Source: Alphaproteobacteria bacterium
Lineage (GTDB): Bacteria > Pseudomonadota > Alphaproteobacteria > Acetobacterales > Acetobacteraceae
Length of the DNA stretch: 64,000 nucleotides
Assembly (NCBI GenBank): GCA_020850755.1
Contig: JADZEB010000016.1
Span: forward strand, 248,001 to 312,000
Direction: 5' to 3'
The notes below the pieces were generated by a model. The model was not told where the DNA came from. It made no database searches and was given only the letters and a program-made list of their open reading frames with translations. The translations under genes were made by a program, and so were the position numbers. This document shows, one piece after another, positions 1 through 64,000 of the stretch (positions within the stretch are counted from its first letter, which is position 1; every line of letters starts with the position of its first letter).

Positions 1-450
1 GCCCATGCCAAGAATGCCCACCCTTCGGTCCCTGGCGAGCGGCGGATCATGGAACTTCCAGATCCTCTGCCGCTGCTGCTGCTGAAGCGTCGGAATGTCG
101 CGGTGCAGATGGAGCACGGCCCACGAGACGAATTCCGCCATCTGATCCGCGGCCTCGGGCGGGACCGTGCGTAGGATCGGGATGTGGCGCGGCAGTCCCG
201 GGTCGGCCAGGATATGCTCCACGCCCACCGCGGATGACAGGATCAATCGGAGGTTGGGCATGCGTGCAAGACGCCCCGGCTCCGGCTCCCACACCATCGC
301 ATAGTCGATGTCCGCAAGCGCCCCGGACTCAGTCCAGCAGCGGATCTCGAGATCGGGTATTGCCTCCTTGAACAGTACCCGCCATTCGGGAATTGCCGTC
401 GGCCCGCCCGACTTCACGACCATGACGCGATTGCCGCTGGAAGTAACCAT
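1..450 (-). CDS. D-isomer-specific 2-hydroxyacid dehydrogenase (GhrA-like), 5' part only
   Basis: The frame is open from an ATG at 450 to the window edge, giving the first 150 codons of a longer protein. The translation ends in GILGMG, which is the start of the Rossmann GxGxxG loop of NAD-dependent 2-hydroxyacid dehydrogenases. Before it comes the N-terminal substrate-lobe pattern of the glyoxylate/hydroxypyruvate reductase A group (LILSSAVGVEHIL, then EFVSWAVLHLHRDIP). A Shine-Dalgarno sequence GGGAG lies 6 bases before the ATG and supports this start over an in-frame ATG 27 bases further in. The catalytic Arg, Glu and His lie outside the window, so substrate is inferred from family only. 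It is divergent from the OCD-family gene at 647. Confidence 0.72.
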   Translation of the reverse strand, partial: MVTSSGNRVMVVKSGGPTAIPEWRVLFKEAIPDLEIRCWTESGALADIDYAMVWEPEPGRLARMPNLRLILSSAVGVEHILADPGLPRHIPILRTVPPEAADQMAEFVSWAVLHLHRDIPTLQQQQRQRIWKFHDPPLARDRRVGILGMG

Positions 451-646
451 GAGCGCTCCCGAACGTCATGAATTGCGCCACGAAAGCCGGATCCCTGCCG
501 AGCCGGTCCCGTGATGCCGTGCACCACGCTATCGGGGGTCGAGGCTCTCCAAGCACGCCCGCCCCCAGGCAAGGATCGCACCCGATCACGCTGGCACAGC
601 ATTGCGCGATGTTCCATGCTTGGCCAACACGAAAAGCGGAGGGGCA
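451..646. promoter_or_regulatory. divergent intergenic region
   Basis: This 196-bp spacer separates two divergently read genes and so must hold promoters for both. I see no convincing -35/-10 pair. The 8-base palindrome TTGGCCAA near 620-628, just upstream of the ribosome-binding site of the plus-strand gene, is the only symmetric element noted and could be chance. Confidence 0.3.
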
Positions 647-1603
647 ATGACTCGCTTTCTGGATTCCAGCGCGGTTGCCAAGGCCCTGCCATGGCCTGCC
701 GTCATCGAGGCCGTGGAGACAATGCTGAAGGAGGGCTGCACCTACCCGCCGCGCCAGGGCTACGCCATTCCGGTTCCAGGGGAGCCGGACGCAACCCTGC
801 TGACGATGCCCGCCTGGATCCCTGGCTCATCCATTGGCGTCAAGGTCGTCAACGTGTTTCCCGGGAACTCCGGTAGGGGGCTGGCGGCAGTGAACGGGAT
901 CTATGTCCTGTTCGACGGAAGGACCGGTCAGCCATCCGCCATCATGGATGCCGATGAGCTGACCGTGCGCCGCACTGCAGCCGCGTCCGCGATCGCCGCC
1001 CGCCGCCTCGCCCGGGCCGATGCAAAGCATCTGCTGATCGTCGGCACTGGTCGCCTTGCACCGGCCCTCGGTGCAGCGCATGCGCAGGACCGCTCCCTCG
1101 ATCGTGTCTCCGTGTGGGGCCGCGATCCACGCAAGGCCGCCGCAACAGCCCGGGCGTTGCAGGCCGCCGGCCTCCCTGCCGATCCGGCGGGCGACCTCGC
1201 CCGCGCGGCGCAGGAGGCGGACCTGATCTCGTGCGCCACACTTGCGACCGAACCGCTGATCCTAGGAGAGTGGCTTCGTTCCGGGACGCATCTAGATCTC
1301 GTCGGCGCATTCAAGCCAAACATGCGCGAGGCCGACAGCAGCGCCATGAAGCGCGCAGACCTTCTGTGCGTCGACACCCGACCAGGCGCGCTCGCCGAGG
1401 CAGGCGACATCGTCATCCCGATGTCGGAGGGCGCGATCGGCGAAGGCGCCATTGCCGCCGATCTGCGCGAGCTGGTTCTGCGACGGCATCCCGGACGGAC
1501 CAGCGCCAAGCAGATCACGATATTCAAGTCGGTCGGGTTCGCGCTCGAGGATCTCGCCGCCGCGCGCACCGTAGCCGGGCATTGGCAAGACCCGCCTCAG
1601 TAG
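647..1603 (+). CDS. OCD/mu-crystallin family reductase (delta1-pyrroline-2-carboxylate reductase-like)
   Basis: The product is 318 residues, normal for the ornithine cyclodeaminase/mu-crystallin family. A conserved Lys sits in IGVKVVNVFPGN (Lys66), followed by DADELTVRRTAAASA and the dinucleotide-binding loop IVGTGRLAP (about 131-139). The GTGxLAPxL...VWGR pattern is typical of the branch that includes delta1-pyrroline-2-carboxylate reductases of the proline/hydroxyproline pathways rather than true ornithine cyclodeaminase; this is family-level inference. The ATG at 647 is preceded by GCGGAGGGG at 5-base spacing, which fixes the start although the frame opens earlier. Its 3' end overlaps the convergent minus-strand gene by 7 bp. 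Confidence 0.8.
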   Translation: MTRFLDSSAVAKALPWPAVIEAVETMLKEGCTYPPRQGYAIPVPGEPDATLLTMPAWIPGSSIGVKVVNVFPGNSGRGLAAVNGIYVLFDGRTGQPSAIMDADELTVRRTAAASAIAARRLARADAKHLLIVGTGRLAPALGAAHAQDRSLDRVSVWGRDPRKAAATARALQAAGLPADPAGDLARAAQEADLISCATLATEPLILGEWLRSGTHLDLVGAFKPNMREADSSAMKRADLLCVDTRPGALAEAGDIVIPMSEGAIGEGAIAADLRELVLRRHPGRTSAKQITIFKSVGFALEDLAAARTVAGHWQDPPQ

Positions 1604-2508
1604 CCTTCCGTGATGATCTCTTCGGCCAGACTGTTGTCCACGCACACATCAAACGGCTTGTCCGTCGCGATCAGTCCACCAGACAGAAGGCCAGCCTTCA
1701 ACCGGTCGAACGCCTCGCGCGGCAGGATCGGCACCTCGCACCAAAGCTGGTTGCGCTTGTAGCGCGCAATGCTGCGGGTCAGGACCTCGCGGGGGACATG
1801 CGTGAAGTGCGAGCCCACCACGTCCGCGATCTCGGACGCGTCACTGCGTCCCACCCACCGCAACGTCCTCGCGATGGCGCGGGTCATGCGCTTGAGCTCG
1901 TCGCGACGCGCCGCGATGACATCGTCATTGGCGTAGAAGGAGGTGTAGGAGCATAAGCCGCGGCTTGCCTGCGTGTACCAGACATGGCCGACGCCGCTCA
2001 TCTCGAGCTGGGTCGCGAATGGCTCAAGGACTTGCACGACATCGACGCGATCAGCCAAGAGATCCTCGGCATTCTGAGGCATCGGACGGTCGGCTATGCG
2101 GGTCAGCTTGCTCGGGTCAATACCGTGCTGGCGCAGATCCTCCTGGAAGCACATCCAGGGCGTCGGCACCTCCGAGGTGCTGGCAAACCGCAAGCCGAGC
2201 AGGTCGCTGTGCCTGTAGCCCGGGTTCGGACGGCGTCCGACCAGATAGAACGGGTCGCGTATCACGACCGCCCCGAAGCAGACCAGGCGAACCTTCGGGT
2301 CGCGATCCCGCAACAGCATGACACGCATCGGCCCGCCCCAGGTCACATCGACCGAGCCGGAGATTATCGACGTCGCGGCCGAGATCCAGCTGTCCGGCGT
2401 CACCAGGCGAACGTCGAGGCCCTCCTGCCTGAATGCGCCAAGCGCGAAAGCGGCATAGAAGGGAGTGTAGAAGATCGCGCGGAAGGGTTCTTGCAGCGAA
2501 ATGGGCAT
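1597..2508 (-). CDS. NMT1/THI5-like ABC substrate-binding protein without signal peptide
   Basis: The 303-residue product resembles the NMT1/THI5-like type-2 periplasmic-binding fold: an aromatic N-terminal strand (FRAIFYTPFYAAFALGAFRQEGLDV) leads into the ligand cleft, and WGGPMRVMLL follows near residue 75. The protein starts directly with the mature domain and no signal peptide is visible, so it may be cytosolic or its export is not obvious. It is the last gene of a six-gene minus-strand operon, 9 bp after the alpha/beta hydrolase stop. No permease or ATPase of this transporter family lies nearby, so an orphan binding protein or a non-transport ligand-binding role are both possible. Confidence 0.68.
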   Translation of the reverse strand: MPISLQEPFRAIFYTPFYAAFALGAFRQEGLDVRLVTPDSWISAATSIISGSVDVTWGGPMRVMLLRDRDPKVRLVCFGAVVIRDPFYLVGRRPNPGYRHSDLLGLRFASTSEVPTPWMCFQEDLRQHGIDPSKLTRIADRPMPQNAEDLLADRVDVVQVLEPFATQLEMSGVGHVWYTQASRGLCSYTSFYANDDVIAARRDELKRMTRAIARTLRWVGRSDASEIADVVGSHFTHVPREVLTRSIARYKRNQLWCEVPILPREAFDRLKAGLLSGGLIATDKPFDVCVDNSLAEEIITEGY

Positions 2509-2517
2509 GACACCTGC

Positions 2518-3345
2518 TCAAAAGCTAGATTCAGGGGAACGGGCAGCCAGGAAGGGCTCGATGCAGGCGAGAAAACCCTGCGGATTCTGCGCATGCACCC
2601 AGTGACCGGCACGCGCGACGACCTCGGTCCGCGCCGCCGGAAACATGGCACGGATCGCCGCGGCATGGCGCGGCTGGATGTAGTCCGATCTCTCGCCCGC
2701 GACAAACAGAGTGGGGCCTGCATAGCGAACGCCATTCGGCATCTCGGGGAAAGCCGCGAGAACCGCGATGCCCGCCCGCAAGGCTTCGAGATGGATCTTC
2801 CAGCGATAGCGCCCGGTCGCGTCGGCGGAAAGGTTCTGCAACAGGAACTGTCTGGTCTCGGCATCCGGGACCGACTGGGCCAGAGCGGCGTCGGCATCGG
2901 TTCGGCGTCCCACGGCGTTCAGGTCAACCGCAAGCATCGCCTCCACATAACCAATGACGCGCGGCTCATAGCGTACGGGCGCTATATCGACGATCACCAA
3001 CCGATCGACCATCTCGGGCCTGGTGAGGGCAAGGGTCATCGCCGTCTTGCCGCCCATGCTATGGCCAATCACGGCACATTGGTTGATGCCGCGCTGTTTC
3101 AGAGCATGGATGACATCGCTCGTCATCACCGGATAGTCGCATCGCCACGCCCACGGACTGTTGCCGTGGTTCCGCGCATCCAGGGCGAGCACGCGAAACC
3201 GCGCACCGAGCGATCGCGCGATGCTGGCCCAGTTCAGCGCCGATCCGAACAGGCCATGGAGAATGGCCACCGGCGGTCCCTGCCCGGTCTCCACCACACT
3301 CAGTGCAACCGGCCCGCCCGCGCCCACGTCCTGTTCGCCCGTCAC
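2518..3345 (-). CDS. alpha/beta-hydrolase fold protein
   Basis: This is a 276-residue single-domain alpha/beta hydrolase. The oxyanion-hole motif LHGLFGSALNW (about 29-39) precedes the nucleophile elbow GHSMGG (Ser96), and the catalytic His lies in RAGHWVHAQNP near the C-terminus. I chose the GTG start at 3345 because it overlaps the stop of the upstream amidohydrolase in the form GTGA; the frame opens 22 codons earlier but those codons lie inside the neighbour. The tight coupling to an amidohydrolase and FAD monooxygenase suggests an ester, lactone or formyl-amide step in a catabolic route. N-formylmaleamate deformylase (NicD) has the same fold, but the sequence alone does not show that activity. 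Confidence 0.82.
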   Translation of the reverse strand: MTGEQDVGAGGPVALSVVETGQGPPVAILHGLFGSALNWASIARSLGARFRVLALDARNHGNSPWAWRCDYPVMTSDVIHALKQRGINQCAVIGHSMGGKTAMTLALTRPEMVDRLVIVDIAPVRYEPRVIGYVEAMLAVDLNAVGRRTDADAALAQSVPDAETRQFLLQNLSADATGRYRWKIHLEALRAGIAVLAAFPEMPNGVRYAGPTLFVAGERSDYIQPRHAAAIRAMFPAARTEVVARAGHWVHAQNPQGFLACIEPFLAARSPESSF

Positions 3346-4721
3346 GTCTCGATCCACTGCCAGGGCCGTGGCGGGGGAATGTCGGGATTCTGTGCGAGCA
3401 TCCGTTCCCACACCCGCCGCGTGACGAGTTGCGCCTCCTTGACCAGCGCCTGCTCGTCAATCGTCAGCACCTTGCCCCCGCGCATCAACCACTCGCCATC
3501 GCAGATGGTGCTCTCGACGACGCCCGGATGCCCGTAGTGGACAAGATTGCCGACCAGGTTGATCACCGGCGTGAGCGACGGATTGCGCAGATTGACGATG
3601 GCAAGGTCAGCCTTCTTGCCCGCCTCGATCGTGCCGAGATCGTCCAGACGGCCGATCGCAATGGCCCCGTTGCGGTTCATGCCGTCGAAGATCGCCTCCG
3701 GCTGCGGCCTTATCCCAAGCCCGTAGGATCCGCGATGGACGATCAGGCCGATCTTCATCGTGTGGAACAGGTCCTCGGTCATGTTGTCGGACCCGAAGCA
3801 CACGTTGACACCGCGGTCGCGGATATAGCCGGCCCGGACGGGGTGCGGCCCGCGGCGCGAGGAATTCGCTGGGCAGTGGACGAAGTGCACCCCCTTCTCG
3901 GCCAGGATGTCGATGTCTCCTTCCGTGCAGTAGGTCCAATGCGCCCCGATCACGTCCGGGGCCGCCCAGCCATGATGGTCCAGGAACTCGGCCGGCGTGC
4001 AGTTCCAGCGCGCCCGCACCTGCCTCACCTCCTCGATGCTTTGAGCCAGATGGACCGTGCGCGGCATGTTGTGCTTGCGCGCGAGCGCCGTGAGCTGGTC
4101 CAGCATCCAGGGCGAGCAATTGTCTGTTGCGTGCGCTGCGATCTGGATCTGAAGGCGGCCGCCATGCTTGTTGTGGAAGCGCTCGATCCCTTCCACGGTG
4201 CGGTCGAGAAAGGTCTGGCCAAATTCACGATCCTCGCTGTAGTCGCCCCTGCGGATCTTCAAGGTGTTGACGTCGGCGCAGTTCTCGGACAGCAACAGGC
4301 GCGCACCCGTGCGCGCCATTCCCTCGGCATATGATGTCACATGGCGGAACGGATCGACGAACATCGTCGTGCCGCAGCGTATCCCCTCCAGCACGCCGAG
4401 CACGGCCATGACCGTGCGTTCTTCCGCACTCATCGTGTAGGACACCGGCGACATGTAGCCATAGACGGCATTACCGTCCCAGTCTTCGACGGTACCGCGC
4501 AGGACGGTCAGGATCGTGTGCGTATGGCTGTTGATGAACCCCGGGATGACGGCCTTGCCCGTGCAGTCATAGACGGGAACCTGCGGATTGGCGTGTTCGA
4601 TCTCCCTGGTCGGCCCCACCGCAGCGATGCGGTCTCCCTTGATCAGGATTGCTGTGTGGTGCAGGACCCTCCGATCGTCGTCCTGCGTCACGACGACCGC
4701 GTTCTTCATCAACATGTCCAT
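3342..4721 (-). CDS. metal-dependent amidohydrolase (AtzA/TrzN/guanine-deaminase superfamily)
   Basis: The 459-residue product has the subtype-III amidohydrolase layout. A short N-terminal beta-domain is followed by the metal-binding HxH pair in FINSHTHTI (His67, His69), further His residues in AAHATDN, TVHLAQS and IGAHWTYC, and the C-terminal Asp in CFGSDNMTED. These are the residues expected for a mononuclear-metal deaminase or dechlorinase acting on N-heterocycles or amidines. I start it at the ATG at 4721 (GGTGGAG Shine-Dalgarno); an in-frame ATG 13 codons upstream is possible. It overlaps the next gene by 4 bp. Substrate unknown; the operon suggests an aromatic or heterocyclic nitrogen compound. 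Confidence 0.85.
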   Translation of the reverse strand: MDMLMKNAVVVTQDDDRRVLHHTAILIKGDRIAAVGPTREIEHANPQVPVYDCTGKAVIPGFINSHTHTILTVLRGTVEDWDGNAVYGYMSPVSYTMSAEERTVMAVLGVLEGIRCGTTMFVDPFRHVTSYAEGMARTGARLLLSENCADVNTLKIRRGDYSEDREFGQTFLDRTVEGIERFHNKHGGRLQIQIAAHATDNCSPWMLDQLTALARKHNMPRTVHLAQSIEEVRQVRARWNCTPAEFLDHHGWAAPDVIGAHWTYCTEGDIDILAEKGVHFVHCPANSSRRGPHPVRAGYIRDRGVNVCFGSDNMTEDLFHTMKIGLIVHRGSYGLGIRPQPEAIFDGMNRNGAIAIGRLDDLGTIEAGKKADLAIVNLRNPSLTPVINLVGNLVHYGHPGVVESTICDGEWLMRGGKVLTIDEQALVKEAQLVTRRVWERMLAQNPDIPPPRPWQWIET

Positions 4722-4781
4722 CGGACGCTCCACCCGGCTGGCTGCAACGCGGTGATGCACACACTTGCCCGCACCGCGGCA

Positions 4782-5951
4782 CTAGAGTTTGGCCCGGCCT
4801 GCCGCGATCTCCGCGATCAGGGACGCGAACAAGGCGCCGCGCTGGGCAATCGAGGACACCTCCACGGTCTCGCGCCGGCTGCAACTGTCGTGGCAGATGG
4901 GGCCCAGGCCATCGAGAGTGGGAACGCCAAGCCCGGCGGCGAAGCTCCCGTCCGAGCCGCCGCGCGAGACAACCGCATGGATCGGCGCGTCCAGGCGCGC
5001 GCAGATCCGCTCGGCAAGGGAATAGAGACGCTTGGTCCCCTCATGCGTCGGGAAGGCCGGGCGCGTGAAACCGCCGCGCATCGTCACGCTCACGCGCCTG
5101 TCGCGGGGTGGCCGGGACACGATCTCGCGGACCTGCTGCAACATCCTCTCGGCGTTGTCGGCGTCGGGCGCACGCAGGTCCAGATGCATCTCGCCCGATG
5201 GCGGCACCACCTGCCGCGCGGCGCCGCTGCGCAGGATGCCGACAGAGGCATAGAGGGACTTGTCTGGATCGGTGAGTGCCTCGAGCGGCCCAACCAACGA
5301 GGCCAGGGCTGACAGAGCGCTTGCCCCGTCCTCCGGCCGTGCACCGCAATGGGCCGATACGCCCGTCGCCTCGATATAGACGGCGCCGACAGCGCCGCGC
5401 CCGATCACGATGCCACCCTTCGGCCGACATGGCTCCAGCGTCAGGCAGGCATCGGCGTTGCGTGCCTCGGCCTCGATCCAGCCGCGCGATTGCGGACTGC
5501 CGATCTCCTCGTCCGGGACAATGAGATAGGTGACGGAACCAAGTCCGGCCAGCGCGCCCATCTCCTGCAGGATGCGCAGTGCGAACACCGCCATCACGAC
5601 GCAGGACTTCATGTCGCCCACGCCAGGGCCGGTGATCCGGTCGCCGCTGCGCGAGAAGGGCCATTCATGCGTGATGGCGGGCCAGACCGTGTCCGCGTGC
5701 CCGAGGATCAGGAGACGCGGGCCGTTGCCAAGCTTCAGCCGCGCGGTGAACTGATCGCCGCGTCCGGGCAAGGGCGCGCGCTCGATCGCAAAGCCCAGCG
5801 CCGCAAGCGTCTCGCCGATCGCATCCTCGACACGATTGACACCCTCGGCCATGTAGGAGCCGCTGTCGATATTCACCACCCGCTCCGTCAGCGCGAGAAG
5901 ATCGGGCAGGTGGCGCTCGAAGGCAGCGGCAAAGGCGCGTGGGTCCTGCAT
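4782..5951 (-). CDS. M20 family metallopeptidase (carboxypeptidase G2/ArgE-like)
   Basis: The 389-residue product carries the M20 co-catalytic zinc site: His and base Asp in LGHADTVWP, bridging Asp in GPGVGDMKS, and the Glu-Glu pair in VPDEEIGSP, followed by the dimerisation domain. The arrangement fits carboxypeptidase G2-type exopeptidases, which cut C-terminal glutamate from N-acyl compounds, and ArgE/DapE-type deacylases. The start is set at the second in-frame ATG (5951), which has GGAGG 5 bases upstream; the ATG at 5963 lies on top of that ribosome-binding site. No signal peptide, so cytosolic. It sits between the racemase-fold protein and the amidohydrolase, implying an amide-bond cleavage step. 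Confidence 0.87.
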   Translation of the reverse strand: MQDPRAFAAAFERHLPDLLALTERVVNIDSGSYMAEGVNRVEDAIGETLAALGFAIERAPLPGRGDQFTARLKLGNGPRLLILGHADTVWPAITHEWPFSRSGDRITGPGVGDMKSCVVMAVFALRILQEMGALAGLGSVTYLIVPDEEIGSPQSRGWIEAEARNADACLTLEPCRPKGGIVIGRGAVGAVYIEATGVSAHCGARPEDGASALSALASLVGPLEALTDPDKSLYASVGILRSGAARQVVPPSGEMHLDLRAPDADNAERMLQQVREIVSRPPRDRRVSVTMRGGFTRPAFPTHEGTKRLYSLAERICARLDAPIHAVVSRGGSDGSFAAGLGVPTLDGLGPICHDSCSRRETVEVSSIAQRGALFASLIAEIAAGRAKL

Positions 5952-6012
5952 GATGGCCTCCATTGCACTTCAGGGGATTACGGAACGGCGCTAGCCAAGG
6001 CGACGCCGTGCC

Positions 6013-6762
6013 CTAGCCCTTCGCCAGATACGGCACCAAGGCCGGGCTCGCGGCGCGGAAGTGCTCGCTCGGCGGCAGGCCAAACAGCTTCAGCGCGGCG
6101 AAGGCGCAAGCGAGGTTGGAACTCACCAGCACCGGCCCGCCGGAGCCCGCCACGCGCACCATGGCGTCAACGGTCGCCATCCCGGTCCCGGACATCAGCA
6201 CGACCGCGCCCTTGGGCACCTGGATCTTGGCAAGCCCATCCAGCACTTCCTCGGTGGTCAGGTCGTAGGCGCGGAATTCCTCCGACACCTTGAAGACGCC
6301 GCTCAACTGGAACCCGCAGGCGCTCCAATAGGCCGCCGACTTCTCGGTGAGCCAGCCGGGATAGGGCGAGAACAGGTACACCTTGTCGGCGCCAAGCGCG
6401 GCCAGGGTCTCGCGGATCGCCATGCTGGCCTGGATCACCGGCCGACCGCCCGCTCCGTTTGAAAGCGCGCGGGAGCGCTCCACGTCCTGCTCGGGCGTCA
6501 GCGAATAGGAGGGGCCGGTGATGCCCACCATGAAGGCATCGATCGCCAGCACGCCGAAGCTCTGGATCAAGCGCGGGTAGTGCTCGACATACTGGACCTG
6601 GCGGACTTCAAGCGGCTGGCCCGGAAACAAGGGCAGGCGCGTGGAGTGGACTCCGCAGGCCAGCGGGCACAGGGCACGAAGCTCCAGCTCGACCGTCGGG
6701 TTAGAAGGTGGCGTGATCAGGCCGAGACGCTTGGTCGGGACCACGTTCGGAAGGGACGTCAT
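6013..6762 (-). CDS. Asp/Glu-racemase superfamily protein of the maleate isomerase/arylmalonate decarboxylase branch, catalytic cysteines absent
   Basis: The 249-residue protein has the tandem-domain shape of maleate cis-trans isomerases and arylmalonate decarboxylases: LGLITPPSNPTVE at the N-terminus, AFMVGITGPSYSL (about 77-88), and VVLMSGTGMATVDAM (about 188-201). In characterised relatives a catalytic Cys is expected in one or both loops. Here the first reads GITGPSY and the second SGTGMA, so neither has Cys; the remaining Cys residues (32, 36, 149) are elsewhere. Either the chemistry is different or the protein binds rather than turns over ligand. ATG at 6762 overlaps the upstream stop as TGATG; a GTG at 6765 giving a 4-bp overlap is equally possible. 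Confidence 0.75.
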   Translation of the reverse strand: MTSLPNVVPTKRLGLITPPSNPTVELELRALCPLACGVHSTRLPLFPGQPLEVRQVQYVEHYPRLIQSFGVLAIDAFMVGITGPSYSLTPEQDVERSRALSNGAGGRPVIQASMAIRETLAALGADKVYLFSPYPGWLTEKSAAYWSACGFQLSGVFKVSEEFRAYDLTTEEVLDGLAKIQVPKGAVVLMSGTGMATVDAMVRVAGSGGPVLVSSNLACAFAALKLFGLPPSEHFRAASPALVPYLAKG

Positions 6763-7943
6763 CACCTTGCTCCTTTGGCCGGCGCGCCGACGCGCGCGAT
6801 GTCGATCATGCAGGCATCCACGAGGAAAGCGCGTGCCATGTGGGGATCAGCGGCGGCCGATCGCACCTGATCAAGCCAGCTGCTGCCACGCACGGTGCGG
6901 TCGGTCCGAGGCAGCAGCGCACCCATGACCACCTCGAGCCGTGCTTGCGCCCACGCATCAAGCAATGCGCCCGTACCGCCGGCAGCGATCGCGGCGAGCG
7001 TGTCTGCAAGCGTTATGGCATCCTGGATGCCGGCGTTCATGTTCATGCCGCCGCGCGTGTTTGTGAGGTGCGCGGCGTCACCGATCAGCACCACATCACC
7101 GCTGCGATAGCGACGCGCCATGCGCTTGCTGACGCCGTAGACATCGCTGGAGACGAGCGGCAGCGGGTCCGGCGCTGCCGGCAGGAAACGTCTGACGATC
7201 GGGGCGTAATAGGACGGGTCCATCGCCGCCGCGTCCGGCAGGTCGGGCGGAATGCGGATGATCACGCGCCACACATCGCGCATGCGCAGGAGAGAGATCG
7301 AATCGGCGCCGTCAAAGACATACGAAACCGGTGCAAGGCGGCTCACGGCCAGTTCCAGCGGCGCCGCAGTCATCAGACGAAGCACCCGATGTGCGTAGGG
7401 CGCATCATCGACATCGATGCCGGCGGCGGTGCGAATAGCCGAGCCTGCACCGTCGGCACCGACGACGAGGGACGCCGGCACCCGCGTCTCGCCCGACGGC
7501 CCGCGGACGGTCACCACCGGACCGGCCGGACCCTGGCTCACGCCAACGGCCTCGGAGTCGAACGCCACTGCGTCTGGCGCCAGGCGCCGCAGCACCTCAA
7601 GCAGGGCTGGCGTGAGACGTGCCTGTTCCAGATGGAACCGGAACGGCAGACGGGACTCCGTGGCGACAAGGCTGAGGGGGAAGTCGGCGACCAAGCCATC
7701 GGCCACCGTGAAGTAGCCGATGCGGTCGATCACATGGCCGAGCGGGCGGATGGCTCCAAGGACACCGAGTTCGTCGAGTATCTCCAGCGTCGGCGGGTGG
7801 AATGTCGAGGCGCGCGAAGCCGTGGACAGCCCCTCCCGCTTCTCGAACACGCGCACCGGCAATCCACGCTGGGCCGCTGCAAGGGCGAATGTCAGCCCCA
7901 CCGGCCCAGCCCCTGCAACGACGATTGGCGCTGCTCCCGCCAT
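6762..7943 (-). CDS. FAD-dependent aromatic-type monooxygenase (class A flavoprotein)
   Basis: The 393-residue product is a group A flavin monooxygenase. VVAGAGPVGLTFALAAAQRG at the N-terminus binds the ADP part of FAD, VVGADGAGSAIR is the DG motif for FAD and NAD(P)H, and VVLIGDAAHLTNTRGGMNMN holds the ribityl-binding GD motif. Such enzymes hydroxylate activated aromatic or heteroaromatic rings using NAD(P)H and O2. The ATG at 7943 has GAGGGTAGG in front of it, so the longer frame is not used. First gene of the six-gene minus-strand operon, divergent from the MmgE/PrpD gene. A ring-hydroxylating first step is the natural reading for the operon. Confidence 0.88.
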   Translation of the reverse strand: MAGAAPIVVAGAGPVGLTFALAAAQRGLPVRVFEKREGLSTASRASTFHPPTLEILDELGVLGAIRPLGHVIDRIGYFTVADGLVADFPLSLVATESRLPFRFHLEQARLTPALLEVLRRLAPDAVAFDSEAVGVSQGPAGPVVTVRGPSGETRVPASLVVGADGAGSAIRTAAGIDVDDAPYAHRVLRLMTAAPLELAVSRLAPVSYVFDGADSISLLRMRDVWRVIIRIPPDLPDAAAMDPSYYAPIVRRFLPAAPDPLPLVSSDVYGVSKRMARRYRSGDVVLIGDAAHLTNTRGGMNMNAGIQDAITLADTLAAIAAGGTGALLDAWAQARLEVVMGALLPRTDRTVRGSSWLDQVRSAAADPHMARAFLVDACMIDIARVGAPAKGAR

Positions 7944-8017
7944 GCCTACCCTCGCTTTCACACGGGACGACGATACAGCCGACTTGCCCGCTTGACCATC
8001 GTGGGAGAAAGTGGGGC
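7944..8017. promoter_or_regulatory. divergent promoter region between the six-gene operon and the MmgE/PrpD gene
   Basis: The 74-bp spacer must carry start signals for both directions. No clear sigma70 hexamers or palindrome could be recognised by eye. Confidence 0.3.
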
Positions 8018-9364
8018 ATGTCCTCGCCCGACCCATCCGCCGCCGCGCAGCCCCCTTCGGTTTTCGACGATGTCATCGCCTGGGCCGAGCAGTTCCGCCC
8101 TGGCGACCCCGTCGACCAGAAGGTCAGGCTCCTGCTGCTCGACAGCATCGGCTGCATCGCAGCCGGTCTCCAGAACGATACGGTCCGCCAAGCGGCGGAA
8201 CGCCTTGCACTCGCTTATCCCGGCACGGTGCATCTGCCCGGAAGTGCGATCGGCCTCGCGCCCGGCGGGGCGGCACAGCTTGCCGCGATGGCCCTCTGCT
8301 GGGACGAGGCGTGCGAGGGGCTGGCCCGCGCCCATGGCCGGCCCGGGGTTGCCGTGGTGCCCGCGTGCCTCGGGCTCGGCGCGCGGACGGGGCTGCCCGA
8401 TGGCAGCCTTGGCTCGCTGCTGCGGGCCATCGTGGTGGGATACGAGGTTGGCGGGCGGGCCGGCCAGCTTTGGCGCATCCGGCCGGGCATGCATGTGGAC
8501 GGCAGCTGGCACAGCCTCGGCGCTGCGGTGAGCGCGGCAAGGCTGCTGGGGGCCGACCATGGCGCGCAGGGCCATGCCGCGCAGATCGCCGCCTGCCAGG
8601 TTCCGTTCAGCCTCTACCGGCCGATCACGGTTGGTTCGCTTGCGCGCAACACCTATCCGGCGCATGCGGCGGCGCTGGGCGTGCTGGCGGGCTCGGCCGC
8701 CGCCGCCGGCATCGCTGCGCCGGAGGATGCTCTCGCCGAGGCACGCAGGCTCGCCCTGGGCCACGAGCCGCCAGGCGAGCGCGATGCCGCCGGCCACTGG
8801 ATGATCCTGGAAGGCTACCTGAAGCCCTTCGCCGCGGTCCGCCATGTCCACTACGGTGCGGCAGCCGCGATTGCCATGCGTGAGCGGCTGGGCGGCAACA
8901 CCCGCAGCATCCGCGGCATCACGCTCACGATCTACGAGGAGGCGATCCGCTATTGCGCCAACCGCAACCCGCAGGCGCCGATCCAGGCCCAGTTCAGCCT
9001 GAGCTACGGCCTGGCAGCGGCGCTGGTGCTGGGGGATCTCGGGCCTGCCGCCTATGGCCCGGCCATGCATGATCCGGAGATCCGGCGTCTGGAGAGGTTG
9101 GTGCGGATCGAGCCCTGCCGCGACCGCACCGCGCGCGGCGTGCGCGGCGCCACGCTGCATGTCGAGACCGATGTCTGCGTCGCGACCGAATCTGCGGACA
9201 GTGTTGCCGGCGACCCGGATCGGCCGCTGTCGCGCGACGAGACGGTCGCCAAGTTCGAGCGCTATGCCGGGGCGCCGCTTGGCCCGGATCGCGCCCGCGC
9301 CCTCTGCGCGGCGATCCTGACCGCCGACTGGTCCACCCCATTTCCACCAGTGCTAGACGCGTGA
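8018..9364 (+). CDS. MmgE/PrpD family protein
   Basis: The 448-residue product begins with the family's helical-domain signature (KVRLLLLDSIGCIAAGL, about 31-47), continues with GYEVGGRAG and DGSWHSLGAAVSAARLLG, and has the lid-domain region RNTYPAHAAALGVL and later VRHVHYGAAAAI. The family includes 2-methylcitrate dehydratase and cis-aconitate decarboxylase, both acting on tricarboxylates, but most members are uncharacterised; no prpB or prpC gene is nearby, so the methylcitrate cycle is unlikely. The ATG at 8018 is the first good start after the divergent gene. It leads a four-gene plus-strand cluster, 15 bp before the NTF2-like gene. Confidence 0.8.
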   Translation: MSSPDPSAAAQPPSVFDDVIAWAEQFRPGDPVDQKVRLLLLDSIGCIAAGLQNDTVRQAAERLALAYPGTVHLPGSAIGLAPGGAAQLAAMALCWDEACEGLARAHGRPGVAVVPACLGLGARTGLPDGSLGSLLRAIVVGYEVGGRAGQLWRIRPGMHVDGSWHSLGAAVSAARLLGADHGAQGHAAQIAACQVPFSLYRPITVGSLARNTYPAHAAALGVLAGSAAAAGIAAPEDALAEARRLALGHEPPGERDAAGHWMILEGYLKPFAAVRHVHYGAAAAIAMRERLGGNTRSIRGITLTIYEEAIRYCANRNPQAPIQAQFSLSYGLAAALVLGDLGPAAYGPAMHDPEIRRLERLVRIEPCRDRTARGVRGATLHVETDVCVATESADSVAGDPDRPLSRDETVAKFERYAGAPLGPDRARALCAAILTADWSTPFPPVLDA

Positions 9365-9379
9365 TCGCGAAGGTGCACC

Positions 9380-9781
9380 ATGAACACCGCCAGCGCTGCC
9401 GCCGCCGTTGAACTTTGCCAGGAGTATCTCGCCCGCATGGAGGCACGCCAGCTCGATGCCGCGGCGGCGATGCTGGCTCCCGGCGCCGGCATCGTGTTCC
9501 CGGGCGGCGCCGTGCGCACCAATGTCCACGAGATCGCCGCCGGCAGCGCCCGCCGCTACAGCCGCATCGGCAAGCACATCGCCCACTGGGACGTGTGCGC
9601 CGGCACTGCACCGGGCGAGTTCATCGTCTACAGCATCGGCACGCTGCACGGTGCCTGGACCGACGGCACGCCGTTCCAGGGCATCCGCTACATCGACCGC
9701 TTCGTCGTCAAGGGCGGCCAGATCGTCCGCCAGGAAGTCTGGAACGACGCGGCCGAGGTCAAGGGCTCCTCGCCCGGCTGA
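9380..9781 (+). CDS. SnoaL/NTF2-like small protein
   Basis: A 133-residue protein with the length and pattern of the cone-shaped NTF2/SnoaL fold: N-terminal helices with CQEYLARMEARQLDAAAAML, then strands rich in aromatic residues (GIRYIDRFVVKGGQIVRQEVWND). The latter is the typical closing strand pair of SnoaL-like proteins. These are small isomerases, cyclases or binding subunits; no catalytic role can be read here. GAAGGTG precedes the ATG. It lies between the MmgE/PrpD gene and an amidohydrolase with short gaps, so co-transcription is likely. Confidence 0.72.
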   Translation: MNTASAAAAVELCQEYLARMEARQLDAAAAMLAPGAGIVFPGGAVRTNVHEIAAGSARRYSRIGKHIAHWDVCAGTAPGEFIVYSIGTLHGAWTDGTPFQGIRYIDRFVVKGGQIVRQEVWNDAAEVKGSSPG

Positions 9782-9820
9782 CGTCCCTGCCCGAAAGCCG
9801 CGCCACAAGGAAGCCTCGCG

Positions 9821-11059
9821 ATGGCGCTCGACCTTCTCATCCGCAATGCCCGCCTCGCCTGGCGCGAGACCGAGCCGCTGCACGATATCGGCGTGCGCGA
9901 CGGCCGGATCGTGGCGCTCCAGCCAGGCATTGCCGGCGACGCTGGAGAGGTGGTGGACGCCGCCGGCCGACTGGTTTCCCCGGGATTCGTCGAGAGCCAC
10001 ATCCATCTCGACAAGTCCTGCATCATCGACCGGTGTGGCTGCGAGGAAGGGCGCAACGCCTTCGCGGTCAAGCGCATCTCGGCGATCAAGCCCGAGATCA
10101 CGGCGGACGATGCGCACAGCCGCGCCGCGCGCACGCTGGAGCGCTGCCTGATGAACGGCGCGACCATCATGCGCACCCATGCCGAGGTGGACCCGCGCAT
10201 CGGCCTGCGCGGATTCGAGGGCGTGAAGCGGCTGGTCGCCGAATATGCCTGGGCGATCGACATCGAGATCTGCGTCATGGCGCAGGAGGGCTGGACCAAC
10301 CTACCGGGTGTCGACGAGCTGATGGTCGCGGCGCTGCAGAACGGTGCCAGGGTCGTCGGCGGCGCGCCGGGCTACGATACCGATCATCCCGGCCAGATCC
10401 GCCGCATCTTCGAACTCGCGCGTGAATACGATCTCGATGTCGACATCCATCTCGACTTCGGCAACGACGCCAACGACATGGACGTGCCGCTGGTCTGCGA
10501 CCTGACCGAGCAGTATGGCTGGGGCGGGCGCGTGGCGATCGGCCATGTCACCAAGATGTGCGCCCTGCCGCCCGACGCGTTCGACCATATGGCCAGGCGG
10601 CTGGCCGACACAGGCGTTGCCCTAACCATCCTGCCCGCGACCGACCTGTTCCTGATGGGCCGCAACCAGGAGATGAACCCGCCGCGCGGCATCGTCGATG
10701 GCAACCGCCTGATCCGGCACGGCGCGACCGCCAACTTGTCCACCAACAACGTGATGAACCCGTTCACACCATATGGCGACTGCAACCTGATCCGCATGGC
10801 CAATCTCTATGGCCTCTGCGTCCAGGCCGCCTCGGCGGAGGAAATCGCGCGCTGCTTCGACATGTTCACGATCCAGGCGGCGAAGCTGATGCGCGTGCCG
10901 GACTACGGAATCGCGGTCGGCAATCCCGCCGATCTGGTGATCGTCAATGCGCCTGATCGCCGCCACGCCATCGCCGAGAACCGCGAGACGCTGATGAGCT
11001 TCAAGCGGGGGCGGCGCGTCTTCACGCGCGAGCCCGCAGTTCTTCATCGCCCGAGCTAG
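9821..11059 (+). CDS. cytosine deaminase-like amidohydrolase
   Basis: The 412-residue enzyme has the CodA-type arrangement: SHIHLDKSCI (metal HxH plus the characteristic LDK), IMRTHAEVDP, the third-strand region DVDIHLDFGND, VAIGHVTKM, and a C-terminal strand with LSTNNVMNPF where deaminases usually carry the metal-binding Asp (SDN). Here that position reads STNN, so the usual Asp may be replaced. CodA-like enzymes deaminate or hydrolyse cyclic ureides, cytosine, creatinine and similar rings. AAGGAAG precedes the ATG at 9821. Cytosolic; clustered with MmgE/PrpD and a NodB-type deacetylase, implying cyclic-amide or pyrimidine-like substrates. Confidence 0.82.
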   Translation: MALDLLIRNARLAWRETEPLHDIGVRDGRIVALQPGIAGDAGEVVDAAGRLVSPGFVESHIHLDKSCIIDRCGCEEGRNAFAVKRISAIKPEITADDAHSRAARTLERCLMNGATIMRTHAEVDPRIGLRGFEGVKRLVAEYAWAIDIEICVMAQEGWTNLPGVDELMVAALQNGARVVGGAPGYDTDHPGQIRRIFELAREYDLDVDIHLDFGNDANDMDVPLVCDLTEQYGWGGRVAIGHVTKMCALPPDAFDHMARRLADTGVALTILPATDLFLMGRNQEMNPPRGIVDGNRLIRHGATANLSTNNVMNPFTPYGDCNLIRMANLYGLCVQAASAEEIARCFDMFTIQAAKLMRVPDYGIAVGNPADLVIVNAPDRRHAIAENRETLMSFKRGRRVFTREPAVLHRPS

Positions 11060-11074
11060 CCCAAGGAGGCATTC

Positions 11075-11986
11075 ATGTCCGACAACCCGCTCGTCCCGGC
11101 CGGAGAGGCATGGGAATGGCCCGAGAGCGAGTGGCGCCGCGTCGTCAACAAGGTCCGCGCCGGGCGCTGCCTCAAGCCCAGGACCTGGCCGGGCGGGGCA
11201 CGCTGCGCCGTGGCACTCTCGTTCGACAGCGACCACGACACCATTCCGCTGCGCGACAAGGACATCTCGCCCGGGCGGCTCAGCCAGGGCCAGTATGGCC
11301 ATCGCCAGGGCGTGCCGCGTATCCGCAAGCTGTTGCAGCGCTACGACCTCAAGGCGACCTTCTTCGTCCCGGCCGTGGTGGCGCTTCTCTACCCCGAGGA
11401 GCAGCGCGGGGTCGCGGCCGAGGGCCACGAGATCGGCATCCATTCCTGGATCCACGAGCGCAACTCGGTACTGCCCTATGAGGTCGAGCGCGACCTGAAC
11501 TTCCGCGCCCGCGACGTGCTGGAGAAGGTGTCCGGCCAGCGCCCCGTGGGCGTGCGCACGGCCTCGTGGGATTTCAGCCCGCACACGCTCGCCATCACGC
11601 GCGAGATGGGGCTTCTGTATGATTCATCGCTGATGGCCGATGACGAGCCCTACGAGCTGGTCGAGGACGGGCAGCCGACCGGCATCGTCGAGCTGCCGGT
11701 GGAATGGATCCGCGACGATGCGGTCTATTTCAACATGGTCCGCTTCGGCGGCCTACGCCCCTACACCCCACCCGCCGGCGTGTACGAGATCTTCCGCCGC
11801 GAGTTCGACGGCGCCTATGCCGAGAACGGCCTGTTCCTGCTGACCAACCACCCGCACTATATCGGGCACCGCTCGCGCATCCAGATCCTGGAGGAACTGA
11901 TCCGCTACATGCGCAGCCATTCGGGCGTGTGGTTCGCCACCCACGCCGAGATCGCGCAGTACTGCAAGGACCAAGCGGGCCTGTAG
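11075..11986 (+). CDS. NodB-domain deacetylase/cyclic-amide hydrolase, cytosolic
   Basis: The 303-residue protein has a single NodB (CE4) domain. Motif 1 reads SFDSD (49-53) instead of the usual TFDD, motif 2 is HSWIH (123-127) giving both metal histidines, motif 3 reads VRTASWDF, and a C-terminal LTNHPHYIGH supplies the late His. There is no signal peptide, which fits the PuuE/HpPgdA-like cytosolic branch that hydrolyses allantoin and related cyclic amides rather than surface polysaccharide. AAGGAGG lies 5 bases before the ATG. It is the last gene of the plus-strand cluster and converges on the gamma-glutamyltransferase gene. Confidence 0.82.
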   Translation: MSDNPLVPAGEAWEWPESEWRRVVNKVRAGRCLKPRTWPGGARCAVALSFDSDHDTIPLRDKDISPGRLSQGQYGHRQGVPRIRKLLQRYDLKATFFVPAVVALLYPEEQRGVAAEGHEIGIHSWIHERNSVLPYEVERDLNFRARDVLEKVSGQRPVGVRTASWDFSPHTLAITREMGLLYDSSLMADDEPYELVEDGQPTGIVELPVEWIRDDAVYFNMVRFGGLRPYTPPAGVYEIFRREFDGAYAENGLFLLTNHPHYIGHRSRIQILEELIRYMRSHSGVWFATHAEIAQYCKDQAGL

Positions 11987-11995
11987 CCCCTTCCC

Positions 11996-12019
11996 CGGTC
12001 GGTGGTGGCGCCGCGACCG
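11996..12019. terminator. possible bidirectional terminator hairpin
   Basis: CGGTCG at 11996-12001 is the exact reverse complement of CGACCG at 12014-12019, with a 12-base loop. It lies in the 34-bp gap between two convergent genes, where a terminator is expected. There is no T-run on either side, so this is weak. Confidence 0.25.
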
Positions 12020-12020
12020 C

Positions 12021-13586
12021 TCAGCGCTGCGCCACCGCCGCCGACCAGGGCGAGGCGATGTCGGACATGCCGGTGCGCAGCCCGTCGCCCCCGAGAACGA
12101 TCACGTTCGGGTTGGCGAAATTGCCGGGCAGCGCATTCTGCTCGACAGTCTGCACCGGGAAGCGCGCCGCCAGCGCCGCGACGATCTCGGGCGGCATCAA
12201 GCGGTTCACCACCACCGTATCGCCGCCCGACACGTCGATGCGCGGATGGTGCCCCGCCTCGGCCGGGTCCATGCCGAAATCGCCGATGAACGCCATCAAC
12301 TGGACCACGGCGGCGAGGATCTTGCGCCCGCCCGACGCGCCGCCGGCAAGCCAGGGCTTGCCGTCCCTGGCGACGATGATCGGGCTCATGTTCGTCAGCG
12401 GCCGCTTGCGCGGCGCGATCGAGTTGGGCTGGTTGGGCCGCGGATCGAACCACATCATGCCGTTGTTCATAAGGACACCGCTGCCCGGGAGTACGAGCCG
12501 GCTGCCGAAGGAGGAGAGCAAGGTGGTGGTCATCGACACCATCGTGCCCTCGGCGTCGACCACGGTCAGATGCGTCGTGCAGGTATCGCCCTTGCCCTCG
12601 CCGTCCGTGTCGCCCAGGCCGGCGAGGCGTTCGGCATAGGCCGCGCGCAGCGCCTCCGCCAGGGACACGAACCACTGCGCGTCCGGCCTCTGGCCGAGCG
12701 GCGCCTTGGCGAGATCGGCCAGCACGCGCCGCATCGTCGGCGCAGCGGTGAGGCCCCCGGCGGTCTGCACCGTTCGCCCGCGATAGTCGATCGATAGCCC
12801 CGCCGTGAAGCGCGGGCGGTACGCAGCAAGGTCGGCCTCGTCCAGCACCCCGCCGCCGCCCTTGATGTCGGCTGCAATGCTGCGCGCGATCTCGCCCTCG
12901 TAGAAATCACGCGGGCCGGCGCTGCCAAGCCGCTCCAGTGTCGCCGCTAGGTTCCCCATCGGCAGGAAGCCGGGCGGGCCGGCAGTCGGCGGCGCGGGCG
13001 GCAGATCGTCCGGCATGTAGATGCGGCGACTTTCCGCATAGCGGCGCAGGTCGATCGCGGCGTTTGCAACCTTGAGGGTTGTCCACCAATCGGCCGCCAG
13101 CCCCTGCCGCGCCAAGGCGACAGCCGGCTGGACAAGCTCGGCGAAGGGCTTTGTGCCCCAGGTCTCAGTCATGAGGCTGTAGCCGGCGACGGCCCCCGGC
13201 ACGGCAACCGACAGCGGCCCATGGATGTTGAGATCGTCCTTCACGCCGGGCCAGACGAAAAGCTGCTGGCGCTGCTGGCCCGTGAGCGGATAGAGCGAGG
13301 GATCGACGCCGCCGGGGCTGATCGGACCGAAATCGACAACTTCGGCCTTGGGCTGGCCGGCGCGATGCACCACGGCAAAGCCGATGCCGCCAAGCCCACT
13401 GTTCCAAGGCTCCACCACGGCGAGCGCCAATGCCGTTGCCACCGCCGCGTCGATGGCGTTGCCGCCATCCTCCAGCACCTGCACGCCCACTTTCGCCGCG
13501 AGCATGCTTTGCGACACGACGATCCCGCGCGGCCCGCGCGCCGCCGGCTTGCTCAGCACCCAGTTCTGCGTGACGAAGTCGCTCAT
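12021..13586 (-). CDS. ggt: gamma-glutamyltransferase family protein
   Basis: The 521-residue product matches the Ntn-hydrolase gamma-glutamyltransferase precursor: SMLAAKVGVQVLEDGGNAIDAAVATALALAVVEP near the N-terminus, GFGG-like SGLGGIGF, then the autocleavage site TCTTHLTVVD, where the first Thr of TTH (about Thr337) would become the nucleophile of the small subunit. MSPIIV and the GGASGG loop follow as in the family. No signal peptide is visible, unlike periplasmic GGTs, so it may act in the cytosol. ATG at 13586 is preceded by GGGAG; a GTG 6 codons upstream is possible. It follows livF by 102 bp on the same strand, linking gamma-glutamyl or acyl-glutamate breakdown to the Liv-type importer. 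Confidence 0.88.
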   Translation of the reverse strand: MSDFVTQNWVLSKPAARGPRGIVVSQSMLAAKVGVQVLEDGGNAIDAAVATALALAVVEPWNSGLGGIGFAVVHRAGQPKAEVVDFGPISPGGVDPSLYPLTGQQRQQLFVWPGVKDDLNIHGPLSVAVPGAVAGYSLMTETWGTKPFAELVQPAVALARQGLAADWWTTLKVANAAIDLRRYAESRRIYMPDDLPPAPPTAGPPGFLPMGNLAATLERLGSAGPRDFYEGEIARSIAADIKGGGGVLDEADLAAYRPRFTAGLSIDYRGRTVQTAGGLTAAPTMRRVLADLAKAPLGQRPDAQWFVSLAEALRAAYAERLAGLGDTDGEGKGDTCTTHLTVVDAEGTMVSMTTTLLSSFGSRLVLPGSGVLMNNGMMWFDPRPNQPNSIAPRKRPLTNMSPIIVARDGKPWLAGGASGGRKILAAVVQLMAFIGDFGMDPAEAGHHPRIDVSGGDTVVVNRLMPPEIVAALAARFPVQTVEQNALPGNFANPNVIVLGGDGLRTGMSDIASPWSAAVAQR

Positions 13587-13613
13587 GGTCTGTCGGGCTC
13601 CCACTTGATCGAT

Positions 13614-13663
13614 CGCCCCGCGAGGCTAGCCCGCGTATCGGGCCCGCGCCAGATGTCGGGGCG
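13614..13663 (-). other. intercistronic inverted repeats between livF and ggt
   Basis: CGCCCCG (13614-13620) pairs with CGGGGCG (13657-13663), and within it GCCCG (13629-13633) pairs with CGGGC (13639-13643). The folded element could separate ggt expression from the transporter genes. In DNA this GC-rich short stems arise by chance, so confidence is low. Confidence 0.25.
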
Positions 13664-13688
13664 CAAGCCGGCGCACGCGCCGCCCGAT

Positions 13689-14384
13689 CTAGACACCAAG
13701 CCGCGTGTGCAGAAGCTCTATGTCTGCCAGCAGGGCGTCGGACTGCCCCGACCAGACGATGCGGCCCTTCTCGATCACGTAGTGCCGATCGACCAGCTGC
13801 GCCAAGGCGTGCACGTCCTTGTCGATCACCAGAATCGCCAGACGCTCGGCCTTGAGCTGGGCCAGCACGGCCCAGATTTCCGCCCGTACCAGTGGCGCAA
13901 GCCCCTCCGTTGCCTCATCGAGCACGAGGAGGTCGGGATTGATCATCAGCGCCCGGCCGATCGCCAGCATCTGCTGCTCGCCACCCGAGAGCCGGTTGCC
14001 GAACTGGCCGGCGCGCTGGGAAAGGCGGGGGAAAAGGTCAAACACGCGATCGAGGGTCCATGCGCCTGCCCCGCGCGTGCGTGCCGTCACCAGCAGGTTC
14101 TCGCGCACCGTCAGCGTGGGGAAGATCTCGCGTCCCTCTGGCACCAGCCCGACACCGAGCCTGGCAATGCGATGGCTCGGCCAGCCGGTGACATCCTGCC
14201 CGGCAATGCGCACCGTGCCGCGTCGCGGCGCCCTGACACCGATGATCGATCGCACGGTCGTGGTCTTGCCCATGCCGTTGCGGCCCAGCAGCGCCACGGC
14301 TTCTCCGGCCGCAACGGCAATCGACACACCGAACAGCGCCTGACTGTCGCCGTAGAAGGTCTCGATCTCGTGGAGTTCGAGCAT
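13689..14384 (-). CDS. livF: branched-chain amino acid-type ABC transporter ATPase LivF
   Basis: The 231-residue ATPase has Walker A GRNGMGKTT (about 35-43), signature LSGGEQQM and Walker B LLVLDEATEGLAP, with the short length and MLELHEIETFYGDSQAL opening typical of LivF. It pairs with LivG to energise uptake through LivHM. It follows livG by 7 bp. A 304-bp stretch to the end of ggt's start region includes only short inverted repeats. Confidence 0.92.
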   Translation of the reverse strand: MLELHEIETFYGDSQALFGVSIAVAAGEAVALLGRNGMGKTTTVRSIIGVRAPRRGTVRIAGQDVTGWPSHRIARLGVGLVPEGREIFPTLTVRENLLVTARTRGAGAWTLDRVFDLFPRLSQRAGQFGNRLSGGEQQMLAIGRALMINPDLLVLDEATEGLAPLVRAEIWAVLAQLKAERLAILVIDKDVHALAQLVDRHYVIEKGRIVWSGQSDALLADIELLHTRLGV

Positions 14385-14391
14385 CGCGCGC

Positions 14392-15156
14392 TCACGCCGC
14401 CACGGTGGCGTGGCCGAGATAGGCGTCGCGTACCGCCGGGTCCGCGCGGATCGCGTCCGGCGTGCCGGTGGCGATCACCTTGCCGTAGACGAGGACCGTA
14501 ATCCTGTCGGCCAGCGCGAAGACGGTGTCCATGTCGTGCTCGACCAGAAGGACGCCAGTGCGACGGCGCAACCCGTTGATGATCGCGACAAGCCGGCGCG
14601 TCTCGTCGGGGCTCATGCCCGCAGCGGGTTCATCCAGCAGCAGCAAGGCGGGCTGCATCGCCAGCGCGATTGCCAGCTCAAGCTGACGTTGCTCGCCATG
14701 CGACAGATAGGACGCACACGTGTCGGCCCGCGCCAGGAGCCCCATCGCGTCGAGCGCATCACGCGCTGGATCCACAAGCGCGCGGTCACGATGGACGCGA
14801 CGCAGGAAGCGGAAGCTGTGGTCCGACCGGGCCTGGACAGCCAGCATGACGTTCTCAAGCGCCGTGAAGCCACGACAAAGGCTCGTGATCTGGAACGACC
14901 GGGCAAGACCCCTTAGCGCACGCTCCTGCACCGTCAGGCCGGTGATGTCTTGGCCGCGGAACCGGATGGCCCCGGCGTCGGGTGCGACCTCGCCAGCCAG
15001 CAGTCCGATCATGGTGGTCTTGCCGGCGCCGTTGGGGCCGATCACGGCGTGGATCTCGCCCGGCAGAACGGTCAGGTCGATGCCATCATTGGCGCGCAGC
15101 GCGCCGAAACTGCGCGACAGGCCGCGCACATCGATCAGGGGCTCGGTCTCAGCCAT
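14392..15156 (-). CDS. livG: branched-chain amino acid-type ABC transporter ATPase LivG
   Basis: A 254-residue ATPase with Walker A GPNGAGKTT (about 41-49), the signature region LSHGEQRQLELAIAL, and Walker B LLLLDEPAAGMSPDE. The LSHGE form of the signature and the C-terminal LVYGKVIATGTP stretch are typical of LivG. The ATG at 15156 overlaps the end of livM by 8 bp and has GGGGAG about 10 bases upstream; a GTG three codons earlier is an alternative. Confidence 0.92.
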   Translation of the reverse strand: MAETEPLIDVRGLSRSFGALRANDGIDLTVLPGEIHAVIGPNGAGKTTMIGLLAGEVAPDAGAIRFRGQDITGLTVQERALRGLARSFQITSLCRGFTALENVMLAVQARSDHSFRFLRRVHRDRALVDPARDALDAMGLLARADTCASYLSHGEQRQLELAIALAMQPALLLLDEPAAGMSPDETRRLVAIINGLRRRTGVLLVEHDMDTVFALADRITVLVYGKVIATGTPDAIRADPAVRDAYLGHATVAA

Positions 15157-16156
15157 CGCCGGCACGCTCCCCTGAGAGGGCGCCCCAAAGGCCGCCGCGC
15201 GTGAACAGAACCACGCCGAGCAGCAGGGGCCCTAGGATCAGCATCCAGTGCTCGGTCCAGCCCTGGAGCACCTCTTCCAGAAGCAGCAGCGCGACAGCAC
15301 CGAGAACCGGCCCGAACAGCGTGCCCATGCCGCCCAGGACCACCATCACCATGATCTCGCCCGAGCGCTGCCAGGACAGGAGGTCGGGACTGACGAACCC
15401 GCTCTGGTTGGCAAGCAACGCGCCTGCCAGCCCGGTGACGGCGCCGCTGATAACGAAGGCGGCGAGGCGGTAGCGCACGATCGCAAAACCGAGAGCACGC
15501 ATGCGACGCTCGTTCTCGCGTGCGCCGCGCAGCACCATGCCGAAACGGCTCCTCGCCAGCCTTCGTCCGAACCAAAGGAAGGCCGCGAGCGCCACCAGGC
15601 TGACATAGTAGAGCGTGGTCTCGTCGGCGAGATCGAGGCCGGGTGCGGCATTGCGCGCCATCAGCATGAGACCGTCCGTGCCGCCATACTGCGGAAAGGA
15701 CAGGACGATGAAGTAGACCATCTGCGCGAAGGCGAGCGTGATCATGATGAAATAGACGCCACCCGTGCGCAGCGAGATGACGCCGATCCCCGCCGCCAAC
15801 GCGGCAGCCACCAGCGCTGCGAGGGGCAGCACGAGCAACGCATGCGTGCTTCCTCCGATCGCGATCGGCCAGGCCAGGAGCACCGAGCCGTCGGTGGCGT
15901 GGTGGATCATCACACCGGCGGTGTAGGCGCCGATGCCGAAGAAGGCCGCCTGCCCGAACGACACCAGCCCTCCATAGCCGAGGATCAGGTCGAGCGCCGC
16001 CGCCGCCAGCCCATAGGCGAGAAAGCGGACGCAGACGCCGATGAAGAACGGCTCGTCCAGCGCGACCAGAATCCAGGGAAGCGCCAGGAGGATGGCCCCG
16101 CCAGCACCAACCGAAAGGCGCAGTCGCCCACTCGCTCCGGACAAGGCATCAGCCAT
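15149..16156 (-). CDS. livM: branched-chain amino acid-type ABC transporter permease LivM
   Basis: The 335-residue membrane protein has about ten hydrophobic segments and the LivM signatures DLILGYGGLVSFGQAAFFGIGAY region and MVLRGARENERRMRALGF, the cytosolic coupling loop that contacts the ATPases. It also shows VVLGGMGTLFGP late in the chain. It overlaps livH by 8 bp and livG by 8 bp, so translation is coupled. It forms the transmembrane channel together with LivH. Confidence 0.92.
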   Translation of the reverse strand: MADALSGASGRLRLSVGAGGAILLALPWILVALDEPFFIGVCVRFLAYGLAAAALDLILGYGGLVSFGQAAFFGIGAYTAGVMIHHATDGSVLLAWPIAIGGSTHALLVLPLAALVAAALAAGIGVISLRTGGVYFIMITLAFAQMVYFIVLSFPQYGGTDGLMLMARNAAPGLDLADETTLYYVSLVALAAFLWFGRRLARSRFGMVLRGARENERRMRALGFAIVRYRLAAFVISGAVTGLAGALLANQSGFVSPDLLSWQRSGEIMVMVVLGGMGTLFGPVLGAVALLLLEEVLQGWTEHWMLILGPLLLGVVLFTRGGLWGALSGERAGDG

Positions 16157-17069
16157 GGCGCGGGAAAAGGCCTTGCGGTCGCACGGCCAGCACGATGGCC
16201 ATCAGCAGATAGACCGCAAGCGAAGCCACCCCAGCAGCGATCGCATCGGCGCTCGATGGCGGCATCAACAGCCGCAGGAGGCCGGGCAGCATTGCCCGCG
16301 ACCAGGTATCGGCCAAACCCACGAGCAGGGCACCGAAGAACGCGCCGCGCACGGAACCCAGGCCGCCGATCACCACGACGACGAAGGTCATGATCAGGAT
16401 CTGCTCGCCCATGCCCACCTGAACCGCGAGGATCGGGCCGGCCATGAAGCCCGCGAAACCGGCGAGCCCCGCGCCAAGGGCAAAGACACCGGCATTGACC
16501 GCACCGATATTCACGCCGAGCGCTTGCACCGTCTCGCGGTGCGTGGCGCCGGCGCGAACCTGCATGCCGAAGCGCGTGCGCCCGATCAGGAACCAGAGCG
16601 CGAGCGCGAGCACCGAGCCCAGGATCAGAACGGCAAGGCGATAGATGGGGTAGTCGAGGCCCGGCACCAGCGTGACCGAACCGCTCAGAAAGGCGGGGGT
16701 TGGCGCGAAGATGGGTTGCGGGCCCCAGATCACTTTCACCGCCTCGTTGAAGGTCAGAATCAGCGCATAGGTCGCCAGCACCTGGTTGAGATGGCTGTCC
16801 GAATAGAGCCGCTTTAGCGCGGTACGCTCCAGCACTACCGCGGCAAGCGCCGCACCGGCCACGGCGGCAACAAGCCCCACCGCGAATGATCCCGAATGGA
16901 CGAAGCTCGTGGCACCAACGAAGGCACCAATCATGTAGAAGGTGCCATGCGCGAGGTTGATGAAATCCATGATGCCGAACACGAGCGTCAGGCCCGCGGC
17001 CATCAGGAAAAGCATCACGCCAAGCTGGCAGCCGTTCAGCGTCTGCTCAACCAACAGAAGCGCGTCCAC
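16149..17069 (-). CDS. livH: branched-chain amino acid-type ABC transporter permease LivH
   Basis: A 306-residue permease with the LivH opening LFLMAAGLTLVFGIMDFINLAHG and the coupling loop VRAGATHRETVQALGVN, plus VVVIGGLGSVRGAFFG. The start codon is GTG at 17069, placed right after a GGGGGGAT ribosome-binding site; no ATG fits. A 13-bp-stem hairpin lies 26 bp upstream, between this gene and the binding-protein gene, and may lower permease expression relative to the binding protein. Confidence 0.92.
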   Translation of the reverse strand: MDALLLVEQTLNGCQLGVMLFLMAAGLTLVFGIMDFINLAHGTFYMIGAFVGATSFVHSGSFAVGLVAAVAGAALAAVVLERTALKRLYSDSHLNQVLATYALILTFNEAVKVIWGPQPIFAPTPAFLSGSVTLVPGLDYPIYRLAVLILGSVLALALWFLIGRTRFGMQVRAGATHRETVQALGVNIGAVNAGVFALGAGLAGFAGFMAGPILAVQVGMGEQILIMTFVVVVIGGLGSVRGAFFGALLVGLADTWSRAMLPGLLRLLMPPSSADAIAAGVASLAVYLLMAIVLAVRPQGLFPRHG

Positions 17070-17095
17070 GATCCCCCCAGGGTCTGGCCCGACGT

Positions 17096-17123
17096 GCCAA
17101 GCGACCCCGTGGGGTCGCTTGGC
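17096..17123 (-). other. strong intercistronic hairpin between Liv binding protein and livH
   Basis: A perfect inverted repeat: 13 bases at 17096-17108 (GCCAAGCGACCCC) pair with 17111-17123 around a 2-base centre, giving at least a 12-bp stem with a 4-base loop in RNA. It lies 80 bp after the binding-protein stop and 26 bp before the livH GTG. No U-run follows it on the minus strand, so it fits an mRNA-stabilising or partial-termination element better than a full terminator. Confidence 0.7.
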
Positions 17124-17144
17124 TTCAGGCTCGGCTCTCGCCCA

Positions 17145-17165
17145 GCCGGCTTGGCATCTGCCGGC
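17145..17165 (-). other. second hairpin after the Liv binding-protein gene
   Basis: GCCGGC at 17145-17150 and again at 17160-17165 can pair with each other around a 9-base loop. Being self-complementary repeats in GC-rich DNA they are weaker evidence, but they lie in the same spacer as the 17096-17123 stem and would be met first by RNase or polymerase on the minus strand. Confidence 0.35.
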
Positions 17166-17203
17166 CCAGGCGGGTCAGCGCGAAGCCGCGGCGAGGCGCG
17201 ATA

Positions 17204-18382
17204 TCAGTTCGGCATCCGGCACTGGCCGGCATACGCGTCCTGGTGCGCCTCGAACACGGTGCCGATCATGCGATTGACGATGCGGCCTTGCGCGTCCTTC
17301 ACCACCTCGCGCGCATAGATGGGCTGGATCGGATGGTGGTTCGGGCCGAAGCGGAAGGCGCCGCGCACCGACTGGAAGTTGGCGCGCCGCAGGGCAGCGC
17401 GGAACGCGTCCTTGTTGCGCCTCGAGCCGTTCGTTGCCGCGAGCGCCGAGCCGATCAGCAATGCCGTATCGTAGCCCTGGCTCGCATAGATCGAGGGCAG
17501 GCGACTATACTCGCGCTCGAACGACTGCACGAAGTTCACGTTCGCCGGAGTTTGCAGGTCAAGCGCCCACTGTGCGGCATTGATGGCGCCGAGTGCCGCA
17601 TCGCCCATCGCCGGGAACACGTCCTGGTCGAAGGAGAAGCCGGGTCCGAACAGCGGGATCTGGCCGCGCAAGCCGGCCTGGTCGAACTGCTTGACGAAGT
17701 TGATGCCGAGCCCGCCCGGCAGGAAGAAGAACACGGCATCGGGGCGCGCGGCGCGAATGGCCGCCAGCTCGGCCGCATAGTCAGTCTGGTCGAGGCGCGT
17801 GTACTGCTCGGCCACGACCTCGCCACGGAAGAAGCGCTTGAAACCGGTAAGCGCGTCGCGGCCGGCGGGATAGTTCGGCGCCAGGATGTAGGCGCGGCGG
17901 AGCCCGCGATCGGTCACGATCCGGCCGGTCGCCTCGTGCAGGTTGTCGTTCTGCCAGGCGGCGTTGAAGTAGTTCGGATGGCACTGCGCGCCGGCCAGCT
18001 GCGAGGGGCCGGCATTGACGCTGATGTAGAAGGCCCCGGTGGGCTGGATCACCGGCCAAGCCGCCAGCATCACGTTGGAGAAGATGATGCCCGACAGGAT
18101 CTCGATCCGGTCGCGCCGCACCATGCGCTCGGCAACCTGCCGGCCGGTCTCGGGGCGCAGCCCGTCATCCGCCACCTGCACATCGACCGGGAAACCGCCC
18201 AGCCGCCCGCCACCCTGCTTGACGGCCAGCATGAAGCCATCGCGCGCATCGCTGCCAAGCCCCGCCCCCGGCCCCGACAGGGTGGTGATGAAGCCCACCC
18301 GCACCCTCTGCTGGGCTTCGGCCGGGGCAGCAACGGTCATGGCCAGAGTGGCCGCAATGGCCGCGACGACAAGGCGATTCAT
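17204..18382 (-). CDS. periplasmic amino-acid/amide binding protein of the Liv-type importer
   Basis: The 392-residue product is a type-1 periplasmic-binding protein (LivJ/Leu-Ile-Val-binding-like). A Sec signal peptide MNRLVVAAIAATLAMTVAAP ends near AEAQ, then RVGFITTLSGPGAGLGSDARDGFMLA begins the mature ligand domain. ATG at 18382 has GGAGGG 8 bases upstream; the frame opens 11 codons earlier but those lack a signal-peptide pattern. First gene of the Liv operon. These proteins bind branched-chain amino acids, amides, ureas or aromatic acids; the adjacent ggt suggests glutamate-related or acyl-amino-acid ligands, but that is inference. Confidence 0.9.
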   Translation of the reverse strand: MNRLVVAAIAATLAMTVAAPAEAQQRVRVGFITTLSGPGAGLGSDARDGFMLAVKQGGGRLGGFPVDVQVADDGLRPETGRQVAERMVRRDRIEILSGIIFSNVMLAAWPVIQPTGAFYISVNAGPSQLAGAQCHPNYFNAAWQNDNLHEATGRIVTDRGLRRAYILAPNYPAGRDALTGFKRFFRGEVVAEQYTRLDQTDYAAELAAIRAARPDAVFFFLPGGLGINFVKQFDQAGLRGQIPLFGPGFSFDQDVFPAMGDAALGAINAAQWALDLQTPANVNFVQSFEREYSRLPSIYASQGYDTALLIGSALAATNGSRRNKDAFRAALRRANFQSVRGAFRFGPNHHPIQPIYAREVVKDAQGRIVNRMIGTVFEAHQDAYAGQCRMPN

Positions 18383-18551
18383 GGGCAACCCTCCGCATGG
18401 CTGTGAGAACGTCAAGGTTTAATGGTCCCCGGGCAGAGGCGCAAGCTGAGGCCGCCCCGCGGGCCGTCCTGCCCGCGGCCACGGCCCCTGGTCGGGCCCT
18501 TCGCCCACGTCTAGATTGTTTCGGCAGACACGAAGCAAGGTCGAGGTCGCC
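18383..18551. promoter_or_regulatory. divergent promoter region, Liv operon and Dpp1 cluster
   Basis: The 169-bp spacer lies between two divergently read binding-protein genes. An 8-bp stem, CCGCGGGC at 18457-18464 and GCCCGCGG at 18471-18478 with a 6-base loop, sits in its centre and could be an operator or structured leader. No convincing -35/-10 pair was found by eye. Confidence 0.4.
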
Positions 18552-20144
18552 ATGGCGGTGGAATTCTGGTTCGGATCTGGCGCCATTCGCCGCGCCGCCG
18601 GCCTTGCGGTTCTGTGCGCGTCCCTGGCGCAGCCGGCGCCAGCCGCCGACCTGGCGATCGGGCTTCTGGCGGCGCCGACCTCGCTCGATCCGCATTTCGA
18701 GGGCTCGACGCCGAACATCAACGCGCTTGCCCACCTCTATGATTGCCTCGTCGAGGAGGCTGGCCCCGGCGACCTGCGTCCCGGCCTTGCCCTGTCCTGG
18801 CGCGCGGTCGATGCCACCACCTGGGAGTTCGTTCTGCGGCCGGGCGTCCGCTTCCATGACGGCACGCCACTCGCGGCCGAGGACATCGCCTTCTCGTTGC
18901 AGCGCGTTCGCACTGTGCCCAATAGCCCGAACCCGCTTACGCCCTTTGTCCGTGCCATTTCTTCCGTCGAGGTTGCGGGGCCGGATCGCATCCGCGTTCG
19001 CACGGCCGCGCCCTACCCGTTCCTGCCGCGCGACATGGCCTATGTCCGCATCCTCTCGCGCCGGCTGCATGAGGCCGCATCCACCTCCGACTTCAATGTC
19101 GGGCGGGCCGCGATCGGCACCGGCCCCTACCAGCTTGAGGGCTTCACGCCGCGCGACCGGCTGGCGCTCGTTCGCAATCCCGACTGGTTCGGGGCCGCCC
19201 AGCCCTGGGACCGCGTCCTGCTGCGCGAGATCCCCGCCAATGCCGCGCGCCTGGCCGCCCTGCTGGCCGGAGAGATCGACCTTATCGAGCGGGTCGGCCC
19301 CTCGGACTTGCCACGGCTGCGCGCCAACCCGCAGATCCGCCTGGCCTCCGTACCGGGCGGCGAGGTGCTGTTCCTGTTCCCGGACAGTGCCCGCGACGCC
19401 ACACCTTTCGTCCGCGATAGCGCAGGCCAGCCGCTGGGACGCAATCCCCTGCGCGACCTGCGCGTGCGGCGCGCGATCTCGCTCGCCCTCGATCGCCCCA
19501 CCTTGGCCGAGCGCGTCCTGCAGGGCGCGGCAGTGCCGGCAAGCCAGCTCAACGCCCCCGGCTCGGAAGGGCGTGACGAGACCTTGCCCGAACTCGGCAG
19601 CGACCCTGCCGAAGCGCGCCGGCTCCTGGCGGAGGCCGGCTACCCGGACGGTTTCAGCATTACCCTGCACGGAACACGTGGCCTCTATCCCAACGATGCG
19701 CAGCTCCTCCAGGCAATCGCCCAGCTCCTCAGCCGCGTCGGCATCCGCACCGAGGTGGATGCGATGCCGCAACCCGTGTTCGTGCGCCGCGCCAACGAGT
19801 TCGAGTTCTCGCTCTACATGCTCGCCTACAATTCCACCACGGCGGCGAGCACGCTGCGAGGATTGCTGATGACGCGCGATCCGCCGCGCGGCTTCGGCAC
19901 CGTCAACCGCATGCGCTACAGCAACCCGGAGCTGGACCGGCTCATGCTCGCCGCCCTGGGCGAGATGGACGATGCGAGCCGCGCCCGCCTGCTGGGACTG
20001 GCCCAGCGCGCCGCGGTCAGCGATCTCGCGGCGATTCCGCTGGTCGCCACCGTCCATAGCTGGGCAAGCCGCGCCGGCAAGGCGGTTTTCGAGCCGTCCC
20101 CACTCGGGCGCACGCGCGCCATGGCCGCGCGGCCGGCAAGCTGA
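18552..20144 (+). CDS. peptide-type ABC transporter substrate-binding protein (SBP family 5)
   Basis: The 530-residue protein is a DppA/OppA-like binding protein: a signal peptide ending near PAPAAD, then LAIGLLAAPTSLDPHFEGST, LRPGVRFHDGTPLAAEDIAFSL (the family-5 signature), and DAQLLQAIAQLLSRVGI in the third domain. ATG at 18552 has GAGG 5 bases upstream; the frame opens 12 codons earlier. It is followed after 12 bp by a serine hydrolase and then, beyond a pseudogene, by matching ATPase genes. It is the closest relative in this window of the pseudogene at 21294-22040. Confidence 0.9.
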   Translation: MAVEFWFGSGAIRRAAGLAVLCASLAQPAPAADLAIGLLAAPTSLDPHFEGSTPNINALAHLYDCLVEEAGPGDLRPGLALSWRAVDATTWEFVLRPGVRFHDGTPLAAEDIAFSLQRVRTVPNSPNPLTPFVRAISSVEVAGPDRIRVRTAAPYPFLPRDMAYVRILSRRLHEAASTSDFNVGRAAIGTGPYQLEGFTPRDRLALVRNPDWFGAAQPWDRVLLREIPANAARLAALLAGEIDLIERVGPSDLPRLRANPQIRLASVPGGEVLFLFPDSARDATPFVRDSAGQPLGRNPLRDLRVRRAISLALDRPTLAERVLQGAAVPASQLNAPGSEGRDETLPELGSDPAEARRLLAEAGYPDGFSITLHGTRGLYPNDAQLLQAIAQLLSRVGIRTEVDAMPQPVFVRRANEFEFSLYMLAYNSTTAASTLRGLLMTRDPPRGFGTVNRMRYSNPELDRLMLAALGEMDDASRARLLGLAQRAAVSDLAAIPLVATVHSWASRAGKAVFEPSPLGRTRAMAARPAS

Positions 20145-20156
20145 AGGTCAGACCGC

Positions 20157-21275
20157 ATGATCGAAGGCAGCTACGACCCCCGTTTCCGTCATGTCCGCGA
20201 GGTGTTTGCGGCGGGATTCGCCCAGGCCGGTCCCGAGCGCGAGATCGGCGCGTCGTTGTGCGTCCATATCGATGGCAGGCCGGTGCTCGATCTTTGGGGC
20301 GGCCACAAGGATCCCGAGCGCACCGCGCCATGGACCCAGGATACGATCGTGAACATGATGTCGGTGGGCAAGGCGATGCTAGCCCTTGTCGTGCACCAGC
20401 TTGCCGAGGATGGCGCGGTCGACCCCGACGCGCCGGTGGCGCGGCTCTGGCCCGAGTTCTCGGCCAACGGCAAGGAAAGCATCCTTGTCCGCCATGTGCT
20501 CGACCACACTGCCGGCCTGCCCTACATCGACGGGGCCAATCCCGGCGATGCCTATGATTGGACGCGCGCCACCGCGCTGCTGGCCGCGCAGCGTCCCACC
20601 TGGCCCGCCGGGCGCGTGCACTGCTACCACTCGCTCACGCTTGGCTTCCTGGCCGGCGAGATAGCGCGGAGGGCCGGCGGGAAGCGCTTCGCCGAACTGT
20701 TCGCCGAGCGCGTGGCCGGCCCCCTGCAAGCCGACTACGGCTTCTGCCTTTCCGCAACCAACCAGGATCGCTGCGCGACATTCGTGCTGCCCCAGGGCCA
20801 GCCAGCCGCGCCCGGCAGCCTGGCCGCGCGCTGGGCCGATGGGCTGGATGTCCCGGAGGACCGCAACAGCGCCCGCCATCGCCGTGCCGAACTCTACGCG
20901 ATCAACGGGCATGGCTGCGCCCGCGGCGTTGCCCGGATCTATGCCGCGTTGGCGATGGGCGGCACGCTGGACGGCACGCGCATCATTTCAGAGGCCGCAT
21001 TGCGGCGCGCAACGACCGAGAGCTGGTACGGCCCGGAACAGCTCACTGGCAAGATGTTCCGCATGGCCCTTGGCTTCCGCCTGTGCGATCCGGCCGGAAC
21101 GGTCGGGCTGAACGACGGCTCGTTCGGGCATGGCGGGCGCGGCGGTGCCACGGCCTTCGCCGATCCGGCGGCGCGCCTCTCGTTCTGCTACGCGCCCTCG
21201 CGCGGCCACCCCGGTGGCAGCGGCGATTCGCCGCGCGGGCGCGAGTTGCGCGACGCGGTCTATGCCTGCCTCTAG
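20157..21275 (+). CDS. serine hydrolase, class C beta-lactamase/EstB-like
   Basis: The 372-residue product has the SxxK motif SVGK (Ser69, Lys72), the Tyr-containing motif YHS (Tyr157) and a late HGGRGG element in place of KTG, which marks class-C-beta-lactamase-fold esterases and D-aminopeptidases. No signal peptide is seen, so it is cytosolic and not a resistance enzyme. Located 12 bp after a peptide-binding-protein gene, it may hydrolyse an imported ester, D-amino-acid amide or lactam. Start ATG at 20157 has GAAGGTC upstream. Confidence 0.85.
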   Translation: MIEGSYDPRFRHVREVFAAGFAQAGPEREIGASLCVHIDGRPVLDLWGGHKDPERTAPWTQDTIVNMMSVGKAMLALVVHQLAEDGAVDPDAPVARLWPEFSANGKESILVRHVLDHTAGLPYIDGANPGDAYDWTRATALLAAQRPTWPAGRVHCYHSLTLGFLAGEIARRAGGKRFAELFAERVAGPLQADYGFCLSATNQDRCATFVLPQGQPAAPGSLAARWADGLDVPEDRNSARHRRAELYAINGHGCARGVARIYAALAMGGTLDGTRIISEAALRRATTESWYGPEQLTGKMFRMALGFRLCDPAGTVGLNDGSFGHGGRGGATAFADPAARLSFCYAPSRGHPGGSGDSPRGRELRDAVYACL

Positions 21276-21293
21276 CCGCTCCTGAACCGGCCG

Positions 21294-22040
21294 CTACTCC
21301 GGCCGCGCATGGTGGGCGAGCGTCGATTCCTCGGTCGTGGCCCGATACTGCACACCCCGGCGGGTCGCCCAGACATTGTCGGCGAAGTGGAGCGGGATCA
21401 CACCAACCTCGTCGCGAAATCCCACCCGCGCTGCCCGCTGCAACAGCGTCTCGCGCAGCGATGCGTTCCGCTCTCCCTGCGCCTGGGCGATCAGCGCATC
21501 GACGGCCGGGCTTGAGAAGCGACCGCGATTGAGCGCACCGAGCCGCCGCCCCAGGTCGAAGGTGTGTAGCACCTGCGACAGCCCGGTGAACGAGTCGCCC
21601 GCAGTGGTGCCGAACCCGATCAGGAACAAGCCGAACTCGCGCCGACCGGCGCGAGTGAAGAACACATTGGCGGGCATCACCTCCACCCGCACCTCGATGC
21701 CGACGCGGCTCATCATCTGCGCCACCGCCTGGGCGGTCTTGTCGTCCTCGACATAGCGGTTGTTGGGCGAATAGAGCGTCGCGCGGAACTCCTACAGCGT
21801 GCCGTCGCGCAACGTCCAGCTTTCCGCCAGGCCGGCGATCGGCCGCATCGCCGCATCGGAACCAAGCAGCGAGTCGAACAAGTGGCGGGCGACCTGCTGG
21901 TTCGCCCCGACCAGGGCGAAATGCGGGTCGAGCGAACTGGTTTCCGTCTGCAGGCCGACCCGCAATTCCGCCGCGGAGCCACCCACCGGCAACATCGTTA
22001 CCCCGAAGATCGCCGCCGCAACGCAAACGCTGAACCGCAT
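21294..22040 (-). pseudogene. decayed peptide-binding protein (SBP family 5): nonsense codon plus large internal deletion
   Basis: Reading from an ATG at 22040, a signal peptide (MRFSVCVAAAIFGVTML...) and the family-5 N-terminus LRVGLQTETSSLDPHFALVG lead to SWTLRDGTL, then a TAG stop at 21794-21792, exactly where relatives have Trp (DGTLWEF). In the same frame the text continues EFR and then jumps to ATLYSPNNRYVEDDKTAQA and AQMMSRVGIEV, which in intact relatives lies about 250-300 residues further on. The rest runs to a normal C-terminus at 21294. About 249 codons remain of an expected 500 or so. It lies antisense inside the Dpp1 cluster. Confidence 0.85.
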
Positions 22041-22240
22041 GACGACCTCTGAGGCACCTCCCTACGATCCGGCAAGCGCGACCTTGCCAGCGGCGCCCCG
22101 GCACCGCAAGCTCCCTGGACAGACTGCCGGTGGCATTCCGCCGCGCCCGCACAAGGTGCGGAACACGACGAAACGGAGGAACCCGGCGCAAGGTCCGCCG
22201 TGGCATGTGGCCGCACCGACCCTGCGTCCCGAGAGCGCTC
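22041..22240. other. spacer upstream of Dpp1 ATPase gene, no gene seen
   Basis: This 200-bp stretch lies between the pseudogene start and the GTG of the first ATPase gene. It may hold the old promoter of the pseudogene on the minus strand and a promoter for the ATPase genes on the plus strand. I see no repeat or clear promoter. Confidence 0.4.
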
Positions 22241-23257
22241 GTGACCGAAAGATCATCGCCGTCCCATACCCACCTGCTTCACGTGACCGACCTGCGGACG
22301 GAGATCCGCACGCCGGAAGGGTTGGTGCGCGCCGTCGATGGCGTGAGCTTCGCGATCGCGCCGGGCCGAGTGCTCGGAATCGTGGGCGAATCCGGAAGCG
22401 GCAAGAGCGTGACCGCCCTCTCCATCATGGGGCTTCTGCCGAAGCCGGCCGCGCGCACCGTGGGCGGCAGCGTCCGCTTCGAGGACCGCGAACTCCTGGC
22501 CCTGCCCGACCGCGCCATGCGCGACATTCGCGGCGATCGGATGGCGATGATATTTCAGGAGCCCATGACCTCGCTCAACCCCGCCTTCACGGTGGGCGAG
22601 CAGATCGACGAGGCGATCCGCCGCCACCGCGCCGTTTCCGCCGCAGCCGCCCGACATCACACGGTCGCCCTCCTGACCCGTGTCGGCATTCCGGAACCCG
22701 AGAGGCGCGCCGAGGACTATCCACACAAGCTTTCAGGCGGCATGCGCCAACGTGCGATGATCGCGATGGCGCTGGCTTGCGATCCGGTGCTGCTGATCGC
22801 CGACGAGCCCACCACCGCGCTCGACGTCACCATACAGGCCCAGATCCTGCAGCTCCTGCACGAACTGCGAAGCGAACGCGGGCTTGCCACGATCCTGATC
22901 ACCCACGATCTCGGCGTGATCGGCGCCCTGGCCGACGAGGTGGCGGTGATGTATGCCGGGCGCATCGTCGAGCAGGCGCCGGTTGCCGCGCTGTTCCAGC
23001 ACCCGCACCATCCCTACACGATCGGCCTGCTTGGCTCCGTGCCCGATGGCGCCGCCGCCGACAGCCCTCTGCCGGCGATTCAGGGCGTGGTGCCGAATCC
23101 GCTGGCACTCCCCACCGGCTGCCGCTTCCATCCGCGCTGCCCCTTCGCGATCGCGCGGTGCTGCGCCGAGGCGCCGCCGCTTGCCGAGATCGAGCCCGGC
23201 CATGCGGCCGCGTGCTGGCGGGCGCCGCTTGGTGCCGATGCAGCGGAGGCCGCCTGA
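22241..23257 (+). CDS. dipeptide/oligopeptide ABC transporter ATPase (DppD/OppD type)
   Basis: A 338-residue ATPase with Walker A GESGSGKS (about 49-56), signature LSGGMRQR, Walker [14 protein letters not shown]-loop ITHDLGV, and the C-terminal oligopeptide-transporter domain with [10 protein letters not shown] cysteines, which in some relatives hold an iron-sulfur cluster. I chose GTG at 22241 because an ATG-started form would need 37 extra residues with no family match; a second GTG 14 codons later is possible. Its stop overlaps the next start as TGATG. Confidence 0.88.
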
Positions 23258-24366
23258 TGAGCGCGCCTCTGCTGGCGGTATCGGGCCTCGCCAAGCACTT
23301 CGCGGTCACGCGCGGGTTCCTGCGTGCGCGCCATGTCGGCCTCGTGCGCGCGGTCGACGGCGTGTCCTTCTCCATCAATCGCGGCGAGACGCTCGCGCTC
23401 GTCGGCGAAAGCGGTTGCGGCAAGTCCACCACCGGCCGCCTCGTGCTGCGACTGATCGACACCACGGCGGGGGCGATCCGGTTCCAGAGCGAGGACATCA
23501 CGCGGGTTACCGGCACGCCGTTGCGCCGGCTGCGCCGAGAGATGCAGATCGTGTTCCAGGACCCCTATGCCTCGCTCAATCCCCGCATGACGGTGGCGGA
23601 CATACTGGGCGAGCCGCTCGCCCTGCACGGCATCGCCGCGGGCGCGGAGCGCGCCGGGCGGGTCCAAGAGCTCCTGGCGGTCGTCGGTCTTTCGCCGCAT
23701 CACGCCGTGCGCTATCCGCATGAATTCTCGGGCGGGCAGCGCCAGCGCATCGGCATCGCGCGCGCGATCGCCACCGAACCAAAGCTAATCGTCGCCGACG
23801 AGCCGGTATCCGCGCTCGACGTGTCGATCCGCGCCCAGGTGATCAACCTGATGATCGATCTGCGCGAGAGGCTTGGCCTGTCCTACCTGTTCATCTCGCA
23901 CGACCTCGCCGTGGTTCATCATCTGGCCGACCGCGTGGCGGTGATGTATCGCGGACGCATCGTCGAGCATGGCGCAAAGACCAGCGTCTTCGCCACGCCG
24001 CGCCATCCCTACACCCGTGCCTTGCTGGCTGCAGCGCTGCCTCCGGCCGCAACCCATGGCGCACTGCGCCCCGCGATCCAGGGCGACGCGCCCGGCAACG
24101 ACGCTGGCGGGCCGGGCTGCGGTTTCGCCCCGCGCTGCCCCTTCGCACAGGCACGCTGCCACTCCGAAGCGCCCGATGAGTCCGATGCCGGCGCCACCCA
24201 GCGCGTCTCATGCCACTATTGGGACCAACTGCCCGAGGCTCGGCGGGGGGCATACGGCCCTGCCACCGAATCCGACCGGGCTCGACTTGCCTCGCTGCAA
24301 CAGGCGTTCCACCGCCCGACGAGGTCGTCCACAATCGCCGCCGCACACGAGGGAGGCCAAGCATGA
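23257..24366 (+). CDS. dipeptide/oligopeptide ABC transporter ATPase (DppF/OppF type)
   Basis: The 369-residue partner ATPase has Walker A GESGCGKS, signature FSGGQRQR, Walker B LIVADEPVSALD, SHDLAVV and the C-terminal GCGFAPRCPFAQARC domain. A longer-than-usual tail after that domain (about 60 residues, ending HEGGQA) is unusual and could be read-through into the leader of the next gene. ATG at 23257 shares one base with the preceding stop; the stop TGA at 24364-24366 lies within the ATGA overlap with the following binding-protein gene. Confidence 0.88.
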   Translation: MSAPLLAVSGLAKHFAVTRGFLRARHVGLVRAVDGVSFSINRGETLALVGESGCGKSTTGRLVLRLIDTTAGAIRFQSEDITRVTGTPLRRLRREMQIVFQDPYASLNPRMTVADILGEPLALHGIAAGAERAGRVQELLAVVGLSPHHAVRYPHEFSGGQRQRIGIARAIATEPKLIVADEPVSALDVSIRAQVINLMIDLRERLGLSYLFISHDLAVVHHLADRVAVMYRGRIVEHGAKTSVFATPRHPYTRALLAAALPPAATHGALRPAIQGDAPGNDAGGPGCGFAPRCPFAQARCHSEAPDESDAGATQRVSCHYWDQLPEARRGAYGPATESDRARLASLQQAFHRPTRSSTIAAAHEGGQA

Positions 24367-25901
24367 CCAACCAAGCTCGCCCAACCAGCCCCCGGCTCCT
24401 GGCCTGGGCCGCGGGACTCGCCCTGGCCGCCGCGCTGCACGCCGCCCCCGTGGCCGCGCAACATCTGCGCATCGGCCTGCAGGAGGACGCCGATGCACTT
24501 GATCCGCACGTCGCGCGCACATTCGTCGGACGCATCGTCTTTGCCGGGCTCTGCGACAAGCTAGTGGACTACGATGCCGGGCTGCGCTTCGTGCCGCAGC
24601 TCGCAACCGAATGGCAGTGGAGCGAGGACGGCAAGGCGATCACCTTCAAGCTTCGCCCCGGCATGCGCTTCCATGATGGCGAGCCGATCGACGCCGAGGC
24701 GGTGAAGTTCAACCTCACCCGCGCACTGACGATGCAGGGCAGCCTGCGCCGCGCCGAGCTTGGCGCGGTGGCCTCTATCGACGTGATCGATCCACTGACC
24801 TTCCGCATGAACCTGCGCGAACCCAATCCTACGCTGCTCTCCCAGCTCGCCGACCGCTCCGGGATGATCATGAGCCCCAAGGCGCTGCGCGAGCTAGGCA
24901 CCGGCTTCGCCACGCGTCCGGTCTGCTCGGGGCCGTTCCGCTTCGTCGAGCGCGTCAGCCAGGATCGCATCGTGCTGGAGAAGTTTGACGGGCACTGGGA
25001 CGCGGCCAACATCCACATCCAGCGCGTCACCTACCGCCCGATCCCGGACACGACGGTGCGCTTCTCCAACCTCCAGGCCGGCGCGCTCGACATGATCGAG
25101 CGGCTGGCGCCGAACGACCTCGGCGCCGCACGCACCGACCGGCGCGTACGCGTGGCCGAGATCGTCAGCCTCGGCTTCCAGAGCCTGCTGATCAACACCA
25201 ACCACGGCCCGCGTTCGGAAACCCCGCTCGGGCGCGATCCGCGCGTGCGCGAGGCGCTGGAGCTGTCGCTCGACCGGCAGGCGATCAACCAGGTGGCATT
25301 CGCAGGCGCCCACGCCATCGGCAACCAGCCGATGCCACCCGGTACCGAGTATCACTTCGCCGATCTTGCCGTCACGCAACGCAATGTTGCCCGTGCCCGC
25401 CAGCTGCTACAGGAGGCCGGCGTGCCGATCCCCTTCCCGATCGAGATGCAGGTGATCAACAGCACGGACGCGCAGACCGTGGGACAGATCATCCAGTCGA
25501 TGGCGCGCGAGGCCGGCTTCGAGGTCAGGCTGAGTTCGGTCGAGTTTGCGTCCTCGCGCCAGTCGCAGGCACGCGGCGACTTCCAGATCATCCAGATCGG
25601 CTGGTCCGGGCGCATGGACCCGGACGGCAACTACTACCACAACCTGCACAGCCGCGGCCCGACCAACGACGGCAAGTATTCCAACCCGGCGGTGGATCGC
25701 GCACTCGAGGAGGCGCGCAGCGTGAACGATACCGCCCGCCGCCAGGCGCTCTATCGCGAGGCGGCAGGCAACGTCATCCAGGACCGGCCGCGCATCTATC
25801 TGTGGCATCCGAAATGGATCTACGCCCACAGCCCGCGCGTGAGCGGCTTCGCGCCGAACCCGGACGGGATCATCCGCCTGCGCGGGGTGCGCATGCAGTA
25901 G
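24363..25901 (+). CDS. peptide-type ABC transporter substrate-binding protein (SBP family 5)
   Basis: The 512-residue binding protein starts with a signal peptide ending at AAPVAAQ, followed by LRIGLQEDADALDPHVAR and LRPGMRFHDGEPIDAEAVKFNL, the family signature. GGGAGG lies 8 bases before the ATG, which overlaps the DppF stop by 4 bp. It sits in the unusual order D-F-A-B-C. It is clearly paralogous to the protein at 28447 (both share LGRDxRVR, INQVAFAGA-type and SGxxDPDGN-type stretches), so the transporter may have two or three interchangeable receptors. Confidence 0.92.
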   Translation: MTNQARPTSPRLLAWAAGLALAAALHAAPVAAQHLRIGLQEDADALDPHVARTFVGRIVFAGLCDKLVDYDAGLRFVPQLATEWQWSEDGKAITFKLRPGMRFHDGEPIDAEAVKFNLTRALTMQGSLRRAELGAVASIDVIDPLTFRMNLREPNPTLLSQLADRSGMIMSPKALRELGTGFATRPVCSGPFRFVERVSQDRIVLEKFDGHWDAANIHIQRVTYRPIPDTTVRFSNLQAGALDMIERLAPNDLGAARTDRRVRVAEIVSLGFQSLLINTNHGPRSETPLGRDPRVREALELSLDRQAINQVAFAGAHAIGNQPMPPGTEYHFADLAVTQRNVARARQLLQEAGVPIPFPIEMQVINSTDAQTVGQIIQSMAREAGFEVRLSSVEFASSRQSQARGDFQIIQIGWSGRMDPDGNYYHNLHSRGPTNDGKYSNPAVDRALEEARSVNDTARRQALYREAAGNVIQDRPRIYLWHPKWIYAHSPRVSGFAPNPDGIIRLRGVRMQ

Positions 25902-25941
25902 CCGCCACTACGGGCGCGCGACGCGGGACGGACCAGACCGC

Positions 25942-26883
25942 ATGCAGGGTTTCCTCCTCAGCCGACTGGCGATCAGCATGCCCACGCTGCTGATCGTCAC
26001 GGTCCTGGTGTTCGGGCTGCAATCCCTGCTGCCGGGCGACATCGCGCTCGTGCTCGCGGGCGAGGAGAATGATCCGGCCGGCATCGCCTTCATCCGCGAG
26101 AAGTACCGGCTCGATGATCCGGTGCCGATCCGCTACCTCGCCTGGCTTGTGCAGGTGGTACAGGGGGATCTCGGCCACTCGATCAAGACCCAGATCCCGG
26201 TCACCGATCTGATCCTGCAGAAGCTGCCGGTGACGGCGCAGCTTGCTTTCTGGTCGATGCTGGTGGCGCTGCTGATCGGCATCCCGGCCGGCATCATCGC
26301 CGCCGTGAAGAAGGGTACCGCGCTGGACCACACGGCGAACGCCGTGGGGCTCGCCGGCCTGTCGATCCCGAACTTCTGGCTCGGGATCATGCTGATCATG
26401 GTGGTGGCGGTGGAGTGGGGCGCATTGCCGCCCGGGGGCTACACCCCGCCCACCGAGAGCCTGGCCGACAATCTGGCGGGCATGATCATGCCGGCCTTCG
26501 TGCTGGGCTCGGGCATCGCCGCGGTGTTCATGCGCCACACCCGCTCGGCCATGCTGTCGGCCCTGACCGCCGACTATGTCCGCACCGCGCGCGCCAAGGG
26601 CTTGTTCGAGCGGACTGTGATCGTCAAGCACGCGCTGCGCAATGCGCTGGTGCCGGTGATCACGCTCGGCGCCCTGGAGCTGGGCCAGCTCTTCTCGGGG
26701 GCGGTGCTGACCGAGACGGTTTTCAACATCCCGGGCTTCGGCCGGCTGGTGGTAGAGGCAGTGTTCAACCGCGACTATGCGGTGGTGCAGGGCGTGGTGC
26801 TGTTCACCGCCACCGCCTACATCCTGCTCAACCTGCTGGCCGATCTGCTCTATGCCCTGGTCAATCCAAGGCTGCGTGGCTGA
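25942..26883 (+). CDS. dipeptide ABC transporter permease (DppB type)
   Basis: The 313-residue permease has six hydrophobic segments, the N-terminal DppB region (QGFLLSRLAISMPTLLIVTVLVF) and the coupling motif DYVRTARAKGLFERTVIVKH, with ETVFNIPGFGRL towards the C-terminus. It follows the binding protein by 40 bp, in which I see no strong hairpin, and precedes the DppC gene by 3 bp. Confidence 0.93.
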   Translation: MQGFLLSRLAISMPTLLIVTVLVFGLQSLLPGDIALVLAGEENDPAGIAFIREKYRLDDPVPIRYLAWLVQVVQGDLGHSIKTQIPVTDLILQKLPVTAQLAFWSMLVALLIGIPAGIIAAVKKGTALDHTANAVGLAGLSIPNFWLGIMLIMVVAVEWGALPPGGYTPPTESLADNLAGMIMPAFVLGSGIAAVFMRHTRSAMLSALTADYVRTARAKGLFERTVIVKHALRNALVPVITLGALELGQLFSGAVLTETVFNIPGFGRLVVEAVFNRDYAVVQGVVLFTATAYILLNLLADLLYALVNPRLRG

Positions 26884-26886
26884 GCC

Positions 26887-27777
26887 ATGAGCGGCACCGT
26901 CGCCACCGCACCAACCCTCCCCGCTACACCCGCCGCGGAGACGCTCCGCCGCGCCAATGCATTCCAGCGCCTGCTGCGACGCCCGGCGGCGATGCTCGGC
27001 CTGGTCGTCGTGCTGGCTTTCATCGTCATTGCCGCGGGTGCCCCCTGGATCGCGCCCTACGATCCGGCCGCCACAAGCTGGAGCGCGATCCGCAAGGCCC
27101 CCTCCTTCGCCCACTGGATGGGCACGGACGAGCTTGGCCGCGACGCCATGTCACGCCTGATCTGGGGCGCCCGCGCCTCGATGCTGGCCGGGGTCGTGTC
27201 GGTGGCCATCGCGCTCGCCCTCGGCGTGCCCCTCGGGCTGGTCGCCGGCTATGCCGGGGGCTGGACCGACGCCGCCATCAGCCGGTTCACCGATGCCTTG
27301 CTCGCCTGCCCGTTCCTGATCCTGGCCATCGCCATGGCCGCGTTCCTCGGGCCGTCGCTCACCAATGCCATGATCGCGATCGGTGTCTCGGCGATGCCGA
27401 TCTTCATCCGGCTGACGCGCGGGCAGGTGCTGGCGGTGAAGGTGGAGGATTATGTCGAAGCGGCGCGCGCCGTGGGCAACCCGCATGCCCGCATCCTGCT
27501 GCGCCACATCCTGCCCAACATCGTGCCGCCCCTGATCGTGCAGGCGACGCTGACCATCGCCTCGGCGATCGTCGCCGAGTCGAGCCTGTCCTTCCTCGGG
27601 CTCGGCCAGCAGCCACCGGCCCCCTCCTGGGGGTCGATGCTGAACACGGCGCGCAACTTCATGACCCAGGCGCCCTGGCTGGCCTTCTGGCCGGGGGTGA
27701 CGATCTGCGTGGTGGTGTTCGCCTTCAACCTGCTGGGCGACGGGCTGCGCGACGCGCTCGACCCCAAGGAGGGCTAG
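26887..27777 (+). CDS. dipeptide ABC transporter permease (DppC type)
   Basis: A 296-residue permease with the DppC hallmarks: a long cytosolic N-terminus, HWMGTDELGRDAMSRLIWGAR, the coupling loop EDYVEAARAVGNPHARILLRH, and the closing NLLGDGLRDALDPKEG. It completes the Dpp1 set and ends 40 bp before a hairpin. Confidence 0.93.
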   Translation: MSGTVATAPTLPATPAAETLRRANAFQRLLRRPAAMLGLVVVLAFIVIAAGAPWIAPYDPAATSWSAIRKAPSFAHWMGTDELGRDAMSRLIWGARASMLAGVVSVAIALALGVPLGLVAGYAGGWTDAAISRFTDALLACPFLILAIAMAAFLGPSLTNAMIAIGVSAMPIFIRLTRGQVLAVKVEDYVEAARAVGNPHARILLRHILPNIVPPLIVQATLTIASAIVAESSLSFLGLGQQPPAPSWGSMLNTARNFMTQAPWLAFWPGVTICVVVFAFNLLGDGLRDALDPKEG

Positions 27778-27816
27778 GCGCACGGGCGATCGACGATGCC
27801 GATGCAAGGCGCTCCC

Positions 27817-27844
27817 CGGGAACCCGGTTGCGACCGAGTTCCCG
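27817..27844 (+). terminator. candidate transcription terminator hairpin after dppC
   Basis: CGGGAAC (27817-27823) pairs with GTTCCCG (27838-27844), and inside GGT pairs with ACC around TGCG. It lies 40 bp after the dppC stop and is followed about 40-60 bp later by the AT-rich stretch 27868-27919, with a TTATTTTT run. The T-run is not adjacent to the stem, so this is only a candidate. Confidence 0.4.
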
Positions 27845-27867
27845 CGTCTGGCCATGGCACAACAGGC

Positions 27868-27919
27868 CGCCTTAGATTCGTCGTATAATATGTTATTTTT
27901 GCATGATAATTACGATGCA
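27868..27919. other. AT-rich island between convergent genes
   Basis: About 50 bp of markedly AT-rich sequence stands out in otherwise GC-rich DNA. It contains TATAAT at 27884-27889, TTATTTTT, and an inverted repeat TGCAT (27900-27904) / ATGCA (27915-27919). It lies between the 3' ends of dppC and ridA. It could be a double terminator region, a protein-binding site or a scar of an insertion. Confidence 0.45.
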
Positions 27920-27956
27920 GCGCGAGGATGGCGGAGACCCGAGCCGAATTGGAGGG

Positions 27957-28346
27957 CTAGCGTTCGATAACCGCCGTAACCTCCAGTTCTATAAGAAAAT
28001 CCGGGTGGGTCAGGCGCTGCACCTGCACCCCGGTGCTTGCAGGTGGATTGTCCTTGAACGCCTCGGCCCGGATGCTCCAGGCCTGGGGTGCGAGGCTCAT
28101 GTCGGTCATGTAGGCGGTGACGCGGACCACGTCCTTCAGATCACCGCCCGCTGCCTGGAGGATGGCGCGGACATTGGCCAGCACCTGGCGCGTCTGCGCC
28201 GCCATGTCGCCTTTGCCGACTATGTTGCCCTGGGCATCGCGCGAAAGTTGGCCGGACACGAAGACCATGTTCCCGACCTTCACGGCCTGGCTGAAGAAGG
28301 GCGGGGTCGGGGCGCAAGCCGGCGTATTCACGATCTCGCGGGCCAT
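27957..28346 (-). CDS. RidA/YjgF/UK114 family enamine-imine deaminase
   Basis: The 129-residue product has the Rid-family pattern: FSQAVKVGNMVFVSGQLSRD near residue 17-36, the middle helix TRQVLANVRAILQAAGG, and the closing VQRLTHPDFLIELEVTAVIE. The Arg that binds substrate carboxylates in canonical RidA (in the RVxVEV-type motif CPxxARxxxEV) is not obvious at the usual place, where FLIELEV appears, so it is probably a Rid2-7-like member. Rid proteins hydrolyse reactive imines left by amino-acid oxidases, and a DAO-like oxidase lies 2 kb away. CAGGAG precedes the ATG at 28346. Confidence 0.85.
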   Translation of the reverse strand: MAREIVNTPACAPTPPFFSQAVKVGNMVFVSGQLSRDAQGNIVGKGDMAAQTRQVLANVRAILQAAGGDLKDVVRVTAYMTDMSLAPQAWSIRAEAFKDNPPASTGVQVQRLTHPDFLIELEVTAVIER

Positions 28347-28446
28347 GTCTAATCTCCTGGTCTGCCTTCGGGCGCGGGGAAGCCTACGCGATCCTTGGCG
28401 CCGTGCGGAGCAGGAATAAGCAACGTCAGGCCGGGAATACCCCTCA
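28347..28446. promoter_or_regulatory. divergent spacer between ridA-like gene and binding-protein gene
   Basis: The 100-bp region carries the CAGGAG ribosome-binding site of the minus-strand gene and must hold promoters for both directions. No clear hexamers or palindromes were seen. Confidence 0.3.
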
Positions 28447-29982
28447 ATGCACCGCCCGCTCCGCCTTGCCGCCGCCACCCTTGCCCTGGCCCTGCTGCAT
28501 GGCCCGATGCCGGCTCAAGCCCAGGCTCCGGCGGCAAGCATGCCGCCGCTGCGGGTGGGCCTCCTGTCCGATATCGACACGCTTGACCCGGTCATGTCGA
28601 ACACCATTGCCGGGCGCAGCGTGCTGCAGGCGCTTTGCGACAAGCTGATCGACATCGACGCCGACCTTCGTTTCGTGCCGCGCCTCGCCACGGCCTGGGA
28701 ATGGTCCGAAGACCAGAAGGTGCTGACGCTGCGGCTGCGCGCGGGCGTGACCTTCCATGATGGCGAGCCCTTCAACGCCGAGGCGGTGCGCTTCAATATC
28801 GAGCGCGCCCTGACCATGCCGGGATCGCGCCGGCGCAGCGAGGTCGTCGCCATCGAGCAGGTCGAGGTGGCCGAGCCGCTGGTCGCACGCCTGCATCTGC
28901 GCGCGCCCTTCGCGCCCCTCCTCTCGCAGCTTGCCGACCGGGCCGGCATGATGGTCTCGCCCAAGGCGGCGCAGGCGCCCGGTGCCACCTTCGGCACCCG
29001 CCCCGTGTGCTCCGGCCCCTTCGCACTGGTGGCGCATGTGCCGCAGGACCGGATCGAGCTTCGCCGCTTCGAGCAGCACTGGGATGCGACCAATGTCCGC
29101 TTCGGCAGCGTGGTGTTCCGCCCGGTGCCGGATTCCACCGTGCGGCTGCTCAATCTCCGCGCCGGCAGCCTGGACCTGATCGAGCGCGTGGCCGCCAATG
29201 ACGTGGCCGAGGTGCGGCGCGACAACCGGCTGCGCTACGCGGAATCGACCGGCCTCGGCTTCACCTCGATCATCGTCAACACCGGCAGCGCGCCGAGGGC
29301 GCAGAACCCGCTCGGGCGCGATGCGCGCGTGCGCCAGGCCTTCGACATGGCGATCGACCGCGAGGCGCTGAACCAGGTCGCCTTCGCCGGCGCCAATCGC
29401 CCCGGCAACCAGTCGGTCGCGCCCAACAGCCCTTTCTACTTCCCCGGCGAGCGCATGCGCCCGCGCGATCTTGCCGGCGCGCGGCGGCTGCTGGCCGAGG
29501 CCCAGGCCGAGAACCTTCGCGTCGATCTGATGGTGCCGAACACGACCGAGTTCATGCAGGTGGCCGAGATCATACAGGCGATGGTCAAGGAGGCCGGTTT
29601 CGATCTGCGCATCGACGCGACCGAGCTTGCCACTGCCGCCCGGCGCATGACCGGCGGCGACTTCCAGGCCTTCCTGATCGGCTGGTCCGGGAGGCTCGAC
29701 CCCGACGGCAACATCTACGCCTTCAACCACTGCCAGGGCACCAACAACGACAGCAAGTTCTGCGATCCGCGCGTTGATATCGCGCTCGATGCCGCGCGCG
29801 CGACCACCGACCAGGCGCGCCGCATCGCCCATTACCACGAGGCGGCGACGATCTACCTGCCGGCGCGCCATCGGCTCTACCTGTTCCACGAAAGCTGGCG
29901 CTTCGCCCACAGCGCGCGCCTGCAAGGCTTCCGCGCCCCGCCGGACGGCATCCTGCGCATTCCGGGTCTGGGCCTGAACTAG
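28447..29982 (+). CDS. peptide-type ABC transporter substrate-binding protein (SBP family 5), stand-alone
   Basis: The 511-residue protein has a signal peptide (to about AQAQAPA), VGLLSDIDTLDPVMSNT, LRAGVTFHDGEPFNAEAVRFNI and LVPNT-type third-domain text. It is paralogous to the product at 24363 throughout, including RPVCSGPF and IGWSGRLDPDGN. It is alone between ridA and a convergent oxidase gene, without its own permeases, so it presumably feeds the Dpp1 membrane complex upstream. Confidence 0.9.
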   Translation: MHRPLRLAAATLALALLHGPMPAQAQAPAASMPPLRVGLLSDIDTLDPVMSNTIAGRSVLQALCDKLIDIDADLRFVPRLATAWEWSEDQKVLTLRLRAGVTFHDGEPFNAEAVRFNIERALTMPGSRRRSEVVAIEQVEVAEPLVARLHLRAPFAPLLSQLADRAGMMVSPKAAQAPGATFGTRPVCSGPFALVAHVPQDRIELRRFEQHWDATNVRFGSVVFRPVPDSTVRLLNLRAGSLDLIERVAANDVAEVRRDNRLRYAESTGLGFTSIIVNTGSAPRAQNPLGRDARVRQAFDMAIDREALNQVAFAGANRPGNQSVAPNSPFYFPGERMRPRDLAGARRLLAEAQAENLRVDLMVPNTTEFMQVAEIIQAMVKEAGFDLRIDATELATAARRMTGGDFQAFLIGWSGRLDPDGNIYAFNHCQGTNNDSKFCDPRVDIALDAARATTDQARRIAHYHEAATIYLPARHRLYLFHESWRFAHSARLQGFRAPPDGILRIPGLGLN

Positions 29983-30008
29983 CCGCGCCCTGCGGCGGCA
30001 AGGACGGC

Positions 30009-31172
30009 TCAGTGCGCGCTGCCCCAACCGGCTGCGCGCCGGCCCGAGGACTGGCTGTGGAACCGTGCCGGGTCGGTGCGACGGGCAATGCCGGAAAGGC
30101 CGGGCTCCCGGTCCGGATCGCGCCCAAGCACCAGGCTTGCCGCCAGCCGCGCGGCGGCGGGCGCGGTCTGGATCCCGTAGCCGCCCTGCCCCGCCAGCCA
30201 GAAGAAGCCCTCGGCCTTGGCGTCCCAGCCGATGGCGAGGGAGCCGTCGGGGGTGAAGGTGCGCAGCCCCGCCCAGCGATGCTCGACCCGACGCACAGGG
30301 ATGTCGAGTGCGACCTGCATCCGGTCGATGCCGAGCGCCACGTCGATCTCCTCGGGCTGCGCGTCGCAGGGCGCCGAGGGTGTCTCATCGGCCGGCGAGA
30401 CGAGCAGCTTGGTGCGCGCCTCGGGACGGCAATACCAGCTATGCGCCGCATCGCCCATCAGCGGCCAGCCGGGGAAGCCATCGATCGCCGGGCCGTCGAC
30501 GATACAGGCGGTGCGCCGCAGCGGCCGCAGACCGATCGGAGCGACGCCCGCCGCCTCGGCCAGCTCATCGCCCCAGGCGCCCGCCGCGTTGACCAGAACG
30601 GGCGCGGCCAGCACCTCGCCGCCGCCGAGATCAACCTGCCACAGCCCGCCCGTGCGTGCCACGCGCCCGGCACGGGCATCGAGGCGCACCTCGCCGCCGC
30701 GCGTCCGCAACAACCGCAGATAGCCCTGGTGGATCGCGGCCACGTCGAGGTCGAGCCCGTCGCGCTCGATCGCGGCGGCGCGCGCATAGTCCGCCCGCAG
30801 CACCGGCACCAGCGCGCGCGCTGCGGCCGGCGACAATTCCTCCAGCCCCTGTCCCTCGGCCATCATGGCGGCAAGCGCCGCCTCCTGGCCCTCGGGCGCG
30901 ACGAACAGGACCGCGCGCGGTGCCACCAGCGCATGCGCGGCGAAGCCCTGCGGCGGCCCTTCGAGGAACGGGCGGCTCGCGGCCGAGAGTGCGCGCACAT
31001 CGGCCGGGCCGTAGTTCAGGATCCAGAGCGCCGCCGAGCGGCCGGTGCTGTGCACCCCTGGACGTTCCTCGGCTTCCAGCACGACCACGCGGCGATGGGC
31101 GGCGATCTCGGCCGCGGCAGAGGCACCGGCGATGCCGGCCCCGACGACGATCACATCATGGGTCGCGGTCAT
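30009..31172 (-). CDS. FAD-dependent D-amino acid oxidase/dehydrogenase family protein (DAO)
   Basis: The 387-residue flavoprotein begins VIVVGAGIAGASAAAEIA (GxGxxG for FAD) followed by VVVLEAEERPGVHSTGRSAAL, which is the family's FAD-ring contact region. Near the C-terminus WAGLRTFTPDGSLAIGWD and FWLAGQGGYGIQTAPAAARL match glycine oxidase/sarcosine oxidase-like DAO proteins. It would oxidise a secondary or D-amino acid to an imine or keto acid. ATG at 31172 overlaps the upstream dehydrogenase stop by 4 bp. Last gene of a three-gene operon. Confidence 0.87.
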   Translation of the reverse strand: MTATHDVIVVGAGIAGASAAAEIAAHRRVVVLEAEERPGVHSTGRSAALWILNYGPADVRALSAASRPFLEGPPQGFAAHALVAPRAVLFVAPEGQEAALAAMMAEGQGLEELSPAAARALVPVLRADYARAAAIERDGLDLDVAAIHQGYLRLLRTRGGEVRLDARAGRVARTGGLWQVDLGGGEVLAAPVLVNAAGAWGDELAEAAGVAPIGLRPLRRTACIVDGPAIDGFPGWPLMGDAAHSWYCRPEARTKLLVSPADETPSAPCDAQPEEIDVALGIDRMQVALDIPVRRVEHRWAGLRTFTPDGSLAIGWDAKAEGFFWLAGQGGYGIQTAPAAARLAASLVLGRDPDREPGLSGIARRTDPARFHSQSSGRRAAGWGSAH

Positions 31173-32146
31173 GCCGCCTTGCGACGGGGACGGCGCGCGG
31201 CGGGCGCGGCTCCCTTCGGCCGTTTCGGTGCCGCGTCCGGCAGTACGCGGATCAGCGCCGGCCAGTAGGCATCGGCCATGCCGCTATCGGCCGTGCGCTT
31301 GAGCAGGCGGTGCGCGAGCTTCATGCCCGCCGGCGCGAAGCCGAGATCGCGCGCAAGCTCCAGGCAGTAACCGACATCCTTCATCATGTAGCGGGTCGGG
31401 AAAACGTCGCGCGGGAAGCGGCCGGGTAGCATGAACTTCATGCCATGATGGCGCAGCGGGAAGCTGTCGCAGCCCTTGGCCAGCGCCCCGAACAGCACCT
31501 TGCCATCGACCCCGGCGCGGCGGCCAAGGGTCAGCGCCTCCGCCAGGGCGACGCCCGTCTCGGCGATCACGGTGTTGAGGATCACCTTGACCGTGGCGCC
31601 GGCGCCAACCTTGCCGCAATGAAGGACATCCTCGGCGATGCAGGACAGCAGCGGCGCCACGCGGCGATACGCTCCCGCCCCGCCCCCCACCATCACACTT
31701 ATGCGCCGCTCGGCCACGGTATGCTTGGTGCCGGCGACCGGTGCATCGACATAGGCGATGCCGTGGCGGGCAAGCTTGCGCGCCATGGCTTGCGCTAAGC
31801 CGACCGCGATCGTGGACATGTCCACGATCACCGCACCACGGCCGAGGCGGGGGGCAATGCGTGCGACCACGCTCTCGATCTGCTTCGGGCCCGGAAGCGA
31901 AAGGAACACGATCTCGGCGCCGTCGGCAACGGCGTCCGGCGAATCGACCGCGACCGCGCCCGAACCTGCCAGCACCGCCCGGCGTGTTGGGTCCAGATCG
32001 GTGCAGCGCACGACCCGCCCGCTGCGCCTGGCGAGATTGGCGCACATCGGCCCGCCCATCACGCCAAGGCCGATGAAGCCGAGCGCCTTTGCCGCCCTCG
32101 CCCGCGCCGGGGTCGCCTTCACCGCAGCGGCGCGCTGCCCCCTCAT
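31169..32146 (-). CDS. 3-hydroxyisobutyrate dehydrogenase-like NAD(P)-dependent beta-hydroxyacid dehydrogenase
   Basis: A 325-residue protein with FIGLGVMGGPMCANLARR (about 24-41) as dinucleotide loop and family signature, the substrate motif YVDAPVAGTKHTVAERRISVMVGG, and the catalytic-Lys helix KVGAGATVKVILNTVIAETGVALAEAL. The N-terminus is extended by about 20 residues rich in Ala, Lys and Arg, and the C-terminus ends in a basic Ala/Pro/Arg/Lys tail. ATG at 32146 overlaps the dioxygenase stop by 4 bp. Such enzymes oxidise beta-hydroxy acids or reduce imines; the substrate is unknown. Confidence 0.86.
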   Translation of the reverse strand: MRGQRAAAVKATPARARAAKALGFIGLGVMGGPMCANLARRSGRVVRCTDLDPTRRAVLAGSGAVAVDSPDAVADGAEIVFLSLPGPKQIESVVARIAPRLGRGAVIVDMSTIAVGLAQAMARKLARHGIAYVDAPVAGTKHTVAERRISVMVGGGAGAYRRVAPLLSCIAEDVLHCGKVGAGATVKVILNTVIAETGVALAEALTLGRRAGVDGKVLFGALAKGCDSFPLRHHGMKFMLPGRFPRDVFPTRYMMKDVGYCLELARDLGFAPAGMKLAHRLLKRTADSGMADAYWPALIRVLPDAAPKRPKGAAPAARRPRRKAA

Positions 32147-33129
32147 CGGTTCTCGAGCTTCCAGCGCATATGCTCGCCGGCCATGATCGGCGGGTATTTC
32201 GGCGCCTCGCCGGGCGCGAGACAGGATGGGACGCATTCGATCATCGCGTCATAGTTCGGGTGCAGGAAGAAAGCGATGGTCTGGCGCAGCGAGTTCCTGG
32301 CGACCTCCCAGGGCGGGTTGACGACGCGATGCAGGGTGGAGCGCCAGCGGTCGTTGGTCCAGCGCCCCATCATGTCACCGAGGTTGATGACCAGATGCTC
32401 GCGCGCCGGCTTCACGTCGTGCCATTGCTCGTCGCGCATCATCACCTGCAGGCCGCCCGGCGCATCGTTCATCGCCAGGATGGTCAGTGCGCCGAAATCG
32501 GTATGCGCGCCAGCGCGAAGCTGGCCCGGCTCGGGCGGCACCTCGGGCGGCGGGTAGTAGTTCACAGGGCAGGTGGCGAAATGCGCATCGACCTTGGACA
32601 GGAAATACTCCTCCGGCACCTCCAGGGCCGCGGCGAAGATGCGCAAGAGATCGCGCGACAGGCGCTCGAAGCCGCGATAGAGCTCGGTCATCACCGGCTT
32701 GTAGGTGGCCGGGCGCTCGGGCCAGATGTTCGGGATATAGAACTTCCCGGCCTGCGGGATGTGCCTGTAGCGCGGCCCGAAATCGTCCAGCGGCCCGATA
32801 TAGAACTGCTCGCGCAGATCGGGCGGCGTATCGAGGCCGAGCGTCTTGGCCAGCTTGCGCGCGTGCGAGAAGCCGCGCGGGGTGCCGCCATCGCCGGGCT
32901 TGTAGCGAAGCTTTTCCTCGAACGGCAGGGAGAAGAACTCGAGCGCGGTGGCGAAGGCGGTGTCGAGCAGCCCACGCTCGATACCGTGCCCCGCGATCAG
33001 CACGAAACCGATCTCCTCGCAGGCGCGCTTGACGTCGGCAACGACGCGCTTCCTGCCGGCCGGATCACTGGCCAGAAACGGGCTGATGTCGATCGCCGGG
33101 ACCGACACCATGGCGCCGACTTTGTTCAT
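32143..33129 (-). CDS. 2-oxoglutarate/Fe(II)-dependent dioxygenase, isopenicillin-N-synthase-like
   Basis: The 328-residue protein has the non-haem dioxygenase layout. VPAIDISPFLA opens the DIOX_N region, GFVLIAGHGI follows, and the iron ligands are HTDFG (His209, Asp211) and His267 in STLHRVVNP, with LRQTIAFFLH supplying the 2-oxoglutarate-binding Arg region. Members hydroxylate or oxidise small molecules such as ethylene precursors, gibberellins or amino acids. ATG at 33129 has GAGGAGCG 3 bases upstream and matches the family start; the frame opens 45 codons earlier. First gene of the dioxygenase-dehydrogenase-oxidase operon. Confidence 0.88.
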   Translation of the reverse strand: MNKVGAMVSVPAIDISPFLASDPAGRKRVVADVKRACEEIGFVLIAGHGIERGLLDTAFATALEFFSLPFEEKLRYKPGDGGTPRGFSHARKLAKTLGLDTPPDLREQFYIGPLDDFGPRYRHIPQAGKFYIPNIWPERPATYKPVMTELYRGFERLSRDLLRIFAAALEVPEEYFLSKVDAHFATCPVNYYPPPEVPPEPGQLRAGAHTDFGALTILAMNDAPGGLQVMMRDEQWHDVKPAREHLVINLGDMMGRWTNDRWRSTLHRVVNPPWEVARNSLRQTIAFFLHPNYDAMIECVPSCLAPGEAPKYPPIMAGEHMRWKLENR

Positions 33130-33265
33130 GTTCGCTCCTCGCCCAGTTCGGGCCATGCAGATTCGGCGACACCTGGTCGCCCGCGAAAATTCAAGAAGCA
33201 AGACTTGCACGCAGGCCCGCGGCTGTGAAGAAGCGCCGTCGCGCGACAATAGCTGCCGTGGCACG
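33130..33265 (-). promoter_or_regulatory. promoter region of the dioxygenase operon with an 11-bp palindrome
   Basis: In this 136-bp gap the perfect palindrome GCAAG-A-CTTGC lies at 33198-33208, about 70 bp upstream of the dioxygenase ATG on the minus strand, beside an AT-rich run. This spacing and symmetry suit an operator for a dimeric regulator. Promoter hexamers are not clear. Confidence 0.35.
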
Positions 33266-34288
33266 CTATGCGAGCGTCTCGTCGATCACGACCACGACCT
33301 TGCCCGGCGCGCCGGCTTCGACCATCTCGTGGGCCTCGGCGATACGATCGAGCGGAAGGGCGGCGGCGATTGCGGGCGAGAGCCAACCCTCCGCCGCTGC
33401 GCGCGAGATGGCTTCGGTCGCGGCCGCCAGCACCTTGCCGGTCAGGTGCATGCCCTGCACGAAGTGCAGCGTGCAACCCTTGAGCGCGAAGGCGTAGTAG
33501 TCGAGCACCGGCTTCTGGTTCGTGGTCGAGGAATAGGAGGCGACCACGCCGTGGCGCGCGATCACCTGCCCGTCCAGCGCCTGGTTGGCAGCGAAATCGA
33601 CCTCGACGATGCGGTTGACGCCGCGACCGCCGGTCAGCGCCACGATCTGCGCTGCGGCATCGGGCGCGCGATAATCGATTACGTGTTGGGCGCCGGCCGC
33701 GCGCGCCATCGCCTGCTTCTCGGCCGAGGAGGCAGTGGCGATCACGGTCACTCCCGGGGTGTGGGCGGCGAAGCGCACGGCGCAGTTGCCGACGGCGCCC
33801 GCGCCGGCATGCACGAGCACGGTGCTGCCTTTAGCCAGGGGGCCATCCATGAACAACGCGGCGTGCGCGGTGAGAGCGGGCACGCCTAGTGCCGCACCGA
33901 CCACGAAGGAGACAGATGCCGGCAAGGGCGGCGCCTGGTGGTTCTCGGCCACGCAGAATTCCGCAGCGGTTCCCATGTTCAGGCGGGCCGACCCGCCACG
34001 GAACACCCAGACCCGCTGGCCGCGGCGTGCCGGATCGACGCCGGGCCCCGCGGCCACGATCACGCCTGCGCCGTCGGAATGCGGGATCACCGGGCCATCG
34101 GGAGGCGGTGTCGGCATCCAGCCCGAGCGCTTCTTGGTGTCGTGCGGATTGATGCCGGAGGCAGCGATACGCACCAGCACCTCGCCCGCACCGGGTGTGG
34201 GCCGCGGCATCACGCCGAGTTCCATCACCTCGGGCGCCGGACCCTGCCGGCGCCAGAATGCCGCGCGCATCCGCGCCGTGTCGGTCAT
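33266..34288 (-). CDS. MDR-type NADPH:quinone oxidoreductase/zinc-independent alcohol dehydrogenase family protein
   Basis: The 340-residue product has the medium-chain dehydrogenase layout: an N-terminal GroES-like domain (GEVLVRIAASGINPHDTKKR, PVIPHSDGAGVIVAAG) and the Rossmann domain with VLVHAGAGAVGNCAVRFA. The Cys ligands of zinc-dependent members are missing, placing it with quinone oxidoreductases. It overlaps the stop of the DppF gene by 4 bp, so it is the end of the long minus-strand operon from about 44483. The reduced substrate is not known. Confidence 0.85.
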   Translation of the reverse strand: MTDTARMRAAFWRRQGPAPEVMELGVMPRPTPGAGEVLVRIAASGINPHDTKKRSGWMPTPPPDGPVIPHSDGAGVIVAAGPGVDPARRGQRVWVFRGGSARLNMGTAAEFCVAENHQAPPLPASVSFVVGAALGVPALTAHAALFMDGPLAKGSTVLVHAGAGAVGNCAVRFAAHTPGVTVIATASSAEKQAMARAAGAQHVIDYRAPDAAAQIVALTGGRGVNRIVEVDFAANQALDGQVIARHGVVASYSSTTNQKPVLDYYAFALKGCTLHFVQGMHLTGKVLAAATEAISRAAAEGWLSPAIAAALPLDRIAEAHEMVEAGAPGKVVVVIDETLA

Positions 34289-35316
34289 GCCGCGCCCCCG
34301 CTGCCCGCTTGCTGCAGTTCACGCCAACGCAGGCAGGCAACGGCGTGCGCGGCCGTGCCACCCGCCTCCATCCGCTCCAGCACGGGGCGGGATTCCGCAC
34401 AGGACGGTGCGGCAAAGGCACAGCGGGTGCGGAACGCACAGCCGGACGGCACCGCGACGGCAGATGGAGGATCCCCCTGGAGCGCCGGCGTATCCATCAA
34501 CGAGCCTGGCGTCAGCTTGGGCGCGGCGGCCAGCAATGCGCGCGTGTAGGGGTGCGAGGGTGCAGCAAAGATCTGCTCGGTCTCACCCACCTCGACAATG
34601 CGCCCGAGATACATGATGGCCACGCGATCGCACATGCGCTGCACGACCGACAGATCGTGGCTGACGAACAGATAGGTCAGCCCGAGCCGCTCGCGCAGGT
34701 CGTGGAACAGGCGCAGTACGGTGGCCTGCACCGAGAGATCGAGGCCCGAGGTCGGCTCGTCAAGAATAACGATGCGCGGCTCCAGCACCAGGATGCGCGC
34801 CAAGCCGACGCGGCGCTGCTGCCCGCCCGAAAGCTCGTGCGGGTAGCGGCGGCGGAAGGAACTGTCCAGCCCGACCGCATCCAGCATGGTGTCGATGCGC
34901 CGGTCGCGCGTGCCACGATCGGCAACGCCATGGATGCGCAGCGCCTCGTCCAGCGCATGGCCGATGCTCCACCAGGGATCGAGCGCGGCACCAGGATCCT
35001 GGTGGACATACTGCACAGCGCGGCGGATGCGCCGTGCCTCGGCCGGTGCAAGGCCGGACACAACCCGCCCATCCAGGCTGATCGTGCCCGACTTCTCCCG
35101 CAGTAGACCAAGCGCAGTCTTTGCCAGCGTAGTCTTGCCGCATCCACTCTCGCCAACCAGGCCCAGCGCCTCGCCTGCGCGCAGATCCAGCGTCACGCCG
35201 TCCACAGCGCGAACCAAAGGGCGGGGCTTCCCGAGAAACGCCTTGCCGCCGCCAAGCACGGTCACGACATCGTCGAAGGACAGGATCGCCTGTCCTGCTA
35301 TTAGCGTGCTGCTCAT
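34285..35316 (-). CDS. dipeptide/oligopeptide ABC transporter ATPase (DppF/OppF type)
   Basis: A 343-residue ATPase with Walker A GESGCGKTT, signature LSGGQQRR, Walker B VILDEPTSGLD, VSHDLSVV, and the C-terminal CAFRTRCAFAAPSC cysteine domain. ATG at 35316 overlaps the DppD stop as ATGA; the frame opens 46 codons earlier inside the neighbour. It belongs to the Dpp2 set. Confidence 0.92.
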   Translation of the reverse strand: MSSTLIAGQAILSFDDVVTVLGGGKAFLGKPRPLVRAVDGVTLDLRAGEALGLVGESGCGKTTLAKTALGLLREKSGTISLDGRVVSGLAPAEARRIRRAVQYVHQDPGAALDPWWSIGHALDEALRIHGVADRGTRDRRIDTMLDAVGLDSSFRRRYPHELSGGQQRRVGLARILVLEPRIVILDEPTSGLDLSVQATVLRLFHDLRERLGLTYLFVSHDLSVVQRMCDRVAIMYLGRIVEVGETEQIFAAPSHPYTRALLAAAPKLTPGSLMDTPALQGDPPSAVAVPSGCAFRTRCAFAAPSCAESRPVLERMEAGGTAAHAVACLRWRELQQAGSGGAA

Positions 35317-36347
35317 GCGGCCCTCGTCGCCGGATCGGCGTCCGGGGGATAGAGCGTGCAGGCGACCCGGTGCTGGGATGCCGGCGTGGTGACGGCCGGC
35401 CGCGCCATCGCACAGACCGGCCGCGCATCCGTGCAGCGCGGGTTGAAGCGGCAACCGCTCGGTGGCTTCAGTGGCGATGGCACGGCACCCGGTATGCCCG
35501 CCAGTTCCACCGCGCGATCGGGGTGGCAGGCGAGCAACATGCGGCTGTAGGGATGAAGCGGTGCCCCGAGCACGGAGGCCACGGGACCGCTCTCAACGGT
35601 CTGGCCCGCATACATCACGGTCACCGTATCGCAAAGCTGGGCCACGACACCGAAATCGTGCGTCACGAATATCATCGACAGCCCGAACCGCTCCGCCAGT
35701 TCGCGCAAGAGCTTCAGGATCTGGAGTTGCGTTGTCACATCCAGCGCAGTGGTGGGCTCGTCGGCCAGAATGACCTTGGGTCGCGTGGACAGGGCGGCCG
35801 CGATCAGCAGCCGCTGGCGTTGCCCGCCCGAGAACTGATGCGGGTAGCGATCGAGCGCCTGCTCCGCGTCCGGAAGCTGCACCGCGGACAGGACCGAGAC
35901 TAGATGCGCGCGGTGGCGCGCGCGCGTGGCGCGATCCACCCGGCCCCGCAGCGGCGCCTCTTCGCCGGGCAGGCCGTGCCAGCGCAGCGATTCCATCAGC
36001 TGGTCGCCGACCCGGAACACGGGATTGAGCGCCTGGAACGGGTCTTGCGGGATGAAACCGATCGCGCGCCCGCGGACCTCGCGCGCCATGGCGTCGCCCG
36101 AGAGTTGCAGGAGGTCGCGCCCTTCGAAATGCACCCGGCCCCGCTCGACCACGGTCCGCTTGGGCAGGAGCCCAAGGATCGCCTTGATCAGCGTCGACTT
36201 GCCGCAGCCGCTTTCACCCACCACGCCGTGGATCGAGCCCGGCCGCAACACGAGATCGGCACGATCGAGGATCTCGGCCTTGCCCTCGTCGGTACCAACG
36301 GTAACGGCAAGGTCCTCGATCGCCAGCAGCGCGTCGTCGACGCTCAT
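35313..36347 (-). CDS. dipeptide/oligopeptide ABC transporter ATPase (DppD/OppD type)
   Basis: The 344-residue ATPase has Walker A GESGCGKST, signature FSGGQRQR, Walker [21 protein letters not shown] and the CRFNPRCTDARPVC C-terminal domain. It overlaps the permease gene and the DppF gene by 4 bp each, so Dpp2 subunits are translationally coupled. Confidence 0.93.
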   Translation of the reverse strand: MSVDDALLAIEDLAVTVGTDEGKAEILDRADLVLRPGSIHGVVGESGCGKSTLIKAILGLLPKRTVVERGRVHFEGRDLLQLSGDAMAREVRGRAIGFIPQDPFQALNPVFRVGDQLMESLRWHGLPGEEAPLRGRVDRATRARHRAHLVSVLSAVQLPDAEQALDRYPHQFSGGQRQRLLIAAALSTRPKVILADEPTTALDVTTQLQILKLLRELAERFGLSMIFVTHDFGVVAQLCDTVTVMYAGQTVESGPVASVLGAPLHPYSRMLLACHPDRAVELAGIPGAVPSPLKPPSGCRFNPRCTDARPVCAMARPAVTTPASQHRVACTLYPPDADPATRAA

Positions 36348-37183
36348 CGCGACCTCCGCAGGCGCGGATCGACCAGGTCACGCAGACCGTCGCCGAAAAG
36401 GTTAAAGCCGAGTACGGTGACGAGGATCGCCAGGCCAGGGAACATGGCAAACCACCAGGCATCGGGCAGGTAGCGCCGGCTTTCGGCGATCGCTAGTCCC
36501 CAATCCGGATCAGGCGGGCTGGCGCCGATGCCGAGGAATCCAAGCACCGCGGTGGTAAGGATCGTGAAGCCCATGCCAATGGTCGCGCGCACGATCACTG
36601 GAGAGGCGACATTGGGCAGGACGTGCACCAGAAGGATGCGCGCCTGCGACGCACCGAGCCCCTGCAGCGCCTCGACAAACAGGGCATGGCGCACGCGGCG
36701 TGTCTCGGAATAGACCGTGCGGGCGAAGAAAGGCCAGTAGGTGAGTGCCAGCGCCAGCATGGCGCTTTGCAGGCCCCGACCGATCAACTGGGCGATCGCC
36801 AGCGCGAGGATGAGCTGCGGCACCGAGAGGAAGATATCGACAAGGCGCATCAATGCCTCGCCGGAGATGCTGCTGGTGTAGCCCGCATACAGGCCGATCG
36901 GCACGCCTATCGCCATCGCCAGCGCTACCACCGAGAGCGACACGATCAAGGCCCCGCGCGTGCCCAGTATCACACGCGAGCAGATGTCGCGGCCGAGATT
37001 GTCCGTACCGAACAGGAACTCGGCCGAGGGCGGTTTGAGCCGCGCCATGATGTTGCTGTCGAAAACCGCCTCGGGCTTGGGCGTGAGCCAGGGCGCGAAG
37101 ATGCCGATGAACACCACGACGACGATGATCGCGAAGCCGATCACCGCCGGAATGTCACGAAGGAACTTCTTGAGGAGGAGCAT
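36344..37183 (-). CDS. dipeptide ABC transporter permease (DppC type)
   Basis: A 279-residue permease: after a short N-terminus comes AVIGFAIIVVVVFIGIFAPW, then FGTDNLGRDICSRVILGTR and the coupling loop VEALQGLGASQARILLVH, ending NLFGDGLRDLVDPRLRR. ATG at 37183 is the first start that gives a normal DppC N-terminus; an upstream extension of 65 codons shows no permease-like sequence. It follows DppB by 20 bp. Confidence 0.92.
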   Translation of the reverse strand: MLLLKKFLRDIPAVIGFAIIVVVVFIGIFAPWLTPKPEAVFDSNIMARLKPPSAEFLFGTDNLGRDICSRVILGTRGALIVSLSVVALAMAIGVPIGLYAGYTSSISGEALMRLVDIFLSVPQLILALAIAQLIGRGLQSAMLALALTYWPFFARTVYSETRRVRHALFVEALQGLGASQARILLVHVLPNVASPVIVRATIGMGFTILTTAVLGFLGIGASPPDPDWGLAIAESRRYLPDAWWFAMFPGLAILVTVLGFNLFGDGLRDLVDPRLRRSR

Positions 37184-37203
37184 GCCGATCCGACGCCTTC
37201 TCG

Positions 37204-38214
37204 CTACAGCGTCTCGGCCACGCGTGGATCCAGCAGCGCAAGCACGACATCCACGGCCAGATTGACGAATGCGTAGATCAGCCCAACCACCAGGGTAACC
37301 GCCAGGATAGCCTTGTAGTCGGAGGTGAAGATCGCCTGAACCGCGTAGCTGCCGATGCCGGGCCAGTCGTAGATCCACTCCACCGCCACCGCGCCGGCGA
37401 TCAGCGCGCCGAACAGCAAGCCGATCTGCGTCGTGGCCGCAACCACGGAATTGCGCAGCACATAGACCCAGATGATGCGCCGCTCCGGATAGCCGGCCGC
37501 CTTCGCGTAGGAAACGAAATCCTTCTGCATGGTATCGAGCACGCCGGCGCGCGTGAAGCGAGCGATCGTTGCCAGCCCGCCCAGCGACAGGGTGAAGGCC
37601 GGCATGATCAGGTGCTCGATCGCATTCAAGAAGGTCGTGAAGTTCAGCGACACCAGGCTGTCGATCAGGTAGAGGCCGGTGAAGAAGGGCGGCGGATCGA
37701 TGCCCGTCTCCAGCCGCCCGCGCAGCGGCAGGATGTCGAACTCCATCGAGAAGGTGAACTGCAGGATGATCGCGAACCAGAAGGACGCGACCGCAAGGCC
37801 CGCCACCGTGACGATGCGCACGATATGATCGAAGGCCGAGTTGTGCCAGACCGCCGCCAGCGTGCCGAGCGGGATGCCGACCGCGGTAGCGAATATCAGG
37901 GCGGCGAAGGTCAGTTCGATCGTTGCCGGCAGCCTGAGCGCGATATCAGCCGCGACCGGGCGGTTGGTGAACAGCGACGTGCCCAGATCGGCGCGCATCA
38001 CCTGCCCGAAATAGATCAGGAACTGCTTCCAGATGGGAAGATCGAAGCCGAAGGCCGCGCGAATGGCCGCGATCTGCTCGGGGGTCGCATTCTCGCCGGC
38101 GAGTGCCGCCGAGGGATCGGCCGGCAACACCCGCAGCATGATGAACGTAAGGACCATTAGGCCGAAGAGGGCCGGAAGCGCCAGCAGCAACCTGCGCAAG
38201 ATGAAACGCAACAT
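37204..38214 (-). CDS. dipeptide ABC transporter permease (DppB type)
   Basis: The 336-residue permease begins FILRRLLLALPALFGLMVLT and contains the DppB coupling motif VSYAKAAGYPERRIIWVYVLR and VEWIYDWPGIGSYAVQAI. It is longer than the Dpp1 counterpart in its periplasmic loop. It starts 50 bp after the hairpin that separates it from the binding-protein gene. Confidence 0.93.
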   Translation of the reverse strand: MLRFILRRLLLALPALFGLMVLTFIMLRVLPADPSAALAGENATPEQIAAIRAAFGFDLPIWKQFLIYFGQVMRADLGTSLFTNRPVAADIALRLPATIELTFAALIFATAVGIPLGTLAAVWHNSAFDHIVRIVTVAGLAVASFWFAIILQFTFSMEFDILPLRGRLETGIDPPPFFTGLYLIDSLVSLNFTTFLNAIEHLIMPAFTLSLGGLATIARFTRAGVLDTMQKDFVSYAKAAGYPERRIIWVYVLRNSVVAATTQIGLLFGALIAGAVAVEWIYDWPGIGSYAVQAIFTSDYKAILAVTLVVGLIYAFVNLAVDVVLALLDPRVAETL

Positions 38215-38263
38215 GATCCCGGCTCAGTACGGCGCCGCACGGGCGCGTGGACAAGACATCACG

Positions 38264-38287
38264 GGGGGCCGGCTCGATCCGGCCCCC
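38264..38287 (-). other. strong intercistronic hairpin between Dpp2 binding protein and dppB
   Basis: GGGGGCCGG (38264-38272) pairs perfectly with CCGGCCCCC (38279-38287) around a 6-base loop. It starts 14 bp after the binding-protein stop and ends 50 bp before the dppB ATG on the minus strand. No U-run follows. It is placed as in the Liv and Dpp3 operons, suggesting stabilisation of the binding-protein message or partial termination. Confidence 0.7.
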
Positions 38288-38301
38288 GCAATGGTCGTGC
38301 T

Positions 38302-39897
38302 CTAGTTGCTCAGCGAAACGCCGCGCAGTTCGCCGCCCGAGCCCACAGGCGAGAACTGGTAGCCCTGCACGCGCTGGCTCAGTCCACGCAACTGCACCGT
38401 GTTGTAGATCCAGATGTCGGCCGCCTCGCTCACGACGATGCGTGAAGCCTCCTCGTAGAGTTGGCGGCGGCGGTTCTGGTCGGTGCTGACGCGGGCCTCG
38501 CGCAGCATCGCGTCGACGCGCGGGTTGGTGTACCAGGACGAGGCCTTCCAGGTACCGTGGAACTGGCTGTCATACATCTGGCCGATCCAGTTCTCGGGAT
38601 CGACGAAGTAGGTCGAGACCCAGTGCACCCACATGTCCGGGGTCGTCTCCACCCGCGCGGTCGAGCTTGTCAGCGTCGGCCAGGTATTCGGCACGATCTT
38701 GAGGTTGACGCCGATGCGGCGCAGATCGGCCTGGAGCAGTTCGGCCGCCTGGGTGGTCTGCGCGAGCTGGGTCTGGATATGGATCTCGATCTCGCGCGTG
38801 ACCGGCGCGCCCTGCGCGCGCGCCTGTTCGCATTCAGCCCGCGCCTTGTCGAGATTGTAATCGTAGCCGGCCAGGTCGGCGGGCGCGCCCCACAGGTTCT
38901 TCGGGATGGGCCCGCCATTGCGCACCGCATAGTCCTTCAGGATACCGCTGATGAAGCCCATATAATTGAAGGCGTGCGAGAGGCAGCGGCGGAAATGCAC
39001 GTTGTCGAGCGGCGGGCGGCGGTTGTTGATGCGCAGCACCATCACCCGCATGCTCTCGTCGCGCGCGACGCGGACCCCGCGCGAGCGCGACACGCGCTCG
39101 ACCATATCGGTCGGCAGGTAGCTGTCGGTCGCGTCGATGTCGCCGCGCAGAAGCGCGTTCACACGCGTGGTGGTCTCCAGGATGGGGCGCGAGCGCACGA
39201 CATCGATCGGGCGCTGGTTGTGCGACCAGCCCAGGAAATGCTCGCGGAAGCGGGTCATATCGACCAGTTCCTGCGGACGATAGGTCGACGGGTCGAACCG
39301 GTAGGCGCCAGACCCCGCGGCATTCGAGGACAGCCAGGCGGAACCCCAGTCGTTGTTTCTCTCGTTCGCGCGAACAAGGCGCGAATTGACGATCGAAACG
39401 AGCGGGATTGCGGCCAGGAAGGGCGAGTAGGCCGCCTTGAGCTGGAAGCGCACGGTGCGCGCATCCACCGCCGTGATGCCCGAGGGATCAAGGATCGGCA
39501 GGAAGGCAGCCGCCGGCGCACGACGCAAGCCCAGCACGCGGCGGAACGAATAGACCACGTCCTCGGCGGTCATGTCGCTGCCATCATGGAACTTGATCCC
39601 GGGGCGCAGCGTGAAGGTCCAGGTCAGGCCATCGGGGCTGACGGTGTGCCCGCTGGCGAGCCAGGGCACGAGCTCCGGCGGGTTGCCCTGGTAGCGGTAG
39701 AGTTCGTCGTACATGTTGAGCTGGATGAACTGCATCGGCACGTCCGCGATGACGTGCGGATCGAGGCCGCCTGGCAATTGGTCGCCCCAGACGATCTCAT
39801 TCGGCCGCCGCTGCGCCTCGGCCGGCGCAACAGCCACGCCGCTGGCCGCCATAAGCCCGGCCGCGGCAAGAACGAACAATCTCCTACGCATGGTCAT
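38302..39897 (-). CDS. peptide-type ABC transporter substrate-binding protein (SBP family 5), Dpp2
   Basis: The 531-residue protein has a Sec signal (MTMRRRLFVLAAAGLMAASG to AEAQ), EIVWGDQLPGGLDPHVIADV, and LRPGIKFHDGSDMTAEDVVYSF, followed by a third domain with EIHIQTQLAQTTQAAELLQ. AAGGGAG precedes the ATG. It is first of the BCDF-type transporter genes. It shares overall layout (GGLDPHVIADVPMQ, NPPELVPWLASG) with the Dpp3 receptor at 53085, so these two are a closer pair than the Dpp1 receptors. Confidence 0.93.
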   Translation of the reverse strand: MTMRRRLFVLAAAGLMAASGVAVAPAEAQRRPNEIVWGDQLPGGLDPHVIADVPMQFIQLNMYDELYRYQGNPPELVPWLASGHTVSPDGLTWTFTLRPGIKFHDGSDMTAEDVVYSFRRVLGLRRAPAAAFLPILDPSGITAVDARTVRFQLKAAYSPFLAAIPLVSIVNSRLVRANERNNDWGSAWLSSNAAGSGAYRFDPSTYRPQELVDMTRFREHFLGWSHNQRPIDVVRSRPILETTTRVNALLRGDIDATDSYLPTDMVERVSRSRGVRVARDESMRVMVLRINNRRPPLDNVHFRRCLSHAFNYMGFISGILKDYAVRNGGPIPKNLWGAPADLAGYDYNLDKARAECEQARAQGAPVTREIEIHIQTQLAQTTQAAELLQADLRRIGVNLKIVPNTWPTLTSSTARVETTPDMWVHWVSTYFVDPENWIGQMYDSQFHGTWKASSWYTNPRVDAMLREARVSTDQNRRRQLYEEASRIVVSEAADIWIYNTVQLRGLSQRVQGYQFSPVGSGGELRGVSLSN

Positions 39898-40036
39898 GCT
39901 CCCTTGGTCGTGAATGCCATTGATGTTGATTGGACAGCCGGGTTCCGATCGCCCGGTGGTGCCACGTCGTCCCGCGCCATACTAGCCACCAACGGAGCCG
40001 GTCAGGCAACAGCGGATCGTCCGCGCCCCCGATGGC
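39898..40036. promoter_or_regulatory. 139-bp gap before Dpp2 binding-protein gene
   Basis: The spacer between the racemase stop and the binding-protein ATG on the minus strand holds a small perfect stem, GCGGA (40012-40016) / TCCGC (40020-40024), right after the racemase stop. A secondary promoter for the transporter genes could lie here, but no hexamers are clear. Confidence 0.3.
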
Positions 40037-40819
40037 CTAGGACAGATAGGGCTTGTCGGGCGGCGCAGGCCAGGCGGTCTTGGCGTGCGAAAGCCCCATG
40101 TCCAGCATGGCGTCGGCGGTCTTCAGCGCGGCCAGAACGGGGCTCACCACCGGCGCACCCAGCCGCTCGGTAAGAGAGCGCTCGATCCCCATGAAGGCCA
40201 TGCTCATGCAGCCCATCACCAGCACGTCGGCGCCGTCCTCCTCGATGCAGCGGCGGGCCACGGCGACGATGCGGTCCATGGCGTCGTTGGCCTTGCGCGA
40301 GAAATCGACCACGCTCACCCCGACGCCACGGATCGAGGCGAGGCGCTCGGCCACGCCCTGGGCGCGCATGCGCGGCAACTGGCGCTTGGCCCCGCTGTCC
40401 AGCGGCGAGAGGATCGAGAAGCGCTCGCCCAGTTGCATCGCCAGCATGACGCTGCTCTGCCCGGGCCCTACCACCGGCATCGCGACCGATTCTCGCACAG
40501 CATCCAGCGCCGGATCGGAGAAGCAGCCGACGATACCCGCGCTCGCCCCCTCCTCGGCGGCATTCTTCAGGCCAGAGAGGATGTAGGGGGAGACGGCCAC
40601 GGCATCGCGCTCGCTCTCGATCGAAGGGTAGCCGGCTGCCGCGGACCGCACCTCGACGCGCGTGTTCGGGCCGGCATTCTGCTGGAGGAAGACGCGCCGC
40701 CGCTCGACCTCCGCCTCGCCCAGCACGCGCTCCATCGGCGACACAAGCTGGTAGCAGATCCAGCGTTCCTTGCCTGCTCCCCCTGCCCCGGATGCCGCCA
40801 CCCCGGCTGATGCTGCCAT
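40037..40819 (-). CDS. Asp/Glu/hydantoin racemase family protein
   Basis: The 260-residue product has both catalytic cysteines of the family, in GIVGCFSDP (Cys99) and LVMGCMSMAF (Cys204). YQLVSPME and the VGPGQSSVMLAMQLGERFSIL stretch match hydantoin racemases, which interconvert 5-substituted hydantoin enantiomers; activity on amino acids or other acids is possible. An Ala/Gly-rich extension of about 16 residues precedes the domain. ATG at 40819 is preceded by GGAGGAAC. It lies between the M28 peptidase and the Dpp2 receptor in the same strand. Confidence 0.87.
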   Translation of the reverse strand: MAASAGVAASGAGGAGKERWICYQLVSPMERVLGEAEVERRRVFLQQNAGPNTRVEVRSAAAGYPSIESERDAVAVSPYILSGLKNAAEEGASAGIVGCFSDPALDAVRESVAMPVVGPGQSSVMLAMQLGERFSILSPLDSGAKRQLPRMRAQGVAERLASIRGVGVSVVDFSRKANDAMDRIVAVARRCIEEDGADVLVMGCMSMAFMGIERSLTERLGAPVVSPVLAALKTADAMLDMGLSHAKTAWPAPPDKPYLS

Positions 40820-40852
40820 CGCCCGTTCCTCCCTGCTGCGTCGCACCCTTGC

Positions 40853-42628
40853 CTAGCGAAGCTGGTTGAGCGCCTCGCCGATGATGGCGCAGGAATCCGC
40901 CATGGCGTCGGCGACGCGGTTGCGCGCGCGGACGAGCTTGGTCTCCAGCATCCAGCGCGCCTCCCCGTCCGGCAGGGCGGTCAGTTCCGGCACGTCGTAG
41001 AGGCAGGGGATCATGGTCGTTTGCGGCGTGAAGCCGTAGGGGTCGTGGCCATAGGTGCCGATCGAGGTGCTTTGCAGCGGCACCAGGACGCGCGACAGGC
41101 GCTTCATTGCGCCGTTGAGCAGCTTGGCCGCCGCCTCGCTGCCCTTGCCCTGGGCGAAGGCGTCGGCCTCGGCCTGGGCGCGGGCATCAAGCCGCGCGGC
41201 CTCCGCCGCGAAGCGTTGCGCCGCCGCCAGCGCGCCTTCGAGCCCGACCGCCTTGCCGGCCGGCGCCAGCTCGCCCACGCGTCCGATAACCTGCTCGGCC
41301 ACCGGCACGAAGCGGAAGGGCAGCACGGGCGCGGTGCAGAGCTGCCAGAGATAGGCGCCATAGACGCGGATGTGGTCCTTCATCTGCGCCCAGTCCATCT
41401 TGTCGAGGCGGTTCTCGATCGAATGGTGCCACCAGCCGAGATTGGCCAGCGCGGTCGCCTTCAACTCCGCCTCGGTGAAGCTGCCCTCGCCGTGGAACAT
41501 CGGGATGCCGATGCCAAAGAAGCTTGCATCGCCGTTCTTGGCCGAGCGCTTCCACTTGAGCTTCTTGGCGCCGAGCAGCCGCTTCTCGATCGCGGTATGG
41601 AACGCCTTCAGCTCGGCGTTGGAGGCGGTGGACCATTCCGTGGTGCCGATGAAGGCCGGCTGGTCGATCTGGAGATAGGCCACGCAGTTGGCACGCAGCC
41701 GGTCCCAGTTGCGGTCGCAGAACCAGGACGAGCCGGCCATGGTGCCGGTCTCGTGCGCGGTCCAGAAGCCGAAGGTCACGCCGCGGCGCAGCTTCTCGCG
41801 GTGGCGGTTGAAGACGCGCGCCAGTTCCATGAAGCAGGCATTGCCGGCGGCATTGTCGGTGGCCGCCTCGCCGGGCCAGGAATCCTGGTGGCCGCCCACC
41901 AGGACGAAATCATCCGCCTCCGGGCTGGCCGCCGGCGCCGGCATGTTGGCGATGGTGATCTGGACCGGATACCAGCCATTATCGACATAGGTCCGGAACC
42001 ACACCTTGACCGGCCCCTTGCCCATCATCTCGCGCAGCTTGAGGCCGGCCGTGCGCGCGATGCCGATGCAGGGGATCGTCGGCATCTCGCTCTTGACGTT
42101 GTCGGGCGTGGGGTTGCCCCACACCGGCTTGACCGAACCGAAGGGCACCGCCGTGTTCTCGGGGTGGCCCCAGTTCATCATCACCGCGCCGATCGCGCCC
42201 TTCATGCCGGCGATGCGCTGCTTCTCGTGGCGCGCCGGCGAATAGGACAGCTCGGTCAGGATGATCTTGCCGCGCGCATCCTTGCCGACATAGTCGGAGA
42301 AGGCGCCGCCACCGACATCCAGCAGCTCGCCCTCCACACCCTCGGGCAGGGTGAGCAGGCTGTGGCCGAGCGTATTGGCCTGGATGCTGATCTCGACCGG
42401 CGATGTCGCCCGGCAATCAGCGTGCTTGGGGAAGGACACCACCGCCGGCAGCTCGTGCATCGCCACGTCCGACAGGCCGGCGGCCTTCATCGCATCGCGC
42501 GAATACTCGGCCATGCGCTTGCCGTTGGCCGAGCCCGCGGCGCGGTAGGGGATCTGGGTGACGATCGTCTCCACATGCTTGCGGATATTGTCGGCCGAAA
42601 GCTCGGCCAGGATGGCTTCCTCGGACAT
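40853..42628 (-). CDS. M28 family metallopeptidase with PA-like insert, unusual metal-site motif
   Basis: The 591-residue protein has an N-terminal helical lead, a PA-like domain (about 90-200), and an M28 peptidase domain with GGHQDSWPGEAATDNAAG (His247, Asp258). The next motif, normally WDxEE, reads FWTAHETGTMAGS, so His292 replaces the expected base Glu while Glu293 remains. A late WWHHSIENRLDKMD supplies the last His. About 150 helical residues follow (AEAARLDARAQAEADAF). No signal peptide, so cytosolic. AAGGAG precedes the ATG. It likely cleaves imported peptides or amides, but the altered site makes the reaction uncertain. Confidence 0.85.
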   Translation of the reverse strand: MSEEAILAELSADNIRKHVETIVTQIPYRAAGSANGKRMAEYSRDAMKAAGLSDVAMHELPAVVSFPKHADCRATSPVEISIQANTLGHSLLTLPEGVEGELLDVGGGAFSDYVGKDARGKIILTELSYSPARHEKQRIAGMKGAIGAVMMNWGHPENTAVPFGSVKPVWGNPTPDNVKSEMPTIPCIGIARTAGLKLREMMGKGPVKVWFRTYVDNGWYPVQITIANMPAPAASPEADDFVLVGGHQDSWPGEAATDNAAGNACFMELARVFNRHREKLRRGVTFGFWTAHETGTMAGSSWFCDRNWDRLRANCVAYLQIDQPAFIGTTEWSTASNAELKAFHTAIEKRLLGAKKLKWKRSAKNGDASFFGIGIPMFHGEGSFTEAELKATALANLGWWHHSIENRLDKMDWAQMKDHIRVYGAYLWQLCTAPVLPFRFVPVAEQVIGRVGELAPAGKAVGLEGALAAAQRFAAEAARLDARAQAEADAFAQGKGSEAAAKLLNGAMKRLSRVLVPLQSTSIGTYGHDPYGFTPQTTMIPCLYDVPELTALPDGEARWMLETKLVRARNRVADAMADSCAIIGEALNQLR

Positions 42629-42745
42629 GCGGGACTCCTTCGTGTTCGGTCTTCAGCGACCAGTGGCGCGAGCATAGCAAAGGCACGGCGCCTAACAACC
42701 CCGACCCGAGGCTAGTGCCCGCTTTGTTCCAGCCCCCGCCCCGGC
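42629..42745. other. 117-bp spacer, nothing recognised
   Basis: Lies between the M28 peptidase ATG and the stop of the next upstream minus-strand gene. No hairpin or promoter stands out; co-transcription across it is plausible. Confidence 0.3.
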
Positions 42746-43591
42746 CTACCGGGCCAGGATCGCCAGGGCCTCGGCGCAGTTGCGCACCGCAACGCGGGGG
42801 GCGGACGCAACGTGGTCGAGGAACGACGCCACGGCCGCGATCCGACTCGCCCGGCCCGAGCCATAGTCGCCGCGTGGATGCAGCGTCAGCATGGCAAAGC
42901 AATCCTCGGCCATCAGCGCATCGAACTCCTCGATCCAGGTCTTGAGGACGCGCTCGTGGGTCTGGCGCACGCGATAGAGCGGCGCGTCCGACAGCATCTC
43001 CCATTGTGGCAGTTCGACCATGCCGGTGCCCCCGTCATTGTCGAGCGCATAGGGGTGGTCGTCGTCCTGGAACGAGGCATCGTAGCGATAGCCCAGACCG
43101 GCGAGAATCGGCAGGGTGGCACGCGACATGAAGTTCTCGGGCGCGCGGAAGCCGGCCGGGGCGCCACCGAGACGTCTAGTCAGTACTCTGTGCATGCGTT
43201 CAAGCAGCCGTTTCTCGGTATCAGGATCGAGCTTCTCGTGATTCTCCATCGCCCAGCCATGGGCGGCGATCTCATGGCCGTCGGCGGCAATGGCTTCCAC
43301 AAGCGCCGGCTCGGCCTCCGCCTCGGCGCCAGGAACGAAGAAGGTCGCGCGCAGGCCGCGCTCGCGCAGCAACTCCAGGATGCGCCAGGCGCCGAGCCGT
43401 GTCGCGTAGCGACCGTAGGAGTTGCGGCCGTATAGCTCATCGGGGCGTGCCTCGCGCAGGTCGACGCTCGAACCGTGCAGGTTTACCGTGATGCAGAGCG
43501 TGCGCGGCAAGGGCAGCGGCCGATGCGGCGGGAAAGGCACCGGATCAAGGATCGGGGTCGGGGCGCTGGCGGGCGGGGGCGCGGTGGTCAT
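42746..43591 (-). CDS. NodB-fold deacetylase-like protein with degenerate active site
   Basis: The 281-residue protein has the NodB scaffold (RATFFVPGAEAEAEPALVEA, GHEIAAHGW, FRAPENFMS, TLHPRGDYGSG) but key motifs are changed. Motif 1 reads TVNLHG (35-40) where the Asp pair is expected, and motif 2 reads HGWAM (111-115), with Met in place of the second metal His. The late His in LTLHPR remains. A Pro-rich N-terminus of about 30 residues precedes the domain; no signal peptide. It is a neighbour and paralogue of the protein at 43641. It may be a non-catalytic partner or use another metal arrangement. ATG at 43591 gives the usual length; the frame opens 52 codons earlier. Confidence 0.78.
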   Translation of the reverse strand: MTTAPPPASAPTPILDPVPFPPHRPLPLPRTLCITVNLHGSSVDLREARPDELYGRNSYGRYATRLGAWRILELLRERGLRATFFVPGAEAEAEPALVEAIAADGHEIAAHGWAMENHEKLDPDTEKRLLERMHRVLTRRLGGAPAGFRAPENFMSRATLPILAGLGYRYDASFQDDDHPYALDNDGGTGMVELPQWEMLSDAPLYRVRQTHERVLKTWIEEFDALMAEDCFAMLTLHPRGDYGSGRASRIAAVASFLDHVASAPRVAVRNCAEALAILAR

Positions 43592-43640
43592 GGGCGGCCT
43601 CGGTTTCCGGTCTGGGGCGTGGCGTCGGGTGCGGGCGGGC

Positions 43641-44483
43641 CTAGGCGAACTGCCAGCGCGCGGGCTCGCGCAGGCACCATTGCGCGATCTCGTGCATGCG
43701 CAGGAAGCGCACGCCGGGCCTGGCCTTGATGTAGCGCAGCAGCGCATCGATCACGCCCGCGCGCGATGGCGTGCCCGAGCCATAGCCTGAGCGCGGATGG
43801 ATCGTCAGGTTGAAGAAGCCACCCTCGGCATAGGTGGCGTCGAACTCCTGTTGCCAGTGCGCCAGCACCTCCGAGGTAGGGGTCCAGGAGACGCGGTAGA
43901 ACGGGTAGTCGTCGAGCGAGGAGGTGTTGTTGGGCAGGATGACGAAATCACGCTGCACCTCGCCCGCGATGGTGGCGAGATAGGGCAGGTCGAAATCCTT
44001 GTCGCTGCTGTCATAGACATAGCCGAGCGATTTCAGCGTGCGCATGGTCAGCGCCGTCTTGCGCCCGGAAGGCGAGCGCCAGCCGGTGACCGGCTTGCCC
44101 AGTATTGCGGTGAGGATATCGTGCGTCTTTTTCAGCAGCTCGGGCTCGGCCGCGCCGACATCCCAGGCCTCGTGCAGATAGCCGTGGGCGGCGACCTCGT
44201 GGCCGCGCGCCTGCATCTCGGCCACGGTGTCGGGATGCGCCTCGGCGTCGTAGCCCGAGACGAAGAAGGTGATCGGCACCCCATGGCCCTCGGCGATGCG
44301 CATCAGGCGCGGGATGCCGCGCTTGGCCGAATAGCGCCCATGCGCGTGATAGCCGCGTTGCGACAGGCCCCTGCCCGCCTCCCAGCACGGCCCGTCGAAA
44401 TCGATCGTCAGGGAGACCACGCAGCGCGCGCCCTCGGGCCAGGCTGAAGCGCGGGGAATCGGCATCGGCAGGGTCTCCGGCAT
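43641..44483 (-). CDS. NodB-domain deacetylase, cytosolic (PuuE/HpPgdA-like)
   Basis: The 280-residue product has motif 1 TIDFD (26-30), motif 2 HGYLH (100-104), motif 3 WRSPSGRK, and NLTIHPRSGYGSG with the last His. The DFD form of motif 1 and lack of signal peptide place it with the cytosolic PuuE-like and HpPgdA-like enzymes that hydrolyse cyclic amides or imides. It is the promoter-proximal gene of a probable operon running through the degenerate paralogue, M28 peptidase, racemase, Dpp2 and MDR genes. Confidence 0.84.
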   Translation of the reverse strand: MPETLPMPIPRASAWPEGARCVVSLTIDFDGPCWEAGRGLSQRGYHAHGRYSAKRGIPRLMRIAEGHGVPITFFVSGYDAEAHPDTVAEMQARGHEVAAHGYLHEAWDVGAAEPELLKKTHDILTAILGKPVTGWRSPSGRKTALTMRTLKSLGYVYDSSDKDFDLPYLATIAGEVQRDFVILPNNTSSLDDYPFYRVSWTPTSEVLAHWQQEFDATYAEGGFFNLTIHPRSGYGSGTPSRAGVIDALLRYIKARPGVRFLRMHEIAQWCLREPARWQFA

Positions 44484-44594
44484 GGTGGGCTTGCGTCGCA
44501 GCCGGGAGGGTGGTTACGGCCGCCGCCAAGCCGGGCTAGGATGCGCCTCTGCCGGGCGCCGGGCAACCCGGCGCGACACGTTGACGAGGCCGCC
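44484..44594. promoter_or_regulatory. divergent promoter region with leader hairpin
   Basis: The 111-bp region between the deacetylase (minus) and C45 (plus) genes contains an 8-bp perfect stem with a 3-base loop: GCGCCGGG (44556-44563), CAA, CCCGGCGC (44567-44574). It lies 20 bp upstream of the C45 ATG and just before its GAGG ribosome-binding site, so it could affect translation of that gene. Promoter hexamers are not clear. Confidence 0.45.
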
Positions 44595-45755
44595 ATGACC
44601 GATGCCACCACGCATGCCCCGGTCCCCTTCCCGCTGGTCGAGATCGAGGGCCCGCCGCGCGAGCGGGGACGGCTCTATGGCCAACGCGCGGCCGAGAGGG
44701 TGGCGAAAAGCGTGTCGGTGTATGCCGGGGCGATTGGCAAGCAGGGCGTGAGCCTGGCCGAGTTGCGCGCCGCCGCCGAGGCCTTCCTGCCGGCGATCGC
44801 GCGTTTCGAGCCGGCCTATGCCGAAGAGATCCGCGGCATTGCCGAAGGCTCGAAGCACGACCTGGCCGAGATCGTGATGATCAACGCCCGCACCGAGCTG
44901 CTTGCCTTCGCCAAGCGCCGCAAGGAGGCCGCCGACCCTGCCGTCAAGGATGGCTGCACCGGGGCGGTGATACTGCCCGACGCATCGGCCGATGGCAGCC
45001 TGATCCACGGCCAGAACTGGGACTGGCGCGCCGAATGCGTCGAGAACACGGTGGTGCTACATGTCCGCCGCGAGGACGGCCCGGACGTGCTCACCTTCAC
45101 CGAGGCCGGGGCCCTCGGCCGCAGCGGGCTGAACGGGGCCGGCATCGCCATCACGGCGAACTTCCTCGAATCGAACCTCGACCACAAGCGCCACGGCGGC
45201 GTGCCGCTGCCGCTGATCCGGCGCAAGGTGCTGGAATGCGCCCATTTCGCCGAGGCGATCCGCGTCATTGCCGCGACGCCGAAAAGCGGCTCGAACAACC
45301 TGATGATCTCCTCGGCCGCGGGCGATGCGATCGGCTTCGAGTGCCTGCCGGACGAGGCTATCTGGTATCGCGCCGAAGCCGGGCTGATGGTGCATGCCAA
45401 CCATTTCGTCACGCCAGCCGCACGCGCCAAGGCGACCGATCGCGGCGTGCTGACGACGCCCGATTCGCTCTATCGTGACGCACGCGTGCGCGCGGCCCTC
45501 GAGCGCAATCGCCCGCGCCTGACCGCCGATCACCTCAAGGCAGCGTTCTTCGACGATTGGGGCACGCCCTTCAGCGTCTGCCGCCCACCGCGCCCTGCAG
45601 TGAGCGGCGACAATATCAGCGCCACCGTGGCGATGGTGATCATGCGCCCGGCCGAACGGGTGATGGAGATCGCGCCCCTGCCCGCCTTCAACCGCGACTT
45701 CACGACCTACCGCCTGCCGGCACCGGCCGCCGCCACCCGTCGCGCCGCCGAGTAG
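44595..45755 (+). CDS. C45 family peptidase/acyl-CoA:6-aminopenicillanate acyltransferase-like
   Basis: The 386-residue product matches the Ntn-hydrolase C45 family. GRLYGQRAAERV and FEPAYAEEIRGIAEGS form the N-terminal helical part, and the autocleavage site is DGCTGAV, so Cys121 would become the N-terminal nucleophile. GQNWDWRAE and NANFL-like ITANFLESNL follow. Relatives cleave or transfer N-acyl groups on beta-lactams, peptides and polyamines. ATG at 44595 has GAGG 5 bases before it. It heads a plus-strand group with an SDR and two MFS transporters. Confidence 0.87.
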   Translation: MTDATTHAPVPFPLVEIEGPPRERGRLYGQRAAERVAKSVSVYAGAIGKQGVSLAELRAAAEAFLPAIARFEPAYAEEIRGIAEGSKHDLAEIVMINARTELLAFAKRRKEAADPAVKDGCTGAVILPDASADGSLIHGQNWDWRAECVENTVVLHVRREDGPDVLTFTEAGALGRSGLNGAGIAITANFLESNLDHKRHGGVPLPLIRRKVLECAHFAEAIRVIAATPKSGSNNLMISSAAGDAIGFECLPDEAIWYRAEAGLMVHANHFVTPAARAKATDRGVLTTPDSLYRDARVRAALERNRPRLTADHLKAAFFDDWGTPFSVCRPPRPAVSGDNISATVAMVIMRPAERVMEIAPLPAFNRDFTTYRLPAPAAATRRAAE

Positions 45756-45791
45756 CTGCGGCCCCTCCTACAACCGGACCAGGAGCGCAGC

Positions 45792-46547
45792 ATGAGCGGC
45801 GCGGCAAGCAGGGTTGCGATTGTGACCGGGGGCGCGCGCGGCATCGGGCGCGCCTGCGCCAAGGCGCTCGCCGCCAAGGGCTTCGATATCGCGCTGGTCG
45901 ATCTTCTGGCCCCCGAGATGGAGCGCACGGCCGGCGAGATAGCGGCGCTCGGCCGGCGTTGCCTCTGGCACGAGGCGGACGTGGCCGATACCGCCCGCGC
46001 CGCCGAAGTGGTGGGCAGGGTGCACGCCGAGTTCGGCCGCATCGACGTGCTGCTGAACAATGCCGGCAAGTCGAACCCAAAGACGATCCTCGACTGCACC
46101 GAGGAGGAGTTCGACCGCACCATCGCGATCAACCTGAAGTCCTGCTTCAACTATGTCCGCGCCACCGCGCCGATCATGCTGGCCGCCGGCGGCGGGCGCA
46201 TCATCTCCATGTCCTCGCTCAACGCGCATACGGGCGGCGTGACGAGCGCAGTCTCCAAGTTCGCCTATGCCGCCGCCAAGGCGGGCATCCTCGGCATGAC
46301 GCGCGCGCTGGCGAAGGAACTGGGCCCCACCATCGCCGTCAACGCGATCTGCCCCGGCGTGATCGAGACCGAGCTCGGCAACAGCCTGACGAAAAGCCGC
46401 GGCGAGGAGATGAAGAAGGGCATCGTGCTGAACCGGCTGGGCAAGCCGCAGGACGTGGCCGAGCTGGTCGCGTTCCTGGCCAGCGTCGAGCCCAACTTCA
46501 TCACCGGCCAGCACTTCATAATCGACGGCTTCCAGTGGGTGATCTGA
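45792..46547 (+). CDS. short-chain dehydrogenase/reductase (FabG-like)
   Basis: A 251-residue classical SDR: VTGGARGIGRACAKALA (TGxxxGxG), NNAG, catalytic Ser in SMSSLNAH, YAAAKAG (YxxxK) and the ICPGVIETELG loop. It probably uses NAD(P)H to interconvert a hydroxyl and keto group. CAGGAGC precedes the ATG. Its place between a C45 enzyme and transporters suggests a catabolic step on an imported N-acyl or hydroxy compound. Confidence 0.9.
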   Translation: MSGAASRVAIVTGGARGIGRACAKALAAKGFDIALVDLLAPEMERTAGEIAALGRRCLWHEADVADTARAAEVVGRVHAEFGRIDVLLNNAGKSNPKTILDCTEEEFDRTIAINLKSCFNYVRATAPIMLAAGGGRIISMSSLNAHTGGVTSAVSKFAYAAAKAGILGMTRALAKELGPTIAVNAICPGVIETELGNSLTKSRGEEMKKGIVLNRLGKPQDVAELVAFLASVEPNFITGQHFIIDGFQWVI

Positions 46548-46598
46548 TGCGCGCCCCGCCGATCCGCCGTCCCGCCCCGCGCACGGAGCCTTGATCCC

Positions 46599-47819
46599 AT
46601 GCCTGCCTGGGTCGGCGCCCTGTTCTGCACCTTCATCCTCCAGGCCTCGACCGCCTTCCTGATCCGGGTCCATCCCGTGATCGGCCCGGCGCTGACCGAG
46701 GCCGCCGGCGTGGCACCGGAGAAGGTCGGGCATCTGGCGGCGGCAACCGCGCTCGGCACGATGTATTTCCTGATGGTCGGCGGGGCATTGCTGCCCCGGC
46801 TCGGGCCGGTGCGGCTGCTGCAATATGGCTCGCTGTTCGGCGCCGCCGCGCTCGCCCTGTCGATCACCGGCAACTGGTGGGCGATGATGGCCTCGGCCTT
46901 CCTGGTCGGCGTCGGCTACGGCCCCTCGCCGCCCGCTGGCTCGGACATACTGCACCGCTTCGCGCCGCAAGGGCATCAGGGGCTGGTGTTCTCGATCAAG
47001 CAGTCGGCCGTGCCCCTCGGCGGGGCGATCGCGGGCGCGGTGATCGCCCCGATCGCCGCCTATAGCGGCTGGCGGCTGTCGCTGTGGGTGGGCGTGGCCA
47101 TTGCGCTCGTGCCGGTGCTGGTGGTCCAGCCGCTGCGTGCGAAGATCGACACCTTGCGCGATCCGCGCCACCCGGTGCGGCTCTTGGCCTTCCTATCGGT
47201 CGCCAAGCTGTGGGAGCCGTTCCACGGCATCAGGCTGGCTCCGGCGCTGATCCCGCTCACCTATGCCGGCTTCTGCTTCGCGATCGTGCAGGGCTGCCTG
47301 TTCGCCTTCCTGACGACCTTCCTCACCGCCGAGGTGGGCGTGCCACTGGCCGTGGCCGGCGGCGCCTTCGCCGTGATGCAGGGCGTGGGCATCGCCTCGC
47401 GCATCGGCATGGGCTGGGTGTCGGACCGGATCGGATCGGCAGTGGTGACGCTGCGCCTGCTCGGCCTGGCGTCGGCCACGATGACCATTCTCACAGCGCA
47501 GATAACGGCCGCCTGGGCCTGGCCGGTGGCGGTGACCGTGATCGGCATCACCGGCTTCGCCGCCGCGAGCTGGAACGGGGTCAAGCTGGCCGAGGTCGCG
47601 CGCGTCGCCCCCAAGGGGCGGATCGGCGATGCCACCGCCGCCTCGACCTTCTTCACCTTCATCGGCTACGCGGTGGGGCCGACCGGCTTCGTGATGCTGG
47701 TGCGACTGCTCGGCAGCTATGGCGCGGCCTTCACCGCGATCGCCGTGCTGCCCCTCTCGGCCGCGATAGTGCTGTTCTGGGCCAAGCCCCCAGCGCCGCG
47801 CGCCGCGCCGGGCCGCTGA
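46599..47819 (+). CDS. MFS transporter, first of a tandem pair
   Basis: The 406-residue protein has about 12 hydrophobic segments in two halves. Signatures are GYGPSPPAGSDIL and VFSIKQSAVPLGGAIAG in the first half, and GMGWVSDRIGSA, the MFS loop 2-3 motif, in the second. It resembles CynX/NarK-like or organic-anion MFS carriers; transported compound unknown. It follows the SDR by 51 bp and is strongly similar to the gene directly downstream. Confidence 0.87.
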   Translation: MPAWVGALFCTFILQASTAFLIRVHPVIGPALTEAAGVAPEKVGHLAAATALGTMYFLMVGGALLPRLGPVRLLQYGSLFGAAALALSITGNWWAMMASAFLVGVGYGPSPPAGSDILHRFAPQGHQGLVFSIKQSAVPLGGAIAGAVIAPIAAYSGWRLSLWVGVAIALVPVLVVQPLRAKIDTLRDPRHPVRLLAFLSVAKLWEPFHGIRLAPALIPLTYAGFCFAIVQGCLFAFLTTFLTAEVGVPLAVAGGAFAVMQGVGIASRIGMGWVSDRIGSAVVTLRLLGLASATMTILTAQITAAWAWPVAVTVIGITGFAAASWNGVKLAEVARVAPKGRIGDATAASTFFTFIGYAVGPTGFVMLVRLLGSYGAAFTAIAVLPLSAAIVLFWAKPPAPRAAPGR

Positions 47820-47842
47820 CCGCCGCCGCCCGCCGCCCCGCC

Positions 47843-49081
47843 ATGGCACCCTGGGCCTCCGCGCTGCTCTGCACGGCACTGCTGCAGATCACAACTGCCT
47901 TCCAGGTGCGCGTGCAACCGGTGATCGGCCCCGCACTCACCCAGGCCGCCGGCGTCACGCCCGAGGCGGTTGGACACCTCGCGGCCATGAGCGCCTTCGG
48001 CACCATGGTCTTCCTGATGAACGGCGCGGTGTTCCTGCGCCGGCTGGGCCCCGTGCGTCTGCTGCAATCGGGCGTGCTGCTGGCGGCGGCGAGCCTTGCG
48101 CTTTCGATCACTGCCTCCTGGCCGGTGATGCTGCTCGCCGCCTTCCTGATCGGCTATGGCTACGGCCCCTCTCCGCCAGCCGGCAGCGACATCCTCGCCC
48201 GCCATGCGCCGAAACAGCACCGCTCGCTGGTATTCTCGATCAAGCAGGCGGGCGCCCCACTCGGCAACGGCATCGCCGGCTTGCTGGTCCCGGCGCTGGT
48301 GGCGCTGTCCGGCTGGCGCGGCGCGCTGGCGATGACCGCACTCCTTTCGGGACTGACGGCGCTGCTCGTGCAGCAATGGCGCGCCATGCTGGATGCGAAC
48401 CGCCAGCCGGAGACGCCGATCAGCCCGCGCGATCTGCTTTCTCCCGCGCGGGTACTGGAGCCGTTCCGAGGCATCCGCCTGTCGCCTGCCCTGCCGTGGC
48501 TCGCGCTCGCCGGCATGTGCCTGGCCTCGGTGCAGGGCTGCCTGCTTGCCTTCATGACGACGCTGCTGGTCGAGGAGGTGGGCTACAGCCTGGTTGCGGC
48601 CGGCACCGCCTATGCCGTGATGCAGGCAAGCGGCGTGGTCGGCCGCATCCTGATGGGCTGGGTGACAGATCGCCTCGGCTCGGCCACGCGCGCGCTCAGC
48701 GTGCTGGCGGTCGCTTCGGCAGCGATGACACTGCTTGTCTCGCGCATCGGCCCGCACTGGTCGTGGCAGGCGGTGCTGCTGCTGAACGGCGTGGCCGGCA
48801 TCGCTTCGGTCTCGTGGAACGGGGTGATGCTGGCCGAGACGGTTGCCGTGTCGCCGCCCGGGAAGGTGGGCGAGGCCACGGCCGCCGGCACCTTCTTCAT
48901 CTTCGCCGGCTACACCGCGACGCCGAGCCTGTTCGTCTGGATGGTGCGCTGGCTGGGGGGATATGGACCCGCCTTCGCGGCGATCGTCCTGTTTCCGGTC
49001 ACGGCGTTGGCGGCGATACAAATGGCAGGCCGGGCCAAGGCGCGCCATGCCGAGGAATCGCGGCGCGGCACGGAAAACTAG
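47843..49081 (+). CDS. MFS transporter, second of a tandem pair
   Basis: A 412-residue paralogue of the preceding protein, sharing RVQPVIGPALT/RVHPVIGPALT, GYGPSPPAGSDIL, VFSIKQ and GWVTDRLGSA. The order and length of segments agree over the whole chain, as expected after a tandem duplication. ATG at 47843 lies 23 bp after the first MFS stop; the long upstream open frame overlapping the first gene is a shadow. The 3' end overlaps the convergent DppF gene by 4 bp. Confidence 0.86.
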   Translation: MAPWASALLCTALLQITTAFQVRVQPVIGPALTQAAGVTPEAVGHLAAMSAFGTMVFLMNGAVFLRRLGPVRLLQSGVLLAAASLALSITASWPVMLLAAFLIGYGYGPSPPAGSDILARHAPKQHRSLVFSIKQAGAPLGNGIAGLLVPALVALSGWRGALAMTALLSGLTALLVQQWRAMLDANRQPETPISPRDLLSPARVLEPFRGIRLSPALPWLALAGMCLASVQGCLLAFMTTLLVEEVGYSLVAAGTAYAVMQASGVVGRILMGWVTDRLGSATRALSVLAVASAAMTLLVSRIGPHWSWQAVLLLNGVAGIASVSWNGVMLAETVAVSPPGKVGEATAAGTFFIFAGYTATPSLFVWMVRWLGGYGPAFAAIVLFPVTALAAIQMAGRAKARHAEESRRGTEN

Positions 49082-50079
49082 ATCCGCCCCTCGGCCACCG
49101 CATGGCACGCCACCCGTCGCTCGCCATCGCCTCCTGCCACGAGGTCCGGGCGTTCGGTGCGGCAGCGTGCTTCGGCAAAACGGCAGCGCGGATGGAAGGC
49201 GCAGCCCGAGGGGGGCGAGGCCGGGTTGGGCGGATCACCGGCGACCGAGGGCAGCACGCCGCCCTGGCGCAGGCGCGGCACCGCGGCAAGCAACGCTTGC
49301 GCGTAGGGGTGCAGGGGCGCCGATAGCACCGCATCCGCTGGCCCCTCCTCGACGATGCGACCGAGATACATCACCGCGACGCGATCACAGACCTGACGCA
49401 CCACTGCCAGGTTGTGCGAGATGAACAGATAGGTCAGGCCGTGGCCGGACCGCAGCGATTGCAGGAACTCCAGGATCTGCGCCTGCACGGACACATCGAG
49501 CGCCGAGGTCGGCTCGTCCAGCACCACGAGCGATGGACCGAGCGCCAGCGCGCGCGCGATGCAGACGCGCTGCCTCTGCCCGCCCGACATCTCGTGCGGA
49601 TATCGGTGCAGGAACTCGCCCGGCAGCCCAACCTCGGCCATCAGCGCCGCCACGCGCTCGACCAGTACCCCACCGCGCGCGCCCTCCTGCACCACCAACG
49701 GTTCGGCGATCGAGGCAAATGCCGTCATGCGCGGATTGAGCGCGGCCGACGGGTTCTGATGGATCAGCTGCATCCGCCGGCGCAGAGGACGTAGACCGGC
49801 CTCGGCAAGGGTCGTGATATCGGTTCCATCGAAGCGGATGCTCCCTGCGGTCGGATCAAGCAGGCGCAGGATCAGCCGCGCGACGGTGGACTTGCCGCAA
49901 CCAGATTCGCCTACCAGCCCCACCGCCGTGCCGCGCGGCAGGCCAAGATCCACCTCGCTCACGGCAGCGATCTCTGTCGTGTGGAACGCCCCGCGACGTA
50001 CGCGGAAGCGTTTGGTCACGGCGCGCATCTCCACCAGTGGCGCCATCGCCGCAACGGCTTCGGAGCGCGGCGTGCTCAT
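49078..50079 (-). CDS. dipeptide/oligopeptide ABC transporter ATPase (DppF/OppF type), Dpp3
   Basis: The 333-residue ATPase has Walker A GESGCGKST, signature MSGGQRQR, Walker B LVVLDEPTSALD, ISHNLAVV (His-Asn instead of His-Asp after the H-loop) and the CAFHPRCRFAEARC domain. ATG at 50079 overlaps the DppD stop by 4 bp. It is the last gene of the Dpp3 set. Confidence 0.92.
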   Translation of the reverse strand: MSTPRSEAVAAMAPLVEMRAVTKRFRVRRGAFHTTEIAAVSEVDLGLPRGTAVGLVGESGCGKSTVARLILRLLDPTAGSIRFDGTDITTLAEAGLRPLRRRMQLIHQNPSAALNPRMTAFASIAEPLVVQEGARGGVLVERVAALMAEVGLPGEFLHRYPHEMSGGQRQRVCIARALALGPSLVVLDEPTSALDVSVQAQILEFLQSLRSGHGLTYLFISHNLAVVRQVCDRVAVMYLGRIVEEGPADAVLSAPLHPYAQALLAAVPRLRQGGVLPSVAGDPPNPASPPSGCAFHPRCRFAEARCRTERPDLVAGGDGERRVACHAVAEGRI

Positions 50080-51065
50080 GCGCCCTCCGGATGGTGGCAG
50101 GCGACCCGACGGCCCGGCGCGATCCCGCGGAGGAGAGGCTTCTCGACGCCGCACCGCCCGCTCGCGCGCGGGCAGCGTGGATGGAAGCGGCAGCCGGAAG
50201 GCGGAAAGAGCAGGCTCGGGATGCTGCCGGGAATGCCGCGCGGACGGCTGCCCGGCCGATCGAGGTCTGGCACCGCGCCTATCAGGCCGCGCGCATAGGG
50301 ATGATAGGGGGCGGCCAGCAAGGCTTGCGTCGGCGCCTCCTCGACGATCGTGCCCGCATACATCACGGCCACGCGCGCGCATGCCGCCGAGATCACACCG
50401 AGATCGTGGCTGATCAGGATCAGTGCCAGGCCCCTGCTGCGCACAAGATCGGAGATCAGCGCCAGCACCTGCGCCTGAACCGTCACATCGAGCGCGGTGG
50501 TGGGCTCATCGGCCACAAGCAACGCAGGCTTGCCCGCAAGCGCCATAGCGATCAGCACGCGCTGGCGCATGCCGCCGGAAAGCTGATGTGGATAGCTCGC
50601 CAGAATCCGCTCCGGCTCCGGCAGGCCGACCGAGGCCAGAAGTTCCGCCGCCATCCGCGCGGCCTCGCGGCGCGAGCGCCGCCGCCCGCCCGGCTGGGCT
50701 CCATCCTGGCCGCAGATCGCATCGGTCATCTGTGCGCCGATGCCGAGCACGGGATTGAGGAAGCTCGCCGGGTCCTGGAACACCATCGCGATCGCGCGTC
50801 CGCGCAGGCTGCGCATCGCGCGCGCATCAAGCGTCAGCAGGTCCTGGTCCTTGAACCGGATCGCACCGGAAACGACGCGCGCCGGCGGGCACTCGTTCAA
50901 TCGCAGCAGGCTTTTCGCCAGCACCGATTTGCCGCAACCCGTTTCGCCGACGATACCGAGCGTCTCGCCGGCATCGAGCGCGAGGTCGATCCCGTCGAGC
51001 ACATGGTGCGTGCCATCGAAGGTGTCGAAGGCGAGCCGGTAGTCGGCGATCTCGAGCAGGCTCAT
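50076..51065 (-). CDS. dipeptide/oligopeptide ABC transporter ATPase (DppD/OppD type), Dpp3
   Basis: A 329-residue ATPase with Walker A GETGCGKS, signature LSGGMRQR, Walker [21 protein letters not shown] and [14 protein letters not shown] near the end. ATG at 51065 overlaps the DppC stop by 4 bp. The open frame runs far upstream across both permease genes, but only this start gives an ABC protein. Confidence 0.92.
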
Positions 51066-51997
51066 CCGCGATGGCTCCGCGGGTCGAGGATGTCGCGCAG
51101 CCCGTCGCCCAGCAGGTTGAAGCCGAGAACCGAAACATAGATAAACGCGCCCGGCGCGACGGCATACCACCACCAGTCGGGCATGTAGGTGCGCGCGACC
51201 GAGATCATCGCGCCCCATTCCGGCTCGGGCGGGCGCGCACCGAGCCCGATGAAGCCGAGAGAGGCCACCGCCAGGATCGCCTGGCCGACGTCCATGCTCA
51301 TCTTGACGATCAGCGGCGACAGGCAGTTGGGCAGGACATGGCGGAACAGGATGCGCGCACGGCTGGCGCCAACCACGCGCGCCGCCTCGACATAGGGCTC
51401 CTCCTTGATCGCGAGCGTCTTCGATTCCGCCAGCCGCACATAGCCGGGCCACCAGACGATGATCAACGCGATCACCGCGTTGCCGATCCCGGGTCCAAGC
51501 GCGGCGACGATCGCCAGCGAAAGCACAAGGCCCGGCACGGACAGGAACATGTCGGTGATGCGCATGATCGTCTCGCGCAGCCGCCCGCCCGAATAGCCCG
51601 CAAGTACGCCGAGCGGCGCGCCGATCGCCGTTGCCGCCAGAGTGATCGCAAGCCCTGCCAGCAGCGAGACCCGCGTGCCAAGGATCACGCGCGTGAGGAT
51701 GTCGCGTCCCACCTCGTCGGTGCCGAACCAGTGCGCAGCCGAGGGCGGCTCGAGCTTGTTCAGGAGGTTGATTGCGCCCTCGGCGTCGGCCGGGTAGGGC
51801 ACGATCCACGGCCCCAGCAGCGCGAGCGTGACGATGAACAGCACCAGCGCCAGCCCGAGCATCGAGGAGAAGCTGCGCGAGAGGAGCCACAGCGCCAGCC
51901 GCCAAGCGCGCGCCGAGCCCGTGGCCGGTTGCGGCGCTCGCGGCGCAGGTTGCGCCGGCAACCCATCGGCGGGAACGGCAGTCGCGGGCGGCGCCAT
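51062..51997 (-). CDS. dipeptide ABC transporter permease (DppC type), Dpp3
   Basis: The 311-residue permease has a Pro/Ala-rich cytosolic N-terminus of about 35 residues, WFGTDEVGRDILTRVILGTR, the coupling loop EPYVEAARVVGASRARILFRH, and NLLGDGLRDILDPRSHR at the end. It follows the DppB gene by 3 bp. Confidence 0.93.
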   Translation of the reverse strand: MAPPATAVPADGLPAQPAPRAPQPATGSARAWRLALWLLSRSFSSMLGLALVLFIVTLALLGPWIVPYPADAEGAINLLNKLEPPSAAHWFGTDEVGRDILTRVILGTRVSLLAGLAITLAATAIGAPLGVLAGYSGGRLRETIMRITDMFLSVPGLVLSLAIVAALGPGIGNAVIALIIVWWPGYVRLAESKTLAIKEEPYVEAARVVGASRARILFRHVLPNCLSPLIVKMSMDVGQAILAVASLGFIGLGARPPEPEWGAMISVARTYMPDWWWYAVAPGAFIYVSVLGFNLLGDGLRDILDPRSHRG

Positions 51998-52000
51998 GGC

Positions 52001-53008
52001 TCAGGCCTCGCGCAGGCGCGGGTCGAGGACACCATAGAGCAGGTCCACGACCAGATTGGCGATCATGAAGTTCAGGCCGATCAGCAGCGTCACGCCCATC
52101 ACCGGCTTGAAGTCCGACGCGATCGCAGAATTGACGGCGTAAAGGCCGATCCCCGGCCAGTCGAACACCGTCTCCACCAGCACCGTGCCCGACATCATCC
52201 AGCCGTAGCGCAGGCCGATGATGGCGAGCGTGGGCAGCATCGCGTTGCGCAGGGCGTGCACGGCAACGATGCGCCAGGGCGCCACCCCGTGGGCGCGCGC
52301 GCACATCACATAGTCGGCGCGCAGCGCCTCGACCATCTCCGCGCGGTTGACGCGCAGGATCGAGGCGAGGCAAGGCAGCGACAGAACCACGGCCGGCAGC
52401 ACCGTGAAGGAGGCCGCCTCGGCGAAGGTGCTCCACTGCCCGCGCAGCAGGCTGTCGGCCAGCAGCATGCCGGTGATCGGCTCGGGCGGGATGGTCATGA
52501 GCGACAGCCGGCCACTGGTGGGCAGCCATCCCATCTGCACGGCGAACACCAGTTGCAGCAGCAATCCGAACCAGAAAGGCGGCAAGGCGATTCCCGAAAC
52601 GGCAAAGATGCGCGTGGCATGGTCGATCCAGCCATCCTTGTGCAGGGCGGAAATCATGCCGAGCGGCACGCCGATCGCGATGCCGAGCAGCATCGCCACC
52701 AGCACGAGTTCCAGGCTCGCCGGGAAATATCGCAGCAGTTCGCTCGTCACGTCGCGCGAGGTGGAAACCGATCGGCCGAGATCGCCGCGCGCCAGCCCGG
52801 CGACGTAGCGGGCGAACTGCTCGGGCAGCGGGCGGTCCAGGCCGTACTCGCGGCGCACCTGCTCGATCTGCGAGCGACTGGCATCCGGTCCGGCCGCCAG
52901 CGCGGCAGGATCGGCCGGTGCGATGTTCGAGATGATGAAGGTGATGCACACCAGCCCGAACAGCATCAAGCCGAACAGCGCGACCCGCTTGGCGATGTAG
53001 ACGAGCAT
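52001..53008 (-). CDS. dipeptide ABC transporter permease (DppB type), Dpp3
   Basis: A 335-residue permease beginning MLVYIAKRVALFGLMLFGLV, with YGLDRPLPEQFARYVAG, the coupling motif DYVMCARAHGVAPWRIVAVHALR and VETVFDWPGIGLYAVNSAI. ATG at 53008 is preferred to a TTG seven codons earlier. It starts 25 bp after a large hairpin that separates it from the receptor gene. Confidence 0.92.
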   Translation of the reverse strand: MLVYIAKRVALFGLMLFGLVCITFIISNIAPADPAALAAGPDASRSQIEQVRREYGLDRPLPEQFARYVAGLARGDLGRSVSTSRDVTSELLRYFPASLELVLVAMLLGIAIGVPLGMISALHKDGWIDHATRIFAVSGIALPPFWFGLLLQLVFAVQMGWLPTSGRLSLMTIPPEPITGMLLADSLLRGQWSTFAEAASFTVLPAVVLSLPCLASILRVNRAEMVEALRADYVMCARAHGVAPWRIVAVHALRNAMLPTLAIIGLRYGWMMSGTVLVETVFDWPGIGLYAVNSAIASDFKPVMGVTLLIGLNFMIANLVVDLLYGVLDPRLREA

Positions 53009-53033
53009 GGTCCGGGCACCCCGGTGCAACCCT

Positions 53034-53084
53034 GGGCAGCGGCGGCGCCGGCCTTCAGCCGCCCCGGCGCCGCGCGCCCTGCCC
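53034..53084 (-). other. large intercistronic hairpin between Dpp3 binding protein and dppB
   Basis: Outer arms GGGCAG (53034-53039) and CTGCCC (53079-53084) pair; inside them CGGCGCCGG (53043-53051) pairs perfectly with CCGGCGCCG (53064-53072) around a 12-base loop. That is 15 bp in two helices starting directly after the receptor stop codon. No U-run follows. Position matches the Liv and Dpp2 operons. Confidence 0.68.
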
Positions 53085-54686
53085 TCAGGCGTCGATCCAC
53101 ATGGTGTAGAGATCGACCTCGCCGGTGAAGCGCACCGGGCTGAAGCGGAAATCCTTCACATAGTCGCGCATCGCCCAGCGACGGTTGGCCATCATGCCGA
53201 AGATCTCGGGCTGGTCGTCGACGATCTTGCGCTGGACCTCGGCATACATCGCCGCGCGCCGGTCCCAGTTGGTCTCGGCGCGGGCCTGGTCGACCAGGCG
53301 CCAGACCTCCTCGTTCTGGTAGTGGCTCATGCCGTAATAGAGGCCCCAGGAGGCGCGATGATACTGGTAGGCGACCGTGTCCGGATCGGTCGAGAGCGGC
53401 GTGACATAGACGGAAGTCATGTCGGGCGCCGTATCGGGCTTGGAGCCGCGCTGCACCATCGTCGGCCATGGCTGGCCGGTGATGCGCACGCGGATGTTCA
53501 GCGGCTGGAGGCTGTTCAGGAGGGCAAGGCCGATGCGGCGCGGATCCTCGAGCCCCTGCACATGGACATACTCGAGCTCGATGCCGCCGTTCGGCGTGCC
53601 CGACTGGCGCAGGAACTCGCGCGCCTTGTCCATGTCGCGGCGGGGAACACCCGGCACGTCGATATGGCCCCGCACCGCATGCGGGAACGGGCTGGTCTGC
53701 AGCCGCGCCGCGCCATTGTGGATCTGCAGCAGCGCCTCGTAGTCGAAGGCATGCGCGATCGCCTTGCGCAGGTTGCGATCGGCAGTCGGCTGGCGCTGGC
53801 AGTTGAACTTGATGCCGAAGCTGGTCATGCCCGGATGGTCTTCCAGCCGCACGCCAGGGATGGTCTTGAGCTGGTCGAAATCATCGGGCGTGAGCTCGGT
53901 GATGACATCCACCTCGCGCCGCTGCAACGCGGCCTTGCGCGGCGCGGGCTCGCGCACGACGCGGTAGATCACGCCGGCGAGCCGCTTGTCCGCGCCCATC
54001 GGCCAGCCCTTCCAGTAGTCGGCCACGGCCTCAAGGTGCATGATGCTCTGCGCATCCCAGCGCCGCACCTTGAACGGGCCCGATCCCGCCTCGTGGTCGG
54101 TCAGCCATTTCTGGCCCCAGTCGCCGTCCTGCTGGTTGGCCATCACCTGCTTCGGGTTCACGATGTACCACCAGGGCAGGTAGGACATGAACGGCGCGAA
54201 CGCGCGCTCGAGCTTGAACTCGACCGTGCGTGCATCCACGGCCCTGATGTTCTCGGGCTTGACGAAGTCCTTGAACATCCAGGCCACGCCCTTGTTGATG
54301 CGCAGGCCACGTTCGAAGGAGAAGCGCACCGCCTCGGCGTCCAGCGGATCGCCATTGTGGAAGCGCGCATTGCCGACGATGCGGAAGGTGTAGGTCAGGC
54401 CGTCGGCGCTGATCTGGTGGCTTTCGGCAAGCCAGGGCACGAGCTCGGGCGGATTGCCGACATACTTGAAAAGCGCGTCATGCGTCGCCTGCTGCATCAT
54501 GCGGGTCGACCAGTCGTAGCGCACATGCGGATCCAGGATCGGCACGGGCTGCCCGCCCGAGAAGACGAGCACCTTGCGGTTGCCCTCGCGCTCGAAGCTT
54601 ATCGCCGGGCTGGCAGCGGTCGTGGCTGCCACCAAGGCGGTGGCGCCCTGCATCAATCCGCGTCGGGAGATGTTGGAACCTGTCAT
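53085..54686 (-). CDS. peptide-type ABC transporter substrate-binding protein (SBP family 5) with Tat signal, Dpp3
   Basis: The 533-residue receptor starts MTGSNISRRGLMQGATALVA, where SRRGLMQ is a twin-arginine motif, so it is likely exported folded by the Tat system, unlike the other receptors here which carry Sec signals. VFSGGQPVPILDPHVRYDW and FRIVGNARFHNGDPLDAEAVRFSF follow. AAGGAGGCAAC precedes the ATG. It comes 53 bp after the hydantoinase/oxoprolinase gene in the same direction. Confidence 0.92.
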   Translation of the reverse strand: MTGSNISRRGLMQGATALVAATTAASPAISFEREGNRKVLVFSGGQPVPILDPHVRYDWSTRMMQQATHDALFKYVGNPPELVPWLAESHQISADGLTYTFRIVGNARFHNGDPLDAEAVRFSFERGLRINKGVAWMFKDFVKPENIRAVDARTVEFKLERAFAPFMSYLPWWYIVNPKQVMANQQDGDWGQKWLTDHEAGSGPFKVRRWDAQSIMHLEAVADYWKGWPMGADKRLAGVIYRVVREPAPRKAALQRREVDVITELTPDDFDQLKTIPGVRLEDHPGMTSFGIKFNCQRQPTADRNLRKAIAHAFDYEALLQIHNGAARLQTSPFPHAVRGHIDVPGVPRRDMDKAREFLRQSGTPNGGIELEYVHVQGLEDPRRIGLALLNSLQPLNIRVRITGQPWPTMVQRGSKPDTAPDMTSVYVTPLSTDPDTVAYQYHRASWGLYYGMSHYQNEEVWRLVDQARAETNWDRRAAMYAEVQRKIVDDQPEIFGMMANRRWAMRDYVKDFRFSPVRFTGEVDLYTMWIDA

Positions 54687-54739
54687 GGACGTTGCCTCCT
54701 TGATCTTGCTTGTTGGTTCCGCGGGCCTCGGCTAGCTGG

Positions 54740-57700
54740 TCACGCCGGCTGCGCCTCCCTGGCTGCCGTCCGGCGCCGAGCCCGCTCCTTGGTGGTTGCC
54801 GCCACGTCGATGCGCCCGTCCGCAGCGACCACGCAGCCATACTCGCGCGTCGCCGCCTCGGCGCTAATGTAGCCGTCATCGAGGTCTGATTGCACGTCCT
54901 CGATCGACCGGTCGAGCGGATCGCCGAAGCCGGAGCCGCCGGCGATCTGCACATCGACCACGGTCTCCTGGTCCGCGACCTGGACAAGCTCCCCGGACCG
55001 GCAGTCATGCGGCTCGGTCGCGCCCGGCGCCCAGACCCAGCCATGCACGGCGCCGCCAGGCCGGCCGCCATAAAGCCCCTCGGTGCGCACGGCCAGCCCC
55101 TCGGGATAGACGCTGACAAGCATGGGCTCCGGGCTCGGGTCGAGCCGGCGCGCACGCAGGCGTTGGCCAAGCCCGCCGCGGCGGAGCCCCGGCCCGCCGG
55201 TATCGGTGACGTAGCTCTTGTCGATCACCAGAACCGGCACGCGCGCCTCGAACAGCTCGACCGGCGTGTTCGCCGCCGAGGTGGGATAGAGCAGCGCCGA
55301 CTTGCCGTCGGTGCGCTGCCCGGCCCCCTGCCCGCCGCCCATGAACAGGTGGTCGGAGAACAGGCGCCCGCGCGCGTCGTGCCCGTAGAAGTTGAGCGAG
55401 ACCGGCAGCCCGGTGAAGGCCTGGACCTGGCCGGGAATCGCCGGCGCCAGGGCCCGGAACATGTTGGGGGCGATATACCAGCCCACACGGGTGCGCAGAT
55501 AGACACTCGCCGGCTTGGTCGCGTTCAGGATGCTGCCCTCGGGCGCCTCGACCGTGAACGGCCGGTAGCAGCCGGCATTCGAGCGCAGCCCCGGGGTCAG
55601 CGCGCTCTTCAACGGATAGGTGGCGTGGGCCGCCGTGTAGTTCATGGTGCAGTTGAGGCCGCCGCGCGGCAACTGCTTCGGAAGGTCGTGGAATGCGACA
55701 TGGATGCTGTCGCCACGTTTCTTCACGCGCACCTTGTAGACCAGTTTCTCGCCCAGCGGATTGTTGGCGATTTCGCTGTCGTAGTCACCGTCCGGCACGG
55801 CACGAATCGCCGCGCGCATGGCGCTTTCGGCCCGATCCTGCACCACGCCCGCAAGGGCTTCGAGATCGGCGAGCCCGTATTCCTCCATGAAGGAAACGAG
55901 GCGCTGCGCGCCGACGGCATTGGCCGTCACCATCGAGTGGATGTCGCCGATCACCTGTTTGGGGTTGCGCACGTTCGACTCGATCATGGCGAACAGATCC
56001 TCGTTCGCCCGCCCCTCGCGGAACAGCATCATGCGCGGGATCTGGATGCCTTCCTCATACACCTCGCGCGCGCGCAGATGGTCCTTGGTTCCGCCGATAT
56101 CGCTGACATGCCCGACAGTGCCGACGAGCCCGACCACGCGCCCGCCCATGAAGACCGGCGTGACGATGGCGATATCATGCAAGTGCCCGGCGCAAAGCCA
56201 GGGATCGTTGGTTGCCAGCACATCGCCGGGCTTGAGCGTGTGCGCGGGGAATGTCTCCAGCAGCGCCTTGACGCATCGCGTGAGGGTGAGGTTGAACACC
56301 TGCATGGCGCGCGGACTGTGCGCGAGAGGGTCGCCCTTGACGTCGAGCAACTCGCAGCCGAAATCCTGCGCTTCCGAGATGATCAGCGAGAATGCGGTGC
56401 GGCAGATGGTGTGCCACATCTCCTCGGTGATGGTGACGAGCCGCGCCCACATGATCTCCAGCCCGATCGGATCGGCCTCGATCCTGGCGCGGGCCTCGGC
56501 CACCGACATGCCGGGCGCGACCAGCGCCTCCGGCGCGCGCGCCGCGCCGATGCGGATGCGAAGGTTGAGAGAGGCGTCGATACCCAGGCTGTCGTCCGGC
56601 CAGATCACGGTCGTGGCCTCGCGCTCCTCGACGATCGCGGGGCCGTCGATCATGTCGCCGGGCTTCAGGCGATAACGGTCATAGACGGGCGTCTCGTGGA
56701 AGGCGCCATCGAAATAGGCCGGGCGCACGCCCTTGCGCGCGGTGCCATCCGCTGCCTCGGTGCCGGAGATGGCCCCGGAGACAGCGATCTTCGGTTCGGG
56801 TCCCACCGCGCGCACGCGCCAGGAAATGGCTTCGATGGACGCGCCTTCGTAGAGCTTGGTGTAGAGGCGCGTATAGACATCGGCGAAGCTGGTGCGGATT
56901 TCGGCCAACCGCGCCGCAGACAAGGCCCCCGCGGGCAGCGGGACGGCAATCTGGTGGACCTGCCCGAGCAGGCGCATCTCGGCCGTGCGTTCGACCGCGA
57001 TGGCCGCGGGCGCAATGCCGGCTTCCGCCAGACGGCGCCGGGCGTCCGCCTCCAGGTCGTCGAGCACCGCGTTCACGGCATTGAAGTCGGCGGTCGCGTT
57101 CATCACCGTGGGCAGGCTGCGCGAATGCTCGAATGCCGTCGGCGCAGCGAGGAAACCAAGGGCCGAGGCGGCGCCCGATGCCGGCGGCACCAGCACCTCG
57201 GACAGCCCCATGATACGTGCCACGCGCACCGCATGCGCCGGGCCGGCGCCGCCGAAGGCCACCATCGCATAGCGGCGCGGATCGCGCCCCTTCTCGACCA
57301 GATGGACGCGCGCGGCCGCTGCCATGTTCTCGCAGACGATGCTGTGGATGCCCGCCGCCGTCGCCACCGCCGAAAGGCCGAGCCCCGCGCCCAGCCGCCC
57401 CAGCGCCGCTTCCGCCGCCGCGCGGTCAAGCGACATGCTGCCGCCGAGGAAGAAGCCGGGGTCATAGTAGCCGAGCGCCAGATTGGCGTCGGTGACAGTG
57501 GGCTCGGTGCCGCCGCGCCCATAGCAGACCGGTCCCGGCATCGCCCCCGACGACTCCGGCCCCACCTTGAGCAAGCCCACCTCGTCCAGCCGCGCGATCG
57601 ACCCACCCCCGGCGCCGATCTCGATCATGTCGATGACCGGCGACTTGATCGGCAGGCCGGATCCCTTCTTGAAGCGGTGCACGCGCGCCGCCTCCATCAT

Positions 57701-58672
57701 CGGCGAAATCTCCGGCCGTTCGCCCTCGATCAACGCCGACTTCGCCGTGGTGCCGCCCATGTCGAAGGCGATCGCGTCCGGCAATCCGGCATTGCGCGCG
57801 AACAGGGCGGTAGCCAGACCGCCACCGGCCGGGCCGGATTCCAGCAGGCGGATCGGGAAAGCGCGAGCAAGCGCGGGCGTAGCCAGCCCGCCATCAGATT
57901 GCATCAGCCGCAGGGCGCCACGAAAGCCGCGCGCGGCGAGTTCGCTTTCCAGCCGCGCTACATAGCGGTCCATCAGCGGCTGGACATAGGCGTTGGCGCA
58001 GGTGGTGGTGGCGCGCTCGAACTCGCGGATCTCGGGCACGACCTCGGACGAGAGCGATACCGCCACCTGCGGGAACGCCGCGCGAATGATACATCCGGCC
58101 TCCTGCTCGTGCGCCGGGTTGACATAGCTGTGCAGGAAGCAGACCGCGATCGCCGTGCATCCCTCCGCGACAAGGAAAGCCGCTTCGCGCCGGACCTGCT
58201 CCGCGTCCAGCGCCGTCAGCACCCGGCCGTCGAACGCGATGCGCTCGTCGATCTCGCGGCGCAGGCGGCGCGGCGCCAGGGGCGTGGGATACTGGAGGAA
58301 CAGATCATAGATGTCGTAGCGCTGCTCGGTTCCCATCTCGAGATTGTCGCGCACGCCGCGCGTGGTGAGGAAGCCGAGCTTCGCCCCGCGCCGCTCGATG
58401 ATCGCGTTCGTGACCAGCGTCGTGCCGTGCAGAAGCTCGGCCACATCCGCAAGCGCAATGCCGGCCGCCTGCGTGATGGCGGCGATGCCCTCCAGCGCGC
58501 CATCGGCCGGGTCGTGCGGCGTGGTCAGGCACTTGTGCAGCCGCAACGCGCCGGTAGTTGTGTCCAGCAGCACGAAGTCCGTGAAGGTCCCGCCGATATC
58601 GAAACCGAGCCGATAGCGCACATCGGAAGGCTCGCGCTTTGTCGTGGCGACGGGCGGGGAGATGTCAGGCAT
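54740..58672 (-). CDS. fused HyuA-HyuB hydantoinase/5-oxoprolinase family enzyme
   Basis: This 1310-residue protein joins the two usual subunits. HyuA: GFDIGGTFTDFVLLD (about 23-37) for ATP, FLHSYVNPAHE, and IAFDMGGTTAKSALIEGE, running to about residue 720. HyuB: PIGLEIMWARLVTITEEMW (from about 730), NDPWLCAGHLHDIAIVTPVF, GGTKDHLRAREVYEEGIQIP and GGQGAGQRTDGKSALLYP. The fusion and length match 5-oxoprolinases (ATP-dependent opening of 5-oxoproline to glutamate), but N-methylhydantoinases and acetone carboxylase-like enzymes share the family. ATG at 58672 gives the proper HyuA start; the frame opens 62 codons earlier. Followed by the Dpp3 genes, so linked to peptide uptake. Confidence 0.9.
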   Translation of the reverse strand: MPDISPPVATTKREPSDVRYRLGFDIGGTFTDFVLLDTTTGALRLHKCLTTPHDPADGALEGIAAITQAAGIALADVAELLHGTTLVTNAIIERRGAKLGFLTTRGVRDNLEMGTEQRYDIYDLFLQYPTPLAPRRLRREIDERIAFDGRVLTALDAEQVRREAAFLVAEGCTAIAVCFLHSYVNPAHEQEAGCIIRAAFPQVAVSLSSEVVPEIREFERATTTCANAYVQPLMDRYVARLESELAARGFRGALRLMQSDGGLATPALARAFPIRLLESGPAGGGLATALFARNAGLPDAIAFDMGGTTAKSALIEGERPEISPMMEAARVHRFKKGSGLPIKSPVIDMIEIGAGGGSIARLDEVGLLKVGPESSGAMPGPVCYGRGGTEPTVTDANLALGYYDPGFFLGGSMSLDRAAAEAALGRLGAGLGLSAVATAAGIHSIVCENMAAAARVHLVEKGRDPRRYAMVAFGGAGPAHAVRVARIMGLSEVLVPPASGAASALGFLAAPTAFEHSRSLPTVMNATADFNAVNAVLDDLEADARRRLAEAGIAPAAIAVERTAEMRLLGQVHQIAVPLPAGALSAARLAEIRTSFADVYTRLYTKLYEGASIEAISWRVRAVGPEPKIAVSGAISGTEAADGTARKGVRPAYFDGAFHETPVYDRYRLKPGDMIDGPAIVEEREATTVIWPDDSLGIDASLNLRIRIGAARAPEALVAPGMSVAEARARIEADPIGLEIMWARLVTITEEMWHTICRTAFSLIISEAQDFGCELLDVKGDPLAHSPRAMQVFNLTLTRCVKALLETFPAHTLKPGDVLATNDPWLCAGHLHDIAIVTPVFMGGRVVGLVGTVGHVSDIGGTKDHLRAREVYEEGIQIPRMMLFREGRANEDLFAMIESNVRNPKQVIGDIHSMVTANAVGAQRLVSFMEEYGLADLEALAGVVQDRAESAMRAAIRAVPDGDYDSEIANNPLGEKLVYKVRVKKRGDSIHVAFHDLPKQLPRGGLNCTMNYTAAHATYPLKSALTPGLRSNAGCYRPFTVEAPEGSILNATKPASVYLRTRVGWYIAPNMFRALAPAIPGQVQAFTGLPVSLNFYGHDARGRLFSDHLFMGGGQGAGQRTDGKSALLYPTSAANTPVELFEARVPVLVIDKSYVTDTGGPGLRRGGLGQRLRARRLDPSPEPMLVSVYPEGLAVRTEGLYGGRPGGAVHGWVWAPGATEPHDCRSGELVQVADQETVVDVQIAGGSGFGDPLDRSIEDVQSDLDDGYISAEAATREYGCVVAADGRIDVAATTKERARRRTAAREAQPA

Positions 58673-58920
58673 CGGGCACACCTTGCAACGCACGCGGTCC
58701 TTGCCAGGCCGGCGCCTCCGGCCCGACATCGCATAGCTATAGGCCCGGGCAGCGAAACTCGGCAAGAGCGGCATGGCATCGGACAACCAGACGGACAGAG
58801 CCGTCCGATCGCGGCGAGCGGCTAGGTGCCGCGACGGTCCCGGCGCCCGCAAGGGCATGCCGGCTGCGCGGTCGGCGTGCGGTCCGATCCTGTGGCCCGG
58901 ACCGCGGCTGTTCCTTCGAG
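58673..58920. promoter_or_regulatory. 248-bp spacer upstream of the hyuAB-dpp operon with several inverted repeats
   Basis: Besides the hairpin at 58879-58905, two more stems occur: GGCCGG (58707-58712) with CCGGCC (58718-58723), and TCGCGGC (58809-58815) with GCCGCGA (58828-58834). One or more may be operators for the hyuAB-Dpp3 promoter. No clear promoter hexamers were recognised. Confidence 0.35.
58879..58905 (-). terminator. terminator-like hairpin after the Wza-like gene
   Basis: GCGGTCCG (58879-58886) pairs perfectly with CGGACCGC (58898-58905) around an 11-base loop. It begins 16 bp after the stop of the polysaccharide export gene on the minus strand, so it probably ends that transcript before the hyuAB operon. 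No U-run follows. Confidence 0.5.
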
Positions 58921-60012
58921 CTAGCGCGCGCTCCGATTGAGCTCGTAGGTGAAGCCCACCCCGACGCCGTTGAACATCAGGATTTGGCGCAGGACCTGAT
59001 CGACCAGCCGGCCGGTGCGCGCCAGTTGCGTCGGCGGCACATAGACCACCGAGTTGGGCGGCAGGATCAGTTCCTCGTGCATCTGTGCGCGCTCGAGGAT
59101 GTTCAGAAGGTTCACCGTGCGCACCCGCATGGTGCTGTCGGCCCCGACATAGACCACGCGAACGCCGTCGATCGCGCCTGTCGGCATCACGCCGCCGGCG
59201 GCCGCGACGGCAAGCAGTGTCGTGTATGGCCCGCCCGCCGGCACCTGTCCCGGCCGTGGCACCTCCCCGAACACGAAAACGCGCTCGCGCGTGGGTTCGG
59301 GCATGATCACGTCGGGATCAAAGCCGATCCCGCGCTCGCGATAGCGAGCGGCCATGGATTCACGGAGCTGCGCCACCGTCAGGCCGGCTGCGCGCACGCG
59401 ACCCGCCCCCGGCAAGGTGACCGTGCCATCGGACAGGATCGCAAGCTTGCGTGACCGCCCCTCGGCTGCCGACTGGATGGCCTGGCCGAGATCGTCTTCG
59501 GAGGAGGCAGCACCGGGCGAAAGGGTGACGGTGATCTGCGGGTTGGTCATGATATCCGCATAGAGCCGCCGCAGCGACGCCGCCAGGCCCTCGGGGGTCT
59601 GTCCCACGGCCTGCACGGTCCCCTTCACCGGGACCCCGATGCGGCCGTCGGGACGGACGATGACGGTCCGGTTGAAGGTCGGATCGAAACCGAAATCGAG
59701 TTGCAGCTCGTCCCCGGAGCGTATGCGGTAGCTTCGCGCCGTCGGCCTGTCCGAGCGCAGGAACAGGACCTCGATCACATCCCCGGGCGCCAAGCGGGTC
59801 GCGTCGACCCCTTCCCGCAATGCCGCGACCACGCGGACACCGGCGTCGCGCTGGGCTTCCACCGGCATTTCGTCGAAGAACATGCTGCTGCCGTCGCTTG
59901 CCACCTCCCCGGTCCGGCTGGCAGTGCAGGCCGGCAAACCGAGAGCGACGACAGAGAGCAATCCCAAAACGCCCGCCCTTTGCCGCCACGGCCGAGAGCC
60001 GGCGCGCGGCAT
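58921..60012 (-). CDS. polysaccharide export lipoprotein (Wza/KpsD-like OPX)
   Basis: A 363-residue outer-membrane export protein. A lipoprotein signal with lipobox LPAC lies about 29 residues after the ATG at 60012. The Poly_export domain follows (LAPGDVIEVLFL, YRIRSGDELQLDFGFD, VRPDGRIGVPVKGTVQAVG), with repeated SLBB-like segments (ILSDGTVTLPGAGRVRAAGLT; VFVFGEVPRPGQVPAGGPYT). Two ATGs at 60078 and 60096 are in frame but would place the Cys over 50 residues in, too far for a lipoprotein signal. It forms the channel through which exopolysaccharide leaves, and is divergent from the priming glycosyltransferase gene. Confidence 0.87.
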   Translation of the reverse strand: MPRAGSRPWRQRAGVLGLLSVVALGLPACTASRTGEVASDGSSMFFDEMPVEAQRDAGVRVVAALREGVDATRLAPGDVIEVLFLRSDRPTARSYRIRSGDELQLDFGFDPTFNRTVIVRPDGRIGVPVKGTVQAVGQTPEGLAASLRRLYADIMTNPQITVTLSPGAASSEDDLGQAIQSAAEGRSRKLAILSDGTVTLPGAGRVRAAGLTVAQLRESMAARYRERGIGFDPDVIMPEPTRERVFVFGEVPRPGQVPAGGPYTTLLAVAAAGGVMPTGAIDGVRVVYVGADSTMRVRTVNLLNILERAQMHEELILPPNSVVYVPPTQLARTGRLVDQVLRQILMFNGVGVGFTYELNRSAR

Positions 60013-60193
60013 TGCCAACGTCTCGCGCAACGAGACCGCGCTATCGAAGTGCGATTCTGTTGCGGGCGAGGTGCCCATGGCCGTATTAGATATCATGTCT
60101 GTCCACCACCCAGCATACGGCCCTCGTCGGCGGTTGGGGCCTCGCTGCCAGTGACCGTATCAGACCCGGACCGGAGTCGCGGCAAGTCCCTCA

Positions 60194-60204
60194 TGCAAAT
60201 TGCA
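60194..60204. promoter_or_regulatory. palindromic operator-like site
   Basis: TGCAA (60194-60198), one base, TTGCA (60200-60204). This perfect 11-bp palindrome ends three bases before the -35 hexamer, a usual position for an activator or repressor dimer. Confidence 0.4.
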
Positions 60205-60207
60205 ATC

Positions 60208-60237
60208 TTGACGTGGCCGGCGCAGAAAATTTACGAT
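60208..60237 (+). promoter_or_regulatory. sigma70-like promoter for the exopolysaccharide operon
   Basis: TTGACG at 60208-60213 matches the -35 consensus in 5 of 6 places, and TACGAT at 60232-60237 matches the -10 in 4 of 6, at 18-bp spacing. The region is AT-richer than its surroundings. Transcription would start near 60244, leaving a leader of about 165 nt before the ATG at 60408. Confidence 0.5.
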
Positions 60238-60248
60238 TTTGGAACCAA

Positions 60249-60322
60249 GTGGGCTGGGCCGCGTTCCATTGTTGCGCCCGGACCCGCGACAAAAGTCCCA
60301 GGGGAACGCGCGTCCAGCCCAC
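60249..60322 (+). ncRNA. long structured leader hairpin (candidate cis-regulatory RNA)
   Basis: Bases 60249-60259 pair with 60312-60322 (11 bp, one G-U). After a single bulged C at 60311, bases 60260-60267 pair with 60303-60310 (8 bp). Then 60269-60276 pairs with 60285-60292 (8 bp, one G-U) around an 8-base loop, with a 10-base bulge on the right side. In all 27 pairs in 74 bases, beginning a few bases after the predicted transcription start. No U-run follows, so it is not a simple terminator. Function is inferred from position only. Confidence 0.6.
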
Positions 60323-60338
60323 ACGCGATGCGTGAATG

Positions 60339-60349
60339 GGCGGTGGCAT
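60339..60349 (+). promoter_or_regulatory. ops-like element in the exopolysaccharide leader
   Basis: GGCGGTGGCAT differs at one defined position from the ops consensus GGCGGTAGnnT that recruits RfaH-type antiterminators to long surface-polysaccharide operons in gammaproteobacteria. It lies 58 bases before the start codon. The sequence is GC-rich and a chance match in this genome is quite possible. Confidence 0.25.
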
Positions 60350-60407
60350 TGCTATTGCTTACCGATACCCTGCCACTGGATTGGGATCAGGCCTTGGGAG
60401 ACGGATC

Positions 60408-61964
60408 ATGAACGATCCGGGGTATTTCGGCGCGGGCCGAGAGGTTGCGGCACGCGCACCGGACGATGTCGCATCGCGGCAACCCGCGGGCGACACTTCG
60501 CCTGATTCCACCACCATCGCGGGTGCAGATCCTGGATCGCCCGAACGCTGGACCCTGACGCTCATTGCCGGCATCGTCCGCTTGGCCGAAGCGTCGATCA
60601 TCATTGCCGCCGGCATGCTGTGCTTCGCCCTCTATATCGGCGTGCTCCGCGGCGGTTTCGACCAGTGGGAACGCTACGCCGCGACCGTCTTCGCCGGCAC
60701 CGTCATCGCCCTGGTCGTGTTCGAGGTCGCAAGCCTCTACACACCCAAGCGGCTGGAGAATGGCGCCGGCACGCTCGGCCGCCTCTTGGCGGCGTGGGGC
60801 GTGGCGTTCCTCTCCGTGGTCGCGCTTGGCTATCTCCTCAAGCTGTCGATCGACTTCTCGCGCGGCTGGGCCCTGCTCTGGTTCGTGTCCAGCGCGGCGG
60901 GCCTTGCCGGGTTGCGCATGGGCCTTGCCAATTGGCTTGGGTCCAGCACCGGGCAGGCGACGCTTTGCCGCCGCCTCGCGATCGTTGGCGCCGGCCCGAT
61001 CTCGGAACGACTGCTCCACCACCTCGCCCAGCCCGAGATGGCCGGCAAGTTCGAGATCGTCGGCCTGTTCGATGATCGCAGCCCGGACCGACACGGCCCC
61101 GACGGGGCGGCCGGCCAGAAGATCGCCGGCACCACTGCCGACCTCACGCGCCTGATCGAACGGGCGCGCGTCGATGTCGTGGCGATCGCGCTACCCTGGA
61201 GCGCGGCCACCCGCATCCGCGAGATATCGGCCTCGTTGCGCGACCTGCCCGTGGACATCTGGCTGGCGCCGGATACGGCCCTGTTCGAGTTCCAGCAGCC
61301 CGAATTGCGCCGCATCGGCGATCTACCCGCGCTCGAGGTGCATTCGGCGCCGCTCGCCGACTGGCGCGGCGTGCTGAAGCGGGCCGAGGATCTGGTCCTT
61401 GGCACGGCGATCCTGCTGGTGGCGGCCCCCTTCATGCTGCTGGCCGCGCTAGCCATCAAGCTCGACTCGCGCGGGCCGGTCCTGTTCCGCCAGCGCCGCT
61501 TCGGCTTCAACAACCAGCCGATCACCGTGTTCAAGTTCCGCACCATGCAGGTGGAACAGTGCGATGCCTCGGGCGCGCAGCGCACGCAGAAGAACGATCC
61601 GCGCGTCACGCGCGTCGGGCGCTTCCTGCGTCGTGGGTCGATCGACGAGTTGCCGCAGCTCCTCAACGTGCTGCGCGGCGAGATGTCGCTGGTCGGCCCG
61701 CGCGCGCACCCGATCGCGATGAAGGTGGGCGACCGCTACTACTACGAGGCGGTGGCGCGATACGGCGCGCGCCATCGCATGAAGCCCGGCATTACTGGCT
61801 GGGCCCAGATCAACGGCTATCGCGGCGAGGTGGATACGATGGAGAAGGCCGAGCGCCGGCTGGAGCTCGACCTGCACTACATCGACAACTGGTCGGTCGT
61901 GTTCGACCTGTGGATCATCTTGCGCACGATCCTGGGGGGATTCACTGGCAAGGCTGCCTATTAG
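60408..61964 (+). CDS. undecaprenyl-phosphate hexose-1-phosphate transferase (priming glycosyltransferase, WcaJ/PssY-like)
   Basis: The 518-residue protein has four hydrophobic segments in its first half (about 48-75, 84-107, 126-148 and 155-175), then a nucleotide-binding-like CoA-binding domain (RRLAIVGAGPISERLL), a re-entrant membrane segment (VLGTAILLVAAPFMLLAALAI) and the C-terminal bacterial sugar-transferase domain with KFRTM, DELPQLLNVLRGEMSLVGPR and KPGITGWAQI. It starts exopolysaccharide repeat units by loading sugar-1-phosphate on undecaprenyl phosphate. ATG at 60408 has GGGAG upstream. First gene after the structured leader. Confidence 0.93.
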   Translation: MNDPGYFGAGREVAARAPDDVASRQPAGDTSPDSTTIAGADPGSPERWTLTLIAGIVRLAEASIIIAAGMLCFALYIGVLRGGFDQWERYAATVFAGTVIALVVFEVASLYTPKRLENGAGTLGRLLAAWGVAFLSVVALGYLLKLSIDFSRGWALLWFVSSAAGLAGLRMGLANWLGSSTGQATLCRRLAIVGAGPISERLLHHLAQPEMAGKFEIVGLFDDRSPDRHGPDGAAGQKIAGTTADLTRLIERARVDVVAIALPWSAATRIREISASLRDLPVDIWLAPDTALFEFQQPELRRIGDLPALEVHSAPLADWRGVLKRAEDLVLGTAILLVAAPFMLLAALAIKLDSRGPVLFRQRRFGFNNQPITVFKFRTMQVEQCDASGAQRTQKNDPRVTRVGRFLRRGSIDELPQLLNVLRGEMSLVGPRAHPIAMKVGDRYYYEAVARYGARHRMKPGITGWAQINGYRGEVDTMEKAERRLELDLHYIDNWSVVFDLWIILRTILGGFTGKAAY

Positions 61965-62038
61965 CGACTGACCATGTACACGTCGTTCATCCGCCGGCGC
62001 CGGACAGGCGCCACGGCCAAGCAGAAGGGGACCAGAAC
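61965..62038 (+). other. 74-bp spacer with GGCGCC repeat
   Basis: GGCGCC occurs at 61996-62001 and 62007-62012 and can pair with itself around 5 bases. It precedes the AAGGGG ribosome-binding site of the next gene. The role is unclear. Confidence 0.25.
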
Positions 62039-62797
62039 GTGAAAGTCTTGATTCTCGCGGGCGGCAAGGGCACCCGTGCCTACCCGTACACGGAGTATTT
62101 GCCGAAGCCCATGATGCCGATCGGCGGCAAGCCCGTGATCACGCGGGTGATGGAGATCTTCGCCCGCCAGGGGATCAAGGAATTCGTGGTCTCGCTCGGC
62201 TATCGCAAGGAGGTGATCACCGACTATTTCGAGGGCCGGTCGAGCCCGTGGAAGGTCGATCTGATCGATACCGGCGAGAACACCGATACGGGCGGGCGCA
62301 TCTACAAGGCGCGCCACCTGCTCGGCGACCGCTTCATGGCCACCTACACAGATGGCCTGTGCGACGTCCCGCTGGCCAAGCTGCTGGCATTCCACGAGAA
62401 GCGGGTGAAGCTCGGCGGACTTGCCACCATCACCTCGGTGCCGCTCGTCTCCCAGTATGGTACCATCGAGGCGAATGACGACGGCCAGATTGTCGCATTC
62501 CGCGAGAAGCCGACCCTGTACGAACACTGGATCAATGCCGGCTTCTTCGTTATGGAGAAGGCGATCTTCAGGAACTGGCAGGGCGAGAACCTGGAACGCG
62601 AGGTTTTCCCGGCGCTGCAGAAGAAAGGTAGGCTCTATACCTACCAGCACCGGGGCTTCTTCAAGTCCATGGACACCTACAAGGACCAGCAGGAGATCGA
62701 GACACTGTGCGAGACCGGCAAGATGCCGTGGCTGGTTCCCGTCGCCGGGAAGGGTAGCAAGCCGCGCACGAAACCCAAGGCTGCGCGGAGGACATGA
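62039..62797 (+). CDS. glucose-1-phosphate cytidylyltransferase (RfbF-like)
   Basis: The 252-residue nucleotidyltransferase starts with GTG at 62039 (AAGGGG 9 bases upstream). [23 protein letters not shown] is the nucleotide-binding loop, and [39 protein letters not shown] and [10 protein letters not shown] match CDP-glucose-forming enzymes rather than dTDP- or UDP-specific ones. It makes CDP-glucose from CTP and glucose-1-phosphate. The tail of about 15 basic residues ([15 protein letters not shown]) is extra. Its stop overlaps the next start. Confidence 0.85.
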
Positions 62798-63801
62798 TGA
62801 CCAAGAACTCGCATTTCTGGCGCGACCGGCGTGTGCTGGTCACCGGCTCGTCGGGATTCCTCGGCGGCTATGTGGTGGCTCAGCTCCGCGCCTCGGGCGC
62901 GTCCGTTGTCGGCCTGGTGCGGGACCTGCAGCCGGCGCTCGATCCGGCCCGCACCCGCTCCCGCCAGCCGGACTTCATCGTGCCCGGCGCGCTGGAGGAT
63001 TTCGACACCGTCATGCGCGCGGTTTCGGAATACGAGGTGGACACCGTGTTCCACCTTGCCGCGCAACCGATCGTGGGCATCGCCAATCGCGACCCGCGCG
63101 GCACCTTCGAGGCCAATATCCGCGGCACCTGGAACCTTCTCGACGCATGCCGGCTTGCCAAGACCGTGACGCGCATTCTGGTCGCCTCCTCGGACAAGGC
63201 CTATGGCGTGCAGACGGTGCTGCCCTATGACGAGCACATGCCGCTCCAGGGCTGCCATCCCTACGACGTGTCGAAAAGCTGCGCCGACCTGATCTCGCAC
63301 ACCTACTACAAGACCTATGGTCTGCCGGTCTGCGTGACGCGGGCGGCGAACTTCTATGGCGGCGGCGACCTGAACTGGAACCGCATCGTCCCGGGCACCA
63401 TACGTTCCGTCCTGCAGGGCGAGCGTCCGGTGCTGCGCTCCGACGGCACCATGGTGCGTGACTACATATTCGTGAAGGACGTGGCCGACGCCTACCTGCA
63501 CCTGGCCGAGCGCATGGACGACAAGGCCCTGCATGGCGAGGCGTTCAACTTCAGCGTCGAGATCAAGCTCACCGTTCTCGAACTGACCAGGCTTATCCTG
63601 AAGCTGATGGGTCGCGAGGACCTCCAGCCGGTGATCCTCAATCAAGCCAGCGGCGAGATCCCCGAGCAGTACCTGTCGGCGGCCAAGGCACGTCGCGTCT
63701 TGAACTGGTCCCCGCGCTACGGACTGGAGGAAGGTCTCCGTGAAACCATCGCCTGGTATCGCGAATACCTCAGCGAGCGGCAGGTTGCGGCGGCCGAGTA
63801 G
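62794..63801 (+). CDS. NAD-dependent sugar nucleotide dehydratase/epimerase (CDP-glucose 4,6-dehydratase-like)
   Basis: A 335-residue extended [18 protein letters not shown] for [27 protein letters not shown], catalytic Tyr and Lys in [11 protein letters not shown], and [19 protein letters not shown]. The SDKAYG and PYxxSKxCAD patterns and its pairing with a CDP-glucose synthase suggest CDP-glucose 4,6-dehydratase (RfbG), giving a 4-keto-6-deoxy sugar; another epimerase is possible. ATG at 62794 overlaps the previous gene by 4 bp, with a second ATG one codon later. Confidence 0.82.
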
Positions 63802-63843
63802 CCGCGCGCGGCATTCCGCCCCAGGCATCGCGGAACGCGGCCG

Positions 63844-64000
63844 ATGAACAACCAGCTCCCCGTCCCCTGGCAACCGCCGGGCGGCGCAGCACCCGTTTTC
63901 ACCATGTCGCTGCGCGAGCTGGCGTTCGTGGTATTCAAGCGCTGGGTCAGCGCGCTGATGGTGCTGGCGATGACGGCGGGCGCGAGCCTGGGCTACCTGC
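63844..64000 (+). CDS. chain-length determinant/Wzz-GumC-like protein, 5' end only
   Basis: From an ATG at 63844 the frame is open to the window end, 52 codons. It reads a short Pro-rich lead (NNQLPVPWQPPGG), then SLRELAFVVFKRWVSALMVL and AMTAGASLGYL, the first transmembrane segment. Wzz/GumC-type proteins start this way, and the locus lacks one elsewhere. They control polysaccharide length with the export channel. The rest lies outside the window. Confidence 0.62.
   Translation, partial: MNNQLPVPWQPPGGAAPVFTMSLRELAFVVFKRWVSALMVLAMTAGASLGYL

Follow-up and report, generated by a model that had tools for sequence, protein, structure and literature searches.

The 64,000-nucleotide stretch of DNA analysed here (the window) carries a strong hairpin at 60249-60322 on the plus strand, in the 5'-UTR of an exopolysaccharide operon. 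Tentatively, we regard it as a lineage-specific hairpin of the operon mRNA that most likely would act as a 5'-end stabiliser, a reading built on a predicted transcription start and on analogy. We infer the start itself, that the hairpin forms in vivo, and any influence it has on mRNA half-life. Nothing shows that the hairpin is conserved or represents a new type of regulator.

The hairpin is a real feature of the sequence. Its outer helix (60249-60259/60312-60322) has 11 bp with one G-U pair at 60258/60313, its middle helix (60260-60267/60303-60310) has 8 bp that are Watson-Crick throughout, and its apical helix (60269-60276/60285-60292) has 8 bp with one U-G pair at 60273/60288. A single bulged C at 60311 lies between the outer and middle helices, and the apical loop CCCGGACC comprises 8 nt (60277-60284). 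The fold given in the preliminary description, i.e., 11 + 8 + 8 bp with a bulged C and two G-U pairs, was thereby recovered at the same positions. Because the internal loop between the second and third helices is strongly asymmetric, with 1 nt (60268) facing 10 nt (60293-60302), the hairpin is not one continuous 27-bp rod. The MFE is -44.9 kcal/mol (z = -4.86), none of 200 shuffles was equally stable, the centroid is identical to the MFE structure, and the hairpin is retained when the whole 182-nt leader is folded. This stability favors a stabiliser. The earlier argument that the G-U pairs make sense in plus-strand RNA alone is weak, since there are just two of them and the minus strand of the region folds almost as well (-42.5 kcal/mol). 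A pseudoknot between GGAC of the apical loop and GUCC at 60295-60298 was rejected by reasoning on geometry, as an 8-bp helix is too long to be bridged by 2 nt.

The gene downstream, at 60408..61964 on the plus strand, is the first of its cluster and encodes a priming sugar-phosphate transferase of 518 aa with CoA_binding_3 and Bac_transf domains (PF13727, 2e-29; PF02397, 4e-64). It is followed on the same strand by a nucleotidyltransferase gene (62042..62797, PF00483), from its context probably a glucose-1-phosphate cytidylyltransferase, and by a gene for an NAD-dependent sugar dehydratase/epimerase (62794..63801, PF01370 and PF16363), which by the same token is probably a CDP-glucose 4,6-dehydratase. 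Behind these lie genes for Wzz, an FkbM methyltransferase, Wzx, an MBOAT acyltransferase and a family-2 glycosyltransferase. On the minus strand, a Wza-type polysaccharide export gene (58921..60096, PF02563, 1e-26) diverges from the transferase gene, an arrangement seen among the homologous loci in the window alone. The transferase, the cluster genes and the divergent export gene together make the term exopolysaccharide operon sound, and the assignment to a priming-transferase operon made in the preliminary description holds.

A predicted sigma-70-type promoter, TTGACG-18-TACGAT (60208..60237, plus strand), is the only promoter-like site in 59900-60600, where 0.1 would be expected. For this reason the transcription start is predicted near 60244, about 5 nt before the hairpin, which agrees with the distance proposed earlier and favors the stabiliser reading. 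Directly before the -35 element, at 60192-60202, lies the palindrome TGCAA-A-TTGCA, whose centre is some 47 bp ahead of the predicted start; an activator of the exopolysaccharide promoter might bind there.

If the start is placed correctly, the message would begin with about 5 unpaired nucleotides followed by a nearly continuous 19-bp stem, and conversion of the 5' end would be hindered. A stem so near the 5' end would also hinder 5'-dependent attack of RNase E on the long operon message, while the ribosome site, about 75 nt downstream of the stem, would stay free to work independently. The RppH of E. coli accepts ends with a few unpaired nucleotides. The Bacillus RppH enzyme likewise accepts such ends, and 5' hairpins impede RppH (PMC3997798). 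Protection may therefore be poor if the unpaired tail is truly at least 5 nt long. Stem-loops at the 5' end that raise mRNA stability have been described for ompA, recA of Acinetobacter and vacA (PMC7509114).

As the preliminary description stated, the hairpin lacks a U-run: none follows the outer stem on either strand, and the sequence behind it is ACGCGATGCG. The hairpin is therefore not an intrinsic terminator, and a scan gave no plus-strand terminator site there; the lack of a U-run fits a stabiliser. A strong G+C-rich stem in a divergent region where both strands fold could also suggest an attenuator, or an element of the divergent promoter region that acts at the DNA level as operator or cruciform. 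We saw no alternative antiterminator fold, and an operator would not be expected to have its arms 35 nt apart, as those of the outer stem are, so that this group of explanations, terminator included, appears very improbable.

How unusual the stem is depends on the measure. By raw MFE the hairpin ranks only about 25th in the window, because coding DNA of 68% G+C folds well, and an earlier, permissive stem score was uninformative. With a strict stem score that allows no mismatches and only 1-nt bulges, the hairpin ties for the best in the 64-kb window; of 60 random 64-kb sequences matched to it in dinucleotide composition, 13 held an equally good stem somewhere. Scaled from this count, the chance of such a stem in a given 312-bp intergenic region is roughly 1 in 1,000. 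Among 70 other upstream regions of the same genome, mostly intergenic, two had z values of -4.26 or lower; one of these coincides with a copy of a dispersed palindrome. Several non-coding stems in about 440 kb of stretches of the genome, sampled as background, outscore the hairpin, and a good part of them are such palindromes. The hairpin is thus unusual (top ~3%), not unique, and within the genome's own range. The claim of more order than chance stands for a single intergenic region and loses force against the genome's other upstream regions, two of which are as structured; this last count also speaks against a stabiliser.

The main rival explanation is that the hairpin has no function: the inverted repeat would have arisen by chance or by mutation in a polysaccharide locus that was rearranged, and would be tolerated in its leader. 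The share of equally structured upstream regions (~3%) and the 13 of 60 matching random windows are in its favor. Against it stand the chance of about 1 in 1,000 for this intergenic region, the position of the stem directly behind the sole promoter-like site, and a middle helix of 8 bp with neither mismatch nor G-U pair. What was found in relatives supports this rival, since the hairpin is known from one genome only and orthologous operons have other leaders. We consider it a possible explanation, though a doubtful one.

Comparison with relatives gave the hairpin no homologue. Rfam had no matches at the gathering threshold over the window and none at E <= 5 over 60050-60520, so that the Rfam search proposed with the preliminary description identified no family. 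Neither BLAST nor a covariance model found a second copy in the hairpin's own genome, a search of plasmid DNA gave no match, and when the leader was compared by BLAST with 397 family genomes (396 besides its own), only chance-level matches appeared. The weak matches in family genomes cluster on the 5' arm of the hairpin; the four that were inspected have at most ~30 nt in common with it and form no such stem. A covariance model built on the structure given above found only the original copy at a convincing score in 60 relatives and only that copy in the 397 family genomes, where strict filters could have missed weak matches; 56 homologous loci contained no homologue of the hairpin either.

Over the matched segments, transferase homologues share 34-57% identity. 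The nearest orthologous operons, in genomes G236, G296 and G170, have the same next gene and 43-56% protein identity, and their leaders do not align with that of the window and have no sequence or fold in common with it. Over 98 transferase loci from named genomes and from the family, all in plus orientation, no comparable upstream stem occurred (best other score 39 vs 44); the nearest minus-oriented loci were read separately. The strongest other hairpins upstream of transferase homologues differ in place and sequence. With no homologue to align and unrelated nearest leaders, covariation cannot be tested. The conservation expected in the preliminary description was thus not found in the 397 family genomes and 56 loci, which weighs against a stabiliser; this is an absence of relatives and not a disproof, the genus being represented by this genome alone among the genomes compared. 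Its proposal of a cis-regulatory leader retains the operon and the place behind a predicted start, but not support from conservation.

Palindromic repeats are dispersed in this genome, and the hairpin might be a diverged copy of one (REP/MITE-like): 38 exact copies of one palindrome exist, and one hairpin arm was matched near a repeat at 3 mismatches. The alignment score between hairpin and repeat, however, was reached in 95% of shuffles, a profile search with the repeat misses the hairpin, and the arm has about as many matches as a control. Descent from this repeat, the CTAG-bounded element described below, is thus refuted at the sequence level and retains next to no probability.

The repeat is more striking than the hairpin itself. 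It is a dispersed element of about 130 bp made of two palindromes, GTCCGATCTGGTGGAACCGC-AGGG-CGGTTCCACCAGATCGGAC and GGGCACGACTTCCGTTCGGC...GCCGAACGGAACGTGCCC, the first of which has at least 38 copies in the genome (38 exact). Copies of the element lie, for example, at L138:3059-3184, L138:15224-15349, L145:6376-6501 and L154:9855-9980 of the genome (G000), and others in L177-L196. All 20 copies that were read have CTAG at their left end, and 16 of the 20 also have it at the right end (strict motif). In 17 of 20 copies, the left TAG is in phase with an open frame that comes from upstream; the right TAG is so on the other strand in 14 of 16, although only 123 bases of flank are available on that side and another frame is open there almost as frequently. 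Judged from these ends, the element is probably a small MITE-like mobile element whose insertion site is CTAG, where the stop codons of convergent genes overlap by 4 bases.

The leader also contains sequences that could act on translation. The transferase gene has a Shine-Dalgarno motif, GGGAG, at 60396..60400, and a 6-bp hairpin, CGGATC(ATGAAC)GATCCG, at 60402..60419 carries the start codon in its loop (both plus strand). The 10-nt internal-loop strand AAGUCCCAGG (60293..60302, plus strand) may be able to pair with the Shine-Dalgarno region CCUUGGGA. One may envisage a translational switch that keeps the transferase gene repressed through base pairing of the Shine-Dalgarno region CCUUGGGAG with either UCCCAGG of the internal loop or CCAA of the 5' tail; some factor or condition would then refold the leader and lift the repression. 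The duplex of 60293-60302 with the ribosome site is worth -10.3 kcal/mol, the 5' tail is paired with the ribosome-site region in the MFE structure of the 182-nt leader, and the placement of the start codon in a stem-loop is in line with such control. However, the duplex has a chance probability of 0.05 with shuffled loops and 0.03 with random targets, before allowing for choices and multiple looks, the 5'-tail pairing is missing from the centroid, and conservation is lacking. Opening the ribosome site is predicted to cost virtually the same with and without the hairpin (16.41 vs 16.43 kcal/mol), which makes a simple translational block unlikely; this unchanged cost of 16.4 kcal/mol fits a stabiliser and not a translational switch. 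We therefore regard a switch as unlikely.

A 27-codon open frame (MREWAVALLLLTDTLPLDWDQALGDGS) at 60328-60411 ends in an ATGA in which it overlaps the start of the transferase gene at 60408. It has no evident Shine-Dalgarno sequence but could encode a translationally coupled leader peptide. No tRNA or tmRNA was found.

The hairpin might instead be a docking site for a processivity or antitermination factor of the RfaH/LoaP kind, or for another RNA-binding protein. NusG paralogues typically target long polysaccharide operons. Two papers (PMC7593976, PMC12691694) also present such operons as typical targets, and the operon in the window is of this kind. The sequence GGCGGTGGCATT at 60339 agrees with the ops element GGCGGTAGCGT in 9 of 11 bases, but this match is worthless because the 64-kb window contains 48 sites at least as good. 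A NusG paralogue was not found in the 96%-complete assembly, where housekeeping NusG is missing too: searches with PF02357 and TIGR00922 revealed no NusG of any kind, while control searches were positive. The missing NusG is most likely an assembly gap. We consider a docking role quite improbable. It seems about as improbable that the hairpin belongs to a lineage-specific leader RNA, of a class not yet in Rfam, that controls the exopolysaccharide operon either by contact between its internal loop and the Shine-Dalgarno region or by binding a dedicated factor.

A 5'-end stabiliser thus remains our preferred, tentative reading. If true, it would add one more 5' hairpin that governs how quickly the long message of a polysaccharide operon decays. 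A hairpin with no relatives opens no general question; it does offer a defined target in this organism.

Among known systems, intrinsic terminators have a similarly G+C-rich stem-loop, from which the hairpin differs by the lack of a U-run and by its location before the first gene. The EAR element of the B. subtilis eps operon is likewise an RNA structure in an exopolysaccharide operon, whereas the hairpin has no Rfam match; EAR is larger than the hairpin and lies within its operon. The JUMPStart/ops leaders of enterobacteria, on which RfaH acts, are also structured leaders of polysaccharide operons. In contrast to these, the leader studied here has no significant ops element and no sequence kinship with them, and no NusG paralogue was found. 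The stabilising 5' stem-loops of ompA and papA in E. coli and of the aprE leader in B. subtilis have shorter stems than the hairpin, which differs from them by its predicted 5-nt unpaired tail and by having no relatives. As in these stabilisers, a strong stem would stand only a few nucleotides from the (here predicted) 5' end of the message, and it lies well upstream of the ribosome site.
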